This document shows, piece by piece, positions 1-58,407 of a DNA stretch of 58,407 nt. The stretch's first letter is position 1, and each line of letters begins with the position of its first letter. A program made the translations under genes and the position numbers. This DNA comes from a bacterium. Lineage in GTDB: Bacteria; Patescibacteriota; Dojkabacteria; JAKAPS01; JAJZLI01. The stretch spans positions 1-58,407 of the forward strand of contig DAIDGT010000005.1 of the NCBI GenBank assembly GCA_027459825.1, given 5' to 3'. The notes beneath the pieces are model-generated. The model was given only the letters and a program-made list of their open reading frames with translations. It was not told the DNA's origin and did not search any database.

Positions 1-229
1 GAGAGTAACTGCTATATACTACTGTATATATATTGGACTTATATACATATGTTAGTAATATTATAAACCCTAAAATCACACATGAAACTATGAAGAGAAA
101 TACAAGTATTCTATTATATTTCGTGTTATATTCCATACACTTTTTAGAGTAGCATATTTAATTTTGTTATTCAATTGTTAGTGAGTTTATATTGAAAAAT
201 ACTAAAGATCATGTATAATCTAGTAAATT
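1..229. other. Left-edge AT-rich region without a recognisable gene
   Basis: I see no credible coding region or RNA gene here. The sequence is strongly AT-rich, with scattered TATA-like boxes such as TGTTATATT near 123. Its right end contains the promoter of the following small gene. It probably holds the 3' flank of whatever lies to the left of the window. Confidence 0.4.
192..219 (+). promoter_or_regulatory. Promoter of the 33-residue basic peptide gene
   Basis: TTGAAA at 192-197, a 16-base spacer, and TATAAT at 214-219. The ATG follows after only 10 bases, so a start about 7 bases past the -10 box would leave almost no 5' leader. Confidence 0.55.
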
Positions 230-331
230 ATGAAAAGAAAATCTTTAAGAACAAAAGAAAAAGCAAAAGCTAAAATACAAAGGATACAGATTAAAAAGAG
301 AAAACAGTTAAGGAATACTCGTGGTAAATAA
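230..331 (+). CDS. Very basic 33-residue peptide, unknown
   Basis: This short frame (ATG at 230, TAA at 329-331) encodes 33 residues, about half of them Lys or Arg, with no acidic patch, Cys or hydrophobic segment. Such composition suits a nucleic-acid or ribosome-associated peptide. It is not L34, whose conserved N-terminal KRTYQPS motif is absent. It loosely recalls the tiny basic ribosome-associated proteins (bS22/COX24-like), but no motif proves that. Support for a real gene is the near-consensus promoter ending 10 bases before the ATG, a layout repeated at several clear genes in this window. Function unknown. Confidence 0.45.
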   Translation: MKRKSLRTKEKAKAKIQRIQIKKRKQLRNTRGK

Positions 332-339
332 TCTTAATT

Positions 340-576
340 ATGCATAGGAAAAAATTTTTACTATTAAAAATGTCTGCTATTGTAGCATTACTTTTTTTAA
401 GCTTTACCTTTTTATTTGTAAAGGTTGAGAAAAAAATTGTTGCTCAAAATTTGAATAACACCTCCAGTCTTGTTATTGATGCAGATGATTCTTATAAAAA
501 AGTTGATAGTAAGGATACTGTTAATTTCATTAGTTTGAAAACTCATAAAATTTCTATTATTGTGTTAAAAGTATAG
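340..576 (+). CDS. Small exported or membrane-anchored hypothetical protein
   Basis: A 78-residue frame with a Lys/Arg-rich N-terminus followed by one hydrophobic segment at about residues 11-27, which reads as an uncleaved signal anchor or signal peptide. The rest is a Ser/Asn/Asp/Lys-rich stretch without recognisable domain or cysteines. It starts 8 bases after the basic peptide gene and could be co-transcribed with it. I recognise no family. The charge-hydrophobic layout is the main reason to think it is real, and a chance ORF cannot be excluded in such AT-rich DNA. Confidence 0.4.
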   Translation: MHRKKFLLLKMSAIVALLFLSFTFLFVKVEKKIVAQNLNNTSSLVIDADDSYKKVDSKDTVNFISLKTHKISIIVLKV

Positions 577-658
577 TTCATTGTTCCTATTTTAATATTT
601 TATATTCCAAAATATTAATGGTATACTTTTCAAAATCCCGTTATGGTAATTTATACAT

Positions 659-2461
659 ATGTTAAATAAGCTTTTTAATTTTGGAAAAAATGGCAGTGCT
701 TTTTTGGCGGGAAGGCAGAAAACTATTATTTCTGCTGCAATTGTATTAATGATTGCAACTGTCTTTGCCAAATTATTAGGTCTTTTTAAGCTAACTTTAC
801 TTGCTAATATTTTTGGACTCTCAAGAGAAATAGATATTTTTTATGCAGCTGATTCTATCCCTCAAATTTTTTTCAATATATTAATAATAGGATCATTTAA
901 CACAGCTCTTATTCCTATAATTACGGGTCTTATTACAAAAAATAATACTGATCGAGCATGGAAGGTTTTTAACTCCTTTCTTAATATTTCTTCTTTAGTA
1001 TTTTTTATAGTTGGTATTTTGGGAATTATTTTTTCTTATGATATTGCAAAAATTTTTGTACATCTGTCTTTTCTATATAGTTCTTCAATAAAAACATATT
1101 CTTCTTCAGAAATATTATTAATGTCTTTTATGGTAAAGATCCTATTTCTATCTATTTTTATATTAGGTGTTAGTTTTGTAATTTCAGCACTACTCCAAGT
1201 TTATAAAAGATTTTTGGTAACTCAGATTGCAAATGTTGTTTTTAACTTAGGATTTATTATTGGTATATTGTTATTTGTTCCTCTTTTTGGCGTCCTTGGT
1301 TTATGTTGGGGAGTTGTGCTTGGTAGTTTATTTCACCTTCTTGTACAGTTTCCTGTAGCTAAATACTTAGGTTTTAATTTTAGAAAAGCCGCTATTGATT
1401 TTCATGATAAATATGTTAAAGAGATATATACATTATCTATTCCAAGATTTTTGGGAGTAGCTCTATCACAATTGGCTTATTTTGTAGAATCTTTTATTGC
1501 TTTTGCTTTGGTGCCTGGATCCCTGACTGCATTTAATTGGGCAACGAGTTTATATATTTTTCCCGTTGCTGTTGTAGGTTGGAGTTTTGCTCAAGCTGTC
1601 TTTCCTACAATTTCTGAAGAATATGTAGGGGGGACAATGGATGCATTCAAGAAAACTCTTTCTAAGACTATAAACCAAACTTTATTTCTTGTAATACCTA
1701 TCTTCATTTTATTTATAATATTGAGGCTTCCTATTGTTAGATTAATACTAGGACCTGGTTCTAATAGTCAGTTTGGTTGGAATGATACTGTCCTAACTGC
1801 CTGGATATTACTGTTCTTGTCATTGTCTATTGTTGGACAATCCATACTATCTATACTGATACGTGCTTTTTACTCTATGAAAGATACAAAAACGCCTGTT
1901 GTTATTGAAGCATTAACCTTTTTTGTGAATATAATATTGGCGTTATATCTAGTAAAGGTTTTTGGAAACTTTCCTGTAGTCTCGCCAACAATAAGGAATC
2001 TGTTTAACTTACATTATTATTTACATTTTCCTACAGTTATGACTTGGAAGGCTGTTGGTGGTTTGGGTCTTGCAAGTGGAATTGCTGTTACTTTAAATGT
2101 TATTGTTCTTATAGTTATATTACATAGAAGATTAAAGGGTTTTTCTTTTGGTGAATTCTACCAGCCCATAATTAAAAAATTGATTTCAGGTGCTCTAATG
2201 TCTGTTATTATGTATGGCACATACAAGTTTTTAGATGATATATTAAATACTGCTAAAACAATAGATGTTATTTTCTTATTTCTAATTACTGCATATGTTG
2301 GGGTTTCTGTGTATCTTCTTGTATCTTTTATATTAAAAGATACAGATCTTGATCTTATATCAAAATCAGCATACTTATTGAGAGATTTTGTTTATGGGAA
2401 TAAAATAAAATCTCTTTCTCCTGTAGAAGATGAAATTCCTCCTGCAAGTTCCGAGGTGTAA
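659..2461 (+). CDS. murJ: Lipid II flippase MurJ
   Basis: A 600-residue polytopic membrane protein of the MOP/MviN family. MurJ translocates undecaprenyl-linked peptidoglycan precursor across the inner membrane. The N-terminal third shows the family pattern: a helix with FAKLLGLFK, then DIFYAADSIPQ, then FNTALIPI. About 13-14 hydrophobic segments follow, with the conserved RAFYSMKDTKTP loop at about residue 400. Length is slightly above the usual 500-550 because of a C-terminal extension ending in an acidic/proline tail. The ATG at 659 is the first good start. An extended -10-like TGGTATACT lies at 619-627. Its presence agrees with the mre/mrdA cell-wall genes at the right end of the window. 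Confidence 0.93.
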   Translation: MLNKLFNFGKNGSAFLAGRQKTIISAAIVLMIATVFAKLLGLFKLTLLANIFGLSREIDIFYAADSIPQIFFNILIIGSFNTALIPIITGLITKNNTDRAWKVFNSFLNISSLVFFIVGILGIIFSYDIAKIFVHLSFLYSSSIKTYSSSEILLMSFMVKILFLSIFILGVSFVISALLQVYKRFLVTQIANVVFNLGFIIGILLFVPLFGVLGLCWGVVLGSLFHLLVQFPVAKYLGFNFRKAAIDFHDKYVKEIYTLSIPRFLGVALSQLAYFVESFIAFALVPGSLTAFNWATSLYIFPVAVVGWSFAQAVFPTISEEYVGGTMDAFKKTLSKTINQTLFLVIPIFILFIILRLPIVRLILGPGSNSQFGWNDTVLTAWILLFLSLSIVGQSILSILIRAFYSMKDTKTPVVIEALTFFVNIILALYLVKVFGNFPVVSPTIRNLFNLHYYLHFPTVMTWKAVGGLGLASGIAVTLNVIVLIVILHRRLKGFSFGEFYQPIIKKLISGALMSVIMYGTYKFLDDILNTAKTIDVIFLFLITAYVGVSVYLLVSFILKDTDLDLISKSAYLLRDFVYGNKIKSLSPVEDEIPPASSEV

Positions 2462-2479
2462 TTTTATTACATTCCCTTA

Positions 2480-2507
2480 TTGACAATAGACAAATACATT
2501 TGATAAT
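2480..2507 (+). promoter_or_regulatory. Promoter of groES-groEL
   Basis: TTGACA at 2480-2485, a 16-base spacer and GATAAT at 2502-2507. A perfect palindrome, TAGCAATTGCTA at 2517-2528, begins about where transcription should start and could be an operator. It is not the CIRCE element recognised by HrcA, which has TTAGCACTC arms with a 9-base spacer. Confidence 0.7.
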
Positions 2508-2560
2508 ATTCAAAACTAGCAATTGCTAAATTAATTTGATAATTTTTTATTTAAAAAACT

Positions 2561-2866
2561 ATGGCAGAAAAGAAACCTAATATTAAACCTCTAGGTGATC
2601 AAATCGTTGTAAAACCTATTGTAGAAGATAAAACTACTAAATCAGGTATAGTAATTCCTGACACAGTTTCTAAGGAAACTCCACAAAAAGGAGTAGTTGT
2701 TGCTCTTGGTACTGGGAAGACTCTTAGGAATGGAGATAAAGTTCCTTTTGAGGTAAAAATTGGAGATAAAGTTTTGTTTAAAAAGTATTCTCCTACAGAA
2801 GTAAAAATAGATGATGTTGATTATCTAATAATGTCTCAAAGTGATGTTTTGGGTATTATGGAATAA
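2561..2866 (+). CDS. groES: Co-chaperonin GroES
   Basis: A 101-residue Cpn10 protein that caps the GroEL ring. The core pattern is visible: PLGDQIVVKP near the N-terminus, a mobile loop with KSGIVIPD, the turn GVVVALGTGK, and the final strands with GDKVLFKKYSPTEV and the C-terminal ILGIME-like end. A short N-terminal extension (MAEKKPN) precedes the fold. It sits 29 bases upstream of groEL in the usual order and shares its promoter. Confidence 0.95.
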   Translation: MAEKKPNIKPLGDQIVVKPIVEDKTTKSGIVIPDTVSKETPQKGVVVALGTGKTLRNGDKVPFEVKIGDKVLFKKYSPTEVKIDDVDYLIMSQSDVLGIME

Positions 2867-2895
2867 TTATTTTATTTTAGTTGATTTTTATTATT

Positions 2896-4539
2896 ATGGC
2901 AAAAAAAATTGTACTTAACGAAGAAGCAAGAGTAAAAATTAAAAAAGGAATTGATACTTTAGCTGATGCTGTAAAAATTACATTAGGGCCAAAAGGTAGA
3001 TTGGTTGCTATTGGTAAGAGTTACGGTTCTCCTCAAGTTACAAAAGATGGAGTTACTGTTGCTAAAGAAATTGAAGTTTCTGACGCTCTTGAGAATGTTG
3101 GTGCTCAGCTTATCAAAGAAGCTGCAGTAAAAACTGCTGATCTTGCGGGGGATGGAACTACTACTGCTACAATTCTCGCTCAGGCTATTATTAATGAAGG
3201 TTCTAAGCATGTTGTTGTAGGTGTAAATCCTATGCTTTTAAAAGAAGGACTTGAAGGAGCAGCTAATAATGTTATTGAAAAATTAAAGAAGCAATCAAAA
3301 CCTATTTCTTCCAAGGAAGAAATTACTCAAGTTGCTACAATAAGTGCAAATAATGATCCTGAAATTGGAAAGTTAATTGCAGAAACAATGAATAAAGTCG
3401 GTAAGGATGGTGTTGTTACTGTTGAAGAGTCAAAAACAATGAATAATGAAATAGAGTATGTTGAAGGTATGAATTTTGATAGAGGTTATGTTTCTCCTTA
3501 CTTTGTAACAGATGTTGAAAGGCAAGAAGCTGTACTTGAGAATCCATATATTTTGATTGTTGATGCAAAAATAAATGCTATAAAGGATTTACTTCCTATA
3601 GTTGAAAAATTAGTACAATCAGGGAAGAGGGATTTATTAATTATTGCAGAAGATATAGAAGGAGAAGCTTTGGCAACCTTAATTGTTAATAAGCTCAAGG
3701 GGGTTATTAATGTTGCTGCAATCAAAGCTCCTGGATTTGGAGATAGAAAAAAAGCAATGCTTGAGGATATTGCTATTCTTACAGGTGGTAATGTTATCTC
3801 TGAAGAGGTTGGAAGAAAAATTGAAAGTACAGAAATAGAAGATCTTGGTAGGTGTAGAAAGGTTGTTATTACTAAGGACGATACAACTATAATTGATGGT
3901 GCAGGAAAAAAGTCAGAGATAGAAGATAGGGTATCTAATATCAAGAAACAAATTGCAGATGCAACTTCTGATTATGATAAAGAAAAATTACAGGAGAGAG
4001 TTGCGAAATTATCAGGAGGTGTTGCTGTGCTTAAAGTTGGTGCTGCTACAGAGGTTGAATTAAAAGAGAAGAAAGATAGAATAGAGGATGCTCTTGCTGC
4101 AACCAGGGCTGCAGTAGAGGAAGGTATTGTTGCAGGAGGTGGTCTTGCTCTATATAATGCATCTCGTGATTTGGATAAGGATATTGATTTTAAGAGTACT
4201 GATAAAAACCTTGGAGTGTCTATACTTAAGAAAGCACTATCCTATCCTATTAAGCAAATAGTAAGTAATGCAGGAGCAGATTGGGAAATTATCTCAAAAG
4301 AGCTTTCTGATAAAAAAGGTTATGATGCATATACTGGAGGACATATTAATATGGTTGAAGCGGGTATTATTGATCCTGTAAAGGTAACAAGGCTTGCTGT
4401 TTCTCATGCTGTATCTATTGCTTCAATGTATCTTACAATTGATGCTGTAGTTGTTGATGTTCCAGAAAAGGATAGTAAGTCTCCTGAAATGGGAGGAGGT
4501 TATCCTGGAGGAATGGGGGGTATGGATGGAATGATGTAA
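2896..4539 (+). CDS. groEL: Chaperonin GroEL
   Basis: A 60 kDa chaperonin that folds proteins in an ATP-dependent double ring with GroES. Family marks seen: LGPKGR with [12 protein letters not shown], the nucleotide-binding [12 protein letters not shown] segment, and the Gly/Met-rich C-terminal tail ([10 protein letters not shown]) that lines the ring cavity. I chose the ATG at 2896, giving MAKKIVLNE, which is the canonical N-terminus. An upstream in-frame TTG at 2881 would add five hydrophobic residues not seen in the family. The product is 547 residues, the normal size. It is followed by a strong rho-independent terminator. Confidence 0.97.
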
Positions 4540-4567
4540 TAATATCATTTGATTTTATTACGATGAA

Positions 4568-4597
4568 GGGAGAGTTTCAGGTAACTCTCCCTTTTTT
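4568..4597 (+). terminator. Terminator after groEL
   Basis: A perfect 9-bp stem, GGGAGAGTT (4568-4576) with AACTCTCCC (4583-4591), six-base loop, followed by six T residues. It separates the groESL operon from the helicase gene. Confidence 0.93.
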
Positions 4598-4600
4598 ATG

Positions 4601-4609
4601 TGTTATACT
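4601..4609 (+). promoter_or_regulatory. Extended -10 promoter of the helicase gene
   Basis: TGTTATACT, an extended -10 element (TGn plus TATACT at 4604-4609), immediately follows the groEL terminator. The ATG at 4622 comes 12 bases later, arguing against the upstream in-frame ATG at 4598, which would precede the promoter. Confidence 0.6.
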
Positions 4610-4621
4610 GAAAAGATAGGT

Positions 4622-7417
4622 ATGTATACTCTAAACGAATCTCAAATTAAAGCTCGTGATAATATAGAAGGACCTCTTATTGTTTCTGCGGGTCCTGGTA
4701 CAGGAAAAACATTTTTAGTAATTGAGAAAATTAAATATCTTATAAAAAAGGGGATAAAAGAGAATGAGATATTAGCTATAACGTTTTCCAGAAAGGCTGC
4801 AGAAGAAATTAAAGATAGATTATCTGATTCATTAGGTTTTTTTCATAATGTACAAATATTTACATTCCATTCTTTTGCAGAAAATGTCATTCGTAAATAC
4901 CATACTAATTTAAATCTTCGTGAAGATTTTGTTCTAATGGACAAGATGCAATCAACTGTCTTTTTAGAAGATCATATATTTGATTTTGAATTAAATCTTT
5001 TGCGACCTGTATCTAATCCATACAAAGAAGTGGATAAATTGTTAAATTTATTTTCTAAATTAGCTGACAATTTTATTTCTCCTGAAGAAATAGAAAAGAA
5101 AGAATTTAAAAGTGAAGAAGAGCGAGAATGTGCCTATTTATATGCAAAGTACTTTGACTTAAAAATACAAGAGAATAAATTGGAATTTAATGATTTAATC
5201 TTTCTATGTTTAAAACTTTTTAATAAAAATAATGATGTTTTAAAAGAAATAAAAAATTCATATAAATATATACTGGTTGATGAATTTCAAGATACAAATC
5301 ATATTCAAAATTTACTTATAAATAAAATTGTGAATAAGGATAATAATATTACTATTGTAGGGGATATAAATCAAAGTATATATAATTTTAGGGGGGCAAA
5401 TTTAAATAATATAAATGAGTTTAAAAAAAGCTTCTCTAATTACAAGGAAATTAATTTAGATACAAATTATAGATCACATCAGGAAATAGTTGATAGTGCA
5501 TATAAAATTATTAATGGTAGTCCTTTGAAATCAATTAAGGGAAATGGTGGAGAGATAATGGATGTTTTTAGGTTTAGTACAGGAGATAAGGAGCTTAATT
5601 TTATTGCTTCTCAAATACTTAAGTTAAAGGATACAGATAAAAGAGAATTCAAAGATTTTGCAATTTTGACTAGATCAAATGCCTTAGCCTCAGAAGTGTC
5701 ATTAATTTTACAAAAGTATAACATCCCTTTTGAATTTAGGGGATCAGATAGTTTTTCTAATTCTGCAGAAGTGAAAGATTTGATAGCTATGATTAAGTTT
5801 TTTGAAGATAAAAATAATGACATCTCTTTATTAAAAGTTATGGGTTTTGAAGTTTTTGGTATAGATATACTTTCTAGATATTTAATTTCAAAAATATCTA
5901 AAATTTTAAAAATTTCAATATTTGAGACCTTAAAATTCATTGTTGGTGAATATGATGCGTTATATGATACTGTAGGTGTTGATTTTATGATTGGACATGG
6001 TGATTATGTGAATACTGTTTATGATATAAAGTCTTTTGTCAATGAATGTAAATCTTCCAATATAAAGACTCTTTATGATTTATTGAGTAAATATATAGTG
6101 TCTGTGGATGGTGTTTCTTTTTCTAATAAAATTTTGGAATTTTTGAATGAAATCAAATACTTTGAGTATGTCCATTCTTTACCTGATGGTACTTTTATCC
6201 GTAGCAATGTAGATAAATTTATGTCTATAATTCAAAAACTAGAGGATATTCAAATAACTAAATTTTCTAGATATTTAGACCATATAGATAAAGTTTCTTT
6301 TGAAGATGATGTTGATGTGCTATCAAGTTTGAATGCAGTTACCCTTTCGACTGTACATGGTGTGAAGGGTATGGAATTTTCTATTGTTTTTATGCCTTTC
6401 TTGACATCAGACAGATTTCCTTCTAGGCGGTTATCGGCATCACAGGAATTATTCAATGATATAGGTGTTGATACTGTGAATGGCAATGGTATTGATGAAG
6501 AAAAAAGGTTATTTTTTGTTGGTATTACTCGTTCAAAAGAAAGAATTTTTTTAACCTATTCTGATTTTTATGAAAATAATAAAAAACAAAAAAATATAAG
6601 TCCCTTTATCTTAGATCTTGGTTTAAAAGAAAAGGATTCTACTTTCGGCGACAAAGATGCTTCTCATATTTATAATCAAGTATCTTTTAATTATTTTATT
6701 CCTAAAGATTATTCTAAATTTTATTATAGTTACAGTAAAATAGTTTCTTTTAAAAAATGTCCATTGCACTATTATTATGAATATGTTTTAAATTTCCCTA
6801 AAAAACAGTCCTATGCTCTTGAGTATGGAACTTTAATTCATAATACAATAAATCAATTTTTTAGAATGAAAAATTTTGAAGATGTTGATTTGCTAAATTC
6901 AATTTATCTTAAAAATTGGGAAAGTATAAATTCCTCTGTGTTTAAAAATTCTAATCATGCAGAAATATTTAAACAGTATGGTATTCAGAATTTAAAAAGT
7001 CATATTGATATGATGATCCCAAAATCCAAATATTCTTACAATGAAATGAATTTTAGATTTAAGTTTAAAAATAAATATACTATAAATGGCAGGATAGATA
7101 GAATTGATTTTTTTGATGACGGGAGTATATCTATTGTGGATTATAAAACTGGTAGCTCTAAAAACCAAGACTCTATTTTAAATAATTTGCAACTATATAT
7201 ATATGCATTAGCAGCTAAAGATAAGTATAAGAGGGATATAAAAGATCTTAGTTTAATTTTTGTTGATGAAGGAAATGTTGTGAAAAGTAGTTATAATGAT
7301 CTTGATCTTGAAAAAGTAGAGAAAGAACTGATAGAATTGATGACTAAGATGGATAATATACAAAACACAATTTCAAAAACATTTTGGTGTGGAAATTGTG
7401 ATTATAATATTTTATGA
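4622..7417 (+). CDS. UvrD/AddA-type superfamily 1 helicase with C-terminal PD-(D/E)XK nuclease
   Basis: A 931-residue SF1A DNA helicase fused to a nuclease, as in AddA/RecB-like recombination enzymes. Helicase motifs: Walker A GPGTGKT at about 23-30, motif II VDEFQDT at about 219-225, motif III QSIYNFRGA, motif V HGVKGMEF at about 580, motif VI GITRSKER at about 633. The nuclease domain has YGTLIH at about 735, then VDYKTG at about 839 and a following QLYIYAL helix. Cysteines in KKCP and FWCGNC flank it as in iron-sulfur AddB-type nucleases, but the expected last cysteine is missing because the protein stops there. The start at 4622 follows from the promoter position. The stop overlaps the next start (ATGA at 7414). 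Confidence 0.9.
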   Translation: MYTLNESQIKARDNIEGPLIVSAGPGTGKTFLVIEKIKYLIKKGIKENEILAITFSRKAAEEIKDRLSDSLGFFHNVQIFTFHSFAENVIRKYHTNLNLREDFVLMDKMQSTVFLEDHIFDFELNLLRPVSNPYKEVDKLLNLFSKLADNFISPEEIEKKEFKSEEERECAYLYAKYFDLKIQENKLEFNDLIFLCLKLFNKNNDVLKEIKNSYKYILVDEFQDTNHIQNLLINKIVNKDNNITIVGDINQSIYNFRGANLNNINEFKKSFSNYKEINLDTNYRSHQEIVDSAYKIINGSPLKSIKGNGGEIMDVFRFSTGDKELNFIASQILKLKDTDKREFKDFAILTRSNALASEVSLILQKYNIPFEFRGSDSFSNSAEVKDLIAMIKFFEDKNNDISLLKVMGFEVFGIDILSRYLISKISKILKISIFETLKFIVGEYDALYDTVGVDFMIGHGDYVNTVYDIKSFVNECKSSNIKTLYDLLSKYIVSVDGVSFSNKILEFLNEIKYFEYVHSLPDGTFIRSNVDKFMSIIQKLEDIQITKFSRYLDHIDKVSFEDDVDVLSSLNAVTLSTVHGVKGMEFSIVFMPFLTSDRFPSRRLSASQELFNDIGVDTVNGNGIDEEKRLFFVGITRSKERIFLTYSDFYENNKKQKNISPFILDLGLKEKDSTFGDKDASHIYNQVSFNYFIPKDYSKFYYSYSKIVSFKKCPLHYYYEYVLNFPKKQSYALEYGTLIHNTINQFFRMKNFEDVDLLNSIYLKNWESINSSVFKNSNHAEIFKQYGIQNLKSHIDMMIPKSKYSYNEMNFRFKFKNKYTINGRIDRIDFFDDGSISIVDYKTGSSKNQDSILNNLQLYIYALAAKDKYKRDIKDLSLIFVDEGNVVKSSYNDLDLEKVEKELIELMTKMDNIQNTISKTFWCGNCDYNIL

Positions 7418-8253
7418 GAAATATAAAAAGAAAAGTTATTTCACGCATATTCTTTGTTTCTATTTTATTATTTTCCTTTGTGTTTCTTTCTACTCGTGTA
7501 CTTGCAGATAATGTTAGTTACAGTAATAATGTATTTCAAGGGGTTACATGTGGTAATTTAGAATCCTATATTAGTAATCTTGTAGAACTTGTAGGATATA
7601 CACCTGTTGGACAAAATGGAACTTTGCCTAATACTAGTACTAAGGTAAAAAATATTCAAATAAAGGATGAAAGTAAATATCTACTGTTGCTCAGTTTTAA
7701 TATTTCCAGTAGTAATGTTTTTTCCGATTGTAATACAGTATTCAGTACTAGTCCCGTACTTCCTGTTATTCCTCCTACTATTTATTATGCTTTTTCGAGT
7801 GGTACAAATGGTTCCTCAACTTTTAAACTTTATTATGATACCTCTCTGAGATATTTTTATAATTATCAGCAGGCTTGTGGGCAAGGATCTTCTGCTGTTG
7901 GAACAACTTCCTATAATAATTGTATAAATTGTATACAGCAAAATAGTGCTCAAGATCAGTCTAATGGAGTATATAAATATGTATATACTGATTTTGGTTG
8001 TGTAGATACTTCAACTTCAGGTATTATACGATTTATATACCAATTAATGGTTATTATTGGGGCAATTATTTCATTCATTTCTATGCTTGTTGGTGGTTAT
8101 ATGTTTATGACATCAGGTGGTGATTCTGATAAAGTGCAGAAGGCAAAAACTGTTTTAACTAATGCAATTATAGGTTTACTTGTTATAATATTTGCTGTTG
8201 TAATATTAGGAACTATTGGAACTATTTTTGGAATATCTGTGATATCATTTTAG
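7414..8253 (+). CDS. TrbC/VirB2-like membrane protein with large ectodomain (array member 1)
   Basis: A 279-residue protein with an N-terminal signal peptide (basic start, hydrophobic core, ending about residue 32 at VLADN), a roughly 170-residue Ser/Asn/Cys-rich exported region, and a C-terminal module of two membrane helices (about 204-230 and 250-275). Between the helices is MTSGGDSDKVQKAK followed by LTNAIIG, the hallmark shared by all six proteins in this array. The module resembles TrbC/VirB2 pilin subunits of type IV secretion systems. The ectodomain carries several cysteines (for example NNCINC) that could form disulfides outside the cell. It overlaps the helicase gene by 4 bases. The exact role is inferred from family shape only. 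Confidence 0.75.
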   Translation: MRNIKRKVISRIFFVSILLFSFVFLSTRVLADNVSYSNNVFQGVTCGNLESYISNLVELVGYTPVGQNGTLPNTSTKVKNIQIKDESKYLLLLSFNISSSNVFSDCNTVFSTSPVLPVIPPTIYYAFSSGTNGSSTFKLYYDTSLRYFYNYQQACGQGSSAVGTTSYNNCINCIQQNSAQDQSNGVYKYVYTDFGCVDTSTSGIIRFIYQLMVIIGAIISFISMLVGGYMFMTSGGDSDKVQKAKTVLTNAIIGLLVIIFAVVILGTIGTIFGISVISF

Positions 8254-8254
8254 T

Positions 8255-8572
8255 ATGATTACATTGGCAAGTACTACAACATGTTCTTCTACTGCTACTA
8301 GTTGTGATATTTCTTCTCCTTTTAAATTTAGTCTTCCAACATTAGCAAATCAAATATTTAATATTTTTTACTTTGTTGTTGGATTAGTTTTTATAGTATT
8401 AATTGTTATTTCTGGTATAAAAATTATAACTGCGGGAGGAAGTAAAGAAGCTGTAGATGAGGCTAAAAAAACTTTAACTTCTAGTATAATAGGTATTATT
8501 ATTGTAATTCTTGCAGGAATTATAGTTCGATTGTTAGGTAGTGTTATTCCAGGTTTTAGTGGTCTTATATAA
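8255..8572 (+). CDS. TrbC/VirB2-like small membrane protein (array member 2)
   Basis: A 105-residue protein that starts one base after the previous stop. It has a short Ser/Thr/Cys-rich N-terminus without a classical signal peptide, then two membrane helices (about 38-60 and 80-100) joined by ITAGGSKEAVDEAKKTL and SSIIG, matching the array hallmark. The size and two-helix hairpin are those of a minimal VirB2/TrbC pilin. Function in a filament or conduit is inference from this resemblance and from the neighbouring paralogues. Confidence 0.72.
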   Translation: MITLASTTTCSSTATSCDISSPFKFSLPTLANQIFNIFYFVVGLVFIVLIVISGIKIITAGGSKEAVDEAKKTLTSSIIGIIIVILAGIIVRLLGSVIPGFSGLI

Positions 8573-8576
8573 AGAT

Positions 8577-9257
8577 ATGATTTTATACAAATATATTAAA
8601 TACAAATTTGTGATTTTAGTTTCAGTTTTATCTATTTTAGGATTTTTTGTTATTAATATGTTCGGTGTTATCTATGCTAGTTCTGTTACTATTTCTTGTC
8701 AAGATATGGGGAATGCTATTAGTACATACAGTGGTTCATCTAATATAACTTTTGATACCATAAGTGCATCTGAAGTATCTTCTGCTCCATCAGGTACTAC
8801 TTCTTCAATGTCATTTGATTATTCTAATGGGGTTGTATCGAATTGTTCTCCTGTTTCTTTGAATGCTGATACTACAGGTCAGTTTGTATACACTATCTCT
8901 CCTGTTCCTAGTTCTAGTGCTCAATATGTGACACTTTATTATACTGCCTCATCAACTTCTGCTAATTCTGGTAGTCAATATTCTCCTACTACTATTAGTA
9001 ATTTAGAACCTGTATCTAAATATAATAATAACTTTGTATCTTACACTTTAAATAAGGTTGTTTTCCCTATTTTATATGGCGTACTTGGTTTTATCGTTTT
9101 AGGTCTTGTATCATATGCAGGATTTTTATGGATGACATCTAAGGGTGACCCTAAAAGTATTGATAAGGCAAAATCTGTATTGACCGGTGCTATTATCGGT
9201 GCTATTATTATAATGTTGGCATACATTATAAGTTTGTTGTTAGTATCAAATATATGA
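8577..9257 (+). CDS. TrbC/VirB2-like membrane protein with Ser/Thr-rich ectodomain (array member 3)
   Basis: A 226-residue protein. The ATG at 8577 is preferred because it lies 4 bases after the upstream stop and begins the signal peptide; an earlier in-frame start would lie inside the previous gene. After the signal peptide (about residues 1-35) comes a 130-residue Ser/Thr/Tyr-rich exported segment, then the two-helix module with LWMTSKGDPKSIDKAK and LTGAIIG. It shares the long-ectodomain layout of member 1, but the ectodomains are not obviously related. The stop overlaps the next start by 4 bases. Confidence 0.72.
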   Translation: MILYKYIKYKFVILVSVLSILGFFVINMFGVIYASSVTISCQDMGNAISTYSGSSNITFDTISASEVSSAPSGTTSSMSFDYSNGVVSNCSPVSLNADTTGQFVYTISPVPSSSAQYVTLYYTASSTSANSGSQYSPTTISNLEPVSKYNNNFVSYTLNKVVFPILYGVLGFIVLGLVSYAGFLWMTSKGDPKSIDKAKSVLTGAIIGAIIIMLAYIISLLLVSNI

Positions 9258-9724
9258 AGTATTATAAATTTTTTATTTTTTCAGTTATCATTCCTTTGTT
9301 TATTTTTACCATAGTGTTTATTGTGCATCCTTTTGTTTATGCTGCAAATGATCCGTGTTCTGCGTTAGGAGGAACTTTAGGCTCAAATGGAGTATGTAAT
9401 TTTTCATTGAATCCACCTATTCCAACTAATTGTTCTACTATTAATAGTACCATTTCTACTATTATTGATGTGCTATTTGCTGTTGCTGGGCTTTTGTTTT
9501 TTGTTATGATTGTTGTGTCTGGTATTGAATGGCTAATGTCTGGTGGGGAGGAAGAGAAGAAACGTAATGCTCAGAGTCGTTTAATTAATGCTGTAATAGG
9601 TATTGCAATTGTTGCGGGGTCATTTTTTATATTTGAGATAATATTGAATTTATTTGGAGTTGGGGGTGCATCTGTTTTCTCAAACCCAATTGTGAAAACA
9701 AGTGGTACCTGTCAATTACAATAG
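9254..9724 (+). CDS. TrbC/VirB2-like pilin (array member 4)
   Basis: A 156-residue protein with a clear signal peptide (about residues 1-31, VYAAND), a short exported segment with three cysteines, and the two-helix module containing IEWLMSGGEEEKKRNAQ and LINAVIGIAIV. Among the six paralogues it is closest to member 6, sharing SGGEEE and RLINAVIGIAIVA, so these two are recent duplicates or a functional pair. It starts inside the last codons of member 3, consistent with translational coupling. Confidence 0.75.
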   Translation: MKYYKFFIFSVIIPLFIFTIVFIVHPFVYAANDPCSALGGTLGSNGVCNFSLNPPIPTNCSTINSTISTIIDVLFAVAGLLFFVMIVVSGIEWLMSGGEEEKKRNAQSRLINAVIGIAIVAGSFFIFEIILNLFGVGGASVFSNPIVKTSGTCQLQ

Positions 9725-9735
9725 TTTAAAAATTT

Positions 9736-10065
9736 ATGAATAATACAAGTCCTGCCCATTTAACTTCTTTAGTATCTGTAGTTTTTATAATAGTTGGACT
9801 TTTGTATTCCTTGGTTGGTCTTGTTTTGTTTATTATGATTCTTGTGAATGGTTTTAAGTATTTATTTAGTGGTGTAAATCCCGAATTAAAAGAGCAAGCA
9901 AATAAAGGTCTAACTTTTGCAGTAATTGGTTTTGTTATAATTGTTCTTGCTTATGTAATAATTATTTTTATAGGTAATTTGATACCTAGCCTTTATATTG
10001 TTTCTTTTGTAAATGGTTCAACACTGCATTTTTCATTGAGTAATATCGGTGGGGGAGGTTCTTAG
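9736..10065 (+). CDS. TrbC/VirB2-like small membrane protein (array member 5)
   Basis: A 109-residue protein without a signal peptide, with two membrane helices and the connecting segment FKYLFSGVNPELKEQANKG. The hallmark glycine pair is reduced to SGV, the most divergent version in the array. It ends in a Gly-rich tail (GGGGS). It is 11 bases after member 4 and is followed by a gap holding the separate promoter of member 6. Confidence 0.68.
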   Translation: MNNTSPAHLTSLVSVVFIIVGLLYSLVGLVLFIMILVNGFKYLFSGVNPELKEQANKGLTFAVIGFVIIVLAYVIIIFIGNLIPSLYIVSFVNGSTLHFSLSNIGGGGS

Positions 10066-10091
10066 TTTAACAAGTATTTTATTCTTTTATA

Positions 10092-10120
10092 TAGACATAT
10101 TGCTTATTTTTTGATAAAAT
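10092..10120 (+). promoter_or_regulatory. Promoter of array member 6
   Basis: TAGACA at 10092-10097, a 17-base spacer and TAAAAT at 10115-10120, with TGA forming an extended -10. This gives the last pilin-like gene its own transcription start inside the array. Confidence 0.65.
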
Positions 10121-10135
10121 AGTAGGCTTTATCTG

Positions 10136-10144
10136 AGGAGGTGG
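10136..10144 (+). promoter_or_regulatory. Strong ribosome binding site of array member 6
   Basis: GAGGAGGTG pairs with the CACCTCC 3' end of the 16S rRNA in this window and sits 5 bases before the ATG at 10150. It decides the start against the GTG at 10141, which lies within the binding site. Confidence 0.8.
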
Positions 10145-10149
10145 AAAAT

Positions 10150-10593
10150 ATGAAACATACAATATTAAAGATTATGGGAGTGCTAGTTACTCTTGTATCT
10201 GTTTTTGGATTTTCACTTCCAGCATTTGCTGCAAATAATTGTCCTTATTATTTAACATCAGGCAGTGGAAACACTGTTTGTAATAGTAACTTAGCAACTA
10301 ATCCAAATAGTCTTATTACGACTGTTATAAATGTATTATTTGCTGTTGTCGGGTTAATATTCTTCATAATGATTGTTATTGCTGGAATTCAGTGGGTAAC
10401 ATCTGGTGGAGAAGAAGAAGGCAAAAAGGCTGCTCAAGGTAGACTTATAAATGCAGTAATAGGCATTGCAATTGTTGCAGCTGCATATCTAGTTGTTGAA
10501 TTAGTATCAAGCTTATTAGGTATAGGAAGTATATTTAATAGTAAGATAGTAACTTGTAGCGGAGGGACATGTACATTAGCTCCATCGAGTTAA
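10150..10593 (+). CDS. TrbC/VirB2-like pilin, probable major subunit (array member 6)
   Basis: A 147-residue protein: signal peptide (about 1-27, AFAANN), a short exported segment with two cysteines, then the two-helix module with IQWVTSGGEEEGKKAAQ and LINAVIGIAIVA, and a short Cys-containing tail. It alone in the array has a near-consensus promoter and a full-length Shine-Dalgarno sequence, so it should be the most abundant member, as expected of the main structural pilin. That role is inference. Its transcript ends at the strong hairpin at 10631-10657. Confidence 0.77.
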   Translation: MKHTILKIMGVLVTLVSVFGFSLPAFAANNCPYYLTSGSGNTVCNSNLATNPNSLITTVINVLFAVVGLIFFIMIVIAGIQWVTSGGEEEGKKAAQGRLINAVIGIAIVAAAYLVVELVSSLLGIGSIFNSKIVTCSGGTCTLAPSS

Positions 10594-10630
10594 TGGTAAA
10601 TTGTCATATGTCAGTAATATTATATATATT

Positions 10631-10657
10631 AAAAAAGGGGATTAACTCCCCTTTTTT
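10631..10657. terminator. Bidirectional terminator between the pilin array and hsp20
   Basis: An 11-bp perfect stem, AAAAAAGGGGA (10631-10641) with TCCCCTTTTTT (10647-10657), loop TTAAC. The A-run on one side and T-run on the other let it end transcripts from both convergent genes. Confidence 0.93.
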
Positions 10658-10674
10658 GTTTATATATGAGTTGA

Positions 10675-11079
10675 TTAGTTTATTTGAATTGCTTTTGGTT
10701 TAGCTTCTTCTGCCTTTGGAAGTGTTAATGTTAATATTCCATCTTTGAAAGAAGCTTTTGCATCTGCACTCTTCACTGAAGAAGGTAGAGTTACTGATCT
10801 CGCTAGTGATTGTTCTCTAATTTCTTTTTTATAATATTTTTTACTTTTTCCTTTTTCTTCTTTCTCTTCTTTCTTTTCAGCTTTGATTGTAAGGTTATCT
10901 CCTACAACTGTAATATTCAAATCTTCTTTTGCAAAACCAGGAGCTTTCATTTTTACTACAACATTATCATCTTCTTCATATAAATCTAGTGCACCATCCT
11001 CTGTATGGAAAAACATTTCTGTCTCATCTTCATCAACCCATCTTGGAAAAATCCAAGGATTCCATCTTGTTATTGCCAT
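10675..11079 (-). CDS. hsp20: Small heat-shock protein (Hsp20/alpha-crystallin family)
   Basis: A 134-residue holdase chaperone. The alpha-crystallin domain fills residues 35-130, with VVVKMKAPGFAKEDLNITV, an Arg/Lys-rich turn, and the terminal strand pattern ASFKDGILTLTLPK. The C-terminus keeps an I-x-I-type anchor (AIQIN). The start at 11079 (MAITRWNP) is set by an AAGGAGGTGAG ribosome binding site just upstream; a GTG within that site would be too early. Convergent with the pilin array and divergent from the sbcD-like gene, whose promoter region it shares. Confidence 0.93.
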   Translation of the reverse strand: MAITRWNPWIFPRWVDEDETEMFFHTEDGALDLYEEDDNVVVKMKAPGFAKEDLNITVVGDNLTIKAEKKEEKEEKGKSKKYYKKEIREQSLARSVTLPSSVKSADAKASFKDGILTLTLPKAEEAKPKAIQIN

Positions 11080-11123
11080 AAAACTCACCTCCTTATTATC
11101 AGATCATTACTGACTCTGCTAAT

Positions 11124-11152
11124 ATTGTATATCTCAATTTCGTCTTTGTCAA
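11124..11152 (-). promoter_or_regulatory. Promoter of hsp20
   Basis: On the minus strand TTGACA (11152-11147), a 17-base spacer and TACAAT (11129-11124): a near-perfect housekeeping promoter. Its -35 box lies about 10 bases from the divergent sbcD-like -10 box, so the two promoters may interfere with each other. Confidence 0.8.
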
Positions 11153-11157
11153 TAGTT

Positions 11158-11166
11158 TGTTATAAT
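11158..11166 (+). promoter_or_regulatory. Extended -10 promoter of the sbcD-like gene
   Basis: TGTTATAAT with the hexamer at 11161-11166. The ATG at 11176 follows after 9 bases, which predicts a leaderless or nearly leaderless mRNA. Confidence 0.65.
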
Positions 11167-11175
11167 GGGGTACTT

Positions 11176-12297
11176 ATGCATGAAATCAAATTTATACATA
11201 CTTCAGATCTTCATCTAGGTAGAAAGTATAAGTACCTTGGGGAAGTTGCTCACAAAGCCCAATCTCATTTGATTGACATTATGATGAAAATTGCTTCGAT
11301 TGCTATTGAAAAAAAAGTCGATTTTGTTTTTATTTCAGGTGATCTTTTTGATAATGAAACCCCTTCGTCTTTCTTGATTGCTAAATTTATGGATTTTGTT
11401 GATTTGTTAAGTGCTAAAAATATTCAAATAGTAATACTTCCTGGAACTCATGATAGTAGCTTAGGAAGTTCTTTATATTCTAAACATAGTGTATTTACTG
11501 AAAATAAACATGTATTTGTATTTATAGATAAAATTACTAATAAATTTATATTTCAAGATAAATCTATTGCAGTATATGGTAACTGTTATCCTGGTAAATC
11601 TTCTCCTATTCTGGGATTTCAGAGAGATAGTAGCGTTAATTACCATGTAATTTTAGCTCATGGATCATTACAAATTGAAGGCAAATCTGATAAAAATGAT
11701 AGCCCAATATTAATTTCTGATATAGATTCTTCTTTTGCAGATTATATTGCTTTAGGACATTGGCATAATTATTATAGTATAAAGTCAAACGTTCCTTGTT
11801 TTTATAGCGGATCTCCAGAGCTAATTGATAAAGATCAAATTAATTCTGGATATATTATCTATGGATGTCTTGGAGATAATTCAAAATTTGAACCTATTCA
11901 TGTAGGTGAACGGAGGTTTGATGATATTAAAATAGATATTTCTAATGTAACGAAGATTACTGAATTAATTCAAAAAATTAAAAAAGGTTCTGATGAAAAT
12001 TTAATTCGTAGAATTGACCTTTGGGGAACTAAAAAGGGAGAATTAATAGGATTTAATTTTTCTAAATTAAAGGAAGAGCTACTTTCTTTATTTTATTATT
12101 TAATAATAGAAGATCATAGTAGTTTTATTTTATCTACTAATAGTTTTTCTAAAAATTTTTCTTCAATTGAAAAAATATATTATGAAAGGTTATCGAATTT
12201 GATTAAGAATGCTTCTTCTCAAGAGGATAAAGAAAAGTACTCAAGGGCACTTGAAATGGGTATTGCCCTTCTTTCTGGAAACGAGGATGTTATATGA
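11176..12297 (+). CDS. Mre11/SbcD/YhaO-like DNA repair metallophosphoesterase
   Basis: A 373-residue calcineurin-like nuclease subunit that should act with the next gene on DNA ends. Metal-site motifs: HTSDLHLG at about 7-14, SGDLFD at about 54, PGTHDS at about 90, AHGSL, and GHWH at about 194. The third motif is normally GNHD; Asn, a metal ligand in the family, is Thr here. The start at 11176 follows the promoter and gives the standard MHEIKFIHTSD N-terminus; longer frames would run antisense through hsp20. The stop overlaps the next start (ATGA at 12294). Pairing with a membrane-spanning ATPase makes the YhaO/YhaN pair of Firmicutes the nearest comparison. Confidence 0.87.
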   Translation: MHEIKFIHTSDLHLGRKYKYLGEVAHKAQSHLIDIMMKIASIAIEKKVDFVFISGDLFDNETPSSFLIAKFMDFVDLLSAKNIQIVILPGTHDSSLGSSLYSKHSVFTENKHVFVFIDKITNKFIFQDKSIAVYGNCYPGKSSPILGFQRDSSVNYHVILAHGSLQIEGKSDKNDSPILISDIDSSFADYIALGHWHNYYSIKSNVPCFYSGSPELIDKDQINSGYIIYGCLGDNSKFEPIHVGERRFDDIKIDISNVTKITELIQKIKKGSDENLIRRIDLWGTKKGELIGFNFSKLKEELLSLFYYLIIEDHSSFILSTNSFSKNFSSIEKIYYERLSNLIKNASSQEDKEKYSRALEMGIALLSGNEDVI

Positions 12298-14360
12298 TTT
12301 TAAAGCATATTAAAATAAAAAACTTTAGACAAATTGATAGTAAAGAATTTTCTTTTAAAGATGGTATCAATATAATCTATGGTCTTAATGAAAGTGGTAA
12401 GACAACTTTATATTTTGCAATAATATCTGCATTGTTTGATGATCCAGAAAAAGTTAATAAATCGTACCTTGAGGGTTTGAAGACTTGGGGAAAGAATTCT
12501 TATCCAGAACTAGAACTCACTTTTATATATGAAAATAAGGAATATACCATATCTAAGGATTTTAATTTAAAAAAAAGCAAATTAATCGGCAGTTCTAATG
12601 CTGATGATTGTAAAAATTTTATTTCTAATGCGTTAGGTATCCAAAAAGATCTTTTTTTGAAATTATCTTGTATTGGACAAAGAGATATTTCTTCAATTCA
12701 GTCAAATTTTGAAAATTTACAAAAGCAGATTTTAGCCATTTTATCTGTAGAAAATCTTGATAATTCTAGAAATGTTGTAGATGTTATTTCTATGCTTGAG
12801 AAAAAAATACAAGATATGCAACTTGGTATGTATCATGTTTCAAAAAATGTAGGGGTATTAAAAAAAATTGAGAATGAAATAAAGGATTTACAGGGAAGAC
12901 TAGAAAAAGCGCGTGAAGAGTATAGAAATGTAGAGGGTAAAAAATCTCAAATTATTCAAAGAGATGAAAAGTTAAAAAAGATAGAGCATGAAATGAAAGC
13001 TTTAGAATCTTTTATATCAAATTCCAATAAATTAAAAGAGATCAATGAAAAAAAAATAAGGATAGATAAAGAGTTAAAAGATATGGAGTTAAGGATTAAT
13101 AGGGTTTATGAGTTAGGTGAACAATTAAAAAGAATAAAGGCTACGCACAAAGAAGATTTTCTAAATGACATAGATAAATCAGGGCAGGAATTATTATCTT
13201 TACAGGCAGAAATAGACTTAAGAAAAAAAGATTTAGATATCTTAAAGGATAGAAAAAAGCATATTGAAGAATTGCATATTACTCCTATTCGTAGAAATCC
13301 TAGGTTTGTCATATTTATTAGTACTGTCCTTCTTGCATTGACAATTATTTCTTCTTTTTTCGGATTTTTAATTTTTGCAGCTCTTCTCATTGATGTTGTA
13401 TTTATAGGACTATATTTAAATTATATATATTTTAATAAATTGGAAAAATTCCACAATCCTGATGAAGATAGAATTGTTGAAATTGATAAAGAGATTCAAA
13501 TGACCTCAGATCGTATCAATTCAATATTAACTTCATTAGGTATTTCTTCTATTTCTGAATTATTTAAACAAAAATCGATTTTGCTTTCTAATAAAGAGGA
13601 ACTACTAAAAGGGGAGGCAACAATAAGAGGTCTCCTTGGTGAAGAAACACTTGATTCATTAGAAGAAAAACAGGCAGATCTTTTTGTGCAAAGGAAAAAT
13701 TTAGATTATGAAATTAGTGATGACATGAAGTCTTTTTCTACTGCAGATCCTGTGGTTTTAAGGAAGAAGCAATTGGAGCTTAGTGACTTAGAGATGGATA
13801 AATTTGATATTGAAGATGAAATACTTGCAGATAATACAAGAATATCTGACTCTTTTGTATCTGAAGAAGAAATTGGTAGTATGGAAGATAGATTATCTTC
13901 TCTTAAAGAACAAAAAATTTTTTATGATATGCAATTTTCTGTAATGAAGATAGCTCTAGAAAATTTAAATAAATCTAAAGATGATGTTTTTAATCAATTA
14001 TCTGAGGACTTTAATAAACTTGGATCTGACTGGATTAGTAAGATTACAAATGATAAATATTCTAGTTTTAAAATTTCTGATAATAAATATTTTTCAATTT
14101 TTGATAGAAATAAAAAAGAATTTATAAATACTCAAGATAACCTATCTGCAGGATTGCTTGATCAAGTATACATGTTGGCAAGGCTATCAATACTAAATGT
14201 TGTCTTAAAAGGCAGAAAATCTATTATGTTACTAGATGATCCTTTTGTAAATTTTGATAAAGATAGGTTAGATATTGCAAAGGATCTATTAAAGTATTTT
14301 TCATCTTTTAATCAAATCTTTTTATTTACTTGTCACGATTTATTTAAAGATTTGGTATAA
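12294..14360 (+). CDS. Rad50/SbcC/YhaN-like ATPase with central transmembrane hairpin
   Basis: A 688-residue ABC/SMC-like ATPase partner of the upstream phosphoesterase. Walker A GLNESGKTT lies at about 30-38, the signature-type LSAGLLDQ at about 616 and Walker B IMLLDDPF at about 643. Between them are long coiled coils (about 165-310 and 395-560). In the middle, at about 338-385, two hydrophobic helices replace the zinc hook of true Rad50/SbcC. This is the arrangement of Bacillus YhaN and predicts a membrane-tethered DNA-end-processing complex. It is shorter than SbcC (about 1000 residues). Confidence 0.83.
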   Translation: MILKHIKIKNFRQIDSKEFSFKDGINIIYGLNESGKTTLYFAIISALFDDPEKVNKSYLEGLKTWGKNSYPELELTFIYENKEYTISKDFNLKKSKLIGSSNADDCKNFISNALGIQKDLFLKLSCIGQRDISSIQSNFENLQKQILAILSVENLDNSRNVVDVISMLEKKIQDMQLGMYHVSKNVGVLKKIENEIKDLQGRLEKAREEYRNVEGKKSQIIQRDEKLKKIEHEMKALESFISNSNKLKEINEKKIRIDKELKDMELRINRVYELGEQLKRIKATHKEDFLNDIDKSGQELLSLQAEIDLRKKDLDILKDRKKHIEELHITPIRRNPRFVIFISTVLLALTIISSFFGFLIFAALLIDVVFIGLYLNYIYFNKLEKFHNPDEDRIVEIDKEIQMTSDRINSILTSLGISSISELFKQKSILLSNKEELLKGEATIRGLLGEETLDSLEEKQADLFVQRKNLDYEISDDMKSFSTADPVVLRKKQLELSDLEMDKFDIEDEILADNTRISDSFVSEEEIGSMEDRLSSLKEQKIFYDMQFSVMKIALENLNKSKDDVFNQLSEDFNKLGSDWISKITNDKYSSFKISDNKYFSIFDRNKKEFINTQDNLSAGLLDQVYMLARLSILNVVLKGRKSIMLLDDPFVNFDKDRLDIAKDLLKYFSSFNQIFLFTCHDLFKDLV

Positions 14361-14366
14361 ATATGT

Positions 14367-16517
14367 ATGTCTCAAAATAAGATTTTTATTCAAATATTGA
14401 CAGTAGTCTTCCTTTTATTTGTTGGTATTGTAAATGGAAGAGTTATCTCTTCTGTATCTGCTCAGTCAGTACAGGATATTCAAAATAGTATTAATGCACT
14501 ACAATCTCAGAATCAACAGCTTGAATCTCAAATAAATAACCTTGATGCAAGGAAAAGTAGTGATATGAATTCCTTGGTATCTATAAATTCTCTAATATCT
14601 CAAGAAGGGAATACTTTAAATGCAATTAAGTTATTACTATCTAGTCTTGGATCTTCTTTGGGTGATTATAAATCCTTTTTAAATAATTTGGAGGATAAAA
14701 GAAATCAGGCTTTTAAGTTACTATATATAAATACCCAAGAAAATCCTTTTGAATTATTTCTATCTTCTTCTGAATTTTCTACATTTGCTGTAAGTTGGGG
14801 AGAGAATCAATCTTTACTTAATAGTATTAAAAAGAAGATAATTACTACAAATTCAGAAATAGTTACCATTAATAATGAGTTATCTTTTCAAAAATCACAA
14901 AGTTTAAAATTACAGAATGACCTTGCTTACTATAATGCTCAAGTAGGTAGTATAAGTAACGATATTGCATTTACTAATAGTAGTCTTAGTAATATTGCAG
15001 GATTACAACAAGGGATTGCTCAAAAAATTGCTCAACTCCAACAAGAAAAACTTGCTGCAAGTAGTGTGAACTCTTCGCCTACACCTCAAACCACAACTGT
15101 AAAGTCAGTTTCTCAAGTGCAATCACAAGTTAGTGATTCTAATACAAATGTTTCTTCTAGTAGTTCTTCATCTCCTTATATAGTATCTGATAATTGTAAT
15201 TCTTCTTGTGGAAACTTTTCTGTATCTGTAGGTGGTCAGTCTTTTAATAATGTTTCTGGTCCAATCGATATCAATCCTCAAAATATCGGATCTCCAATGT
15301 CAGTAAACAATATCTCGTATTTAGGTGCAGATGAAATTAGGGCAGATACAAATTCTCAATTTATTAATATTTTACCTTTGGAGGATTATTTGCAGGGAAT
15401 AGGTGAGATGTCTGCTAGTTGGCAGCCTAATGCGTTAGAATCTCAAGTTATAGCAGCGAGGACATATGCTTTGTATCATATGGGAGAATTTTCTAGTGAA
15501 AATTATGATTTACAAAATGGTACAGTGGATCAAAGTTATGTAGGGTATTCTAAAAATGAGGAATGTATCAAGAGTAATTATTGTAATTGGGAAGATGCCG
15601 TATCCAGTACCAATGGTGATATTTTAACTTATAATGGAGGAATTATTGATAGTGTATATGCTGCGTCGAATGGAGGATATAACTTATCAGACTCTGAGGT
15701 TTGGGGTGGTAGTGCTCCATATTTACAGTCAGGGGAGGATAGTTCTAGTACTGAAAATTATAATTCTGTGTGTAATGGTACAGAGGATTTTAATTATGCT
15801 TGGTTTAATAATGTAACACTAACGCCTAGTCAGATTGCAATTATAATAAATGATACCAATTACTTTGAAAATAGTACTGATTCTACTGCTATAAAATTAG
15901 CAAATTTATCTAATGCTTGGTGGAATGCCCCTGCTGCCTATGATATTGCATCGTCTTCAAATATTTCTAGTCTTAGTACTGATGTTAGTAGCACTGGTCC
16001 CGTTGCCTCAGAAAATACAACGGTTGTATTTACTAATCAAAGTGGAACTACTTATTCATTAGATGCACAAGATTTTGCATTTGTATATAATACAGTTACT
16101 CCATATGGGTACTATATTCAAATTCCATCATTGAATTACACAATAGGTCAGAGTACTAATAATAAATCAGAACTAACAGTTAATAATTATTTCGCTCTTT
16201 ATACAATTACTGGGAATACTACTAATGGTTTCCAAATAAACTCTCTTGCAAATGGTTTTAGGCTTGGTCTTAGTCAGTGTGGTGCAGAAGGAAGAGCTTT
16301 GGATGGACAAAATTATACTCAGATTTTGTCTGCGTATTACCCGGGTACATCAATTTCTAATTATCAGAGTTCAGTTGTAAATATTAGGGTTGGAATTATG
16401 GGAGGATCTATTTCTAGCTATAATATTACTCCTACATCAGGTTTTAGTATTTATGCAAATGGAACCAAGATATATTCAAGTAATAATTCTCAGCAAGTAG
16501 TAATTAACCAATTGTGA
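14367..16517 (+). CDS. Secreted coiled-coil protein with SpoIID/LytB domain (peptidoglycan processing)
   Basis: A 716-residue exported protein. Signal peptide at about 1-33 (SVSAQS). A coiled coil (about 35-130 and 165-235) resembles PcsB/CwlO-type hydrolase regulators. A Ser/Thr/Gln-rich linker follows, then a SpoIID-like domain from about residue 300: LEDYLQGIGEMSASW, SQVIAARTYALYHM, and the later GLSQCGAEGRA and YYPGT motifs. SpoIID enzymes are lytic transglycosylases acting on denuded glycan, and Glu in GIGEMSASW matches the catalytic position. The gene starts 6 bases after the YhaN-like gene. It probably trims cell wall, perhaps to let an envelope-spanning machine through; that last step is inference. 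Confidence 0.85.
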   Translation: MSQNKIFIQILTVVFLLFVGIVNGRVISSVSAQSVQDIQNSINALQSQNQQLESQINNLDARKSSDMNSLVSINSLISQEGNTLNAIKLLLSSLGSSLGDYKSFLNNLEDKRNQAFKLLYINTQENPFELFLSSSEFSTFAVSWGENQSLLNSIKKKIITTNSEIVTINNELSFQKSQSLKLQNDLAYYNAQVGSISNDIAFTNSSLSNIAGLQQGIAQKIAQLQQEKLAASSVNSSPTPQTTTVKSVSQVQSQVSDSNTNVSSSSSSSPYIVSDNCNSSCGNFSVSVGGQSFNNVSGPIDINPQNIGSPMSVNNISYLGADEIRADTNSQFINILPLEDYLQGIGEMSASWQPNALESQVIAARTYALYHMGEFSSENYDLQNGTVDQSYVGYSKNEECIKSNYCNWEDAVSSTNGDILTYNGGIIDSVYAASNGGYNLSDSEVWGGSAPYLQSGEDSSSTENYNSVCNGTEDFNYAWFNNVTLTPSQIAIIINDTNYFENSTDSTAIKLANLSNAWWNAPAAYDIASSSNISSLSTDVSSTGPVASENTTVVFTNQSGTTYSLDAQDFAFVYNTVTPYGYYIQIPSLNYTIGQSTNNKSELTVNNYFALYTITGNTTNGFQINSLANGFRLGLSQCGAEGRALDGQNYTQILSAYYPGTSISNYQSSVVNIRVGIMGGSISSYNITPTSGFSIYANGTKIYSSNNSQQVVINQL

Positions 16518-16586
16518 TAATGTACTTTTGAGTAATGGAGTTTTATAATAATATTTAATGAAGGTGTACAAAGCATACTTTACTTG

Positions 16587-16595
16587 TGGTATCAT
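16587..16595 (+). promoter_or_regulatory. Extended -10 promoter of the PP2C-like gene
   Basis: TGGTATCAT (hexamer at 16590-16595), with the ATG 10 bases further at 16606. Another instance of the -10 box directly before the start codon. Confidence 0.5.
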
Positions 16596-16605
16596 GATTT
16601 AATCT

Positions 16606-17682
16606 ATGGGTAGGTTAGATATACATCCAAAAAGTTATATAGATAAAAATGTAGATAAGAATATCTTTTCTCATGTTTATTTACATCTCCCTCAAGATGA
16701 AAATTTAATAGAATTTAGAGGGAAACTTTTCTCTGCAGTTGATGTTTCTGGTCCGATAGAATTTGATGCTAATAAGTATTTGGATTCATTTTTAGATGAT
16801 TTAGAGTCTACATATTTTACGAATACAGTCTCAAGTGTTATAAATGTATTGGATTCTTCTCTTAACTTTGCTTACAATAATCTACAAAAATCAATAATTG
16901 ACGCAAATATTGAAGGTGATATTGATTTTAATGTTACCTGTTTTGTTGTATGGGGTGATGTTGGGTACATGGCAAGAATTGGGACATCTTTAATTTTGCT
17001 TTTTAGGGATGGTAAGTTGATGAATCTTTCTGACCACTTACTTACATCTGGTAATAATATTGTTGCTACTGCTAGTGGGTTTTTAAAGAATAATGATAAT
17101 TTCATATTAGCAACTCCACATTGTTCGTTATACATAGATGAATCCAGATGGAAAAGTATTCTTAGTCTGGATCAAAAGCAGCTAGGTAAATTAGAGGTTG
17201 GATCAAAAAGAGGAGATGTCAGTTTTATTATTTTAGATGTTTTTGACACAAATCAGGAAGTAGATGACGCTGTTTTAAAATCAGAATCATTTAATAATAA
17301 AGATATTCATGAGCATATAAACGAAAATGTAATACAAAATAATGTTATTGCTGATAAAATTAAGGAATTTGATTTTGGTAATAAATTTGGTGATTTTTCT
17401 AAAAAAGTTGTATCTGGTGTTCATAAAGGCTCTTCAAATGCTATCTACTCTTTTTGGAATTATCTGAAAAAAGTTCAATGGAAGTTAATATTAAAATCTA
17501 TTTTTGTCGTTTTGTATTCTTTTGTGAGTCTTGTATATAATGCAATTATGTATGTTATAAATAAAAACAAATCTAGGGAATATAAAAGTAATATAGGAAA
17601 AGATTTCAGTGTTTTTCGTAAAGAAAAATATACTGTTTTAGGTATAATTATCTTTATACTTATAATAATATTTTTTTTTTAA
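16606..17682 (+). CDS. PP2C-like (probable pseudophosphatase) domain plus transmembrane helix; N-terminal part of a frameshifted gene
   Basis: 358 residues. The N-terminal 220 residues have the strand pattern of a PPM/PP2C phosphatase fold, including GDVGYMARIGTSLILLFRDGKL and the later FLKNNDNFILATP, but the metal-binding Asp motifs (DGxG, DN) are not found, so catalysis is doubtful. A linker, a basic stretch and a terminal membrane helix follow (GIIIFILIII). The frame ends at a TAA directly after ten consecutive T (17671-17680). One extra T would join it to the next frame, giving a single 715-residue protein with cytoplasmic PP2C-like, transmembrane and external propeller-like parts. Programmed slippage and sequence error are both possible. 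Confidence 0.72.
   Translation: MGRLDIHPKSYIDKNVDKNIFSHVYLHLPQDENLIEFRGKLFSAVDVSGPIEFDANKYLDSFLDDLESTYFTNTVSSVINVLDSSLNFAYNNLQKSIIDANIEGDIDFNVTCFVVWGDVGYMARIGTSLILLFRDGKLMNLSDHLLTSGNNIVATASGFLKNNDNFILATPHCSLYIDESRWKSILSLDQKQLGKLEVGSKRGDVSFIILDVFDTNQEVDDAVLKSESFNNKDIHEHINENVIQNNVIADKIKEFDFGNKFGDFSKKVVSGVHKGSSNAIYSFWNYLKKVQWKLILKSIFVVLYSFVSLVYNAIMYVINKNKSREYKSNIGKDFSVFRKEKYTVLGIIIFILIIIFFF
17671..17680 (+). other. T10 homopolymer at the frame break
   Basis: Ten T residues within the transmembrane codons. The upstream frame stops at once after them, and the downstream frame is open from here to 18752, so slippage by one nucleotide at this site restores one continuous gene. Confidence 0.8.
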
Positions 17683-18752
17683 GTAAAGCTCATTTTGTTC
17701 AGAAAAATAATATAAATTTTGAAAAATCAAAATTTCAGAGCATAAAATCCCAACTATCTTCAGACTTATCTGAGCTTAATGGTACTAAATCAATCTCTTT
17801 TAAAGATTCTATTATAAATAAGGATGAATCTTTAATTTCAGAGGCATTGTCACTAAATATTAATAATTCCGAAATAGAAAATTTAAAAAGACAGATATAT
17901 AATATATATTATACAATAAATGATATTACCCCTATGAGTAATGTTCAAATACTGTCTGATGTCTCAATATTTTATCCCGGGGCAAATATTTCTTCAATTC
18001 TTAATGTGGGAGAAAGTATCTATATAACATCTCCATCTTCTCAGTATGTATTTTCATTTTCAAATTCAAGTTCTTCTAATCCTTCAATATTTGAGTCTCT
18101 TAAGAGTGGAATTTCAATTCCTCAGTACCTAACATACTCCGTTACTGATTCTTCAATGTTTTTGTATGATGTAAATAATGGTCTTTATAAAGTGAACGCT
18201 TCTGGTAGCTTACAAAACTTAACAAATCCTATTGCTTCAGTGAAGTATATTCAATCTTTTCTTGGAAATATCTATATGCTTGATCCTTCTTCAGGGGTTA
18301 TGTATGTAGCAAACAAAAATAATGGATATAAAGTTTCTAAAGATTTCACCTCTCCAATTTTGAAAGGATCAAAATCTTTTGCAGTAGATGGAAATATTTT
18401 TGTAGTAGATTCTTCTGGTAGTATAGAAAGGTTTTATGCAAATCAACCAACTCCATTTAATATAACTAACCAGGAGGCTATGGAATACCCTTTAGGAGAA
18501 GTGTCATATATATATGATAATATGTATACAAATGATATTTTTATTGTTGATCCTTCACATGAGCGTGTTGTAGTTCTTCAGAAACCAGCGATTAATGCGA
18601 CTGATACAATTGATTATAAATTTGTAAAACAGTATGTATATCTTGGAAGTGATAGTAAAATTTTTTCTCATATAGATTATATAGATATCTCTTCAGATGG
18701 TAGTAGTTTGTACCTTGTTTCTGGTACTAAGATTATAAAGGTAAGTGTATGA
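17682..18752 (+). CDS. Propeller-like extracellular domain; C-terminal part of the frameshifted gene
   Basis: The frame is open from the T10 run to 18752 (about 356 codons) and has no strong start of its own; TTG 17847 and ATG 17935 are the first internal candidates. The first 90 residues are polar and helical, and the rest shows repeated short beta segments of the type YVFSFS, MFLYDVNNGLYKV, IYMLDPSSGVMYV, IFVVDSSGSIERF and IFIVDPSHERVVV, as in YVTN/NHL-like beta-propellers. It is most likely the outside domain of the protein begun at 16606. The last codon overlaps the smpB start (ATGA at 18749). Confidence 0.7.
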   Translation, partial: SKAHFVQKNNINFEKSKFQSIKSQLSSDLSELNGTKSISFKDSIINKDESLISEALSLNINNSEIENLKRQIYNIYYTINDITPMSNVQILSDVSIFYPGANISSILNVGESIYITSPSSQYVFSFSNSSSSNPSIFESLKSGISIPQYLTYSVTDSSMFLYDVNNGLYKVNASGSLQNLTNPIASVKYIQSFLGNIYMLDPSSGVMYVANKNNGYKVSKDFTSPILKGSKSFAVDGNIFVVDSSGSIERFYANQPTPFNITNQEAMEYPLGEVSYIYDNMYTNDIFIVDPSHERVVVLQKPAINATDTIDYKFVKQYVYLGSDSKIFSHIDYIDISSDGSSLYLVSGTKIIKVSV

Positions 18753-19210
18753 AAGTTTTCTCTTACAACAAAAAAATATCTCACGATTACTCTATACAGG
18801 AGAAATATTTAGCGGGTATTGTACTTTTTGGATATGAGGTTAAATCCATCAAAAATTCTAATGTTAGTATTACTGACAGCTTTATCTCTGTTACTGATAA
18901 TGAAGTATCTATTGTTCATATGTATGTTCCTCCAATTATGGGGATGGATAAAAGTTTTCGTTACAACCCTAATCGTAAAAGAAGACTTTTATTAAATAAA
19001 TACGAAATAAAAGAATTGTATAAGGCAAGTAAGGCAGAAGGGTTAACTGTCGTTCCCATTAAGGTTTTCTTGTTAAAAAATAAAATTAAAGTGGAAATTG
19101 CTATTGTAAGGGGTTTAAAAAAATATGACAAGAGAGATAAAGAAAAAAAGTTAACTGCTAATAAAGAAATGGAATATGAAATAAATAGACGTAATAAAGG
19201 TAAAGTTTAA
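18749..19210 (+). CDS. smpB: SsrA-binding protein SmpB
   Basis: A 153-residue partner of tmRNA in rescuing stalled ribosomes. Family motifs: KISHDYSIQEKYLAGIVL, the GYEVKSIK segment with conserved Glu and Lys, DSFISV, and the C-terminal GLKKYDKRDKEK basic tail that enters the empty mRNA channel. It starts within the stop of the previous gene. No tmRNA gene was recognised in the window. Confidence 0.94.
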   Translation: MKVFSYNKKISHDYSIQEKYLAGIVLFGYEVKSIKNSNVSITDSFISVTDNEVSIVHMYVPPIMGMDKSFRYNPNRKRRLLLNKYEIKELYKASKAEGLTVVPIKVFLLKNKIKVEIAIVRGLKKYDKRDKEKKLTANKEMEYEINRRNKGKV

Positions 19211-19221
19211 TGATTGATTAT

Positions 19222-19250
19222 TTGCATAATATCAGCTTTTATCCTATAAT
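19222..19250 (+). promoter_or_regulatory. Promoter of the 88-residue orphan
   Basis: TTGCAT (19222-19227), 17-base spacer, TATAAT (19245-19250); the ATG at 19262 is 11 bases downstream. Confidence 0.65.
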
Positions 19251-19261
19251 ATGATTTACTT

Positions 19262-19528
19262 ATGTCTGAAATCTTAGCAAGTCCAAAAGAGACAAGTTTT
19301 CCTTCTGAAGGTATTAGTAATGTTCCTCATACTCATAATATATATCAAAAAAGGGTTGATTCTGTATCTCCTAATGGTACTATCCCAAATCACCATGATG
19401 CTATACCTGTAGGAAGTAATCCTCCTTTAGGTGATCTTTCTCTTGGTGATGGGTATAAATTGTCAGGAATAGAAGATGTTTATTCTACTTTATATTGGCG
19501 TAATTTAAAAGAAAGATTGTCTGCATAG
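19262..19528 (+). CDS. Hypothetical 88-residue polar protein
   Basis: A soluble, probably disordered peptide rich in Ser, Pro, Asn, Gly and His, with a short helical end (YSTLYWRNLKERLSA). No signal peptide, membrane segment or cysteine. It has its own good promoter and sits 36 bases upstream of the VirD4-like ATPase, so it may be a small partner or substrate of that machine; that is speculation. I do not recognise a family. Confidence 0.6.
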   Translation: MSEILASPKETSFPSEGISNVPHTHNIYQKRVDSVSPNGTIPNHHDAIPVGSNPPLGDLSLGDGYKLSGIEDVYSTLYWRNLKERLSA

Positions 19529-19551
19529 TAATATTTACTAAAAAATTAGAG

Positions 19552-19557
19552 TATAAT
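19552..19557 (+). promoter_or_regulatory. -10 box of the VirD4-like ATPase gene
   Basis: TATAAT at 19552-19557, with the ATG at 19565 after only 7 bases. Transcription from this box would begin essentially on the start codon. No clear -35 box was found. Confidence 0.5.
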
Positions 19558-19564
19558 TTATTTC

Positions 19565-21994
19565 ATGTACTTACATCCTGTTAATATTTCAAATATAAAT
19601 TTAAATTTTTCTATTGTAGGAAAAGTGTTTATTGATCTAGGGCTTATTCTTTTGGTACTTGCTTTCATTTTCATAGTAGCAAGTATAGTTTTATTCTTTG
19701 TGTTTAGAGAAATTAAAATTTCCAATTTCATAAAAAATAAAAAACAGTCTGTAACTTTTGAGGTTACAATCCCTATGGACAATGAGATTGAAATTTCAGC
19801 TGCGGATCAAATGTTTTCCAGTTTGTCTGGTATCAAAGGTGGATCATTTATCGAAAAATTAATGGGAAATCTTCAATTTTTTTCCATTGAAATTATGGCA
19901 ACTGCAGAAGTTATTGATTTTTATGTTACATGTAATGAGGACTTTGCAGACCTAGTAGAAAAGCAGATTCATGCAGCATATCCTGTTGCAGAAGTTTTGC
20001 GTACAGAAAAAACTGATATTTTTAAAAATCCTGGATATGTTGAATTTGCTCAGCTTGGATTTTCAAAGAAATCATATTTTCCGATTAAAGTCCATTCTGA
20101 AGAAATGAAAGTCGATACACTATCGAATATCACCAGTGTAGTAAGTAGATTAAACTCTGGTGAATATGCTGCTTTTCAGATCATTTTATCTCCTGCTTCC
20201 GATGTTTGGGTTAAAAAAGCTAATAATTTTACTAAACCATCTTCCCCGAAAAAGGACGAAGCCCCGAAGTCTCTCAGTAGTACAAAGGAATATATTAATA
20301 AGAAGATTGAGGAAAAAACACAAAAAGTTGGTTTTGATGCAACTATAAGACTTGTTGTGGTTAGTGGAGATAAAGCAAGAGCAAAATCTATTTTAGATAA
20401 TATGGTACAAAGTTTTTCTCAATTTAATGACCCATACCTTAATAAATTAAAAAAGGTAAATTTGAAATCTTTTCAGAAAAAAGATTTTGCAACGGGATTT
20501 CTTTTAGATTCTCCCGATTTGTTTGGTTGGATGTTTGGAAAAGCATTAGTATTGAATACCATGGAACTTGCTAGCTTATATCACTTTCCTAATAAAAATG
20601 TTCAAACTCCTCATATAAAATGGTTAATGGCTAAAAAAGCGCCTGTTCCAAGTGGAGTCCCTTTTGAAGGACTTTTTCTTGGTAATGGTATATATCGAGG
20701 AAATGTTAGACCTGTGTATATTGCTGATGATGATAGGAGAAGGCATATGTATATAGTAGGAAGGACAGGTACAGGTAAATCTACATTATTGGAATCCTTG
20801 GTTTTACAAGATATTAAGGAGGGGAAAGGTGTTGCTTTTCTTGATCCTCATGGACAATCAGCAAAAAATATACTAGAAAGGATTCCTGCTTCTAGAGCTG
20901 AAGATGTTATTTATTTTAATGCAGCTGATTTTGAAAGGCCATTGGGGCTTAATATAATGGAGTATTATTCAGAACAGGATAAACACTTAATTGTTAACTC
21001 TTTTTATCATATGCTTGAAAAAATGTTTGATCCTAATAGGCAAGGAATTACTGGTCCTAGGCTTGAGAGAGCAGTAAGAAATTGTATGTTAACTGCAATG
21101 TCTAGACCAGGTAATACTCTTATTGAGGTTTTAAGGTTAGTACTTTTGGATAAGAATTTTATTGATGAGATGTTGCCACACATTAAAGATGATATGGTAA
21201 GAAAGTATTGGACAGAAGAGATAGCTCAAACTACTGATTACCACAAATCTGAAACATTGGGATACTTTGCTTCCAAATTTGATAGATTTGTAATTAATCA
21301 ATTAATGAGAAATATTCTGGGTCAGAGTAAATCTTCATTTAGTATGAGAGATGTGATGGATAACCAGAAAATTTTAATAGTAGATCTTGATAAGGGACAA
21401 ATTGGAGAAGAAAATTCTCAATTTCTAGGATTACTATTAGTGCCAAAAATATTATCAGCTGCAATGTCTCGGTCCGATATCCCAGAATCCGAGCGTAAAG
21501 ATTTTTATCTTTATGTAGATGAATTTCAGAATTTTGCAACTGAAGATTTTGCACAAATTTTATCTGAAGCACGAAAGTATAAATTGAATTTAACAGTTGC
21601 TAATCAGTATATTGCTCAGATGACTGAAGAAGTGAAAAATGCTGTTTTTGGAAATGTTGGAACTTTGATAAGTTTTAAAGTTGGTGTATCAGATGCAGAA
21701 TTTTTAGAGAAGGAATTCGAACCTGTATTTAATCAAAAGGACTTGATTAACCTAGAAAATAGGAATACTTATGTTAAAACTATATCAAAAGGAGAAGTTC
21801 AACAACCATTTTCAATGCAAACAGTAATGACCGATATGCCATCAGATACTGAGGTATGTAATGCAATTATTAGACTTTCTAGGTTGAAATATGGAAAAGA
21901 TGTGAATGATGTTGAATCTGAAATAAAGTCCAGGGGAGAGATAAAGAATACAGCAAGGCCTGCTCAGTATGGAGATACTCTAGTTCAGAAGTAA
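19565..21994 (+). CDS. VirD4/TraG/HerA-like type IV secretion ATPase
   Basis: An 809-residue membrane-anchored ATPase. One membrane helix at about 20-44 is followed by a conserved N-terminal domain (about 55-350) and a RecA-like motor: Walker A GRTGTGKST at about 398-406, LDPHGQSAKN, Walker B ILIVDLDKG, and YVDEFQNFATED at about 650, ending in a Gln-finger-type AANQYIAQM segment. This order matches coupling proteins that feed DNA or protein into a type IV channel, and HerA-like translocases. Together with the TrbC/VirB2-like array 9 kb upstream it suggests a reduced type IV apparatus, although no VirB4, VirB6 or relaxase gene is seen here. Confidence 0.85.
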   Translation: MYLHPVNISNINLNFSIVGKVFIDLGLILLVLAFIFIVASIVLFFVFREIKISNFIKNKKQSVTFEVTIPMDNEIEISAADQMFSSLSGIKGGSFIEKLMGNLQFFSIEIMATAEVIDFYVTCNEDFADLVEKQIHAAYPVAEVLRTEKTDIFKNPGYVEFAQLGFSKKSYFPIKVHSEEMKVDTLSNITSVVSRLNSGEYAAFQIILSPASDVWVKKANNFTKPSSPKKDEAPKSLSSTKEYINKKIEEKTQKVGFDATIRLVVVSGDKARAKSILDNMVQSFSQFNDPYLNKLKKVNLKSFQKKDFATGFLLDSPDLFGWMFGKALVLNTMELASLYHFPNKNVQTPHIKWLMAKKAPVPSGVPFEGLFLGNGIYRGNVRPVYIADDDRRRHMYIVGRTGTGKSTLLESLVLQDIKEGKGVAFLDPHGQSAKNILERIPASRAEDVIYFNAADFERPLGLNIMEYYSEQDKHLIVNSFYHMLEKMFDPNRQGITGPRLERAVRNCMLTAMSRPGNTLIEVLRLVLLDKNFIDEMLPHIKDDMVRKYWTEEIAQTTDYHKSETLGYFASKFDRFVINQLMRNILGQSKSSFSMRDVMDNQKILIVDLDKGQIGEENSQFLGLLLVPKILSAAMSRSDIPESERKDFYLYVDEFQNFATEDFAQILSEARKYKLNLTVANQYIAQMTEEVKNAVFGNVGTLISFKVGVSDAEFLEKEFEPVFNQKDLINLENRNTYVKTISKGEVQQPFSMQTVMTDMPSDTEVCNAIIRLSRLKYGKDVNDVESEIKSRGEIKNTARPAQYGDTLVQK

Positions 21995-22056
21995 GTGTTG
22001 ATTTGATTTATATTGGTGTGATAACATCAGGCATCTGTTGTATAATTAGTTATTAA

Positions 22057-22130
22057 GGGCACATAGCTCAGCTGGTTAGAGCATCGTTCTTATAAAGCGG
22101 AGGTCGATGGTTCGAGTCCATCTGTGCCCA
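22057..22130 (+). tRNA. tRNA-Ile (anticodon UAU)
   Basis: A 74-nt cloverleaf: acceptor GGGCACA with TGTGCCC, T arm GATGG-TTCGAGT-CCATC, anticodon loop CTTATAA. The anticodon TAT reads AUA. Most bacteria instead read AUA with a CAU tRNA modified to lysidine by TilS. No 3' CCA is encoded. A TATAAT box at 22041-22046 lies just upstream. Confidence 0.9.
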
Positions 22131-22136
22131 ATGAAA

Positions 22137-22697
22137 TTACTGTATTTGCTTTTTCCATGGTGTCCCGAGAATAGGTAATAGTATTCTGTCTAATCCTATC
22201 CATCCTGCAGTTCTCCATGCTAGTATTATGAATAATTCAATCAAAAACATTATTGGGTTGATGCTTACTGCCCCTGCAAACAGATAATTCATATTCATAA
22301 AACTTCCAAAAAATGCTGCAATTCCTGTGAATAATCCTAATATTAATGTTATTCCTACAAATAGTTCTCCATATGTCACAAGGTAAGAAAATGTTATTAC
22401 ATGAGGTAATACTATATGCATGAGAAACCATGCATACCATTGAGATACATTAGGGTGTATTCCTCCAGAATTTTTTATTGCACCTTGTATAAATCCTTTT
22501 AGTGCAACTCCTGCTTCTTTTCCTATCCATGTAGATTGATTTAACTTATCTAAAGCTGCTACCATCCATTGGTATCCAATATATAATCTAAGTATTAACC
22601 ATACTATTGAAAATCGTGTATCTGAAAATAAGAATATGGATATAGGGGATTCTTGTACTTGGATGCGGGACTTATTTGTGATTTTTGTGTTATCCAT
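22137..22697 (-). CDS. DoxX-family membrane protein
   Basis: A 186-residue protein with about four membrane helices. Family-like segments: WLILRLYIGYQWMVAALDKL near residue 35, the TYGELFVGITLILGLFTG stretch and FAGAVSINPIMFLIELFI. DoxX/DoxD relatives are linked to quinone-dependent sulfur or redox chemistry, but substrate cannot be told from sequence. It lies downstream of the recombinase gene on the same strand. Its start codon is inside one arm of a perfect inverted repeat (22694-22717). Confidence 0.8.
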   Translation of the reverse strand: MDNTKITNKSRIQVQESPISIFLFSDTRFSIVWLILRLYIGYQWMVAALDKLNQSTWIGKEAGVALKGFIQGAIKNSGGIHPNVSQWYAWFLMHIVLPHVITFSYLVTYGELFVGITLILGLFTGIAAFFGSFMNMNYLFAGAVSINPIMFLIELFIILAWRTAGWIGLDRILLPILGTPWKKQIQ

Positions 22698-22717
22698 ATA
22701 CTTTAATGTGTATATGG
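22694..22717. repeat. Inverted repeat over the doxX start codon
   Basis: CCATATAC (22694-22701) and GTATATGG (22710-22717) form a perfect 8-bp palindrome with an 8-base loop. On the minus strand the 3' arm contains the ATG of the DoxX-family gene, so it could be an operator or an mRNA hairpin that hides the start. Confidence 0.6.
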
Positions 22718-22782
22718 TATCACTACTATAATATTTTTCAATATTTATCTTTCACATTAAAATACTTAATTTTTATTTGGAA

Positions 22783-23646
22783 TTATAGTTCTGCAAGAGG
22801 CATTAACTTTTCTGCACCCATTTTGATCTTTCCTATATATTTTTCAGTTGTAGATATTCTTTTGTGTCCTATTATTTTAGATAGCTGGAATATATTTGTC
22901 CCTTTGGATAAGTGGTGAGCTATAAATGTATTTCTTAAATCATTTACCTTGGCCTTTTCTATTCCTGATTTTCTAAACATATTGTCTATTGTTGATCTAA
23001 CATTTCTAACAAGTAGGGGATTCCCATTTTTTGTAATAAATAATTCTTCTGTTTTTGCATTCTTTGGTCTAATTTCTAAATATTGTTGTAATACCTTAAC
23101 TGCAGATTGATTTAGAGGTATTACCCTTTCTGGGTTTGATGCATATGCAGTTATTTTTAATGTTGGGTTTTTAGGATCTAGATGAATGTCTTCTACTATT
23201 ATCCTACATAGTTCTCCTATTCTTATTCCTGTTTGAAGTAAGAGTTCAATAATGATAAATGTTCTTGTATCAGATCTTGCTGTATCTCTTAACGCCCTAT
23301 ATTCTATTTCTGATAGTATTCTTGGAGTATTAGACTCTATTTTAGGGTGTGATATGGAACTTGCAGGATTCTCTTTTATGATATTTGAATTTTCTAAGTA
23401 TTTAAAAAAAGTTCTTGTGCTATTAAGTTTTCTTGATACTGTCTTTATTGATAGCGAATTATTTTGGCTCGTACTTTTAAAGTAGTCCCTTAATTTTTCT
23501 TCAGTTACATCACTAAAGTCTTTAACCCCATTTTGAGAAAAATATTCCAATAATTGCTCTATATCTTTTTTATAGGCTATTATTGTGTGTATTGATTTTC
23601 CAGAAGATTTTAATTCTTCTGTAAATTTATTAATAACATTTTGCAT
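22783..23646 (-). CDS. Tyrosine recombinase, XerC/XerD-like, with altered active-site residues
   Basis: A 287-residue site-specific recombinase. A SAM-like N-terminal core-binding domain (about 1-90) is followed by the catalytic domain: TGIRIGEL (first Arg, about 140), NDLRNTF (second Arg), GHKR (His, about 259) and TEKYI (Tyr nucleophile, about 268). Two usual residues differ: the His three before the second Arg is Asn, and the beta-hairpin Lys is not evident in ASNPERVIPL. I chose ATG 23646 because a near-consensus promoter occupies 23681-23709, where the longer frame would begin. CPR genomes often have one Xer protein for chromosome dimer resolution, and no mobile-element boundaries are seen. 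Confidence 0.82.
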   Translation of the reverse strand: MQNVINKFTEELKSSGKSIHTIIAYKKDIEQLLEYFSQNGVKDFSDVTEEKLRDYFKSTSQNNSLSIKTVSRKLNSTRTFFKYLENSNIIKENPASSISHPKIESNTPRILSEIEYRALRDTARSDTRTFIIIELLLQTGIRIGELCRIIVEDIHLDPKNPTLKITAYASNPERVIPLNQSAVKVLQQYLEIRPKNAKTEELFITKNGNPLLVRNVRSTIDNMFRKSGIEKAKVNDLRNTFIAHHLSKGTNIFQLSKIIGHKRISTTEKYIGKIKMGAEKLMPLAEL

Positions 23647-23680
23647 AAATGATTGTCTTATAATGTATTTATATATTGAA

Positions 23681-23709
23681 ATATTATCATTTGTGGTTGT
23701 ATTTGTCAA
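23681..23709 (-). promoter_or_regulatory. Promoter of the tyrosine recombinase gene
   Basis: On the minus strand TTGACA (23709-23704), 17-base spacer, then TGA plus TAATAT (23686-23681). It overlaps the likely control region of the divergent FtsB-like gene. Confidence 0.75.
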
Positions 23710-23739
23710 TACAAATATTGTAGTATATTAATTAAATTA

Positions 23740-24141
23740 ATGGCTATAAATAAAGAAAAAAATAACTTAGGGTACTATCTTATAACAATAATAACATTGT
23801 TCTTTTTGGCTATTTTATTATTTAATTTATTTTCCACATATAATCATTATGTTGCAGTGAAAGGAGAAATTTCTAAAATTTCTGACTTAGTTTCCCAAGT
23901 GAAATCTAATAATAGTAAATTAAAGAGTGAATATCAATACTATAATAGTAATTATTATAAAGAAAATGTTTCTAGTTCTGATTTAAACTTAGTAAAAGGT
24001 AAGAACTCTACTGAAATTGTTCTTCCTGCAAATTCAGTAAATTCATTTGTTAATGTTAATAATTCCAATAAACATTCTAATACTGTGTCTGTTGTACATA
24101 ATAGCCCATCTTTTGTAAGTTGGTTAAAATTACTGTTTTAA
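23740..24141 (+). CDS. FtsB/DivIC-like septum formation protein
   Basis: A 133-residue bitopic protein: short cytoplasmic N-terminus, one membrane helix at about 12-31, a coiled coil (about 40-65), and SSDLNLVKGKNSTEIVLP, the short motif typical of FtsB/DivIC/FtsL initiators. These form the trimer that activates septal wall synthesis. The C-terminal tail is Asn/Ser-rich and ends SWLKLLF. Divergent from the recombinase gene. Assignment rests on topology and the one motif. Confidence 0.7.
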   Translation: MAINKEKNNLGYYLITIITLFFLAILLFNLFSTYNHYVAVKGEISKISDLVSQVKSNNSKLKSEYQYYNSNYYKENVSSSDLNLVKGKNSTEIVLPANSVNSFVNVNNSNKHSNTVSVVHNSPSFVSWLKLLF

Positions 24142-24191
24142 AAAAGTTTTAACTTTATTGTAGTATTCTTTATTTTAATAAGCTATTTGAA

Positions 24192-24220
24192 TTGACTATA
24201 AAGCGTATTTATTGTATTAT
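24192..24220 (+). promoter_or_regulatory. Promoter of the tRNA-Met pair
   Basis: TTGACT (24192-24197), 17-base spacer, TATTAT (24215-24220), placing the start about 10 bases before the initiator tRNA. Confidence 0.7.
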
Positions 24221-24236
24221 TTATCATTACTGGCTT

Positions 24237-24308
24237 CGTGGGGTAGAGCAGTGGTAGCTTGTCAGGCCCATAACCTGAAGGTCGTTGGTTCGAATCCAAC
24301 CCCCACAA
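24237..24308 (+). tRNA. Initiator tRNA-fMet (anticodon CAU)
   Basis: Acceptor CGTGGGG with CCCCACA leaves the C1-A72 mismatch diagnostic of bacterial initiators, and the D stem has A11-U24, also initiator-specific. The anticodon stem is TCAGG-CCTGA, with only two of the usual three G-C pairs next to the loop. The loop CCCATAA has C at position 33 where bacteria nearly always have U. No CCA is encoded. Confidence 0.9.
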
Positions 24309-24347
24309 TTTTGAATTATTTGTTCTTTGAATTCTCTTTTATTTTAG

Positions 24348-24420
24348 GGCGATGTAGCTCAGTAGGTAGAGCAAAGGACTCATAAGCCTTAGGTCACAGG
24401 TTCGATTCCTGTCGTCGCTA
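24348..24420 (+). tRNA. Elongator tRNA-Met (anticodon CAU)
   Basis: A 73-nt cloverleaf with acceptor GGCGATG and CGTCGCT, T arm ACAGG-TTCGATT-CCTGT and anticodon loop CTCATAA. The body resembles bacterial elongator tRNA-Met. A tRNA-Ile2 precursor also has CAU, but AUA is already covered by the UAU tRNA in this window. One A-G mismatch closes the anticodon loop. Confidence 0.85.
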
Positions 24421-24441
24421 TTACATTTAATTTTTAAAAAT

Positions 24442-26286
24442 ATGTACAACAACAAAAAAAATCATTCTAAAAATGCTCATCGTGGAGGACTAAATGGGTT
24501 TTGGGTATTTATTGCACTATTAATATTGTTTTCTCTCTTGTATCTTTTTATGCCTAGTTTTAATAATGGTACAAGTGTTCCATTAAGTACATTAATACAT
24601 GATATAAAAAACAATGAAGTTAAAAGTGTAGTAATTTATCCTAATTATGCTACTGCCGTTTTGAATAAAGGTTCCAAAATATACGCAAACTTAGGTACAC
24701 CTACCAATCCTGTTGAAGAATTTACTTCTAGTGGAATTAACTTAGCAAATTATCCTAATATTTCAATTGCTCCAAAGTCAATATTTAATTTTAGTGACCT
24801 ACTTACCCTCTTATTTATAATTGTTATAATAGTATCTACTTGGTATATGGTAAGGCAGTTTAGATCTGCTGGGTCTGGTGGTATATTTTCGATGGGAGAG
24901 TCCAGGGCGAGGTTATTTATAGGAAAGAAACAGTCAGTTACTTTTGGTGGAGTTGCTGGTGCTAAAGAAGCAAAGGAAGAAGTTTTTGAAATTGTAGATT
25001 TTTTAAAAAATCCCAAAAAATATACAAGCTTGGGTGCACGTATACCTAAGGGTGTACTTTTTGTAGGATTACCTGGTACAGGAAAAACATTGCTCGCAAA
25101 AGCTATTGCTGGTGAAAGTGGTGTTCCATTCTTTTCCACTTCAGGATCTGAATTTGAAGAAATGCTTGTTGGTGCAGGTGCTTCAAGAGTTAGGGATTTA
25201 TTTATGAAGGCAAGAAAGACTGCCCCTTCTATTATATTTATAGATGAAATTGATGCAGTTGCAAGAAAAAGAGGAGTGTCATTTACTTCAACTCATACAG
25301 AACAGACTTTAAATCAAATATTAGTTGAGATGGATGGATTTGATAGTACAACAAATGTAATTGTTATTGCTGCTACAAATAGGCCAGATGTACTCGATCC
25401 TGCTATACTACGTCCTGGTAGATTTGATAGGACAATAACTTTAGATCTACCTGATTTAGAGGAAAGAAAAGAGATTTTATTATTACATGCTAAAAATAAA
25501 AAAATGGCTAGTGATATAAGTTTTGATAAAATTGCTAAAAGAACAATTGGTTTTTCAGGTGCTGATCTAGAAAATATGCTAAATGAGGCTGCTATAATAG
25601 CAGCAAAAACGAATAAATCCCATGTTTCCGAATCAGATATTGAAGAGGCAGCAACTAAGGTTGTGATGGGACCTGAAAAGAAAAGAGTAAGATCTGATCA
25701 TGAAAAACAAATTGTTGCTTACCATGAATCTGGGCATGCCTTAGTTTCAAAATTTTTACCTGAGTCTGATCCTGTACATCGTATATCTATAGTTCCTAGA
25801 GGTATGTCCGGTGGAGCTACAATGTACCTTCCTTCTCAGGAGAATAAATTGTATACAAAGACTAAATTTATTACACTAATAACTCATATGTTAGGAGGGA
25901 GAGCTGCAGAAAAAATACAATTTGATGATATTACCAATGGCGCCTCTGATGATATTAAAAAAGCTTCAGAGATGACACGTAATATGGTTACACAGTTTGG
26001 TATGAGTGATGAATTGGGACCAGTTCAATATGGAAATGATGAAGAGTCCTCTTCATATGGAATTGTTGACAAAAATTATAGCGATAAAACTGCTTATAAA
26101 ATTGATGTTGAAGTAGCTAAAGTTATTAATAATTGTTATAAAAAGGCTATTGAAATTTTACAACAACATAAAAACATATTAGATACTCTTGCAAAGACAT
26201 TGATTGAAAAAGAAGTTTTAGAAGGCGAGGAATTTGAAGTTTTAGTCAATGGTCTTATAAATGAATCAGGAAAAACGACTGGATAA
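24442..26286 (+). CDS. ftsH: ATP-dependent zinc metalloprotease FtsH
   Basis: A 614-residue membrane AAA+ protease that degrades membrane and regulatory proteins. Two membrane helices (about 22-40 and 113-133) flank the periplasmic domain. The AAA module has GVAGAKEAKEE, Walker A GLPGTGKT at about 209-216, FIDEIDAVA, the second-region-of-homology ATNRPDVLDPAILRPGRFD, and the zinc site HESGH at 428-432. Length and order are standard. Its last 26 bases overlap the polA start. Confidence 0.96.
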   Translation: MYNNKKNHSKNAHRGGLNGFWVFIALLILFSLLYLFMPSFNNGTSVPLSTLIHDIKNNEVKSVVIYPNYATAVLNKGSKIYANLGTPTNPVEEFTSSGINLANYPNISIAPKSIFNFSDLLTLLFIIVIIVSTWYMVRQFRSAGSGGIFSMGESRARLFIGKKQSVTFGGVAGAKEAKEEVFEIVDFLKNPKKYTSLGARIPKGVLFVGLPGTGKTLLAKAIAGESGVPFFSTSGSEFEEMLVGAGASRVRDLFMKARKTAPSIIFIDEIDAVARKRGVSFTSTHTEQTLNQILVEMDGFDSTTNVIVIAATNRPDVLDPAILRPGRFDRTITLDLPDLEERKEILLLHAKNKKMASDISFDKIAKRTIGFSGADLENMLNEAAIIAAKTNKSHVSESDIEEAATKVVMGPEKKRVRSDHEKQIVAYHESGHALVSKFLPESDPVHRISIVPRGMSGGATMYLPSQENKLYTKTKFITLITHMLGGRAAEKIQFDDITNGASDDIKKASEMTRNMVTQFGMSDELGPVQYGNDEESSSYGIVDKNYSDKTAYKIDVEVAKVINNCYKKAIEILQQHKNILDTLAKTLIEKEVLEGEEFEVLVNGLINESGKTTG

Positions 26287-28981
26287 AAATAGAAAAAAAT
26301 TATTTTTAATCGATTCTCATTCTATTATATTTAGGTCATATCATGCAATTTCTCCTTTAACCTCAAATGGTCGTTTAGTAAATGCAGCTTATGGATTTTT
26401 TACGATATTATGTAACATCCTGAATAAATTTTCTCCTGATTATATAGCTTGTGCTTTTGATGTTTCAGACAAAGAACTTTTTAGAAAGAAGGAATATTCC
26501 TTATACAAAGCTAATAGACAAATTCCCCCAGAAGATTTAAAACTACAATTTGGGTATGTCAAGGATATATTAAAAGCTTTTGATATCCATGTATTTGAAT
26601 TTCCTGGATTTGAAGCAGATGATGTCATTGCCTCTCTTGTAAGTAAATTTAAAAATGAAGATATTAATATTTTTGTGGTAACAGGGGATAGAGATCTTCT
26701 TCAGTTAGTAGATAATAATGTTTCTGTTATACTCCCAGGGAAATCATTTTCTTCTTCAATAGAGATAAATATTAATAATATTAAAGATTTTTTAGGATTT
26801 CCTCATTATTACTTGATTGACTATAAAGGCTTGCGGGGAGATCCTTCAGATAATATTCCTGGTATTAGTGGTATAGGTGATAAATCTGCAAAGGATTTGA
26901 TTTTACAATTTGGAGGACTTGAAAATATATATAATAATATTGATAAAATTAAACCTGCATTAAAAAATAAGCTTGTTAACGGGAAGGATTTTGCATTCAC
27001 TTCAAAAAAATTATCAACACTATTTTGTGATATAGAATTTCCTTCATTTTTATTATCTGATCTTTATATTAATTTTGATAAAGATAAGGTTGTTGCAAAA
27101 TTATCTGAATATCAATTCAAGAGTTTAGTCAATAAATTTTTTCCAGAATTATCTGGTGATATTTTTAATCAGAATATTGTGACAGAACATAATTTTGATA
27201 AAAATTTAATTGATACAGTAGATAAATTATCTAATTTGGTTGAACGCATAAAGCATTTGAATGAATTTGCTTTTGACACAGAAACGGATAGTTTAGATAT
27301 AATGAGATCAAAATGTGTAGGTATATCTATTGCAATTAACAAAAAAGAAACATTTTATATATTACTGACAGATGCTCAGATATTGAAATCTAATTCCTTT
27401 CAAGAATTAAAAAATATTTTTTATGATGCAAATATTAAAAAGATTGGGCATAATTTGAAATTTGACCTACATTCATTAATAAATATTGGTGTGAATGTTA
27501 ATGGTTTGTATTTTGATACTCAATTAGCTTCTAGGTTGCTGAATTTTTCTAGTACGAGTTTAAAAACTTTAGTTTCTGAAATTTTTAATTTTAGAATGAT
27601 GTCTTATGAGGAACTAACAAGTAATTTTAAGAAAACAATATATGAATTAGATAAAAATTTTTTGTCAGATTACTCTTGTAGTGATGCTCACTTTACTTAT
27701 TTATTGTATAAATATTTTGATCGTAAATTTGATCAGGACTTATCTCAGAAAAAAGTTTTTTATTATATAGATATGCCATTAATCCAGATTTTGTTTGAGA
27801 TGGAAATGAAGGGAATTATGATTAATTTTAATATGCTTAATGGTTTGTATAATGATTTTTCAGAAAAAATAAATCAAATAAGTAAAAAAATATTTAATCT
27901 TGCTGGGGAGGAATTTAATATATTATCTCCTAAGCAGTTAGGTGAGATGTTGTTTATAAAATTAAAAATACCTGCTCCTGTTAAGAAAAACAAAAATGGT
28001 ACTTTTTCAACTAATGAGTATGTATTAAGAAATTTAGAAATAGATTATCCTATTATTGATTTAATACTTCAGTTTAAGGAGTTAAGTAAGCTTAGATCTA
28101 CATATACTAAGAGCCTTGCAGAATTAGTTTTTGATGATAATCGTTTACATACTACTTATAATATTACTGGTACTGCAACTGGAAGACTTTCGTCTGTTAA
28201 TCCAAATTTACAGAATATTCCTGTGAAGTCTGATTATGGAAAATATATTAGAAGTGCTTTTATTGCTGATGTTGGTAAAGTATTATTTTCTTTCGATTAC
28301 TCCCAAATTGAATTAAGGATAATGGCTCATTTTTCCAAAGATGTTAATTTAAAAAAAGCATTTGATGATCATATTGATGTACATTCTTATACTGCCGCTT
28401 TAATTTTTAATAAGAAGTATGAAGATGTGTCACCTCAAGATAGACGTGTTGCTAAAGTAATCAATTTTGGGATAATATATGGGATCTCCTCCTTTGGATT
28501 ATCTCAACAACTTAGTATTTCTAGATCTGAAGCCTCAAAATTTATAGAGAATTATTTTAACTATTTTCCTGGTATAAAGTCTTATTATAAGGATATAGAG
28601 CTTTCAGTTAGTAAGAATTCTTATGTTGAAACATTATTTGGAAGAAGAAGATATTTTGAAAAAAGTGGAGGATATGGTTATGTATCTCGTATGATGAGGG
28701 AAGCTATAAATATGCCTGTACAAGGTACAAATGCTGATATTATAAAAATAGCTATGGAGAGGATTTCTAAATTTTTAACAAATTATCCTAACATATCAAT
28801 GATACTACAAATACACGATGAACTTATTTTTGAAATTGAAAATTTTAAAGATAAGTCACAATATGTTGATATTATTAAAGGTATTAAGGATGCCATGATA
28901 AATAATTTTTCTTTGGATGTACCTCTTGAAGTTGAAGTTAAATATGGTCATGACTGGTCAAACCTTATTTTATTTCCTTGA
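26261..28981 (+). CDS. polA: DNA polymerase I
   Basis: A 906-residue repair polymerase that fills gaps and removes primers. The N-terminal 5'-3' exonuclease shows FLIDSHSIIFRSYHA, FEADDVIAS, TGDRDLLQLV and GDPSDNIPGISGIGDKSA. The proofreading domain keeps its acidic residues (FDTETDSL at about 338, then KIGHNLKFDL and SDAHFTYLL), so it looks active, unlike in Thermus or Bacillus. The polymerase has TGRLSSVNPNLQNIP, FSFDYSQIELR, RRVAKVINFGIIYG and LQIHDELIFE. It overlaps ftsH by 26 bases, and the ligase start follows within a few bases of its stop. Confidence 0.96.
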   Translation: MNQEKRLDKNRKKLFLIDSHSIIFRSYHAISPLTSNGRLVNAAYGFFTILCNILNKFSPDYIACAFDVSDKELFRKKEYSLYKANRQIPPEDLKLQFGYVKDILKAFDIHVFEFPGFEADDVIASLVSKFKNEDINIFVVTGDRDLLQLVDNNVSVILPGKSFSSSIEININNIKDFLGFPHYYLIDYKGLRGDPSDNIPGISGIGDKSAKDLILQFGGLENIYNNIDKIKPALKNKLVNGKDFAFTSKKLSTLFCDIEFPSFLLSDLYINFDKDKVVAKLSEYQFKSLVNKFFPELSGDIFNQNIVTEHNFDKNLIDTVDKLSNLVERIKHLNEFAFDTETDSLDIMRSKCVGISIAINKKETFYILLTDAQILKSNSFQELKNIFYDANIKKIGHNLKFDLHSLINIGVNVNGLYFDTQLASRLLNFSSTSLKTLVSEIFNFRMMSYEELTSNFKKTIYELDKNFLSDYSCSDAHFTYLLYKYFDRKFDQDLSQKKVFYYIDMPLIQILFEMEMKGIMINFNMLNGLYNDFSEKINQISKKIFNLAGEEFNILSPKQLGEMLFIKLKIPAPVKKNKNGTFSTNEYVLRNLEIDYPIIDLILQFKELSKLRSTYTKSLAELVFDDNRLHTTYNITGTATGRLSSVNPNLQNIPVKSDYGKYIRSAFIADVGKVLFSFDYSQIELRIMAHFSKDVNLKKAFDDHIDVHSYTAALIFNKKYEDVSPQDRRVAKVINFGIIYGISSFGLSQQLSISRSEASKFIENYFNYFPGIKSYYKDIELSVSKNSYVETLFGRRRYFEKSGGYGYVSRMMREAINMPVQGTNADIIKIAMERISKFLTNYPNISMILQIHDELIFEIENFKDKSQYVDIIKGIKDAMINNFSLDVPLEVEVKYGHDWSNLILFP

Positions 28982-28992
28982 TTTATAAAAAT

Positions 28993-30738
28993 ATGTTGAG
29001 TTTTAAAAACCTTTGTAAATATTTTGTAAATATTGAAAATACATCTTCTAGGCTAGAGATACAATCTCAGTTATGTTCTCTCTTTAAGCTTGTTGATGAA
29101 AATAATATAGATAAACTAATATATGTATTGGATGGTAAAGTGGATCCTGGATATATTAATAGTGTTTTTAACTTTGGAGAAAAAATGTTTATTAATATAT
29201 TATGTGATATTTTTAAGAAAAGTAATATAGATGTAAAGAATTTATTGGCTGAATTTGGTGATTTGGGTTTAGTATATGAATTCCTTAAAAAGGCGGAAAA
29301 GGGTGAAGGTATTTCTTTTGCTGAGGTATATAATTCTTTGAAAAAAATTACTCAAATATCGGGAAATAAATCTGTTGAAATAAAATCTAGTATTGTTAAA
29401 GGAATGTTGTTAAAATTTACTCCTTTGGAAGGAAAGTTTTATATACGAATAATTTTAGGGAAGTTGAGGTTGGGTTTTAGTAATAAAACTATATTAGATG
29501 CCTTGTCGTGTGTAATTAGTGGTGATCGATCTTGTAAAGAAAATATTGAATCTGCATATGCTAAATGTTCTGATTTAGGAAAAGTTGCGAAATTTGCCAT
29601 ATTTCACTTTAATGATTTGAAAAATCTTGGTATTATTCCTGGTATTCCAATTTTTTCAAAACTAGTTGAGCGCTCTTCTTCTTTTGATGATGCATTGAAT
29701 AGGTATGGTAAGGTTTTCGCACAACCAAAATTAGATGGTATGAGGTGCCAAATACATATTACATCTTCTAAAGACATTTATCTTTTTAGTAGGAATCTTG
29801 AAAATATTACTGATATGTTTCCTGATGTAGTAGATAATTTAAAAAAAATACAAATAAGTAATGGAGTAATTTTAGATTCCGAAATTGTTGGATTCAATCC
29901 TAGTAATAATAAATTATTGACTTTTCAGGAAACCATAAAGAGAAAGAGGAAATATAAGGTTAGTTTTTTTCAACAAGATATTCCTATAAAAGTATTTGTT
30001 TTTGATATTATGTTTTATAACAGTAAATCTTTAATTGATGTTTCTCTTACAGAAAGATTGGATTTATTAAATAAAATTTTTATTTCTTCTGAGAATAATG
30101 AAAATAATATATATGTGATTGAAAATTATCTTTTTAATAATTCTGAAGATCTTTATGAGTATTTTGAATCTATGATAGAAAAAGGTCTTGAAGGTTTAGT
30201 TTTAAAATCCCCTGATAGTCTTTATACTCCTGGTGTTAGAAATTTTGATTGGATGAAACTTAAGAGAGGATATTTAAAAGGTGTTGTAGATACTATCGAT
30301 GTAGTAATACTTGGATATTATGCTGGTGGTGGGTTTAGAGCAAAATTTGGAGTTGGTGCAATACTCGTTGGTGTTTATAATAAAGAAAAAGATAGATTTG
30401 AAAGTATTTGTAAGGTTGGGAGTGGTTTTAAAAATGAAGATTTGCCTATTTTGAAATTAAAAATGGATGAATTTCGTATTTTAGATAAACCTTATAATTA
30501 TTATGTTAACGAAAGTTTGGTTCCTGATGTATGGGTTAAACCAGAGATTGTTATTACTGTTAGGTCTGATGAAATAACTAAAAGTCCTATTCATACTGCT
30601 GGTGTTTCTGGTGACACCCTAGGTTTTGCTTTAAGATTTCCTCGTATTATTAGTTATCGTAAGGACAAGTCTGCTTTTGATACTACTGGTGTTTCTGAGG
30701 TTGAAAGGTTGTATAAAATTGAGCATGGAATGATATAA
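28993..30738 (+). CDS. ATP-dependent DNA ligase, archaeal/eukaryotic type
   Basis: A 581-residue ligase that seals nicks using ATP. An N-terminal DNA-binding domain (about 1-230, including FTPLEGKFYIRIILGKLRLG) precedes the nucleotidyltransferase core with the adenylation lysine in PKLDGMRCQ (about Lys246), then SEIVGF, EGLVLKS and WMKLKRGY, and an OB-fold end. Three-domain architecture and length match the LigI type of Archaea rather than the NAD-dependent LigA of most bacteria. I use ATG 28993; an earlier in-frame TTG at 28978 is less convincing. Position next to polA suits a replication/repair pair. Its stop codon lies within the next gene's -10 box. Confidence 0.93.
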   Translation: MLSFKNLCKYFVNIENTSSRLEIQSQLCSLFKLVDENNIDKLIYVLDGKVDPGYINSVFNFGEKMFINILCDIFKKSNIDVKNLLAEFGDLGLVYEFLKKAEKGEGISFAEVYNSLKKITQISGNKSVEIKSSIVKGMLLKFTPLEGKFYIRIILGKLRLGFSNKTILDALSCVISGDRSCKENIESAYAKCSDLGKVAKFAIFHFNDLKNLGIIPGIPIFSKLVERSSSFDDALNRYGKVFAQPKLDGMRCQIHITSSKDIYLFSRNLENITDMFPDVVDNLKKIQISNGVILDSEIVGFNPSNNKLLTFQETIKRKRKYKVSFFQQDIPIKVFVFDIMFYNSKSLIDVSLTERLDLLNKIFISSENNENNIYVIENYLFNNSEDLYEYFESMIEKGLEGLVLKSPDSLYTPGVRNFDWMKLKRGYLKGVVDTIDVVILGYYAGGGFRAKFGVGAILVGVYNKEKDRFESICKVGSGFKNEDLPILKLKMDEFRILDKPYNYYVNESLVPDVWVKPEIVITVRSDEITKSPIHTAGVSGDTLGFALRFPRIISYRKDKSAFDTTGVSEVERLYKIEHGMI

Positions 30739-30739
30739 T
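30731..30739 (+). promoter_or_regulatory. Extended -10 promoter of mnmA overlapping the ligase stop codon
   Basis: TGATATAAT (hexamer 30734-30739) includes the ligase TAA (30736-30738). The mnmA ATG follows 11 bases later. Confidence 0.55.
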
Positions 30740-30750
30740 CTCGATATTAT

Positions 30751-31875
30751 ATGCTAAAAACTTTTAAAGAGAATAAAAAGAGGACAGTTCTTGTTGCTAT
30801 GTCAGGTGGTGTAGATAGCTCTGTTGCTGCGTATTTATTAAAGAAACAGGGATATAACTTGATTGGTATTAACATGAAATTTTGGACAGAAGATTCTGGT
30901 GTTTCTTCAGGTCACCTGTCTGCGAAGGATAATAAGTGTTGTTCTATTGAAGGTGTTGAAGATGCAAGAAGTGTTTGTGATAAATTAGGTATCCCTTTTT
31001 ATGTTCTAAATTTTAAAGATGATTTTAAAAAAGATATTGTTGAGTATTTTATTTCATCTTTTAAATTAGGATTAACTCCAAATCCTTGTGTAATGTGTAA
31101 CAAAAAAATAAAATTTGGACTTTTATATGAAAAACTAAAAGAATTTAATGCAGATTTTGTTGCTACTGGTCACTATGCGAGAATTATTAATAAAGGTGAA
31201 AAATATTTTTTATCTAGATCTGTAGATATATCTAAGGATCAATCTTATTTCTTGCATAATATTTCTCCTCTTGTTTTGTCTAATACTTTATTTCCAATTG
31301 GAGAGATTGTTAGTAAAGAGAAGGTAAGGCATATTGCTAAAGAGGCAAATTTAAGAATATCTGCTAAACAAGATAGTCAGGAAATATGTTTTATTCCTGG
31401 TAATGATTATAAAGGATTTATTCAAAGAAATGTACCTATTTCTTCACAGAAAGGAAATATAGTTGATAAAGAGGGTAATATCTTGGGGCAGCATGATGGA
31501 CTTTCTTTTTATACTGTTGCTCAAAGAAGAGGTATAAATACTAAATTAACAAAACCATTGTATGTAATTAAAAAAAATTATAAAGATAATACTCTTGTGG
31601 TAGGTGATATAGAGGATTGTAAAACTTATAATTTTGAGATAAATAACTTTAATCGATTGGTTGAATCTTTTAATCTAGATAATGTAAGGATTCAAATAAG
31701 GTATAGGGGAAAATTACTTGAACTTGAAAATATTAAATATTCTAGAGATAATCCGAATACGCTTGCTGTTAAATTGAAAGATGGAGAGATAGGTGTAGCT
31801 TCAGGTCAATTTGGTGTTTTGTATGATGGTAATTATGTAATTGGTGGAGGAGTGATTAATACTAATATTAATTAA
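30751..31875 (+). CDS. mnmA: tRNA-specific 2-thiouridylase MnmA
   Basis: A 374-residue enzyme that adds sulfur to U34 of Lys, Glu and Gln tRNAs. The PP-loop AMSGGVDSSVAAYLL lies at about 17-31. NPCVMCN at about 107 and DSQEICFIPG at about 208 carry the two catalytic cysteines. Later, HDGLSFYTVAQRRGI and the beta-barrel C-terminal domain (ASGQFGVLY) complete the family. It appears to have its own promoter, so transcription may not depend on the ligase. Confidence 0.95.
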   Translation: MLKTFKENKKRTVLVAMSGGVDSSVAAYLLKKQGYNLIGINMKFWTEDSGVSSGHLSAKDNKCCSIEGVEDARSVCDKLGIPFYVLNFKDDFKKDIVEYFISSFKLGLTPNPCVMCNKKIKFGLLYEKLKEFNADFVATGHYARIINKGEKYFLSRSVDISKDQSYFLHNISPLVLSNTLFPIGEIVSKEKVRHIAKEANLRISAKQDSQEICFIPGNDYKGFIQRNVPISSQKGNIVDKEGNILGQHDGLSFYTVAQRRGINTKLTKPLYVIKKNYKDNTLVVGDIEDCKTYNFEINNFNRLVESFNLDNVRIQIRYRGKLLELENIKYSRDNPNTLAVKLKDGEIGVASGQFGVLYDGNYVIGGGVINTNIN

Positions 31876-31884
31876 TTATAATAA

Positions 31885-32307
31885 ATGAATATAGATTTTT
31901 ATAAATTGTTAAATTTTAAATATTTGGTTCAGACACCTCCAAGTACATTTGTATTTTTTGTTCCTATAATAACTATTATAGGAATTCTTTTTTGTATATG
32001 GGTTCTGTTTATGTATTATTATGTTTTCAAAATTGAGAAGGGGAGTCCAAAATTTAAATATTTCAAGAAAGTAAGTTGGACAGCTTTTATTTTTTCTGTA
32101 ATTTTAACATTTGTTTTATATGCTCGCAGAGTATTTATTCCTATGTATACAAGGTTAGATATTATTGTACTTTTATTTTTTACTGTAGTACTATTCTGTG
32201 TATTCTTCTATTATTTTTTATTTTCATTGGGTAAAGATACAGTGGATTACTATAAGGAAATTACTAAAAGAAAGTATATGCCTAAGAAATTAAAGAAAAG
32301 AAAGTAG
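31885..32307 (+). CDS. Hypothetical membrane protein
   Basis: A 140-residue protein with three membrane helices (about 20-46, 64-84 and 92-116) and a strongly basic C-terminus (ITKRKYMPKKLKKRK). No enzymatic motif. It lies 9 bases after mnmA and just before the rRNA promoters. I do not recognise the family. Confidence 0.72.
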   Translation: MNIDFYKLLNFKYLVQTPPSTFVFFVPIITIIGILFCIWVLFMYYYVFKIEKGSPKFKYFKKVSWTAFIFSVILTFVLYARRVFIPMYTRLDIIVLLFFTVVLFCVFFYYFLFSLGKDTVDYYKEITKRKYMPKKLKKRK

Positions 32308-32328
32308 TCTATTATTGAATTATGTTTC

Positions 32329-32357
32329 TTGACTTTTAGTTAGCTAAATGATATAAG
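32329..32357 (+). promoter_or_regulatory. rRNA operon promoter P1
   Basis: TTGACT (32329-32334), 17-base spacer, TATAAG (32352-32357). It is the best-matched promoter upstream of 16S. Confidence 0.72.
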
Positions 32358-32358
32358 T

Positions 32359-32385
32359 TTGTCATTGTATTGTCCTTTTTATAAT
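32359..32385 (+). promoter_or_regulatory. Possible rRNA operon promoter P2
   Basis: TTGTCA (32359-32364) and TATAAT (32380-32385) with a short 15-base spacer. It overlaps the start of the 16S processing stem, so it is less certain than P1. Confidence 0.4.
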
Positions 32386-32400
32386 TTGAAAGTAGCAGGT
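32383..32400 (+). repeat. 16S rRNA processing stem, 5' arm
   Basis: These 18 bases pair with 33996-34013 (core AAAGTAGCAGGT with ACCTGCTACTTT, one G-U wobble over the full length). They enclose the 16S gene as in RNase III processing stems. Confidence 0.85.
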
Positions 32401-32448
32401 CTTTTAGAGATTCAGGATTTTTTTAATGTTAATCCTAAAAAAAATATT

Positions 32449-33958
<1,510 letters not shown>

Positions 33959-33995
33959 AAGGAGTAAATTTAAACCCTTTGGATCTGTATATGGT

Positions 33996-34013
33996 ACCTG
34001 CTACTTTTAAATT
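33996..34013 (+). repeat. 16S rRNA processing stem, 3' arm
   Basis: Complement of 32383-32400, starting 38 bases after the mature 16S end and before tRNA-Ile. Confidence 0.85.
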
Positions 34014-34038
34014 ATATAATGGATATAGTGCATTTATT

Positions 34039-34112
34039 GGGCGACTAGCTCAGTTGGTTAGAGCGCAGTCCTGATAAGACTGAGGTCCATGGTTCGATCC
34101 CATGGCCGCCCA
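34039..34112 (+). tRNA. tRNA-Ile (anticodon GAU)
   Basis: A 74-nt cloverleaf in the rRNA spacer. Acceptor GGGCGAC with GCCGCCC (one A-C mismatch at pair 6-67), anticodon loop with GAT, T arm CATGG-TTCGATC-CCATG. It reads AUU and AUC. No CCA is encoded. Confidence 0.95.
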
Positions 34113-34122
34113 GTTTTATTTT

Positions 34123-34195
34123 GGGGACGTAGCTTAGTTGGTATAGCGCTTCATTTGCACTGAAGAGGTCAGGAGTTCGAATCTCCTCGTCTCCA
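34123..34195 (+). tRNA. tRNA-Ala (anticodon UGC)
   Basis: A 73-nt cloverleaf, acceptor GGGGACG with CGTCTCC, which contains the G3-U70 wobble recognised by alanyl-tRNA synthetase. Anticodon TGC. Ile-Ala is the usual pair in bacterial rRNA spacers. Confidence 0.96.
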
Positions 34196-34204
34196 TGAAA
34201 TTAC

Positions 34205-34228
34205 AATGCTCTTTTAAAAGTGAATATT
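34205..34228 (+). repeat. 23S rRNA processing stem, 5' arm
   Basis: 24 bases that pair with 37426-37449 with a single wobble, enclosing the 23S gene. Confidence 0.85.
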
Positions 34229-34265
34229 GTTCAAATAATGGGTATAAGTAATCATTTTGTTACTT

Positions 34266-37394
<3,129 letters not shown>

Positions 37395-37425
37395 AGTTGC
37401 AAAAGGTTATTTTTACCATTATTTT

Positions 37426-37449
37426 AATATTCACTTTTAAAAGGGCATT
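37426..37449 (+). repeat. 23S rRNA processing stem, 3' arm
   Basis: Complement of 34205-34228, one G-U wobble. Confidence 0.85.
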
Positions 37450-37467
37450 TAATTTTTTAAAATTTTT

Positions 37468-37476
37468 TGTTATAAT
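37468..37476 (+). promoter_or_regulatory. Possible promoter before 5S
   Basis: TGTTATAAT (hexamer 37471-37476), about 10 bases before 5S rRNA. It could give separate transcription of 5S and rpsA. Confidence 0.45.
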
Positions 37477-37486
37477 TTGTTAAATT

Positions 37487-37592
37487 TCTTGGTGATATTA
37501 GCAAAGTAGAACTACCTCTTTCCATTCCGAACAGAGTCGTAAAATGCTTTAGCGCCGAAAATACTATTAGGGAAGATAGGTCATTGCCAAGA
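37487..37592 (+). rRNA. rrf: 5S ribosomal RNA
   Basis: About 106 nt, closed by TCTTGG with CCAAGA, containing the conserved CCATTCCGAACAGAGTCG region and the AGCGCCGAAAATACT helix. No terminator hairpin follows; rpsA starts 13 bases later. Confidence 0.93.
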
Positions 37593-37605
37593 TTTTATTT
37601 TTTAT

Positions 37606-38727
37606 ATGGTTAAAAAAAATACTAATAAAAAGGAATCTTTTTCTGAATTATTAAAAAATAAATCCTTAAATGTTTTTCCTTTAAATAAAGGAGATATTGT
37701 TGATGCTAAAATTTTAAAAATTGTTAATGGAACTGTTTTTGTAGATTTAAATTATAGATCAGAAGGTTATATTTTTGGGTCTGAACTTAGGTCTCCTGAA
37801 TTATCACAAGATGATATTGTTCCTGGCAAAACAATTTCTGTTTATGTTCTGAATCCTGAGAATGAAAATGGGCAAGTAGAACTATCCTTGCGTAGGACTG
37901 ATGATATTAGAAAATGGGATAGATTGGAAAGTGCATGGAAGGATAATTCTATAATGGAGGTTACTGTTACAGATTATAATAGCGGAGGCGTTTTAGTAGA
38001 TATTGGTAATAAGTTTTCTGGATTTGTTCCTATTTCTCAACTAGATTTTTCTCGTTTATTTAAAGAGGGTGTAAATATAAATGATGTTTCAGAAAAATTG
38101 AATTCTCTTATTGGCACTAAACTATCTGTCAAAATTATTGAGTTAGATAAATCAAAGGACAGAATTATATTATCAGAAAAATTAGCATCTAATAGTGAAG
38201 ATGTAAAATTAAGGAATAAAACCCTTAAAAATGTTAAATTGAATGATGTTCTTGATGGTGTTGTTACTGGTGTTACTTCTTATGGACTATTTGTAACTGC
38301 TCAGGGACTTGAAGGTTTGGTACATTTGTCTGAGATTTCTTGGGATAAAGTTACTACTCCTTCTGATTTTTACAAAGTTGGAGATCAAGTAAAGGTTCAA
38401 ATTATTGGTATGGGGGATGATGGAAAAAGAGTTGCTTATTCAATAAAACGTTTACAGGCAGATACTTGGGATAATGCTATTTCTCAGTATAAAGTAGGAC
38501 AGGTAGTGAAAGGTGTTGTTCAAAGGATAGTTGAATATGGTGTTTTTGTAAGGATATCGGAAGGTATTAATGGGCTTATACATATATCAGAACTTTCAGA
38601 TGAACCTGTAAATAATATTAATGATGTTGTTAAAGTTGGTGATACATTGGATTTGAAAGTATTATCGATTTCTCCTACAGAAAGACATTTAGGTTTAAGT
38701 TTGAAAAGAGCTAAGTTGTCTGAATGA
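37606..38727 (+). CDS. rpsA: 30S ribosomal protein S1 (four S1 domains)
   Basis: A 373-residue protein with four S1 RNA-binding repeats, at about 25-90, 108-180, 205-275 and 290-362. Each has the pattern G-x-V-x-G-x-V followed by GxFVxxxxGxxGLVHxSEL; the third and fourth are closest to consensus (SYGLFVTAQGLEGLVHLSE, EYGVFVRISEGINGLIHISE). Four repeats is the short S1 form, versus six in E. coli. It begins 13 bases after 5S rRNA with no Shine-Dalgarno sequence, so it may be read from the rRNA or 5S promoter. Confidence 0.92.
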   Translation: MVKKNTNKKESFSELLKNKSLNVFPLNKGDIVDAKILKIVNGTVFVDLNYRSEGYIFGSELRSPELSQDDIVPGKTISVYVLNPENENGQVELSLRRTDDIRKWDRLESAWKDNSIMEVTVTDYNSGGVLVDIGNKFSGFVPISQLDFSRLFKEGVNINDVSEKLNSLIGTKLSVKIIELDKSKDRIILSEKLASNSEDVKLRNKTLKNVKLNDVLDGVVTGVTSYGLFVTAQGLEGLVHLSEISWDKVTTPSDFYKVGDQVKVQIIGMGDDGKRVAYSIKRLQADTWDNAISQYKVGQVVKGVVQRIVEYGVFVRISEGINGLIHISELSDEPVNNINDVVKVGDTLDLKVLSISPTERHLGLSLKRAKLSE

Positions 38728-38763
38728 TTTTAACCTATTTTTTATTATCCCTCTTTATATTTG

Positions 38764-38772
38764 TGTTATAAT
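38764..38772 (+). promoter_or_regulatory. Extended -10 promoter of clpC
   Basis: TGTTATAAT with hexamer at 38767-38772, 23 bases before the preferred ATG at 38796. Confidence 0.55.
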
Positions 38773-38795
38773 ATTTATTGTTATTACTATTGTGT

Positions 38796-41264
38796 ATGAA
38801 AGCTTTTAAAAAACTTTCTTTAAATGCAGTTGAAGCAATTAAGGGTGCTTATAAATATGCCCAAAAATCAGGTTCTGAGTATGTGGAATTAAAGCATCTA
38901 TTTTTGGCTATTATTAATCAAAAGGAGACTTTAGTCTCTAAAGCCTTTGAAAGTGTTAATTTTAAATCATCCGTATCATTTCAAAACTTTATTGATATAT
39001 CTGGTGAAGAAGTTGATTTTATTGATAAAGTAATTCTATTATCGGTAGATTTTGAAAGGGCATTATCGAATGCTTATCATATCGCTCACAGTTTTCATCA
39101 TGTTTATGTTGGTACTGAACATCTACTATTAGGGTTATTACAGATTAGAGAAAATTCTTTTGTAAAAGAACTTAGCAAGTTTGCTATTGATTATGACTAT
39201 GCATATAACTTACTTGTAAACTATGGTAATTATCCTCCTGGAATTTTTTATCAGAATAGTAATGTAGTTAAATCTTTAGAAAATAAGCCTTCTGTAATAG
39301 CTAATTTAGCAATCAATTTAAATGAAGTAGTTAAATTATCTAAAAATCAGTCTGCTTTTGTAGGTAGGGATAAGGAAATTAACAGAATAATACAGATACT
39401 GTCTAGGAGAGATAAGAATAATCCAATACTTATAGGAGAAGCAGGTGTAGGAAAAACAGCACTTGTTAAACAATTAGCATATAGGATTGTGTCTAAAAAT
39501 GTTCCTGAGAATTTGCTAGATTTTGAAATTTGGAGTTTAGATATATCTAAATTAATGATTTCAACGGAAATGAGAGGTGAATTAGAAACAAAAATTAATT
39601 CTTTACTAGAAGAAATTAAGCAACGTGGTAATGTTATCTTATTTATAGATGAAGTTCATATGATATTTAATACTGGTGGTAATTTTTCGAGTAATGATAT
39701 TGCAAATATGTTAAAGCCTCATTTGGTCAGTGAATATTTTAGATGTATTGGTGCTACAACTTTTTATGAGTATCAACGATATTTTGAAAATGATAATGCA
39801 TTAAATAGGCGTTTTTTGCCAGTAAAAGTTAATGAATTGTCTAAAGAAGATACTCTTGAAGTTATAAAAAGTGTAAAGCTTGAAATTGAAAAATACCATA
39901 AAGTTAAAATTAGTGATGATAGCATTGTTGATGCTGTAAATTTGTCTGACCGTTTTATAGTAGATAGATTTTTTCCTGATAAAGCAATTGATTTAATAGA
40001 AGAAGCTGCAACCTTAAAAAATATTGAAAGTAATAAATATTCAAAGAGTTTACTTAATATGCAGTCTGAATTGCAGAGAGTTATTCGTAAGAAAGAGAGT
40101 TATTTAAGTAATCAAAAATATTTACAATCATTATATTTTCGGAACAAAGAAAGGTTTTTAATATCAAAGATAAAGGATATTAATGAAGTTGCTTTGTCAG
40201 ATATGCGGATTGTAGATAGGAAAGATTTGATTAATGTTGTGTCTACCTGGACAGATATTCCCGTCTTTAATATTCTAAATAATGGCTTAAGGGATATTTC
40301 TAAAATAAAAAAGGAAATTAGGTCAGAAATTATTGGTCAAGATAATGCTGTTAGTAGAGTTATGGATATAATGATGTCTGCTAGAGTAGGTTTAAGAGAT
40401 GAAAATCGCCCTATAGGTATATTTCTTTTCATAGGACCTACGGGTGTGGGAAAAACTGAGCTGGCAAAACAAATTGCTACGAAGTATATGGGTGGAAAAA
40501 AATCTTTGATTCAAATTGACATGAGTGAATATATGGAGTCTCATAGCGTTTCGAAATTTATTGGATCTCCTCCTGGGTATGTTGGATATCAAGAAGGTGG
40601 GAAGTTATCAGAATCTGTAAAAAATCATCCATATTCGGTTATTTTGTTTGATGAAATAGAAAAAGCACATCCTGATGTCTTGAACATCCTTTTGCAGATT
40701 ATGGAAGAAGGTCATTTGACTGATAGTAGAGGAAAATTTGTAAACTTTAAAAATACTATTATTATTTTAACATCCAATATTGGGTCAGAAATAATAGAAT
40801 CTAATAGTGTTTTGGGTTTTAATATTGAGTCATATAATTCCACAAAGACTCAGATTAATGAAGAATATGAAAAAGTGGAAGAGAAAACTTTGTCTAGGTT
40901 AAAGGAGTATTTATTGCCTGAATTTTTGAATCGCATTGATGATGTTATTATTTTTAGGTCATTAAATAAAAGTGATGCATTTAAGATTGCTAAAAAACTA
41001 GCAATAGACTTTAGTAAAAAATCAGAAAAAATTGGTTTGTATGTTTCATTTACAGATTCTTTTATTAGCTTTATTGCTGAAAAGGGTTTTAGTGAAGAAT
41101 TTGGTGCTAGGCAGATTAAAAGAGTTTTTAATAAGTATGCTGAAACATCTTTATCTACTTATTTAATAGAAAATAAGATTTTTTCTTCTCAGGTTTATAA
41201 ATCTAAATTAAGCTTGACCCTAAGTATAGATTCTCTTGAGAAGATAGAAGTTATTGCAAATTAA
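38796..41264 (+). CDS. clpC: ClpC-type AAA+ unfoldase
   Basis: An 822-residue Hsp100 protein that unfolds substrates for ClpP or acts in disaggregation. It has a double Clp-N domain (about 1-145), first AAA module with GEAGVGKT at about 213 and FIDEVHMI, a middle domain (about 395-450, with an M-domain-like coiled coil), and second AAA module with GPTGVGKT at about 546, LFDEIEKAHPDV and a C-terminal D2-small domain. SVLGF at about 673 could be the ClpP-binding loop. The ATG at 38796 gives the standard start; an upstream TTG frame adds six Leu/Cys residues and lies too near the promoter. ClpP is not in the window. Confidence 0.92.
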   Translation: MKAFKKLSLNAVEAIKGAYKYAQKSGSEYVELKHLFLAIINQKETLVSKAFESVNFKSSVSFQNFIDISGEEVDFIDKVILLSVDFERALSNAYHIAHSFHHVYVGTEHLLLGLLQIRENSFVKELSKFAIDYDYAYNLLVNYGNYPPGIFYQNSNVVKSLENKPSVIANLAINLNEVVKLSKNQSAFVGRDKEINRIIQILSRRDKNNPILIGEAGVGKTALVKQLAYRIVSKNVPENLLDFEIWSLDISKLMISTEMRGELETKINSLLEEIKQRGNVILFIDEVHMIFNTGGNFSSNDIANMLKPHLVSEYFRCIGATTFYEYQRYFENDNALNRRFLPVKVNELSKEDTLEVIKSVKLEIEKYHKVKISDDSIVDAVNLSDRFIVDRFFPDKAIDLIEEAATLKNIESNKYSKSLLNMQSELQRVIRKKESYLSNQKYLQSLYFRNKERFLISKIKDINEVALSDMRIVDRKDLINVVSTWTDIPVFNILNNGLRDISKIKKEIRSEIIGQDNAVSRVMDIMMSARVGLRDENRPIGIFLFIGPTGVGKTELAKQIATKYMGGKKSLIQIDMSEYMESHSVSKFIGSPPGYVGYQEGGKLSESVKNHPYSVILFDEIEKAHPDVLNILLQIMEEGHLTDSRGKFVNFKNTIIILTSNIGSEIIESNSVLGFNIESYNSTKTQINEEYEKVEEKTLSRLKEYLLPEFLNRIDDVIIFRSLNKSDAFKIAKKLAIDFSKKSEKIGLYVSFTDSFISFIAEKGFSEEFGARQIKRVFNKYAETSLSTYLIENKIFSSQVYKSKLSLTLSIDSLEKIEVIAN

Positions 41265-41271
41265 CCCCAAC

Positions 41272-41308
41272 TTATCCACATTTATTCTCCTTGTTATACT
41301 TATCCACA
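41272..41308 (+). promoter_or_regulatory. Two perfect DnaA boxes
   Basis: TTATCCACA occurs at 41272-41280 and again at 41300-41308, same orientation, 28 bases apart. It matches the DnaA-box consensus TTATNCACA. A possible extended -10, TGTTATACT (41292-41300), lies between and into them. Confidence 0.65.
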
Positions 41309-41361
41309 TATTTAATTTTGGCCTTAAATACAGCATATTTTTAGGTAACTTTTCTATGGGC

Positions 41362-41390
41362 TTGACAATAATTTATCTATAGGGTAAAAT
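41362..41390 (+). promoter_or_regulatory. Promoter of the intergenic small RNA
   Basis: TTGACA (41362-41367), exactly 17 bases, TAAAAT (41385-41390). One of the best promoters in the window, with no ORF behind it before a terminator. Confidence 0.8.
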
Positions 41391-41396
41391 TTAGGT

Positions 41397-41551
41397 GTTC
41401 TTTGATGATGAATGTATTTCCCTGGGTCTGGTTGGTAAAAGAAGCTTAACTGGTCCCATGGAAATACATTTATTGTCTTTAAATAATAAATTATGGAATA
41501 AGTAACTTATTATTTGGGATCGATAAGGGGCAGTATCGATCCCTTATTTTT
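41397..41551 (+). ncRNA. Candidate small RNA with three hairpins, family unknown
   Basis: Transcription from the promoter should start near 41397 and end at the hairpin at 41516-41551, giving about 155 nt. Structure: a long hairpin closed by a perfect 11-bp stem, AATGTATTTCC (41411-41421) with GGAAATACATT (41460-41470), continued by TGGG-CCCA and a wobble-containing stem to a 14-base loop at 41434-41447; a second stem AAATAATAA (41481-41489) with TTATTATTT (41507-41515); and directly abutting it the terminator. No ORF of useful size is inside. It lacks the GGAA/AGCAG motifs of SRP RNA and RNase P or tmRNA landmarks. A rho leader is possible, but rho has its own promoter downstream. Confidence 0.65.
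41516..41551 (+). terminator. Terminator of the intergenic small RNA
   Basis: Perfect 10-bp stem GGGATCGATA (41516-41525) with TATCGATCCC (41534-41543), 8-base loop, followed by TTATTTTT. Confidence 0.92.
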
Positions 41552-41554
41552 ATC

Positions 41555-41583
41555 TTGATATTTTTTTTCCTTTGTTATATTAT
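41555..41583 (+). promoter_or_regulatory. Promoter of rho
   Basis: TTGATA (41555-41560), 17-base spacer, TATTAT (41578-41583), leaving a leader of roughly 75 bases before the ATG at 41666. Confidence 0.6.
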
Positions 41584-41665
41584 ATATAGAAGTATATTGT
41601 TTATTGCGTTTTAATCCATATTTTTACTTTAAATATTCATAGTGGTTAAATATATTTTTTGATTT

Positions 41666-42928
41666 ATGAAAGAAGATTATTCATTACAAAGCCTAGATTC
41701 TAAAAATTTAGCAGATTTACGCATAATTGCTGAAAAAATAAAGGTTCCTGATTATCAGGAAGTTAATAAAAGAGATTTAATATTTAAAATTCTTAAAACT
41801 GTAGATCCTGAAGAGGTTAATATCAGTGTTGAAGGTATATTAGAAATCATAAATGATGGTATGCATGGAGTTTTAAGGTCATATACCTTACTGCCAGGAG
41901 AGAATGATGTCTATATATCTGGATCTCAAATAAAGAAGTTTAATTTAAAACAAGGAGATTATATTCATGGTAAAGCTAGGTTACCTAAGGACAATGAAAG
42001 ATATCTAAGTTTACTGAAGATTGATAAGATTAACTCCAAAGAACCTGATGAAGCAGCAAAAAGAATTTCCTTTGAAAGGTTAACTCCTATTTTCCCAGAT
42101 AAACAGATAATTTTAGAAATAGACCAATTTCGTTTGTCTAATAGGGTTATTGATTTATTGTCTCCTATAGGTAAAGGGCAACGAGGAATGATTGTTTCTC
42201 CGCCTAAATCAGGAAAAACCACATTATTAAAAGATATAGCTGACGGAATATCCAATAATTCTAAAGATATACACTTGATGGTTTTATTAATTGGAGAACG
42301 TCCGGAAGAAGTTACTGATATGCGTAGATCAATTAAGGGAGATGTATTTGCTTCAAATTTTGATGACCAGCCTGATAATCAGATTAAGGTTGCAGAAATT
42401 GCACTCGATAGAGCAAAAAGATTAGTAGAGGATGGGGTTGATGTTGTTATCCTATTAGATAGTTTAACTAGGTTAGCTAGAGCATACAATATTGTTGTTC
42501 CTCCGTCTGGTAGGACATTGTCAGGAGGATTTGATCCAATAGCTCTTTATCCTCCAAAGAAATTTTTTGGTTCAGCTAGGAATTTAGAGGAACATGGTAG
42601 TTTAACTATTATAGCTACTGCATTAGTTGATACAGGAAGTAGGATGGATGATCTTGTTTATGAAGAATTTAAAGGTACTGGGAATATGGAATTACATTTG
42701 GATAGACAGCTTGCAGAAAGAAGAATTTATCCTGCTATTGATGTTGTAAAGTCTGGTACGAGACATGAAGAAAAACTCTTATCTTCTGATATTTTAAATC
42801 AGTCTTGGAGGGTTAGAAGGATGTTGGATACATTAAAGATAGGAGAGAGTAGTGAATTGTTATTAGATAGATTAAAGAAAACAAAAAGTAATGAAGAATT
42901 TCTTATGACATTGCATGAAAGTTTTTAA
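41666..42928 (+). CDS. rho: Transcription termination factor Rho
   Basis: A 420-residue hexameric RNA helicase that ends transcription. A Rho-N/SAP-like start ([16 protein letters not shown]) leads into the RNA-binding cold-shock-like domain ([18 protein letters not shown]), then the ATPase with [14 protein letters not shown] (about 179-190), [13 protein letters not shown], the secondary RNA site region [19 protein letters not shown] and the [11 protein letters not shown] end. Length is standard. Confidence 0.97.
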
Positions 42929-42998
42929 TCTCTTTTAGTTGAATTATATAAATAGTATTTGTTTTTTAGTAAAGATATTCCTTTGTATTATTAATTAA

Positions 42999-43027
42999 TT
43001 GATATTGTGTATTTTTTCTGTTAAAAT
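42999..43027 (+). promoter_or_regulatory. Promoter of ndk
   Basis: TTGATA (42999-43004), 17-base spacer, TGT plus TAAAAT (43022-43027). Confidence 0.65.
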
Positions 43028-43065
43028 TCTTGGATTAATTTTATTATTTAGGGGTAAATATTATT

Positions 43066-43668
43066 ATGAGCAAGTATGAAAGAAGTTTAGTTTTAGTTAA
43101 GCATGATGGTGTTGCTAGAGGTTTGGTAGGAGAGTTTATAACTCGATTCGAAAGAGTTGGTTTGAAAATTGTTGGAGTAAAATTTTTAAAACCTAATCAG
43201 GATATTGCAGAAAAGCATTATCCTTCGACAGATGAATGGTTAAATGCTGTTGGAAATAAAGTTTTAAAGGATTGTACTGAACGTAATATTAATGTAGATA
43301 AAATTTTTGGTACAGATAACCCAGTTGAGATTGGAAGGGTTATAAAAAAGTGGAATGTTGAATTTTTAACTTTTGGTCCTGTTTTAGCTATTGTTTTTGA
43401 GGGACCTGATGCAATAAGGGTAATAAGGAAGTTAGTTGGTAGTACAAATCCTGTAGAGGCATTACCAGGTACTATTAGGGGTGATTATACTTGGGATAAT
43501 GGAGATTTGTCCAATATACAATCAAGACCATTTTATAATTTAATTCATGCATCAAGTAGTATTGAAGATGCTAAAAATGAGATCAATCTTTGGTTTTCAC
43601 CTAATGAACTATATGATTATGAGCTTGGTCACCATTCAGTGATGGGGTGGCATAAGAAATTATCCTAA
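43066..43668 (+). CDS. ndk: Nucleoside diphosphate kinase, enlarged form
   Basis: A 200-residue enzyme that equilibrates NTP and NDP pools. The fold starts at RSLVLVKHDGVARGLVGEFI and ends with the nucleotide-binding GTIRGDYTWD segment and the catalytic His in LIHASSS (about His160). It is about 60 residues longer than the usual 140, with an insertion at about 50-90 (WLNAVGNKVLKDCTE and onwards) between the first helix pair and the core strands, and a C-terminal extension. Similar enlarged forms occur in Archaea and CPR. Confidence 0.88.
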   Translation: MSKYERSLVLVKHDGVARGLVGEFITRFERVGLKIVGVKFLKPNQDIAEKHYPSTDEWLNAVGNKVLKDCTERNINVDKIFGTDNPVEIGRVIKKWNVEFLTFGPVLAIVFEGPDAIRVIRKLVGSTNPVEALPGTIRGDYTWDNGDLSNIQSRPFYNLIHASSSIEDAKNEINLWFSPNELYDYELGHHSVMGWHKKLS

Positions 43669-43683
43669 TTTTTGATTATAATT

Positions 43684-43757
43684 GTCCCTGTAGCTCAGTT
43701 TGGAAGAGTGCCTCGGTCCTAACGAGGAGGTCATAGGTTCGAGCCCTATCAGGGATA
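43684..43757 (+). tRNA. tRNA-Arg (anticodon CCU)
   Basis: A 74-nt cloverleaf: acceptor GTCCCTG with CAGGGAT, anticodon stem CCTCG-CGAGG with loop GTCCTAA (CCT), T arm ATAGG-TTCGAGC-CCTAT. It reads AGG. It lies 15 bases after ndk and is probably co-transcribed with it. Confidence 0.93.
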
Positions 43758-43760
43758 TAT

Positions 43761-45206
43761 TTATAGTGAAAATGGAAAGATAGATGTTTGCTTTATTAAA
43801 TCTATAGAGTATATGTTTATATAGTTGGAATTACTTGATGTGTTTTGATTTATTATCAATGTTTGTCCGTTAGGTGTAATAAAGTAGTTTTCATTAATAT
43901 TTTCTGCAACTTTTATTTTTGTGTTTGAAGAAATTGCTTGACTCCATAATATTAAGTTATTTGTACTAGAATTGACATTTTCTTTACTGTCAAAGAAAAT
44001 ATATCCTCCTAGCGGGTACCACATTATATTGCTTATGGTGCTAAGATTGTCTATTAAAATAGATCGACTATTATTTTGGATATAATAAACCCATAATTGG
44101 TTGTTTTTTTGAATTAAAATGTATAAGTTGTCTGGTGAAAATTCTATGTTATTGATATTTTGTCCCAAGTTAATAGGCTTCATTGTTTGAGTGTTTAGTA
44201 GTATACTATTTGTTTTTGATCTAAGTACGATGTAATTACTATTGTTGCTTGTGTATATATTATCAATATTGAAATTTGTTCTATAAATTTGTGTTTTGTT
44301 TGATCCGTCTAAGTTTTCTGTGTATATAGAGGATGTATTGCCAGATACATTATATATGGAATATATTATTTGATTTGTATTATATATAGAGTAGGGGATA
44401 TTTATGTTTTGATTATTGCTGTAAATTAAATTAATTGAATTATCATTTACATTGAAGGTTGCTAGTATATTGTTATTGTTGCTTTGTAATAATAATACGC
44501 TGTCATTTATCCATTGAATTTTAGAAAATAGTCCTATGTTGTACTCTGAAGATATGTCTACTACGGAATTATTACTTGTGTTGTACAGGTAGTAGTCTGT
44601 GTTACTTTGTGTGTTTGGATTTATTAGTATATAAGAAAAGTTCCCATTTGGTACTATCGAATAGTTTTTAGAGTTGAAATTTGATATTTGTGATAAATTT
44701 AGTAAGAAAGAAGGTGTTTCGTTTTGGATTTGTGGATTTGTATAATATACTTCATTCCCGTTATTATCTTGTGTTGTTATCAGTATGTTTTGTGAATTGA
44801 TATTGGTTATTATTTGTGTCGTATTATTAGGTATCATTAGTTTGTTTTCGGTATTTGTTGTTGGAAATAGAAAAGCATCTAAATTGGTAATTTGTTTAAA
44901 TTTTACTGATACTAAGCTTTCCCATGATGTATAATTTTGTTTTTTTATCATTATTTTGTATGTTCCGGGTAATAGAGATGTTATTATTAATGGTGTTTTT
45001 CCTTCATATACGTTTCCTAGGTAAATTGATGAATTGGGGATATTGGTATTGATTCTTAGTATTCCTGTTTCAGTTAAAATACCTGATTTGAAATTAATTT
45101 GATATCCACTTGCCCACATAATAATGATAAATGATGTTATTATGACGACAATTGTTCCAATTACATTTATGATATTTGAATAGGTCTTTTTTAAAAAATT
45201 TTTCAT
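43761..45206 (-). CDS. PEGA-domain protein with C-terminal propeller-like region
   Basis: A 481-residue envelope protein. One membrane helix at about 13-33 (GTIVVIITSFIIIMWASGY) anchors it. A PEGA domain follows (about 45-115), with GILRINTNIPNSSIYLGN, GKTPLIITSLLPGTYKI and KKQNYTSW. From about 130 to the end there are repeated beta segments with Asn/Ser-rich loops, resembling a WD40/TolB-like propeller (for example FSPDNLYILIQKNNQLWVYYI). PEGA domains are surface or wall-associated. Function unknown. Divergent from the MreB-like gene across 71 bases. Confidence 0.78.
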   Translation of the reverse strand: MKNFLKKTYSNIINVIGTIVVIITSFIIIMWASGYQINFKSGILTETGILRINTNIPNSSIYLGNVYEGKTPLIITSLLPGTYKIMIKKQNYTSWESLVSVKFKQITNLDAFLFPTTNTENKLMIPNNTTQIITNINSQNILITTQDNNGNEVYYTNPQIQNETPSFLLNLSQISNFNSKNYSIVPNGNFSYILINPNTQSNTDYYLYNTSNNSVVDISSEYNIGLFSKIQWINDSVLLLQSNNNNILATFNVNDNSINLIYSNNQNINIPYSIYNTNQIIYSIYNVSGNTSSIYTENLDGSNKTQIYRTNFNIDNIYTSNNSNYIVLRSKTNSILLNTQTMKPINLGQNINNIEFSPDNLYILIQKNNQLWVYYIQNNSRSILIDNLSTISNIMWYPLGGYIFFDSKENVNSSTNNLILWSQAISSNTKIKVAENINENYFITPNGQTLIINQNTSSNSNYINIYSIDLIKQTSIFPFSL

Positions 45207-45277
45207 TTTACTGTATCTTTGTAGATTTTTTATTGATAAAATTATATCATATATTGTTTTAATTTATTTTACATTCA

Positions 45278-46291
45278 ATGAATATGTTTGGTATTTCTAA
45301 ATTTGGATTTGATTTTGGAAGTTCTTCTTCTTTGATATCTACTCCTCATAGGGGGGTATTGGTTAATGATCCTTCTGTTGTTGCTATATCTATGGATACT
45401 AAGACCATTATTGCTGTTGGTCGTGATGCTAAGGATATGTTAGGAAAAACTCCAGAAGGTGTTGTTTCTAAGAATCCTATTAAATTTGGTGCTATATCTA
45501 ATTACAAGATAGTTGAATCTATGATTAAATATTTTTTGTCTAGGGCTGGTTACAAATCATTTCTCTTTAATTCTGAGGCTGTTGTTGGTATTTCTGATGG
45601 TTTAACTTCTGTTGAAAAAAGAGCTATGTATGAGGCAGTGATGGGTGCAGGTATAAAAAAGATATACCTTATGCCAAATATATTGCTTACGGCTATAGGG
45701 TGTAATTTGCCCATAGGAACTTCTTCTGGAAATATGGTTATCAATGTAGGTGGTGGTACTGCTGAACTTGCTATAATTTCTCTTAATGGTATTGTTGTTT
45801 CTGATTCAGTTAGAGTGGGTGGTGATTCTATTAATGAAGCCATAAGTATCTATCTTAAAAAAAATTATGGGATAATTATTGGGGATCAAATGGCAGAGAG
45901 TATAAAAATAAATATAGGTTCTGCTTTACCTTTAATAGATCCTATTGAAATGGAAATTAGGGGGAGGGATGCAATTAATGGTATGCCAAAATCAATTGTT
46001 ATTGATACTAATGTTGTTGTTTCTGCTATAAAGGGTCCTTTGAATCTTATTATTCAATCTACTAGGCATCTTTTGGAAAGAACTCCTCCTGAACTGGCTT
46101 CTGATATTATCGATAGGGGAATACTTTTGAGCGGAGGAACTTCTTTGCTTAGGAATATTGATACATTAATAACCAGGGCTATAGGTATTACTACATATAT
46201 TTCTGATGATCCTGTGACTTCTGTTGTTAATGGAGCTTCGGAAGCTCTTAGATATATCGATGTTTTATATAAGAATATTAGGAATCCTTGA
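45278..46291 (+). CDS. Divergent MreB/actin-like protein lacking ATPase residues
   Basis: A 337-residue MreB homologue, clearly related to the canonical MreB at 54155 (shared VNDPSVVAI, DMLGKTPEG and LLERTPPELASDI segments). Key positions differ: phosphate-1 is GFDFGSSSS instead of GIDLGTANT, the canonical EEPMAAAIG catalytic segment is PNILLTAIG (about 132-140) without either Glu, and phosphate-2 is NVGGGTAE rather than DIGGGTSD. It may bind nucleotide but should hydrolyse it poorly, and could co-polymerise with or regulate MreB. Two bases separate it from the O-antigen-ligase-like gene, suggesting a joint envelope role. Confidence 0.85.
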   Translation: MNMFGISKFGFDFGSSSSLISTPHRGVLVNDPSVVAISMDTKTIIAVGRDAKDMLGKTPEGVVSKNPIKFGAISNYKIVESMIKYFLSRAGYKSFLFNSEAVVGISDGLTSVEKRAMYEAVMGAGIKKIYLMPNILLTAIGCNLPIGTSSGNMVINVGGGTAELAIISLNGIVVSDSVRVGGDSINEAISIYLKKNYGIIIGDQMAESIKINIGSALPLIDPIEMEIRGRDAINGMPKSIVIDTNVVVSAIKGPLNLIIQSTRHLLERTPPELASDIIDRGILLSGGTSLLRNIDTLITRAIGITTYISDDPVTSVVNGASEALRYIDVLYKNIRNP

Positions 46292-46293
46292 CC

Positions 46294-47640
46294 ATGTCTA
46301 TTTTTATAGTGTTAATTTCTATATATGTCTTTTTGTTTATTTTTATTATCAATTATCCCGAATTTATTATTCCTTTTATTGTATTACTATCTCCTTTAGA
46401 GAGATTTAATATTAATATTGGTTTTTCTTTGACACCAATAATTGCATTTTTTCCAATATGTTTATTATCTATATTTGTTAACTATCATAAGATAAGGTGG
46501 AATGATATTGGTGTTAATTTTTACTTGTATTTATCTCTTGTATTTGTATTGTTGTCTATTTTTGTTTCTTGTTTATTTTCAATTAATAAATTTATTTCCT
46601 TTAAATCTTTATTCTACATTATTTTATCAATATTATATTTTTATATAAGTTACATTTCCGTAATTTATTTTTGTAAATTTCGTACTGTTATATATTCTAT
46701 ATTTTTGATGCTTTTAATGATTTCTTCTTATGGTTTTTTCCAATATATTATTTTTCTTATTCATGGCTTTGCATCTTTCAAAGTGATTACTATTTTACAT
46801 TCGACCTCTATAAGTCCAAATGCTTTTACAGTTATATTATTTGGTATTAGATTTTTAAGACCAGCTTCAACTTTTAGCGATGTAAACACTGCATCCGGTT
46901 TTGTTGGTTTTTTTATCCCTATTTTGTTAATGTTTATAATTTTTTCTAAATACTTTATTAAAATTTTTAATAAATATATAATTACTGCCTTTATTATTAT
47001 TTCTATACTTACAATGGTATATTTTGTTTTAACTTTTTCTAAAGCTTCTCTTTTAGCTGTAACCTGTGGTTTTGTATTTCTATTTTTTTATTACAGATTA
47101 TATAAGCATAAATTTATACTTTTTCTATTGGTTACGATTTTATTAGGAATAGTATTTATTCTTAGTAAGATATTATTTTCACATAGGATAGGATTTTTCT
47201 TGGCTGCTCAAGAGTATTCTTTTAGAATACATTTTATTCTCTCTTTATATGCATTAAAAATTTTTATAAAACATCCTATCTTTGGTTCAGGTTTAAGTAC
47301 TTTTACATACTACTTTGGTTTATATATTAAACCTTTAATTAATTATCCTTTAAATAATATAGATAATCCTCCTTTGTTCTTACTATGGCTTTCAGAATTA
47401 GGTATAATAGGGTTTATATCTTACATTTCCTTTATTATTATTTATTTTAAAATCTTATTACTAAACCTATCTACTAAATATCAATCAATTCCTTTATTAA
47501 GACATATATCTGTTGGTTTTATTGCTGGTATAATATCTCTGATGATTTCAAATTTATTTCACTCTTATTTTACCTTAATTTTTATTTGGGTATTTTTAGG
47601 TATTATACTAGGTATTTTTCGATTTAAAGTATTGAAGTAG
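46294..47640 (+). CDS. O-antigen ligase/polymerase-like membrane protein
   Basis: A 448-residue protein with about 11-12 membrane helices and a larger external loop after about residue 290 that contains SFRIHFILSLYALKIFIKHPIFGSGLSTF, the Wzy_C-type motif (HPxFGxG) of O-antigen ligases and sugar polymerases. An SKASLLAV segment precedes it, also typical. It probably attaches or polymerises a surface glycan from a lipid carrier. ATG 46294 is preferred to the TTG at 46288. Partner glycosyltransferases are not in the window. Confidence 0.83.
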   Translation: MSIFIVLISIYVFLFIFIINYPEFIIPFIVLLSPLERFNINIGFSLTPIIAFFPICLLSIFVNYHKIRWNDIGVNFYLYLSLVFVLLSIFVSCLFSINKFISFKSLFYIILSILYFYISYISVIYFCKFRTVIYSIFLMLLMISSYGFFQYIIFLIHGFASFKVITILHSTSISPNAFTVILFGIRFLRPASTFSDVNTASGFVGFFIPILLMFIIFSKYFIKIFNKYIITAFIIISILTMVYFVLTFSKASLLAVTCGFVFLFFYYRLYKHKFILFLLVTILLGIVFILSKILFSHRIGFFLAAQEYSFRIHFILSLYALKIFIKHPIFGSGLSTFTYYFGLYIKPLINYPLNNIDNPPLFLLWLSELGIIGFISYISFIIIYFKILLLNLSTKYQSIPLLRHISVGFIAGIISLMISNLFHSYFTLIFIWVFLGIILGIFRFKVLK

Positions 47641-47683
47641 AGTAGAGAGAGTAAAGGAAAATTAAAGTATGTCTATATATACA

Positions 47684-47710
47684 AAAACAGAGGCAATATG
47701 CCTCTGTTTT
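47684..47710. terminator. Bidirectional terminator between the O-antigen-ligase-like gene and rplL
   Basis: A perfect 12-bp stem, AAAACAGAGGCA (47684-47695) with TGCCTCTGTTTT (47699-47710), 3-base loop, with further imperfect pairing outside. It serves both convergent transcripts. Confidence 0.92.
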
Positions 47711-47726
47711 GTATATATTATAACCT

Positions 47727-48131
47727 TTATTTTAATTCTACTTTTGCACCTGCATCTTCTAATGATTTTTTTATTTTTTCAGCTTCCTCTTTATTAACAC
47801 CTTCTTTTACTGGTTTTGGTGCAGATTCTACAAGATCTTTTGCTTCTTTTAGTCCTAAATCAGGATTTATTACTCTTATAGCTTTAATAACCTCTATTTT
47901 TTTGTCACCACTTGCTGCGAGTATAATATCAAAAGAAGTTTTTTCTTCTTTTCCTTCATCTTCAGTTGATGATCCTCCGTTTCCCTGAGATTGTTGTTGT
48001 ATCATTTGTACTGGTGCTGATGCTTTAATATCAAATTTTTCTTCTATTAATTTTACTAATTTAGATAGGTCTAATAAATTTAACTTTGATATTTCATCTA
48101 CTATTTTATCCAATTTATTTTCTTCTGCCAT
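47727..48131 (-). CDS. rplL: 50S ribosomal protein L7/L12
   Basis: A 134-residue stalk protein that recruits translation GTPases. N-terminal dimerisation helices ([25 protein letters not shown]), an acidic Gly/Gln hinge, and the C-terminal domain with [23 protein letters not shown] and [21 protein letters not shown] strong AGGAGGTGA ribosome binding site precedes it. Follows rplJ by two bases. Confidence 0.96.
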
Positions 48132-48133
48132 TA

Positions 48134-48670
48134 TTATTTCACCTCCTGAGATTTTGCTTCTTCTAAGTTTTTTATTACATTAATTAAGTTTATAATTTCT
48201 GTTTTTAATAGGAGACATAATTGGGTTAAATTACCATTTAAATCTGTAATTAAACTGAGCATTAATCCTTCTCTTGAATTTATAGTACTAAGTTCTTTTA
48301 TGTCTTCAATTGAAGTTATATTGTCATTTAAAATAGCAAACTTTAATTTAGATTGAGTCTCTTCGGAAAACTTTAAAATTTCTTTTGCTATTAAATTTTG
48401 TTGATCATTTGCTATAACTATTGAATTATAACCATCAATTTTATTTATTAGAGATCCTTTTCCTGACTCTGTTAATGCAATTTTAAATAGCGTATTTTTC
48501 AAAAGCTTGTATTTAGTACCAGTATTAATTTTTTGTAAATTATTTTTTAATGTATTTACTGATTTTATATTAACACTACGTGTATCTATAAAGAAAAAGG
48601 AATCATTATTTTGTAACTGATTCTTATACTCTGATATAATCTCTTGTTTTTTTATTTTGCTAATAGCCAT
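48134..48670 (-). CDS. rplJ: 50S ribosomal protein L10
   Basis: A 178-residue stalk base protein that binds 23S and carries L7/L12 dimers. It begins [12 protein letters not shown], then the [12 protein letters not shown] segment and the C-terminal helix that docks L12. I use ATG 48670, since the TTG three codons earlier gives a non-family start. It lies behind its own promoter and a structured leader that probably lets L10 repress it. Confidence 0.92.
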
Positions 48671-48678
48671 AACAAACA

Positions 48679-48694
48679 AAGACTTATTAGTCTT
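48679..48694 (-). promoter_or_regulatory. Small hairpin just before rplJ
   Basis: AAGAC with GTCTT around a 6-base loop, followed on the minus strand by a T-rich stretch up to the rplJ ATG. It could be the switchable part of the L10 leader. Confidence 0.35.
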
Positions 48695-48716
48695 AAATAA
48701 TATAAATTAAAGAATA

Positions 48717-48770
48717 TAGTCTCAATAGGTTTTATATTTTAATCGTAGATGACCCTATCTTCTTAGACTA
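48717..48770 (-). promoter_or_regulatory. L10-type autoregulatory leader with kink-turn
   Basis: At the 5' end of the rplJL transcript, TAGTC pairs with GACTA, followed by a three-base bulge (TAA) and tandem G-A/A-G pairs (5' GAA side, 3' TGA side), then ATAGG with CCTAT. That is the layout of a kink-turn, the known signature of the L10-binding site in rplJ leaders. The exact consensus loop sequences cannot be confirmed by eye. Confidence 0.6.
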
Positions 48771-48775
48771 GACTT

Positions 48776-48804
48776 ATTGTATATTAAAATATATCTTTAG
48801 TCAA
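48776..48804 (-). promoter_or_regulatory. Promoter of rplJ-rplL
   Basis: On the minus strand TTGACT (48804-48799), 17-base spacer, TACAAT (48781-48776). Start near 48769, just at the leader stem. Separates rplJL from rplKA. Confidence 0.8.
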
Positions 48805-48819
48805 ATTTGTTATGCAAAT

Positions 48820-49509
48820 TTAGATGATGGAAGTAATTTCGTTATTGTTTAACTTTATAGATGGTCCCATTGTGGGGCATATAAATATATTTCTGACTAT
48901 TTGTGTAATTGGTTTTGGTAATACTGTATTTATTGATCTTATTGCTTCTAAGAAATTATCTTTTAATTCTGTATTACTGTTATCTATCTTGCCTATAACA
49001 AGGTGAATATTTCCTGTAGCGTCTGATTTGAAATCATATTTCCCTTTTCTATAACTTTCAGCTACATCTTTTAAATTATTCGTTACGGTATTTGTTTTTG
49101 GATTTGGCATTAAACCTTTTGGTCCTAGTATCCTTCCAATTGATCCAAGCTTTGGCATAATATCAGGAGTTGCAATAATCAAATCAAATTCACTCCATCC
49201 GTTAGCTATTTTTTCTATATATTCTTCAGATCCAATATAATCATATAACTTTTTTATATTTTCTGATAGATCCTTTTGTTCTGTTAGTAGAAGTATTTTT
49301 TTCTCATTCCCAAATTTATGTTTATACACAATACTACCTCTAATAATACGATTAGGGTTTTTTTTATCAACAATTGTTGATAAATGTAGTTCTATGTTAG
49401 AATCAAATTTTGATATAGATAATTCCTTTACAGCTTGAAAGGATTCTTCTAATGAATACTTTTCTTTTTTGATATTAAGTTTCGTTAAGTAATTTTTAGA
49501 TCTCTTCAT
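48820..49509 (-). CDS. rplA: 50S ribosomal protein L1
   Basis: A 229-residue protein of the L1 stalk. Motifs: YSLEESFQAVKELS, GRILGPKGLMPNPKTNTV, the domain-II region, and GPSIKLN at the C-terminus. Standard length. Some CPR groups lack uL1, so its presence is a taxonomic clue. It is 7 bases downstream of rplK and followed by the rplJL promoter. Confidence 0.95.
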   Translation of the reverse strand: MKRSKNYLTKLNIKKEKYSLEESFQAVKELSISKFDSNIELHLSTIVDKKNPNRIIRGSIVYKHKFGNEKKILLLTEQKDLSENIKKLYDYIGSEEYIEKIANGWSEFDLIIATPDIMPKLGSIGRILGPKGLMPNPKTNTVTNNLKDVAESYRKGKYDFKSDATGNIHLVIGKIDNSNTELKDNFLEAIRSINTVLPKPITQIVRNIFICPTMGPSIKLNNNEITSII

Positions 49510-49516
49510 ACTATAT

Positions 49517-49942
49517 TTATTCTTGTACTTCTACTCCCATATTTTTTGCAGTACCTGCAATTATCTTTTGTGCTTGTATTATGTCTTTAGTATTTAAATC
49601 GGGTAATTTTGTTGTTGCAATCTCTTCTAATTGCTGTTTTGATAATTTACCTACTTTTTCTTTAAGTGCTGACCCTGATCCCTTTTCAATATTAAGTGCC
49701 TTTTTTATTAATATGGATGCAGGAGGTGTTTTAATTATAAAATCAAAGCTTCTATCTTCGTAAATTGTGATTACTGTTGGAAATGAAGTGTCTCCATTAT
49801 CTTTTGTTTTTGCGTTAAATTGGTTACAAAACTCCATAATGTTTACTCCATGTTGCCCCAATGCTGGACCAATTGGTGGAGTAGGGGTAGCTTTTCCTGC
49901 TTTTATTAGAAGTTTTACTTGAGTCTTTATTTTTTTTGCCAT
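49517..49942 (-). CDS. rplK: 50S ribosomal protein L11
   Basis: A 141-residue GTPase-centre protein. Motifs: [34 protein letters not shown] at the N-terminal domain, [16 protein letters not shown], and the C-terminal rRNA-binding domain with [16 protein letters not shown]. Follows nusG by 6 bases, the normal order. Confidence 0.97.
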
Positions 49943-49948
49943 ATATTT

Positions 49949-50500
49949 TTATATTAATCTAATTTGCATTAAATCTAATTCTACAGGAGTTTCCCTTCCA
50001 AATATAGAAATTAGTATTTTTACCTTACCTTTTTCTTCATTAATATCACTTATTTTACCATTAAAATCTTTAAATGCACCATCTATGACAACTATTGCGT
50101 CACCTACATTGAATGATGTCTGTATTGCTGGTGCATCAATTTCTATGAATTTAAGAATTGCTTCTACTTCATTTTCTTTTAAAGGTATAGGTTTTGATCC
50201 TGTTCCAACAAATCCTGTTACTCCCTGTGTGTCACGAATTATTGGCCATGTTTGGTTATTTAATTCCATATTTATCAATATATATCCTGGTAGTATTTTA
50301 TCTTTTACCTTCCTTTTCTTTCCTTCATTAATAATAGTTTTATTTCTCATTGGGATAACTATATCTTTAATATAGTCACTAACACCTGAAGTTTCTGCTC
50401 TTTGCTTTAAAATTATTGATATCTTCTTCTCATATCCTGTGAATACATTGATAGCATACCATTTAAAATTTTCAGTTGTAGTATTGTCTTCTTCTTTCAT
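49949..50500 (-). CDS. nusG: Transcription elongation/termination factor NusG
   Basis: A 183-residue factor linking RNA polymerase to the ribosome and Rho. The NGN domain has KWYAINVFTGYEKK and PGYILINMELNNQTW plus GVTGFVG. The C-terminal KOW domain shows VGDAIVVIDGAFKDFNGKI. Follows secE in the conserved secE-nusG-rplK order. Confidence 0.96.
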   Translation of the reverse strand: MKEEDNTTTENFKWYAINVFTGYEKKISIILKQRAETSGVSDYIKDIVIPMRNKTIINEGKKRKVKDKILPGYILINMELNNQTWPIIRDTQGVTGFVGTGSKPIPLKENEVEAILKFIEIDAPAIQTSFNVGDAIVVIDGAFKDFNGKISDINEEKGKVKILISIFGRETPVELDLMQIRLI

Positions 50501-50509
50501 TAAAGTATT

Positions 50510-50689
50510 TTATATTATATTTAATAATAGTTTTTGAAGTATTAAATCAATTCCAAACAAAAATAAGCTGATTATTGTTGCAGTAACTATAGTAGATATT
50601 GTTGAGTTATAAAGATTTTTTCCAACATACCACTTAGTATTTTTTAGTTCAAGTAAAATCTCTTTTACAAATACAAAAACAGCTTTCAT
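50510..50689 (-). CDS. secE: Preprotein translocase subunit SecE
   Basis: A 59-residue protein. It has an amphipathic helix (FVKEILLELKNTKWY) with the conserved Lys-Trp turn, then one membrane helix (TIVTATIISLFLFGIDLILQ). That is the minimal single-helix bacterial SecE, which clamps the SecYEG channel. Its place between tRNA-Trp and nusG is the conserved context. Confidence 0.9.
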   Translation of the reverse strand: MKAVFVFVKEILLELKNTKWYVGKNLYNSTISTIVTATIISLFLFGIDLILQKLLLNII

Positions 50690-50736
50690 ATTAGTTTAGG
50701 TTTTTAATAATATCAAAAAATACTTGTATAATCAAA

Positions 50737-50807
50737 CAGGTTCAGAGGGAGTCGAACCCACGTTATTGGTTTTGGAGACCAATGTTCTACCGCTGAACTA
50801 TGAACCT
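50737..50807 (-). tRNA. tRNA-Trp (anticodon CCA)
   Basis: Acceptor AGGTTCA with TGAACCT, discriminator G73 as expected for Trp, anticodon loop CTCCAAA, T loop TTCGACT. One T-T mismatch in the T stem. Only UGG is read, so UGA stays a stop. Its 5' end abuts the rpmG stop codon. Confidence 0.93.
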
Positions 50808-50975
50808 CTATTTTTTTGTCTCAATATGCAAAGTATGTTGTTTACAATTTTGACAAAATTTTTTAAGTTCCATCTTATCTTTATTATTTAGAATATTTTT
50901 TTCTGTTGTATAGTTTTTATTATTACATTTAGTACATTCTAAATATATATATCTTCTTGATTCCTTTTTTGCCAT
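50808..50975 (-). CDS. rpmG: 50S ribosomal protein L33
   Basis: A 55-residue zinc-ribbon ribosomal protein: RRYIYLECTKCNNKNY, then KKFCQNCKQHTLH. Both CxxC pairs are present, so this is the zinc-binding form. The TAG stop ends one base before the tRNA-Trp 5' end, so tRNA processing would cut the mRNA directly at the stop codon. Confidence 0.93.
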   Translation of the reverse strand: MAKKESRRYIYLECTKCNNKNYTTEKNILNNKDKMELKKFCQNCKQHTLHIETKK

Positions 50976-51009
50976 AATGTTTTATCTGTATAAAAATATT
51001 TTACCTTAA

Positions 51010-51082
51010 AGCCTAGAAGCGGATTCGAACCGCCGATCTTTCCCTTACCATGGGAATGCTCTGCCAGCTGAGCTATCTAGGC
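51010..51082 (-). tRNA. tRNA-Thr (anticodon GGU)
   Basis: Acceptor GCCTAGA with TCTAGGC, anticodon stem TTCCC-GGGAA with loop ATGGTAA, T loop TTCGAAT. Reads ACC and ACU. Discriminator U, shared with the other Thr tRNA. Confidence 0.94.
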
Positions 51083-51209
51083 AGAGTATTATAAACAATG
51101 TTTATTATAACACTTCTAGTAATTGAATATAAATTATTGGGCATCATTCTATCAATTTAATATTATCTTATCAAGTTTTATGTAATTTTATTCGAAAAAA
51201 CATAATATA

Positions 51210-51292
51210 TGCAGAGGGAAGGATTCGAACCTCCGTAGCCATATGGCAACTGATTTACAGTCAGCCGCGATTGTCCACTCCGCCACCTCTGC
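51210..51292 (-). tRNA. tRNA-Tyr (anticodon GUA)
   Basis: A class II tRNA with long variable arm (TGCCATATGGC region). Acceptor GCAGAGG with CCTCTGC, anticodon loop CTGTAAA, T loop TTCGAAT. About 83 nt. Confidence 0.94.
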
Positions 51293-51300
51293 ATTTAAAA

Positions 51301-51372
51301 AGCCTTCTGTCAGATTTGGACTGACGACCTGCTGTTTACAAAACAGCTGCTCTACCGCTGAGCTAAGAAGGC
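51301..51372 (-). tRNA. tRNA-Thr (anticodon UGU)
   Basis: Acceptor GCCTTCT with AGAAGGC, anticodon stem GCTGT-ACAGC with loop TTTGTAA, T stem GTCAG-CTGAC. The T loop is TCCAAAT, so position 55, almost always U (pseudouridine), is C. Discriminator U. Confidence 0.92.
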
Positions 51373-51426
51373 ATAATTTTAGCAGATTTTATACAAAATC
51401 TTTTTATAAATCAAATGATTTGTAAT

Positions 51427-51560
51427 GGCTCATCTGCTAAGTATGATTCCTTATTTTTATAATTTAGAACTCAATTATAATCCAATATGTAGAATTATAA
51501 GGATATTGTTCTTATAAGGATTTTATTGTTGAATCATATAAAATAGCAATTTGATGAGCC
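51427..51560 (-). ncRNA. Candidate structured RNA upstream of the Thr-Tyr-Thr tRNA cluster
   Basis: On the minus strand a 134-nt segment folds into one long rod: GGCTCATC with GATGAGCC (51560-51553 with 51434-51427), TGCTA with TAGCA, TATGATTC with GAATCATA (51538-51531 with 51449-51442), then CTTAT with ATAAG, AGAAC with GTTCT and ATCC with GGAT. The promoter TGGTATAAT lies so that transcription should begin exactly on the first G. No ORF fits. A long irregular rod beginning at its own promoter resembles 6S RNA in outline, but I see no sequence proof. A miniature inverted-repeat element is an alternative. Confidence 0.55.
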
Positions 51561-51566
51561 TTAATT

Positions 51567-51575
51567 ATTATACCA
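51567..51575 (-). promoter_or_regulatory. Extended -10 promoter of the structured RNA/tRNA cluster
   Basis: Minus-strand TGGTATAAT (51575-51567). Seven bases further is the first G of the structured RNA at 51560. Confidence 0.65.
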
Positions 51576-51579
51576 GAAA

Positions 51580-51836
51580 TTTAAATAAATTTTTATATAA
51601 ATACATATTTTGTGATATAAATCTTTTTTAATATATCTTAAATTTAATATACTATCATATATTATCTTTTATTTGATAATATATTTGTAAGTATTTAGTG
51701 AATATTTATCATCCTCTTATGATCCTTTGATAAATATTTATTATTTATTTGTATTATTATGGGTACAACATTTTTATGTATTATTTTTTTATGTTTTTTT
51801 TTGTTAAATTCTATAATTTGTAATATCTAATATTTT
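51580..51836. other. AT-rich gene-free stretch with one inverted repeat
   Basis: No coding region or tRNA is visible in this stretch of over 85 percent A+T. The one ordered element is a perfect 11-bp inverted repeat, AATATTTATCA (51701-51711) with TGATAAATATT (51728-51738). It lies between the leftward tRNA/ribosomal operon and the rightward rpmB promoter. Confidence 0.5.
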
Positions 51837-51845
51837 TGATATAAT
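51837..51845 (+). promoter_or_regulatory. Extended -10 promoter of rpmB
   Basis: TGATATAAT, hexamer 51840-51845, with transcription start expected near 51852 and starts at 51869 or 51881. Confidence 0.6.
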
Positions 51846-51880
51846 TGTTTGCATAATAATTTATGTAAATGATTTTTATT

Positions 51881-52090
51881 ATGTCTAGAATTTGTGATTT
51901 TTGTGGTAAAGGTGTTTTGGTAGTTAATAATATTAGCCATAAAGCTTCTGGTGGTTGGGCAAAAAAAGCACCAAAGACGAAAAGACGATTATTTCCTAAT
52001 TTACGAAAGATAAAATATTCTGATATTGATGGTAATACTATGCATTCTAAAATTTGTATGAAATGTTACAAGTCTCTTGCTTTAAAATAA
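51881..52090 (+). CDS. rpmB: 50S ribosomal protein L28
   Basis: A 69-residue ribosomal protein: MSRICDFCGKG, then NNISHKASGGWAKKAPKTKRRLFPNL and a C-terminal ICMKCYKSLAL. The two Cys pairs (CDFC, CMKC) make the zinc-binding form. ATG 51881 gives the family N-terminus; an in-frame ATG at 51869 would add MIFI. The last 9 bases overlap the convergent priA gene. Confidence 0.92.
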   Translation: MSRICDFCGKGVLVVNNISHKASGGWAKKAPKTKRRLFPNLRKIKYSDIDGNTMHSKICMKCYKSLALK

Positions 52091-54109
52091 ATCTTTTGGG
52101 TTTGAGTCTATAGATGCTTTTTGGTATTTTGAAATACTCCTTATGAGTTCCCATGTATTTTTATTGAGTTCATTTTGGTATTTGATAATTACATTTACTC
52201 TATAATAAAATCTTATTTTATAAGGAATTGATTTAATAGGTTGGTATATTTGTATGTTTTGTGCCTTTTTTAATGAGATTATTATCTCTTTGGCTTTTTT
52301 TTCTAATAAATTTTCTTTTTTACTTTTTATTGTTATTTTGATAAATTTTGTAAATGGAGGGTTTTTGAATTTTTGTCTTAATTCAATTTCATTTTTGTAA
52401 AATTCCTGAAAATTTTCATCTACTGCTAGTTTTAAAACTTTATTTAATGGGTCATTTGTTTGGATTATTACCATTCCTTCTGTACTTTTACGCCTACCGC
52501 GTCCTATTATTTGTGTAATTAACTGGTATACCTTTTCTGTAGATCTGAAATCTGGTAATGAAAATTCTGTGTCTAGGAATATAATTCCTATAAGTCTGAT
52601 ATTGTCTATATCCCATCCTCTTGTAATTAACTTAGTTCCTATTATGATATCAATCTTTTTGTTGTTGATACTATTGTATATATCAAGGTTTTTTTTCTGT
52701 ACAGAATCTTTGTCTAGTATATATGTATTTACTTTATTATTAAAGATTTTTTTTATTTCTTTATCAATCATCTGTGTCCCTATGCCAGAATATTTTAGCA
52801 GTTTGTTTTTGCATATGGGGCATATTGTAATTGTGTTTTTTGTATATTCGCAGTGATGGCATTTTAAACTATATTTGTCTTTTCCTTTTATATACTCTGT
52901 TATATGTGATACTAATGGTATGTTGCACCTCGGACACCTTTCTATGTATCCACATTTGTTGCATATTATTATTGGTGCATATCCTCTCCTGTTTACATAT
53001 AATATTATTTTTTTCTTTTGTTTTTTTGTAGATATTATTTCCTTTTTTAATTCTTCTGAGATTATTTCTTTGTAATTACCTTCTTTTTTTAGGTCAACTA
53101 TGTTGACTTGGAAGTTTTTCTTATCATAATTTTTACTATATTGATGTATTCTTTTATTTAATGTCAATATTTTGTATGTATTGTCATTATTAGCATTAAA
53201 ATATTCTTCTATGGTTGGTGTTGCACTTCCTAGTATTAATTTTGTATTGTTGTTAGAATTGTTTATTATGAATTTTGCAATATCTATTGTATTGTATTTG
53301 GGGTCTTTTTCTTGCTTGTAGGTATCATCTTGAAACTCGTCTATTATTATTGTTCCTAGGTTATTAAATCTGGAAAAAATTGATGATCTTGCTCCTATTA
53401 TTATCATTTTCTTCTTTTTTCTTATAAGATTGTTTTCCAAGCATTTTTGTTTTTTAGATATCTTACTGTGTATTGTTGCTATTATATTTTCATTGAAATT
53501 TTCCTTTATAATAGTATATATTTGAGATGTAATTGCTATATCTGGTAGTAGTATTAATACCTGTTGTCCGTTTTCTATAGAGTTTTTTATTGTTTCTATA
53601 TACACTTGAGTTTTTCCTGATCCTGTTTTTCCAAATAGTAAAAATTTATTATATTTTTTATCTTTTTGAATAATATTTTGGATAGCAATTTTTTGTTCCT
53701 TTGTTAATTTTATAGGGTCTATGTTTTTTGTGTATTCGTTATTTTTAATTATATTGTTGTTGTCTTTGATTTTATTTGTTAAATAAATGTTTATTGCATT
53801 TGGTATCATTGAGAAGTATTCTTTGATAATATGCTTTATAATTTTTAATTCTGTAATGTTTAATTTTATATATTCGTTATTTGTACTATCTTTTATAATA
53901 TTTTTTATTTCAAATCCTATATTATTATTATTATTATTATTGGATAGAATATCTACTACTATCCCTAATGCTTTTTTTTTTCCCAAAGGAACAGTTATTA
54001 CTTCTCCTATTTTTAATTGCTTGTCTGTTTTATATATTAAAGGATTTTTGATATTTGGATTACCATTATGCATTACTTTAATTATAATTTCGTTTGTTTT
54101 GGTTTCCAT
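52082..54109 (-). CDS. priA: Primosomal protein N' (PriA helicase)
   Basis: A 675-residue SF2 helicase that reloads replication forks. An N-terminal 3'-end-binding domain (VITVPLGKKKALGIVVDI) is followed by the helicase with GKTGSGKTQVYIE at about 160, motif II IIIDEFQDDTYKQ at about 255, GSATPTIEEYFNA, and the zinc-binding insertion with four CxxC pairs (CNKC, CPRC, CHHC, CPIC). Family motif II is normally DEEH; here it is DEFQ. The C-terminal end DPKDLF-like is short. Convergent overlap with rpmB. Confidence 0.92.
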   Translation of the reverse strand: METKTNEIIIKVMHNGNPNIKNPLIYKTDKQLKIGEVITVPLGKKKALGIVVDILSNNNNNNNIGFEIKNIIKDSTNNEYIKLNITELKIIKHIIKEYFSMIPNAINIYLTNKIKDNNNIIKNNEYTKNIDPIKLTKEQKIAIQNIIQKDKKYNKFLLFGKTGSGKTQVYIETIKNSIENGQQVLILLPDIAITSQIYTIIKENFNENIIATIHSKISKKQKCLENNLIRKKKKMIIIGARSSIFSRFNNLGTIIIDEFQDDTYKQEKDPKYNTIDIAKFIINNSNNNTKLILGSATPTIEEYFNANNDNTYKILTLNKRIHQYSKNYDKKNFQVNIVDLKKEGNYKEIISEELKKEIISTKKQKKKIILYVNRRGYAPIIICNKCGYIERCPRCNIPLVSHITEYIKGKDKYSLKCHHCEYTKNTITICPICKNKLLKYSGIGTQMIDKEIKKIFNNKVNTYILDKDSVQKKNLDIYNSINNKKIDIIIGTKLITRGWDIDNIRLIGIIFLDTEFSLPDFRSTEKVYQLITQIIGRGRRKSTEGMVIIQTNDPLNKVLKLAVDENFQEFYKNEIELRQKFKNPPFTKFIKITIKSKKENLLEKKAKEIIISLKKAQNIQIYQPIKSIPYKIRFYYRVNVIIKYQNELNKNTWELIRSISKYQKASIDSNPKDLF

Positions 54110-54154
54110 TTAATGTTAAAATTATCTCCAGTATTTTAATCTTTTGTTTTGATT

Positions 54155-55213
54155 ATGTCACTTTCAGATTTTTTTTGGAATATATTTACTTATGATGTTG
54201 GTATCGATTTGGGTACTGCTAATACTCTTGTATGTATAAAAGGTCATGGTATTGTAATTTCTGAACCTTCTGTTGTTGCTATTAATGTAAATAATCAGTC
54301 AGTTTTTGCAGTTGGCTTGGAGGCCCAAAAGATGTTAGGAAAAACTCCCGCATCGTTGGTTGCAATTAGACCATTAAAGGATGGTGTTATTTCAGATTTT
54401 GACGCAACTAGAGAAATGATTAGGTATTTTATTGATAAAGTACATAAAAGTACTAGTAAACATCTTAAAGTTCCTAGACCAAGGATTGTTATTGGTGTTC
54501 CTTCTTCCATTACTGATGTTGAACGTAAAGCGGTTATTGATGCTGCTTTTTCTGCAGGGGCTAGAAAGGTATATTTAATGGAAGAACCTATGGCTGCCGC
54601 TATAGGTATTGGTTTACCAGTTACAGATGCACAAGGGTCCATGATTGTTGATATTGGTGGAGGTACTTCTGATATTGCAGTTATATCTTTAGGTTCTATC
54701 GTAGTTGATAAATCAATTCGTATTGCAGGTGATGAAATGAATCAGGATATAGTTAATTATATAAGATCTAAGTACAATTTATTAATTGGAGAAAGGTCTG
54801 CAGAGGAAATTAAGTTGAAGTTGGGTTCTGCTTATCCTAGAAAAGAAAATAAAAATATGGAAATAAAAGGAAGGGATATTTTGTTGGGATTGCCTAAAGT
54901 TATTAATATTTCAGAAGTTGAGATAAGAGAAGCTATTATGAATTCTTTAAATCTTATTATTGAGGCAATTTCCGATGCATTAGAAGAAACTCCACCTGAA
55001 TTGATTTCTGATATTTCAGATAAGGGTTTATATTTAACTGGTGGAGGTGCATTAATTCCTGGTATCGATCATTTATTTACTGATAAATTGAAAGTAAAGG
55101 TTAATATCCCGGATGATGCTTTATCTAGTGTTGTTTTTGGTACCATGAATGTTTTAGACGATATTAGTTTATTAGATAAAGTTTCCAAATCAGACACAGA
55201 TGAATACTTTTAA
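54155..55213 (+). CDS. mreB: Rod-shape-determining actin MreB
   Basis: A 352-residue canonical MreB that forms membrane-bound filaments guiding cell-wall synthesis. An amphipathic N-terminus (MSLSDFFWNIF) precedes phosphate-1 VGIDLGTANTLV; LMEEPMAAAIGIG carries the catalytic Glu; phosphate-2 VDIGGGTSDIAV and the adenosine motif LTGGGALIPGID are intact. ATG 54155 is preferred over the TTG two codons earlier. First gene of mreB-mreC-mreD-mrdA. Confidence 0.96.
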   Translation: MSLSDFFWNIFTYDVGIDLGTANTLVCIKGHGIVISEPSVVAINVNNQSVFAVGLEAQKMLGKTPASLVAIRPLKDGVISDFDATREMIRYFIDKVHKSTSKHLKVPRPRIVIGVPSSITDVERKAVIDAAFSAGARKVYLMEEPMAAAIGIGLPVTDAQGSMIVDIGGGTSDIAVISLGSIVVDKSIRIAGDEMNQDIVNYIRSKYNLLIGERSAEEIKLKLGSAYPRKENKNMEIKGRDILLGLPKVINISEVEIREAIMNSLNLIIEAISDALEETPPELISDISDKGLYLTGGGALIPGIDHLFTDKLKVKVNIPDDALSSVVFGTMNVLDDISLLDKVSKSDTDEYF

Positions 55214-55219
55214 ATTAAT

Positions 55220-56053
55220 ATGCGATCTCAATATTTCAGAACACAGAAAGGGTATAAGAAATATTCTTTAAATAAAATAAGGCCAGTGTATGTGTTAACA
55301 GCTTTGGCCTTAGTTTTAATTGTAATTAGTGGTTTTTTAGGTATATTTTATAATTTTTTTGGAGGGATATTTATTCCAATAAAAAGGGGATCATTTGTGT
55401 TATCGAATGATATTTCAAGTTTTTTTAGGGGATTTGGTGAATTAAGTAATCTTTCTAATGCAAATTATCTACTTAAGGAAAAAAATTTAATTTTAGAGGG
55501 TAAATTGAGTGATCTTCAAAAAACAAAAGAAGAAAACCTAGTTTTGAAGGAACAATTAGATACAAATTATAAACCTAATACATATAATTTGATTTTAACC
55601 CAAATAATGTATTATGGTCCCACAAACACATTTGGGTTTATTTATATAGGAGATGGAAAGAAGGAAGGTATAAAATCAGGTGATGCTGTTATATTAGGGG
55701 ACTATCTTATTGGTGTTGTCTCCAAAGTATTAAATGGTTATTCAAAAGTTATACTAGTTTCAAATATAAATTTACACTTACCCGTATACCTTTTAGGAAC
55801 ACATACTAATGCTATTGCAACAGGTAGTGTATCTTCGTCTATAACTTTGGAGGATGTAAATCAATTAGAGTCAATTAAGGTAGGGGAAGAAGTTTTAACT
55901 TCTGGTATTAATAGTAATATTCCTAAGAACCTAATAGTTGGATATGTTTCTAATGTTAATCAAAATGGTAGTAATGTTTTTAAAAATATTAAGGTTAATC
56001 CTTCTGTTAATATTAATACATTAAAGTATTTGTTTGTAGTTTTAAGTAAATGA
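55220..56053 (+). CDS. mreC: Rod-shape-determining protein MreC
   Basis: A 277-residue periplasmic/outer-face scaffold that activates PBP2. One membrane helix at about 27-50, a coiled coil (about 75-110, NYLLKEKNLILEGKLSDLQK), and the two beta-barrel domains with YIGDGKKEGIKSGDAV, GVVSKVLNGYSKVILVSN and the later GVSNVN-like segments. It starts 6 bases after mreB and overlaps mreD by 4 bases. Confidence 0.92.
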   Translation: MRSQYFRTQKGYKKYSLNKIRPVYVLTALALVLIVISGFLGIFYNFFGGIFIPIKRGSFVLSNDISSFFRGFGELSNLSNANYLLKEKNLILEGKLSDLQKTKEENLVLKEQLDTNYKPNTYNLILTQIMYYGPTNTFGFIYIGDGKKEGIKSGDAVILGDYLIGVVSKVLNGYSKVILVSNINLHLPVYLLGTHTNAIATGSVSSSITLEDVNQLESIKVGEEVLTSGINSNIPKNLIVGYVSNVNQNGSNVFKNIKVNPSVNINTLKYLFVVLSK

Positions 56054-56547
56054 AAATAAATATTATTTTGATTATATTGACAATAATTATATTCGTTATT
56101 AGCAATACTGACTATCATTTGATATTTATCCTTTTATTTCTTTTTAATATAGTATTGTTATTGGAATTTATGTGTATGTGTTTTTCTGATAATTTTTCGT
56201 ATTTTGTCTTGTATTACTTATTTTTTTTCGCTTTGTTTTTTGATTTTACATATTTAAATAGAATAGGGTACTTGTCTTTTATATTATTAATTCCTGTAAC
56301 TGTATATTTTTTATTTAAACAGTACTTGAAGGAAGATATTGTCTATTTTATGTTCCTATTTTTAATCATTTTGTTTAATTTTCTTCTAATACTTTATTTT
56401 TATGGTAATTTGGATATATTTAGATTATTTTTACAAATTGATTTTTTTAGTATTTTTGTAAGTTTGTATGTTGTTGCCTTTTCGTTGCTTATTTATTGGT
56501 TATATAAGCAACAGTTATCTTTTGGTCGTCTTAAAATTGATATTTAA
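56050..56547 (+). CDS. mreD: MreD-like membrane protein
   Basis: A 165-residue protein with five to six hydrophobic helices and almost no soluble loops. Sequence is very Phe/Leu/Ile-rich and has no firm motif, so the name rests on topology, size and its place between mreC and mrdA. MreD is part of the elongasome. Confidence 0.78.
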   Translation: MKINIILIILTIIIFVISNTDYHLIFILLFLFNIVLLLEFMCMCFSDNFSYFVLYYLFFFALFFDFTYLNRIGYLSFILLIPVTVYFLFKQYLKEDIVYFMFLFLIILFNFLLILYFYGNLDIFRLFLQIDFFSIFVSLYVVAFSLLIYWLYKQQLSFGRLKIDI

Positions 56548-56549
56548 AT

Positions 56550-58407
56550 ATGGATAAATTTGAGATTAGAGATTTAAATAATATTCCGTGGGATAATGGT
56601 AATAATGCCTTTAATAAAGGATTTATTGCTAGGTTTTATGTATTTTTGATTGTACTGATAATGTTTATTATTATGTATTTTGCATCGAAATATTCCATAT
56701 TTGATTTTAATAAATATAGCACTTTGGCTTTGCAGAATAGATTGATAACCTCTCCTATAGTATCGGACAGAGGAATTATATTTGATAGTAATATGAGGCA
56801 ACTTTCATTTAATGTTCCTACTTTCCAGGTTTATTTGAGCTTGTCTAATTTAAATAATAAGAAAATTATTAATGATGAAAATATATTGTCAAATATATTG
56901 AATATTTCGAGTAATAAGATTAAAAAAGTTGTTCAATTTGGTATATCTCACGGAACTAATAATATTCTTATAGATAGCTCTGTTAGTTCATATAATGATG
57001 TTGTTATTAGTTCAAATAAGAGTCTTTATGGTGTTTATGTAAGTCAAAACTATTATATAAAGTTTGCATATAATTATTTATTTTCAAATGTTATTGGGTA
57101 TACTGGTCCAGTTACAGAGCAAGATATACTGAAAGATCAAAAATTAAATCCTTATGATATAGTAGGAAGATATGGGGTAGAAAGTTCTTTTAATAATTAC
57201 CTTATGGGTTCTGATGGTAAAGAAATTAGTGAAGTGAATACCTTAGGGAATGTTGTTGGTAATTATGGAGAAAAACCTGCTGTTCCTGGAGATAATATTG
57301 AATTAACAATTAATTCCGATATACAGAATAAATTAAGACAATTATTAGTTCAAAATATTTCTAAAAACCCTAACCATGTGACTGGTGCAGCTGCTGTAGT
57401 AGAAAATGTTAATAATGGTGATATATTAGGAATGGTGAGTTATCCTACATTCAATGCTAATGATTTTGAAGGTAGTGGTATTAGTTCTAAAGAATATTCT
57501 TCTTTGTTAAATAATCCTGATGACCCTTTGTTAAATAGGGCAATTTCTGAGGCTCAACCTATTGGGTCTATTATGAAGACCATATTGCTTGCGGGTGCTC
57601 TTCAAGAAAATGTTATTACACCTGCAACAGAAATACTTACATCAGGAACTTTAATGTATGATGGAACTTTGTTTCAGAATTATGACAAAATTAACTGGGG
57701 TCTTGTGGATGTTGTTAAAGATTTAAGATACTCAGTTGATGTTTTTGCATATGATGTTGCTATTAAATTGGGGATAACTGATTTTGTCAAATATGAAAAA
57801 CTTTTTGGTTTAGGTGCAAAAACAGGTATTGCTTTACCAGGAGAGGTTTCTGGTATAATTTCGGATCCGGCATCTAAAATGTTATTAACTGGAACACAAT
57901 GGTTGCCTGGTGATCTGTTAAATGCTTCAATTGGTCAAGGTTATACGGAAGCAACACCTTTACAAGTAGTTAATTTTATTAGTGCTATTGCTAATGGAGG
58001 GATTTTGTATAAACCTATGATTGTTAAATCTATTTTAAGTCCAAGTGGGCAAATAATAAAAAATTTTAATCCTGTTGTTATTAGAAAAGATTTTGTTTCT
58101 TCTTATAATTTAGGTGTTATCAAACAAGGGATGTATGAGGCTGTACAAAATGGTATTGATATTGCAGCTAAAAGTAATTTCACTATTAATGCAGGTAAAA
58201 GTGGTACTGCTCAGTTTGGAGTTGAGAGTGTTAATAATACGAATGATAGATATTCTCAGTCTCATTCATGGATGTCTTCTTTCGCTCCTTATAATAACCC
58301 TAAGATAGCTATTGTTGTATTTGAAGAGGATGGAGGGTTAAGCACATATTCCGCTGAAGTTGTAAAAAATTTTATGGATTGGTATTTTGGTGTATACTCA
58401 AAAAAAT
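56550..58407 (+). CDS. mrdA: Penicillin-binding protein 2 (partial, runs off the window)
   Basis: The frame is open from ATG 56550 to the right edge, 619 codons without a stop. The protein has one membrane helix at about 25-45 (FYVFLIVLIMFIIMYFA), a dimerisation/pedestal region (VSDRGIIFDSN and VIGYTGPV), and the transpeptidase domain. Active-site motifs: Ser in PIGSIMKTI (about 338-342), SVD at about 394 where PBP2 has SxD, and KSGTAQ at about 549. It cross-links peptidoglycan in cell elongation with MreBCD. It is nearly complete, since the last residues follow the terminal helix of the domain. Starts 2 bases after mreD. Confidence 0.93.
   Translation, partial: MDKFEIRDLNNIPWDNGNNAFNKGFIARFYVFLIVLIMFIIMYFASKYSIFDFNKYSTLALQNRLITSPIVSDRGIIFDSNMRQLSFNVPTFQVYLSLSNLNNKKIINDENILSNILNISSNKIKKVVQFGISHGTNNILIDSSVSSYNDVVISSNKSLYGVYVSQNYYIKFAYNYLFSNVIGYTGPVTEQDILKDQKLNPYDIVGRYGVESSFNNYLMGSDGKEISEVNTLGNVVGNYGEKPAVPGDNIELTINSDIQNKLRQLLVQNISKNPNHVTGAAAVVENVNNGDILGMVSYPTFNANDFEGSGISSKEYSSLLNNPDDPLLNRAISEAQPIGSIMKTILLAGALQENVITPATEILTSGTLMYDGTLFQNYDKINWGLVDVVKDLRYSVDVFAYDVAIKLGITDFVKYEKLFGLGAKTGIALPGEVSGIISDPASKMLLTGTQWLPGDLLNASIGQGYTEATPLQVVNFISAIANGGILYKPMIVKSILSPSGQIIKNFNPVVIRKDFVSSYNLGVIKQGMYEAVQNGIDIAAKSNFTINAGKSGTAQFGVESVNNTNDRYSQSHSWMSSFAPYNNPKIAIVVFEEDGGLSTYSAEVVKNFMDWYFGVYSKK

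Follow-up and report, generated by a model that had tools for sequence, protein, structure and literature searches.

Patescibacteria commonly carry arrays of VirB2-like pilin genes. A survey found 441 arrays of 2-11 genes, spread over 383 assemblies and averaging 25% identity; from the parallel with Bartonella and Anaplasma, its authors suggested that such arrays serve antigenic variation or adaptation to the host (Quinonero-Coronel et al. 2025, PMC12102498). In the same survey, the pilin gene lay near virB4 in 1,135 of the 1,948 assemblies carrying pilin and VirB4, coupling proteins were seldom found near virB4, and their partner was left open (PMC12102498). The pilin series of the Southlakia epibionticum type IV secretion system (T4SS) is essential and sits in the T4SS cluster (Wang et al. 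2023, PMC10633639); a 2025 review counts six S. epibionticum pilins and speculates on a pilus (PMC12857230). T4SSs of monoderm bacteria generally lack pili (PMC12102498, PMC12857230).

We analysed a 58,407-nt stretch of DNA (hereafter the window) from a member of the Dojkabacteria, a tiny, probably host-dependent bacterium. An original prediction, made from the letters alone, had proposed that six neighbouring genes encode TrbC/VirB2-like proteins built on one two-helix module and forming a filament of one major and five minor subunits, and had suggested profile searches and synteny in relatives as checks. Its premise that VirB2/TrbC pilins usually occur singly fails for Patescibacteria, and 'one gene per system' is outdated, because arrays are published and common in these bacteria (PMC12102498, PMC10633639). 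The locus is a real, well-conserved case of this published kind: it comprises six tandem genes of low identity (32% on average between the cores of different slots), although it does not lie near virB4 as many published arrays do. What is new is the comparative evidence on its organisation.

Six adjacent genes share a pilin-type hairpin

Six pilin-type ORFs, here called members 1 to 6 (slots, when positions are compared between genomes), lie side by side where the original prediction had placed them, from 7414 to 10593 on the + strand (Table 1). ATG is the preferred start codon of members 3 (8577) and 6 (10150). All six have in common a two-helix hairpin, some 70 residues long, whose turn is short and charged. 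Each member independently passes the 26.6-bit gathering cut-off of PF18895 (T4SS_pilin), so the shared module is not due to chance; coordinates, hydropathy and profile matches together bear out the predicted gene set. The AlphaFold model of member 6 is a hairpin with helices at residues 52-84 and 89-122 and a pLDDT near 80.

By hydropathy, members 1, 3, 4 and 6 begin with a hydrophobic, signal-like segment and members 2 and 5 do not. Exported parts are large in members 1 (6 Cys) and 3 (2 Cys) and missing from the bare members 2 and 5, as had been foreseen. The model of the member 1 ectodomain (mean pLDDT 53) is too weak for interpretation. The ectodomains of slots 1 and 3 were also compared as one possible common module, which was rejected (2.7 bits in profile comparison versus 4.6 in shuffled controls); a stretch identical between these slots in one relative turned out to be a 125-nt contig-end overlap, an effect of assembly.

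Table 1. Features of the array and of the genes linked to it (positions in the window)
Feature	Position	Strand	Evidence
Slot 1: T4SS_pilin, putative signal peptide, large Cys-containing ectodomain, YTDFGC before first helix	7414..8253	+	PF18895 32.1 bits
Slot 2: bare T4SS_pilin	8255..8572	+	PF18895 52.7 bits, PF04956 17.2 bits (cut-off 27.9); orthologues
Slot 3: T4SS_pilin, putative signal peptide, Ser/Thr-rich ectodomain of variable length	8577..9257	+	PF18895 26.8 bits; listed ORF from GTG 8541
Slot 4: T4SS_pilin, small exported part, 4 Cys	9254..9724	+	PF18895 40.2 bits; orthologues
Slot 5: bare Cys-free T4SS_pilin, YLFSGVNPELK turn	9736..10065	+	PF18895 39.7 bits; orthologues
Promoter-like site 5' of slot 6 (TAGACA, 17 nt, TAAAAT)	10092..10120	+	promoter scan; gap and -10-like box recurrent in relatives
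Full Shine-Dalgarno GAGGAGGTG of slot 6	10135..10143	+	-15.9 kcal/mol; same in 7/8 family genomes
Slot 6: probable major T4SS_pilin	10150..10593	+	PF18895 39.3 bits, AlphaFold hairpin; listed ORF from GTG 10141
Intrinsic-terminator-like hairpin 3' of array	10630..10658	+	sequence scan
SpoIID-domain protein, N-terminal coiled coil, candidate wall-opening enzyme	14367..16517	+	PF08486 65.2 bits; adjoins arrays across class
VirD4/TrwB-like coupling ATPase	19565..21994	+	PF10412 29.6 bits, PF12696 26.4 bits; linked to array across class

The array proteins and a separate pilin at the VirB4 locus

Judged by PF18895, the array members are VirB2-superfamily pilins. The predicted TrbC/VirB2 identity stands at this level, with T4SS_pilin as the family; it does not extend to PF04956 (TrbC/VirB2) itself, whose cut-off none of the six passes and whose search lists member 2 alone. 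All 50 array proteins of the family match PF18895, and 9 of them match PF04956 at E <= 0.01. The profile NF045849, of the Mbov_0395 pilin of an integrative element (ICE), has a cut-off of 40 and is passed by no member (best score 33.7 bits, member 5). PDB profile searches, and a Foldseek structure search with the monomer model, yielded no significant match, to a pilin or otherwise.

A seventh pilin, of 87 aa, is encoded on another contig of the same genome between two VirB4-type ATPases. Both this protein (PF18895 30.2 bits, PF04956 29.4 bits) and its counterpart in a relative (G005) pass the two cut-offs; on these scores the single VirB4-side pilin bridges the two families. The polytopic membrane protein beside it has no Pfam match, and from its position and hydropathy we take it for VirB6. 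A PrgI-like protein of the same cluster scores just under its cut-off. By these assignments the genome holds, apart from the six-gene array, a core T4SS locus that includes a single short pilin.

Array positions are fixed across the family

The array was compared in eight genomes of the family, representing five genera, several of the arrays being interrupted by contig ends. The genes keep their order and their succession of sizes (long, short, long or variable, medium, short, medium), and the last position is doubled by a slot 6 duplicate in four of the eight. The flanks are conserved as well, with MurJ, GroES, GroEL and UvrD upstream and Hsp20, Mre11, SbcC and SpoIID downstream. In the synteny check that had been suggested, relatives thus share both array order and flanks. 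A second family of the class has its own slot-like pilin set.

In a tree of 53 cores, sequences cluster by slot rather than by genome: the slot label changes 6 times (minimum 5), the genome label 43 times. Of 350 comparisons, 333 have their best hit in the same slot, and core identity averages 56-69% within a slot between genomes (congener pair excluded) against 32% between slots of one genome. The tree rests on 65 columns, and many of its forks are weak because the cores are short; slot 4 of the genus under study is placed closer to slot 6. Slots were therefore assigned jointly from order, tree and slot-specific motifs. In slot 1, C155, C170, C173 and YTDFGC are invariant across 7 relatives. 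In slot 3, the ectodomain is missing in three genera or species, and the core is more conserved than that of any other slot.

Members 4 and 6, which had been called close copies, are indeed the most alike, with 62% identity in the core and 43% in the N-terminal part. At the DNA level, however, they share no exact match longer than 14 nt, so that neither a recent copying event nor recent gene conversion between them is supported. They are, by this comparison, old paralogues occupying different slots.

Selection was measured between this genome and one congener, for members 2-6. Whole-gene dN/dS lies between 0.07 and 0.21, similar to Mre11 and SbcC, and values stay below 0.5 wherever measured. 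Exported parts evolve faster than cores (omega 0.24 versus 0.07 in member 3, 0.45 versus 0.06 in member 6), the N-terminal part of member 6 giving the regional maximum; omega exceeds 1 in none of the genes or regions tested. Collinear orthologous slots combined with low dN/dS point to distinct, constrained roles and away from a shuffled repertoire. From these comparisons, the six positions are ancient, separately conserved orthologous slots across the family, which had not been described before.

Slot 6 carries the strong translation signal

Pairing with the 16S tail is predicted at -15.9 kcal/mol for member 6 and at no better than -7.7 kcal/mol for any of the other five, in agreement with the prediction of a full Shine-Dalgarno sequence at member 6 only. 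Among 33 other genes of the window, just one (Hsp20) has a sequence of comparable strength. A full Shine-Dalgarno restricted to slot 6 recurs in seven of the eight family genomes, the exception (G006) having a last gene without a strong one, and both genomes of the sister family have a slot-6 homologue with a full Shine-Dalgarno. The mark seems specific to the order, because farther genomes of the class, including family f6, have no slot with one that strong.

The near-consensus promoter announced for member 6 was found, with 10 of 12 consensus positions. Its scan score carries no weight by itself, promoter-like sites in this AT-rich stretch being at chance level (23 found versus 22.1 expected); its weight comes from the gap and -10-like box that also precede the slot-6 gene in relatives. 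The restriction of the full Shine-Dalgarno to slot 6 in most family genomes marks this slot as the likely major subunit, a newly described trait that makes the predicted single major subunit probable.

The array is linked to a coupling ATPase rather than to VirB4

The product of the gene at 19565, a VirD4-like ATPase, scores above the cut-offs of TrwB_AAD_bind (29.6 versus 20.5 bits) and TraG-D_C (26.4 versus 22 bits). Homologues, mostly full length, occur in 57 of 58 class genomes. ATPase and a T4SS_pilin gene share a contig in 39 class genomes, of which 33 have the two no more than 15 kb apart and 38 no more than 30 kb; a random gene would fall that near in a few per cent, under a test that assumes independence for genomes that are in fact related. 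The suspected tie between ATPase and array is thereby conserved. Linkage to T4SS genes in relatives holds for this ATPase and not for VirB4, whose gene is on a different contig in this genome and, in relatives where the distance is measurable, 26-440 kb from the array.

Across the class, SmpB and usually a SpoIID-domain protein share the array-ATPase block, the latter usually between array and ATPase, and Mre11, SbcC and Hsp20 are often absent from it. Because the block includes the housekeeping gene smpB, which has no apparent functional tie to it, old synteny may account for some of the linkage. The joint absence of array and SpoIID from four genomes was considered as independent support and set aside: SmpB is affected too, which points to loss of the whole segment or divergence beyond detection. 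With this reservation, the linkage suggests that the pilin array is the partner of an otherwise orphan coupling ATPase.

SpoIID of Bacillus cuts peptidoglycan, so the SpoIID-domain protein could stand in for the missing VirB1; this is a guess from its position. Searches of this genome, five others of the family and two of the sister family turned up no PF03432 relaxase and no ComEC-type protein. This speaks against classical conjugation by a relaxase of that class. The system might import DNA, carry protein or do no more than establish contact.

Possible organisation of the system

On balance we favour a heteromeric VirB2-type appendage of the Patescibacteria T4SS, in which a major subunit is joined by several dedicated minor ones and the products may assemble into a filament. 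Following the positive-inside rule, each product would enter the membrane as a helical hairpin, its charged turn in the cytoplasm and its two ends exposed outside the cell. The slot 6 product, presumably made in bulk, would form the body of a fibre or of a channel sleeve. Slots 1-5 would be scarcer, each kept distinct because it fills a particular place, and slots 1 and 3 might display their ectodomains at the tip, at the base or at the point of contact with the host cell. The VirD4-like ATPase would act as substrate receptor and the SpoIID-type enzyme as wall opener of the same machine, and the VirB4/PrgI core encoded elsewhere would work together with array, ATPase and wall enzyme.

A stronger version is put forward as tentative: all six VirB2-type paralogues would be obligate, none could replace another, and each would have a defined place; with their own coupling ATPase and wall-opening enzyme they would form a module apart from the VirB4 core, which keeps its own canonical pilin.

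We regard it as rather unlikely that five of the members, instead of being pilus subunits, are adaptors embedded in the envelope or proteins lining a channel, arranged as a membrane ring or sleeve with no extracellular pilus. Monoderm T4SSs generally do without pili (PMC12102498, PMC12857230), the core locus already holds its own VirB2-like pilin, and slots 2 and 5 have neither exported part nor apparent signal peptide; yet the six share a pilin fold family, slot 6 bears a mark of high expression, and the essential S. epibionticum array is also interpreted as pilins (PMC10633639).

Less probable again is a repertoire of interchangeable pilin variants for antigenic variation or host-range adaptation in the manner of Bartonella Trw or Anaplasma, as was suggested for Patescibacteria arrays (PMC12102498). 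The variable length and repeated absence of the slot 3 ectodomain, the faster exported parts of members 3 and 6 and the slot 6 duplications in four genomes would fit such a repertoire, but orthology and collinearity of the slots extend over five genera, omega does not exceed 1 in any gene or region tested, the closest pair shows no recent conversion and the strong Shine-Dalgarno is confined to one slot. An unrelated two-helix membrane family without a part in T4SS, pilin-like by hydrophobicity alone, appears very improbable: hydrophobic hairpins match easily and the PDB and fold searches gave no significant pilin, but all six members pass a curated cut-off, some array proteins reach PF04956 and the core-locus homologues pass it, and the array is linked to a coupling ATPase.

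In the only species tested, epibiotic growth depends on the T4SS, and the pilin arrays of Patescibacteria have so far been read as possible antigenic variation. Fixed slots, a strong Shine-Dalgarno slot and linkage to a coupling ATPase lead to the specific, testable model of a heteromeric appendage, with named candidates for the major subunit, the contact subunits and a VirB1 substitute.

Comparison with known systems

The Mycoplasma ICE protein Mbov_0395 (NF045849) is likewise a short two-helix pilin-like T4SS protein of a one-membrane cell, but the single gene of a mobile element, and the six array members all score below its profile cut-off. Conjugative TrbC/VirB2 pilins (PF04956; T-pilus, F-pilus) share the two-helix hairpin and T4SS partner genes, and usually have a signal peptide, as members 1, 3, 4 and 6 may. 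They are encoded by one gene, whereas here six paralogues fall below the PF04956 cut-off, some bear large ectodomains, and no PF03432 relaxase was found. The multi-copy VirB2 of Bartonella Trw and Anaplasma similarly provide several sequence-variable copies in one T4SS; those copies are read as variants of one role, whereas the slots here are old, collinear, distinct and under purifying selection.

Closest are the Patescibacteria arrays, including that of S. epibionticum ML1, with the same tandem PF18895 pilins, low identity, T4SS association and about six genes. In S. epibionticum the array is part of the VirB4 cluster, where no coupling protein was recognised, whereas the present one lies away from VirB4, beside a SpoIID protein and a linked VirD4-like ATPase. 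To the published arrays it adds slot orthology, a Shine-Dalgarno restricted to slot 6 and the large ectodomains of slots 1 and 3.

Genes adjoining the pilin array and the coupling ATPase

Two genes lying between the pilin array and the VirD4-like coupling ATPase are kept across many genomes of the class, and a Pfam search of their products returned no match. The array adjoins an Hsp20 gene whose Shine-Dalgarno sequence (-16.7 kcal/mol) is, besides that of slot 6, the sole full one among the window genes tested; strong Shine-Dalgarno sequences are few in this genome.

In a relative's contig carrying array genes (L065), the first 125 nt (L065:1-125) are repeated at 1161, inside slot 3. The start of its slot 1 gene therefore falls in an assembly overlap and was ruled out as real sequence.

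Features in the window, in the core T4SS locus (L039, same genome) and on contig C4 of that genome (L086)
Feature	Coordinates	Strand	Position
Hsp20 gene	10675-11088	-	adjoins pilin array
Two genes	16606-17682; 17847-18752	+	between pilin array and coupling ATPase
Candidate AbiEi/AbiEii-type pair, two genes	L039:11522-13212	+	within core T4SS locus, opposite strand
PrgI-like fusion protein	L039:15979-17484	-	core T4SS locus
Two secreted proteins	L086:1433-2152; L086:4734-5504		either side of second VirD4-like ATPase
Second VirD4-like ATPase, intact, 800 aa	L086:2238-4640		contig C4

Core T4SS locus, competence and a second VirD4-like ATPase

The fusion protein joins a PrgI-like N-terminus (26.8 bits, just under the cut-off of 27) to an extended disordered region and to a carboxypeptidase-regulatory-like domain. 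Judged by eye, the two genes on the opposite strand look like a toxin-antitoxin pair.

A ComEC-type competence protein, present in most control genomes, did not turn up in genomes of the array's family or its sister family (G000-G005, G008, G009).

The secreted proteins flanking the second VirD4-like ATPase have a C-terminal stretch (IPANDGWMEFQVPN...) in common, and the pair might be partners or substrates of this ATPase.
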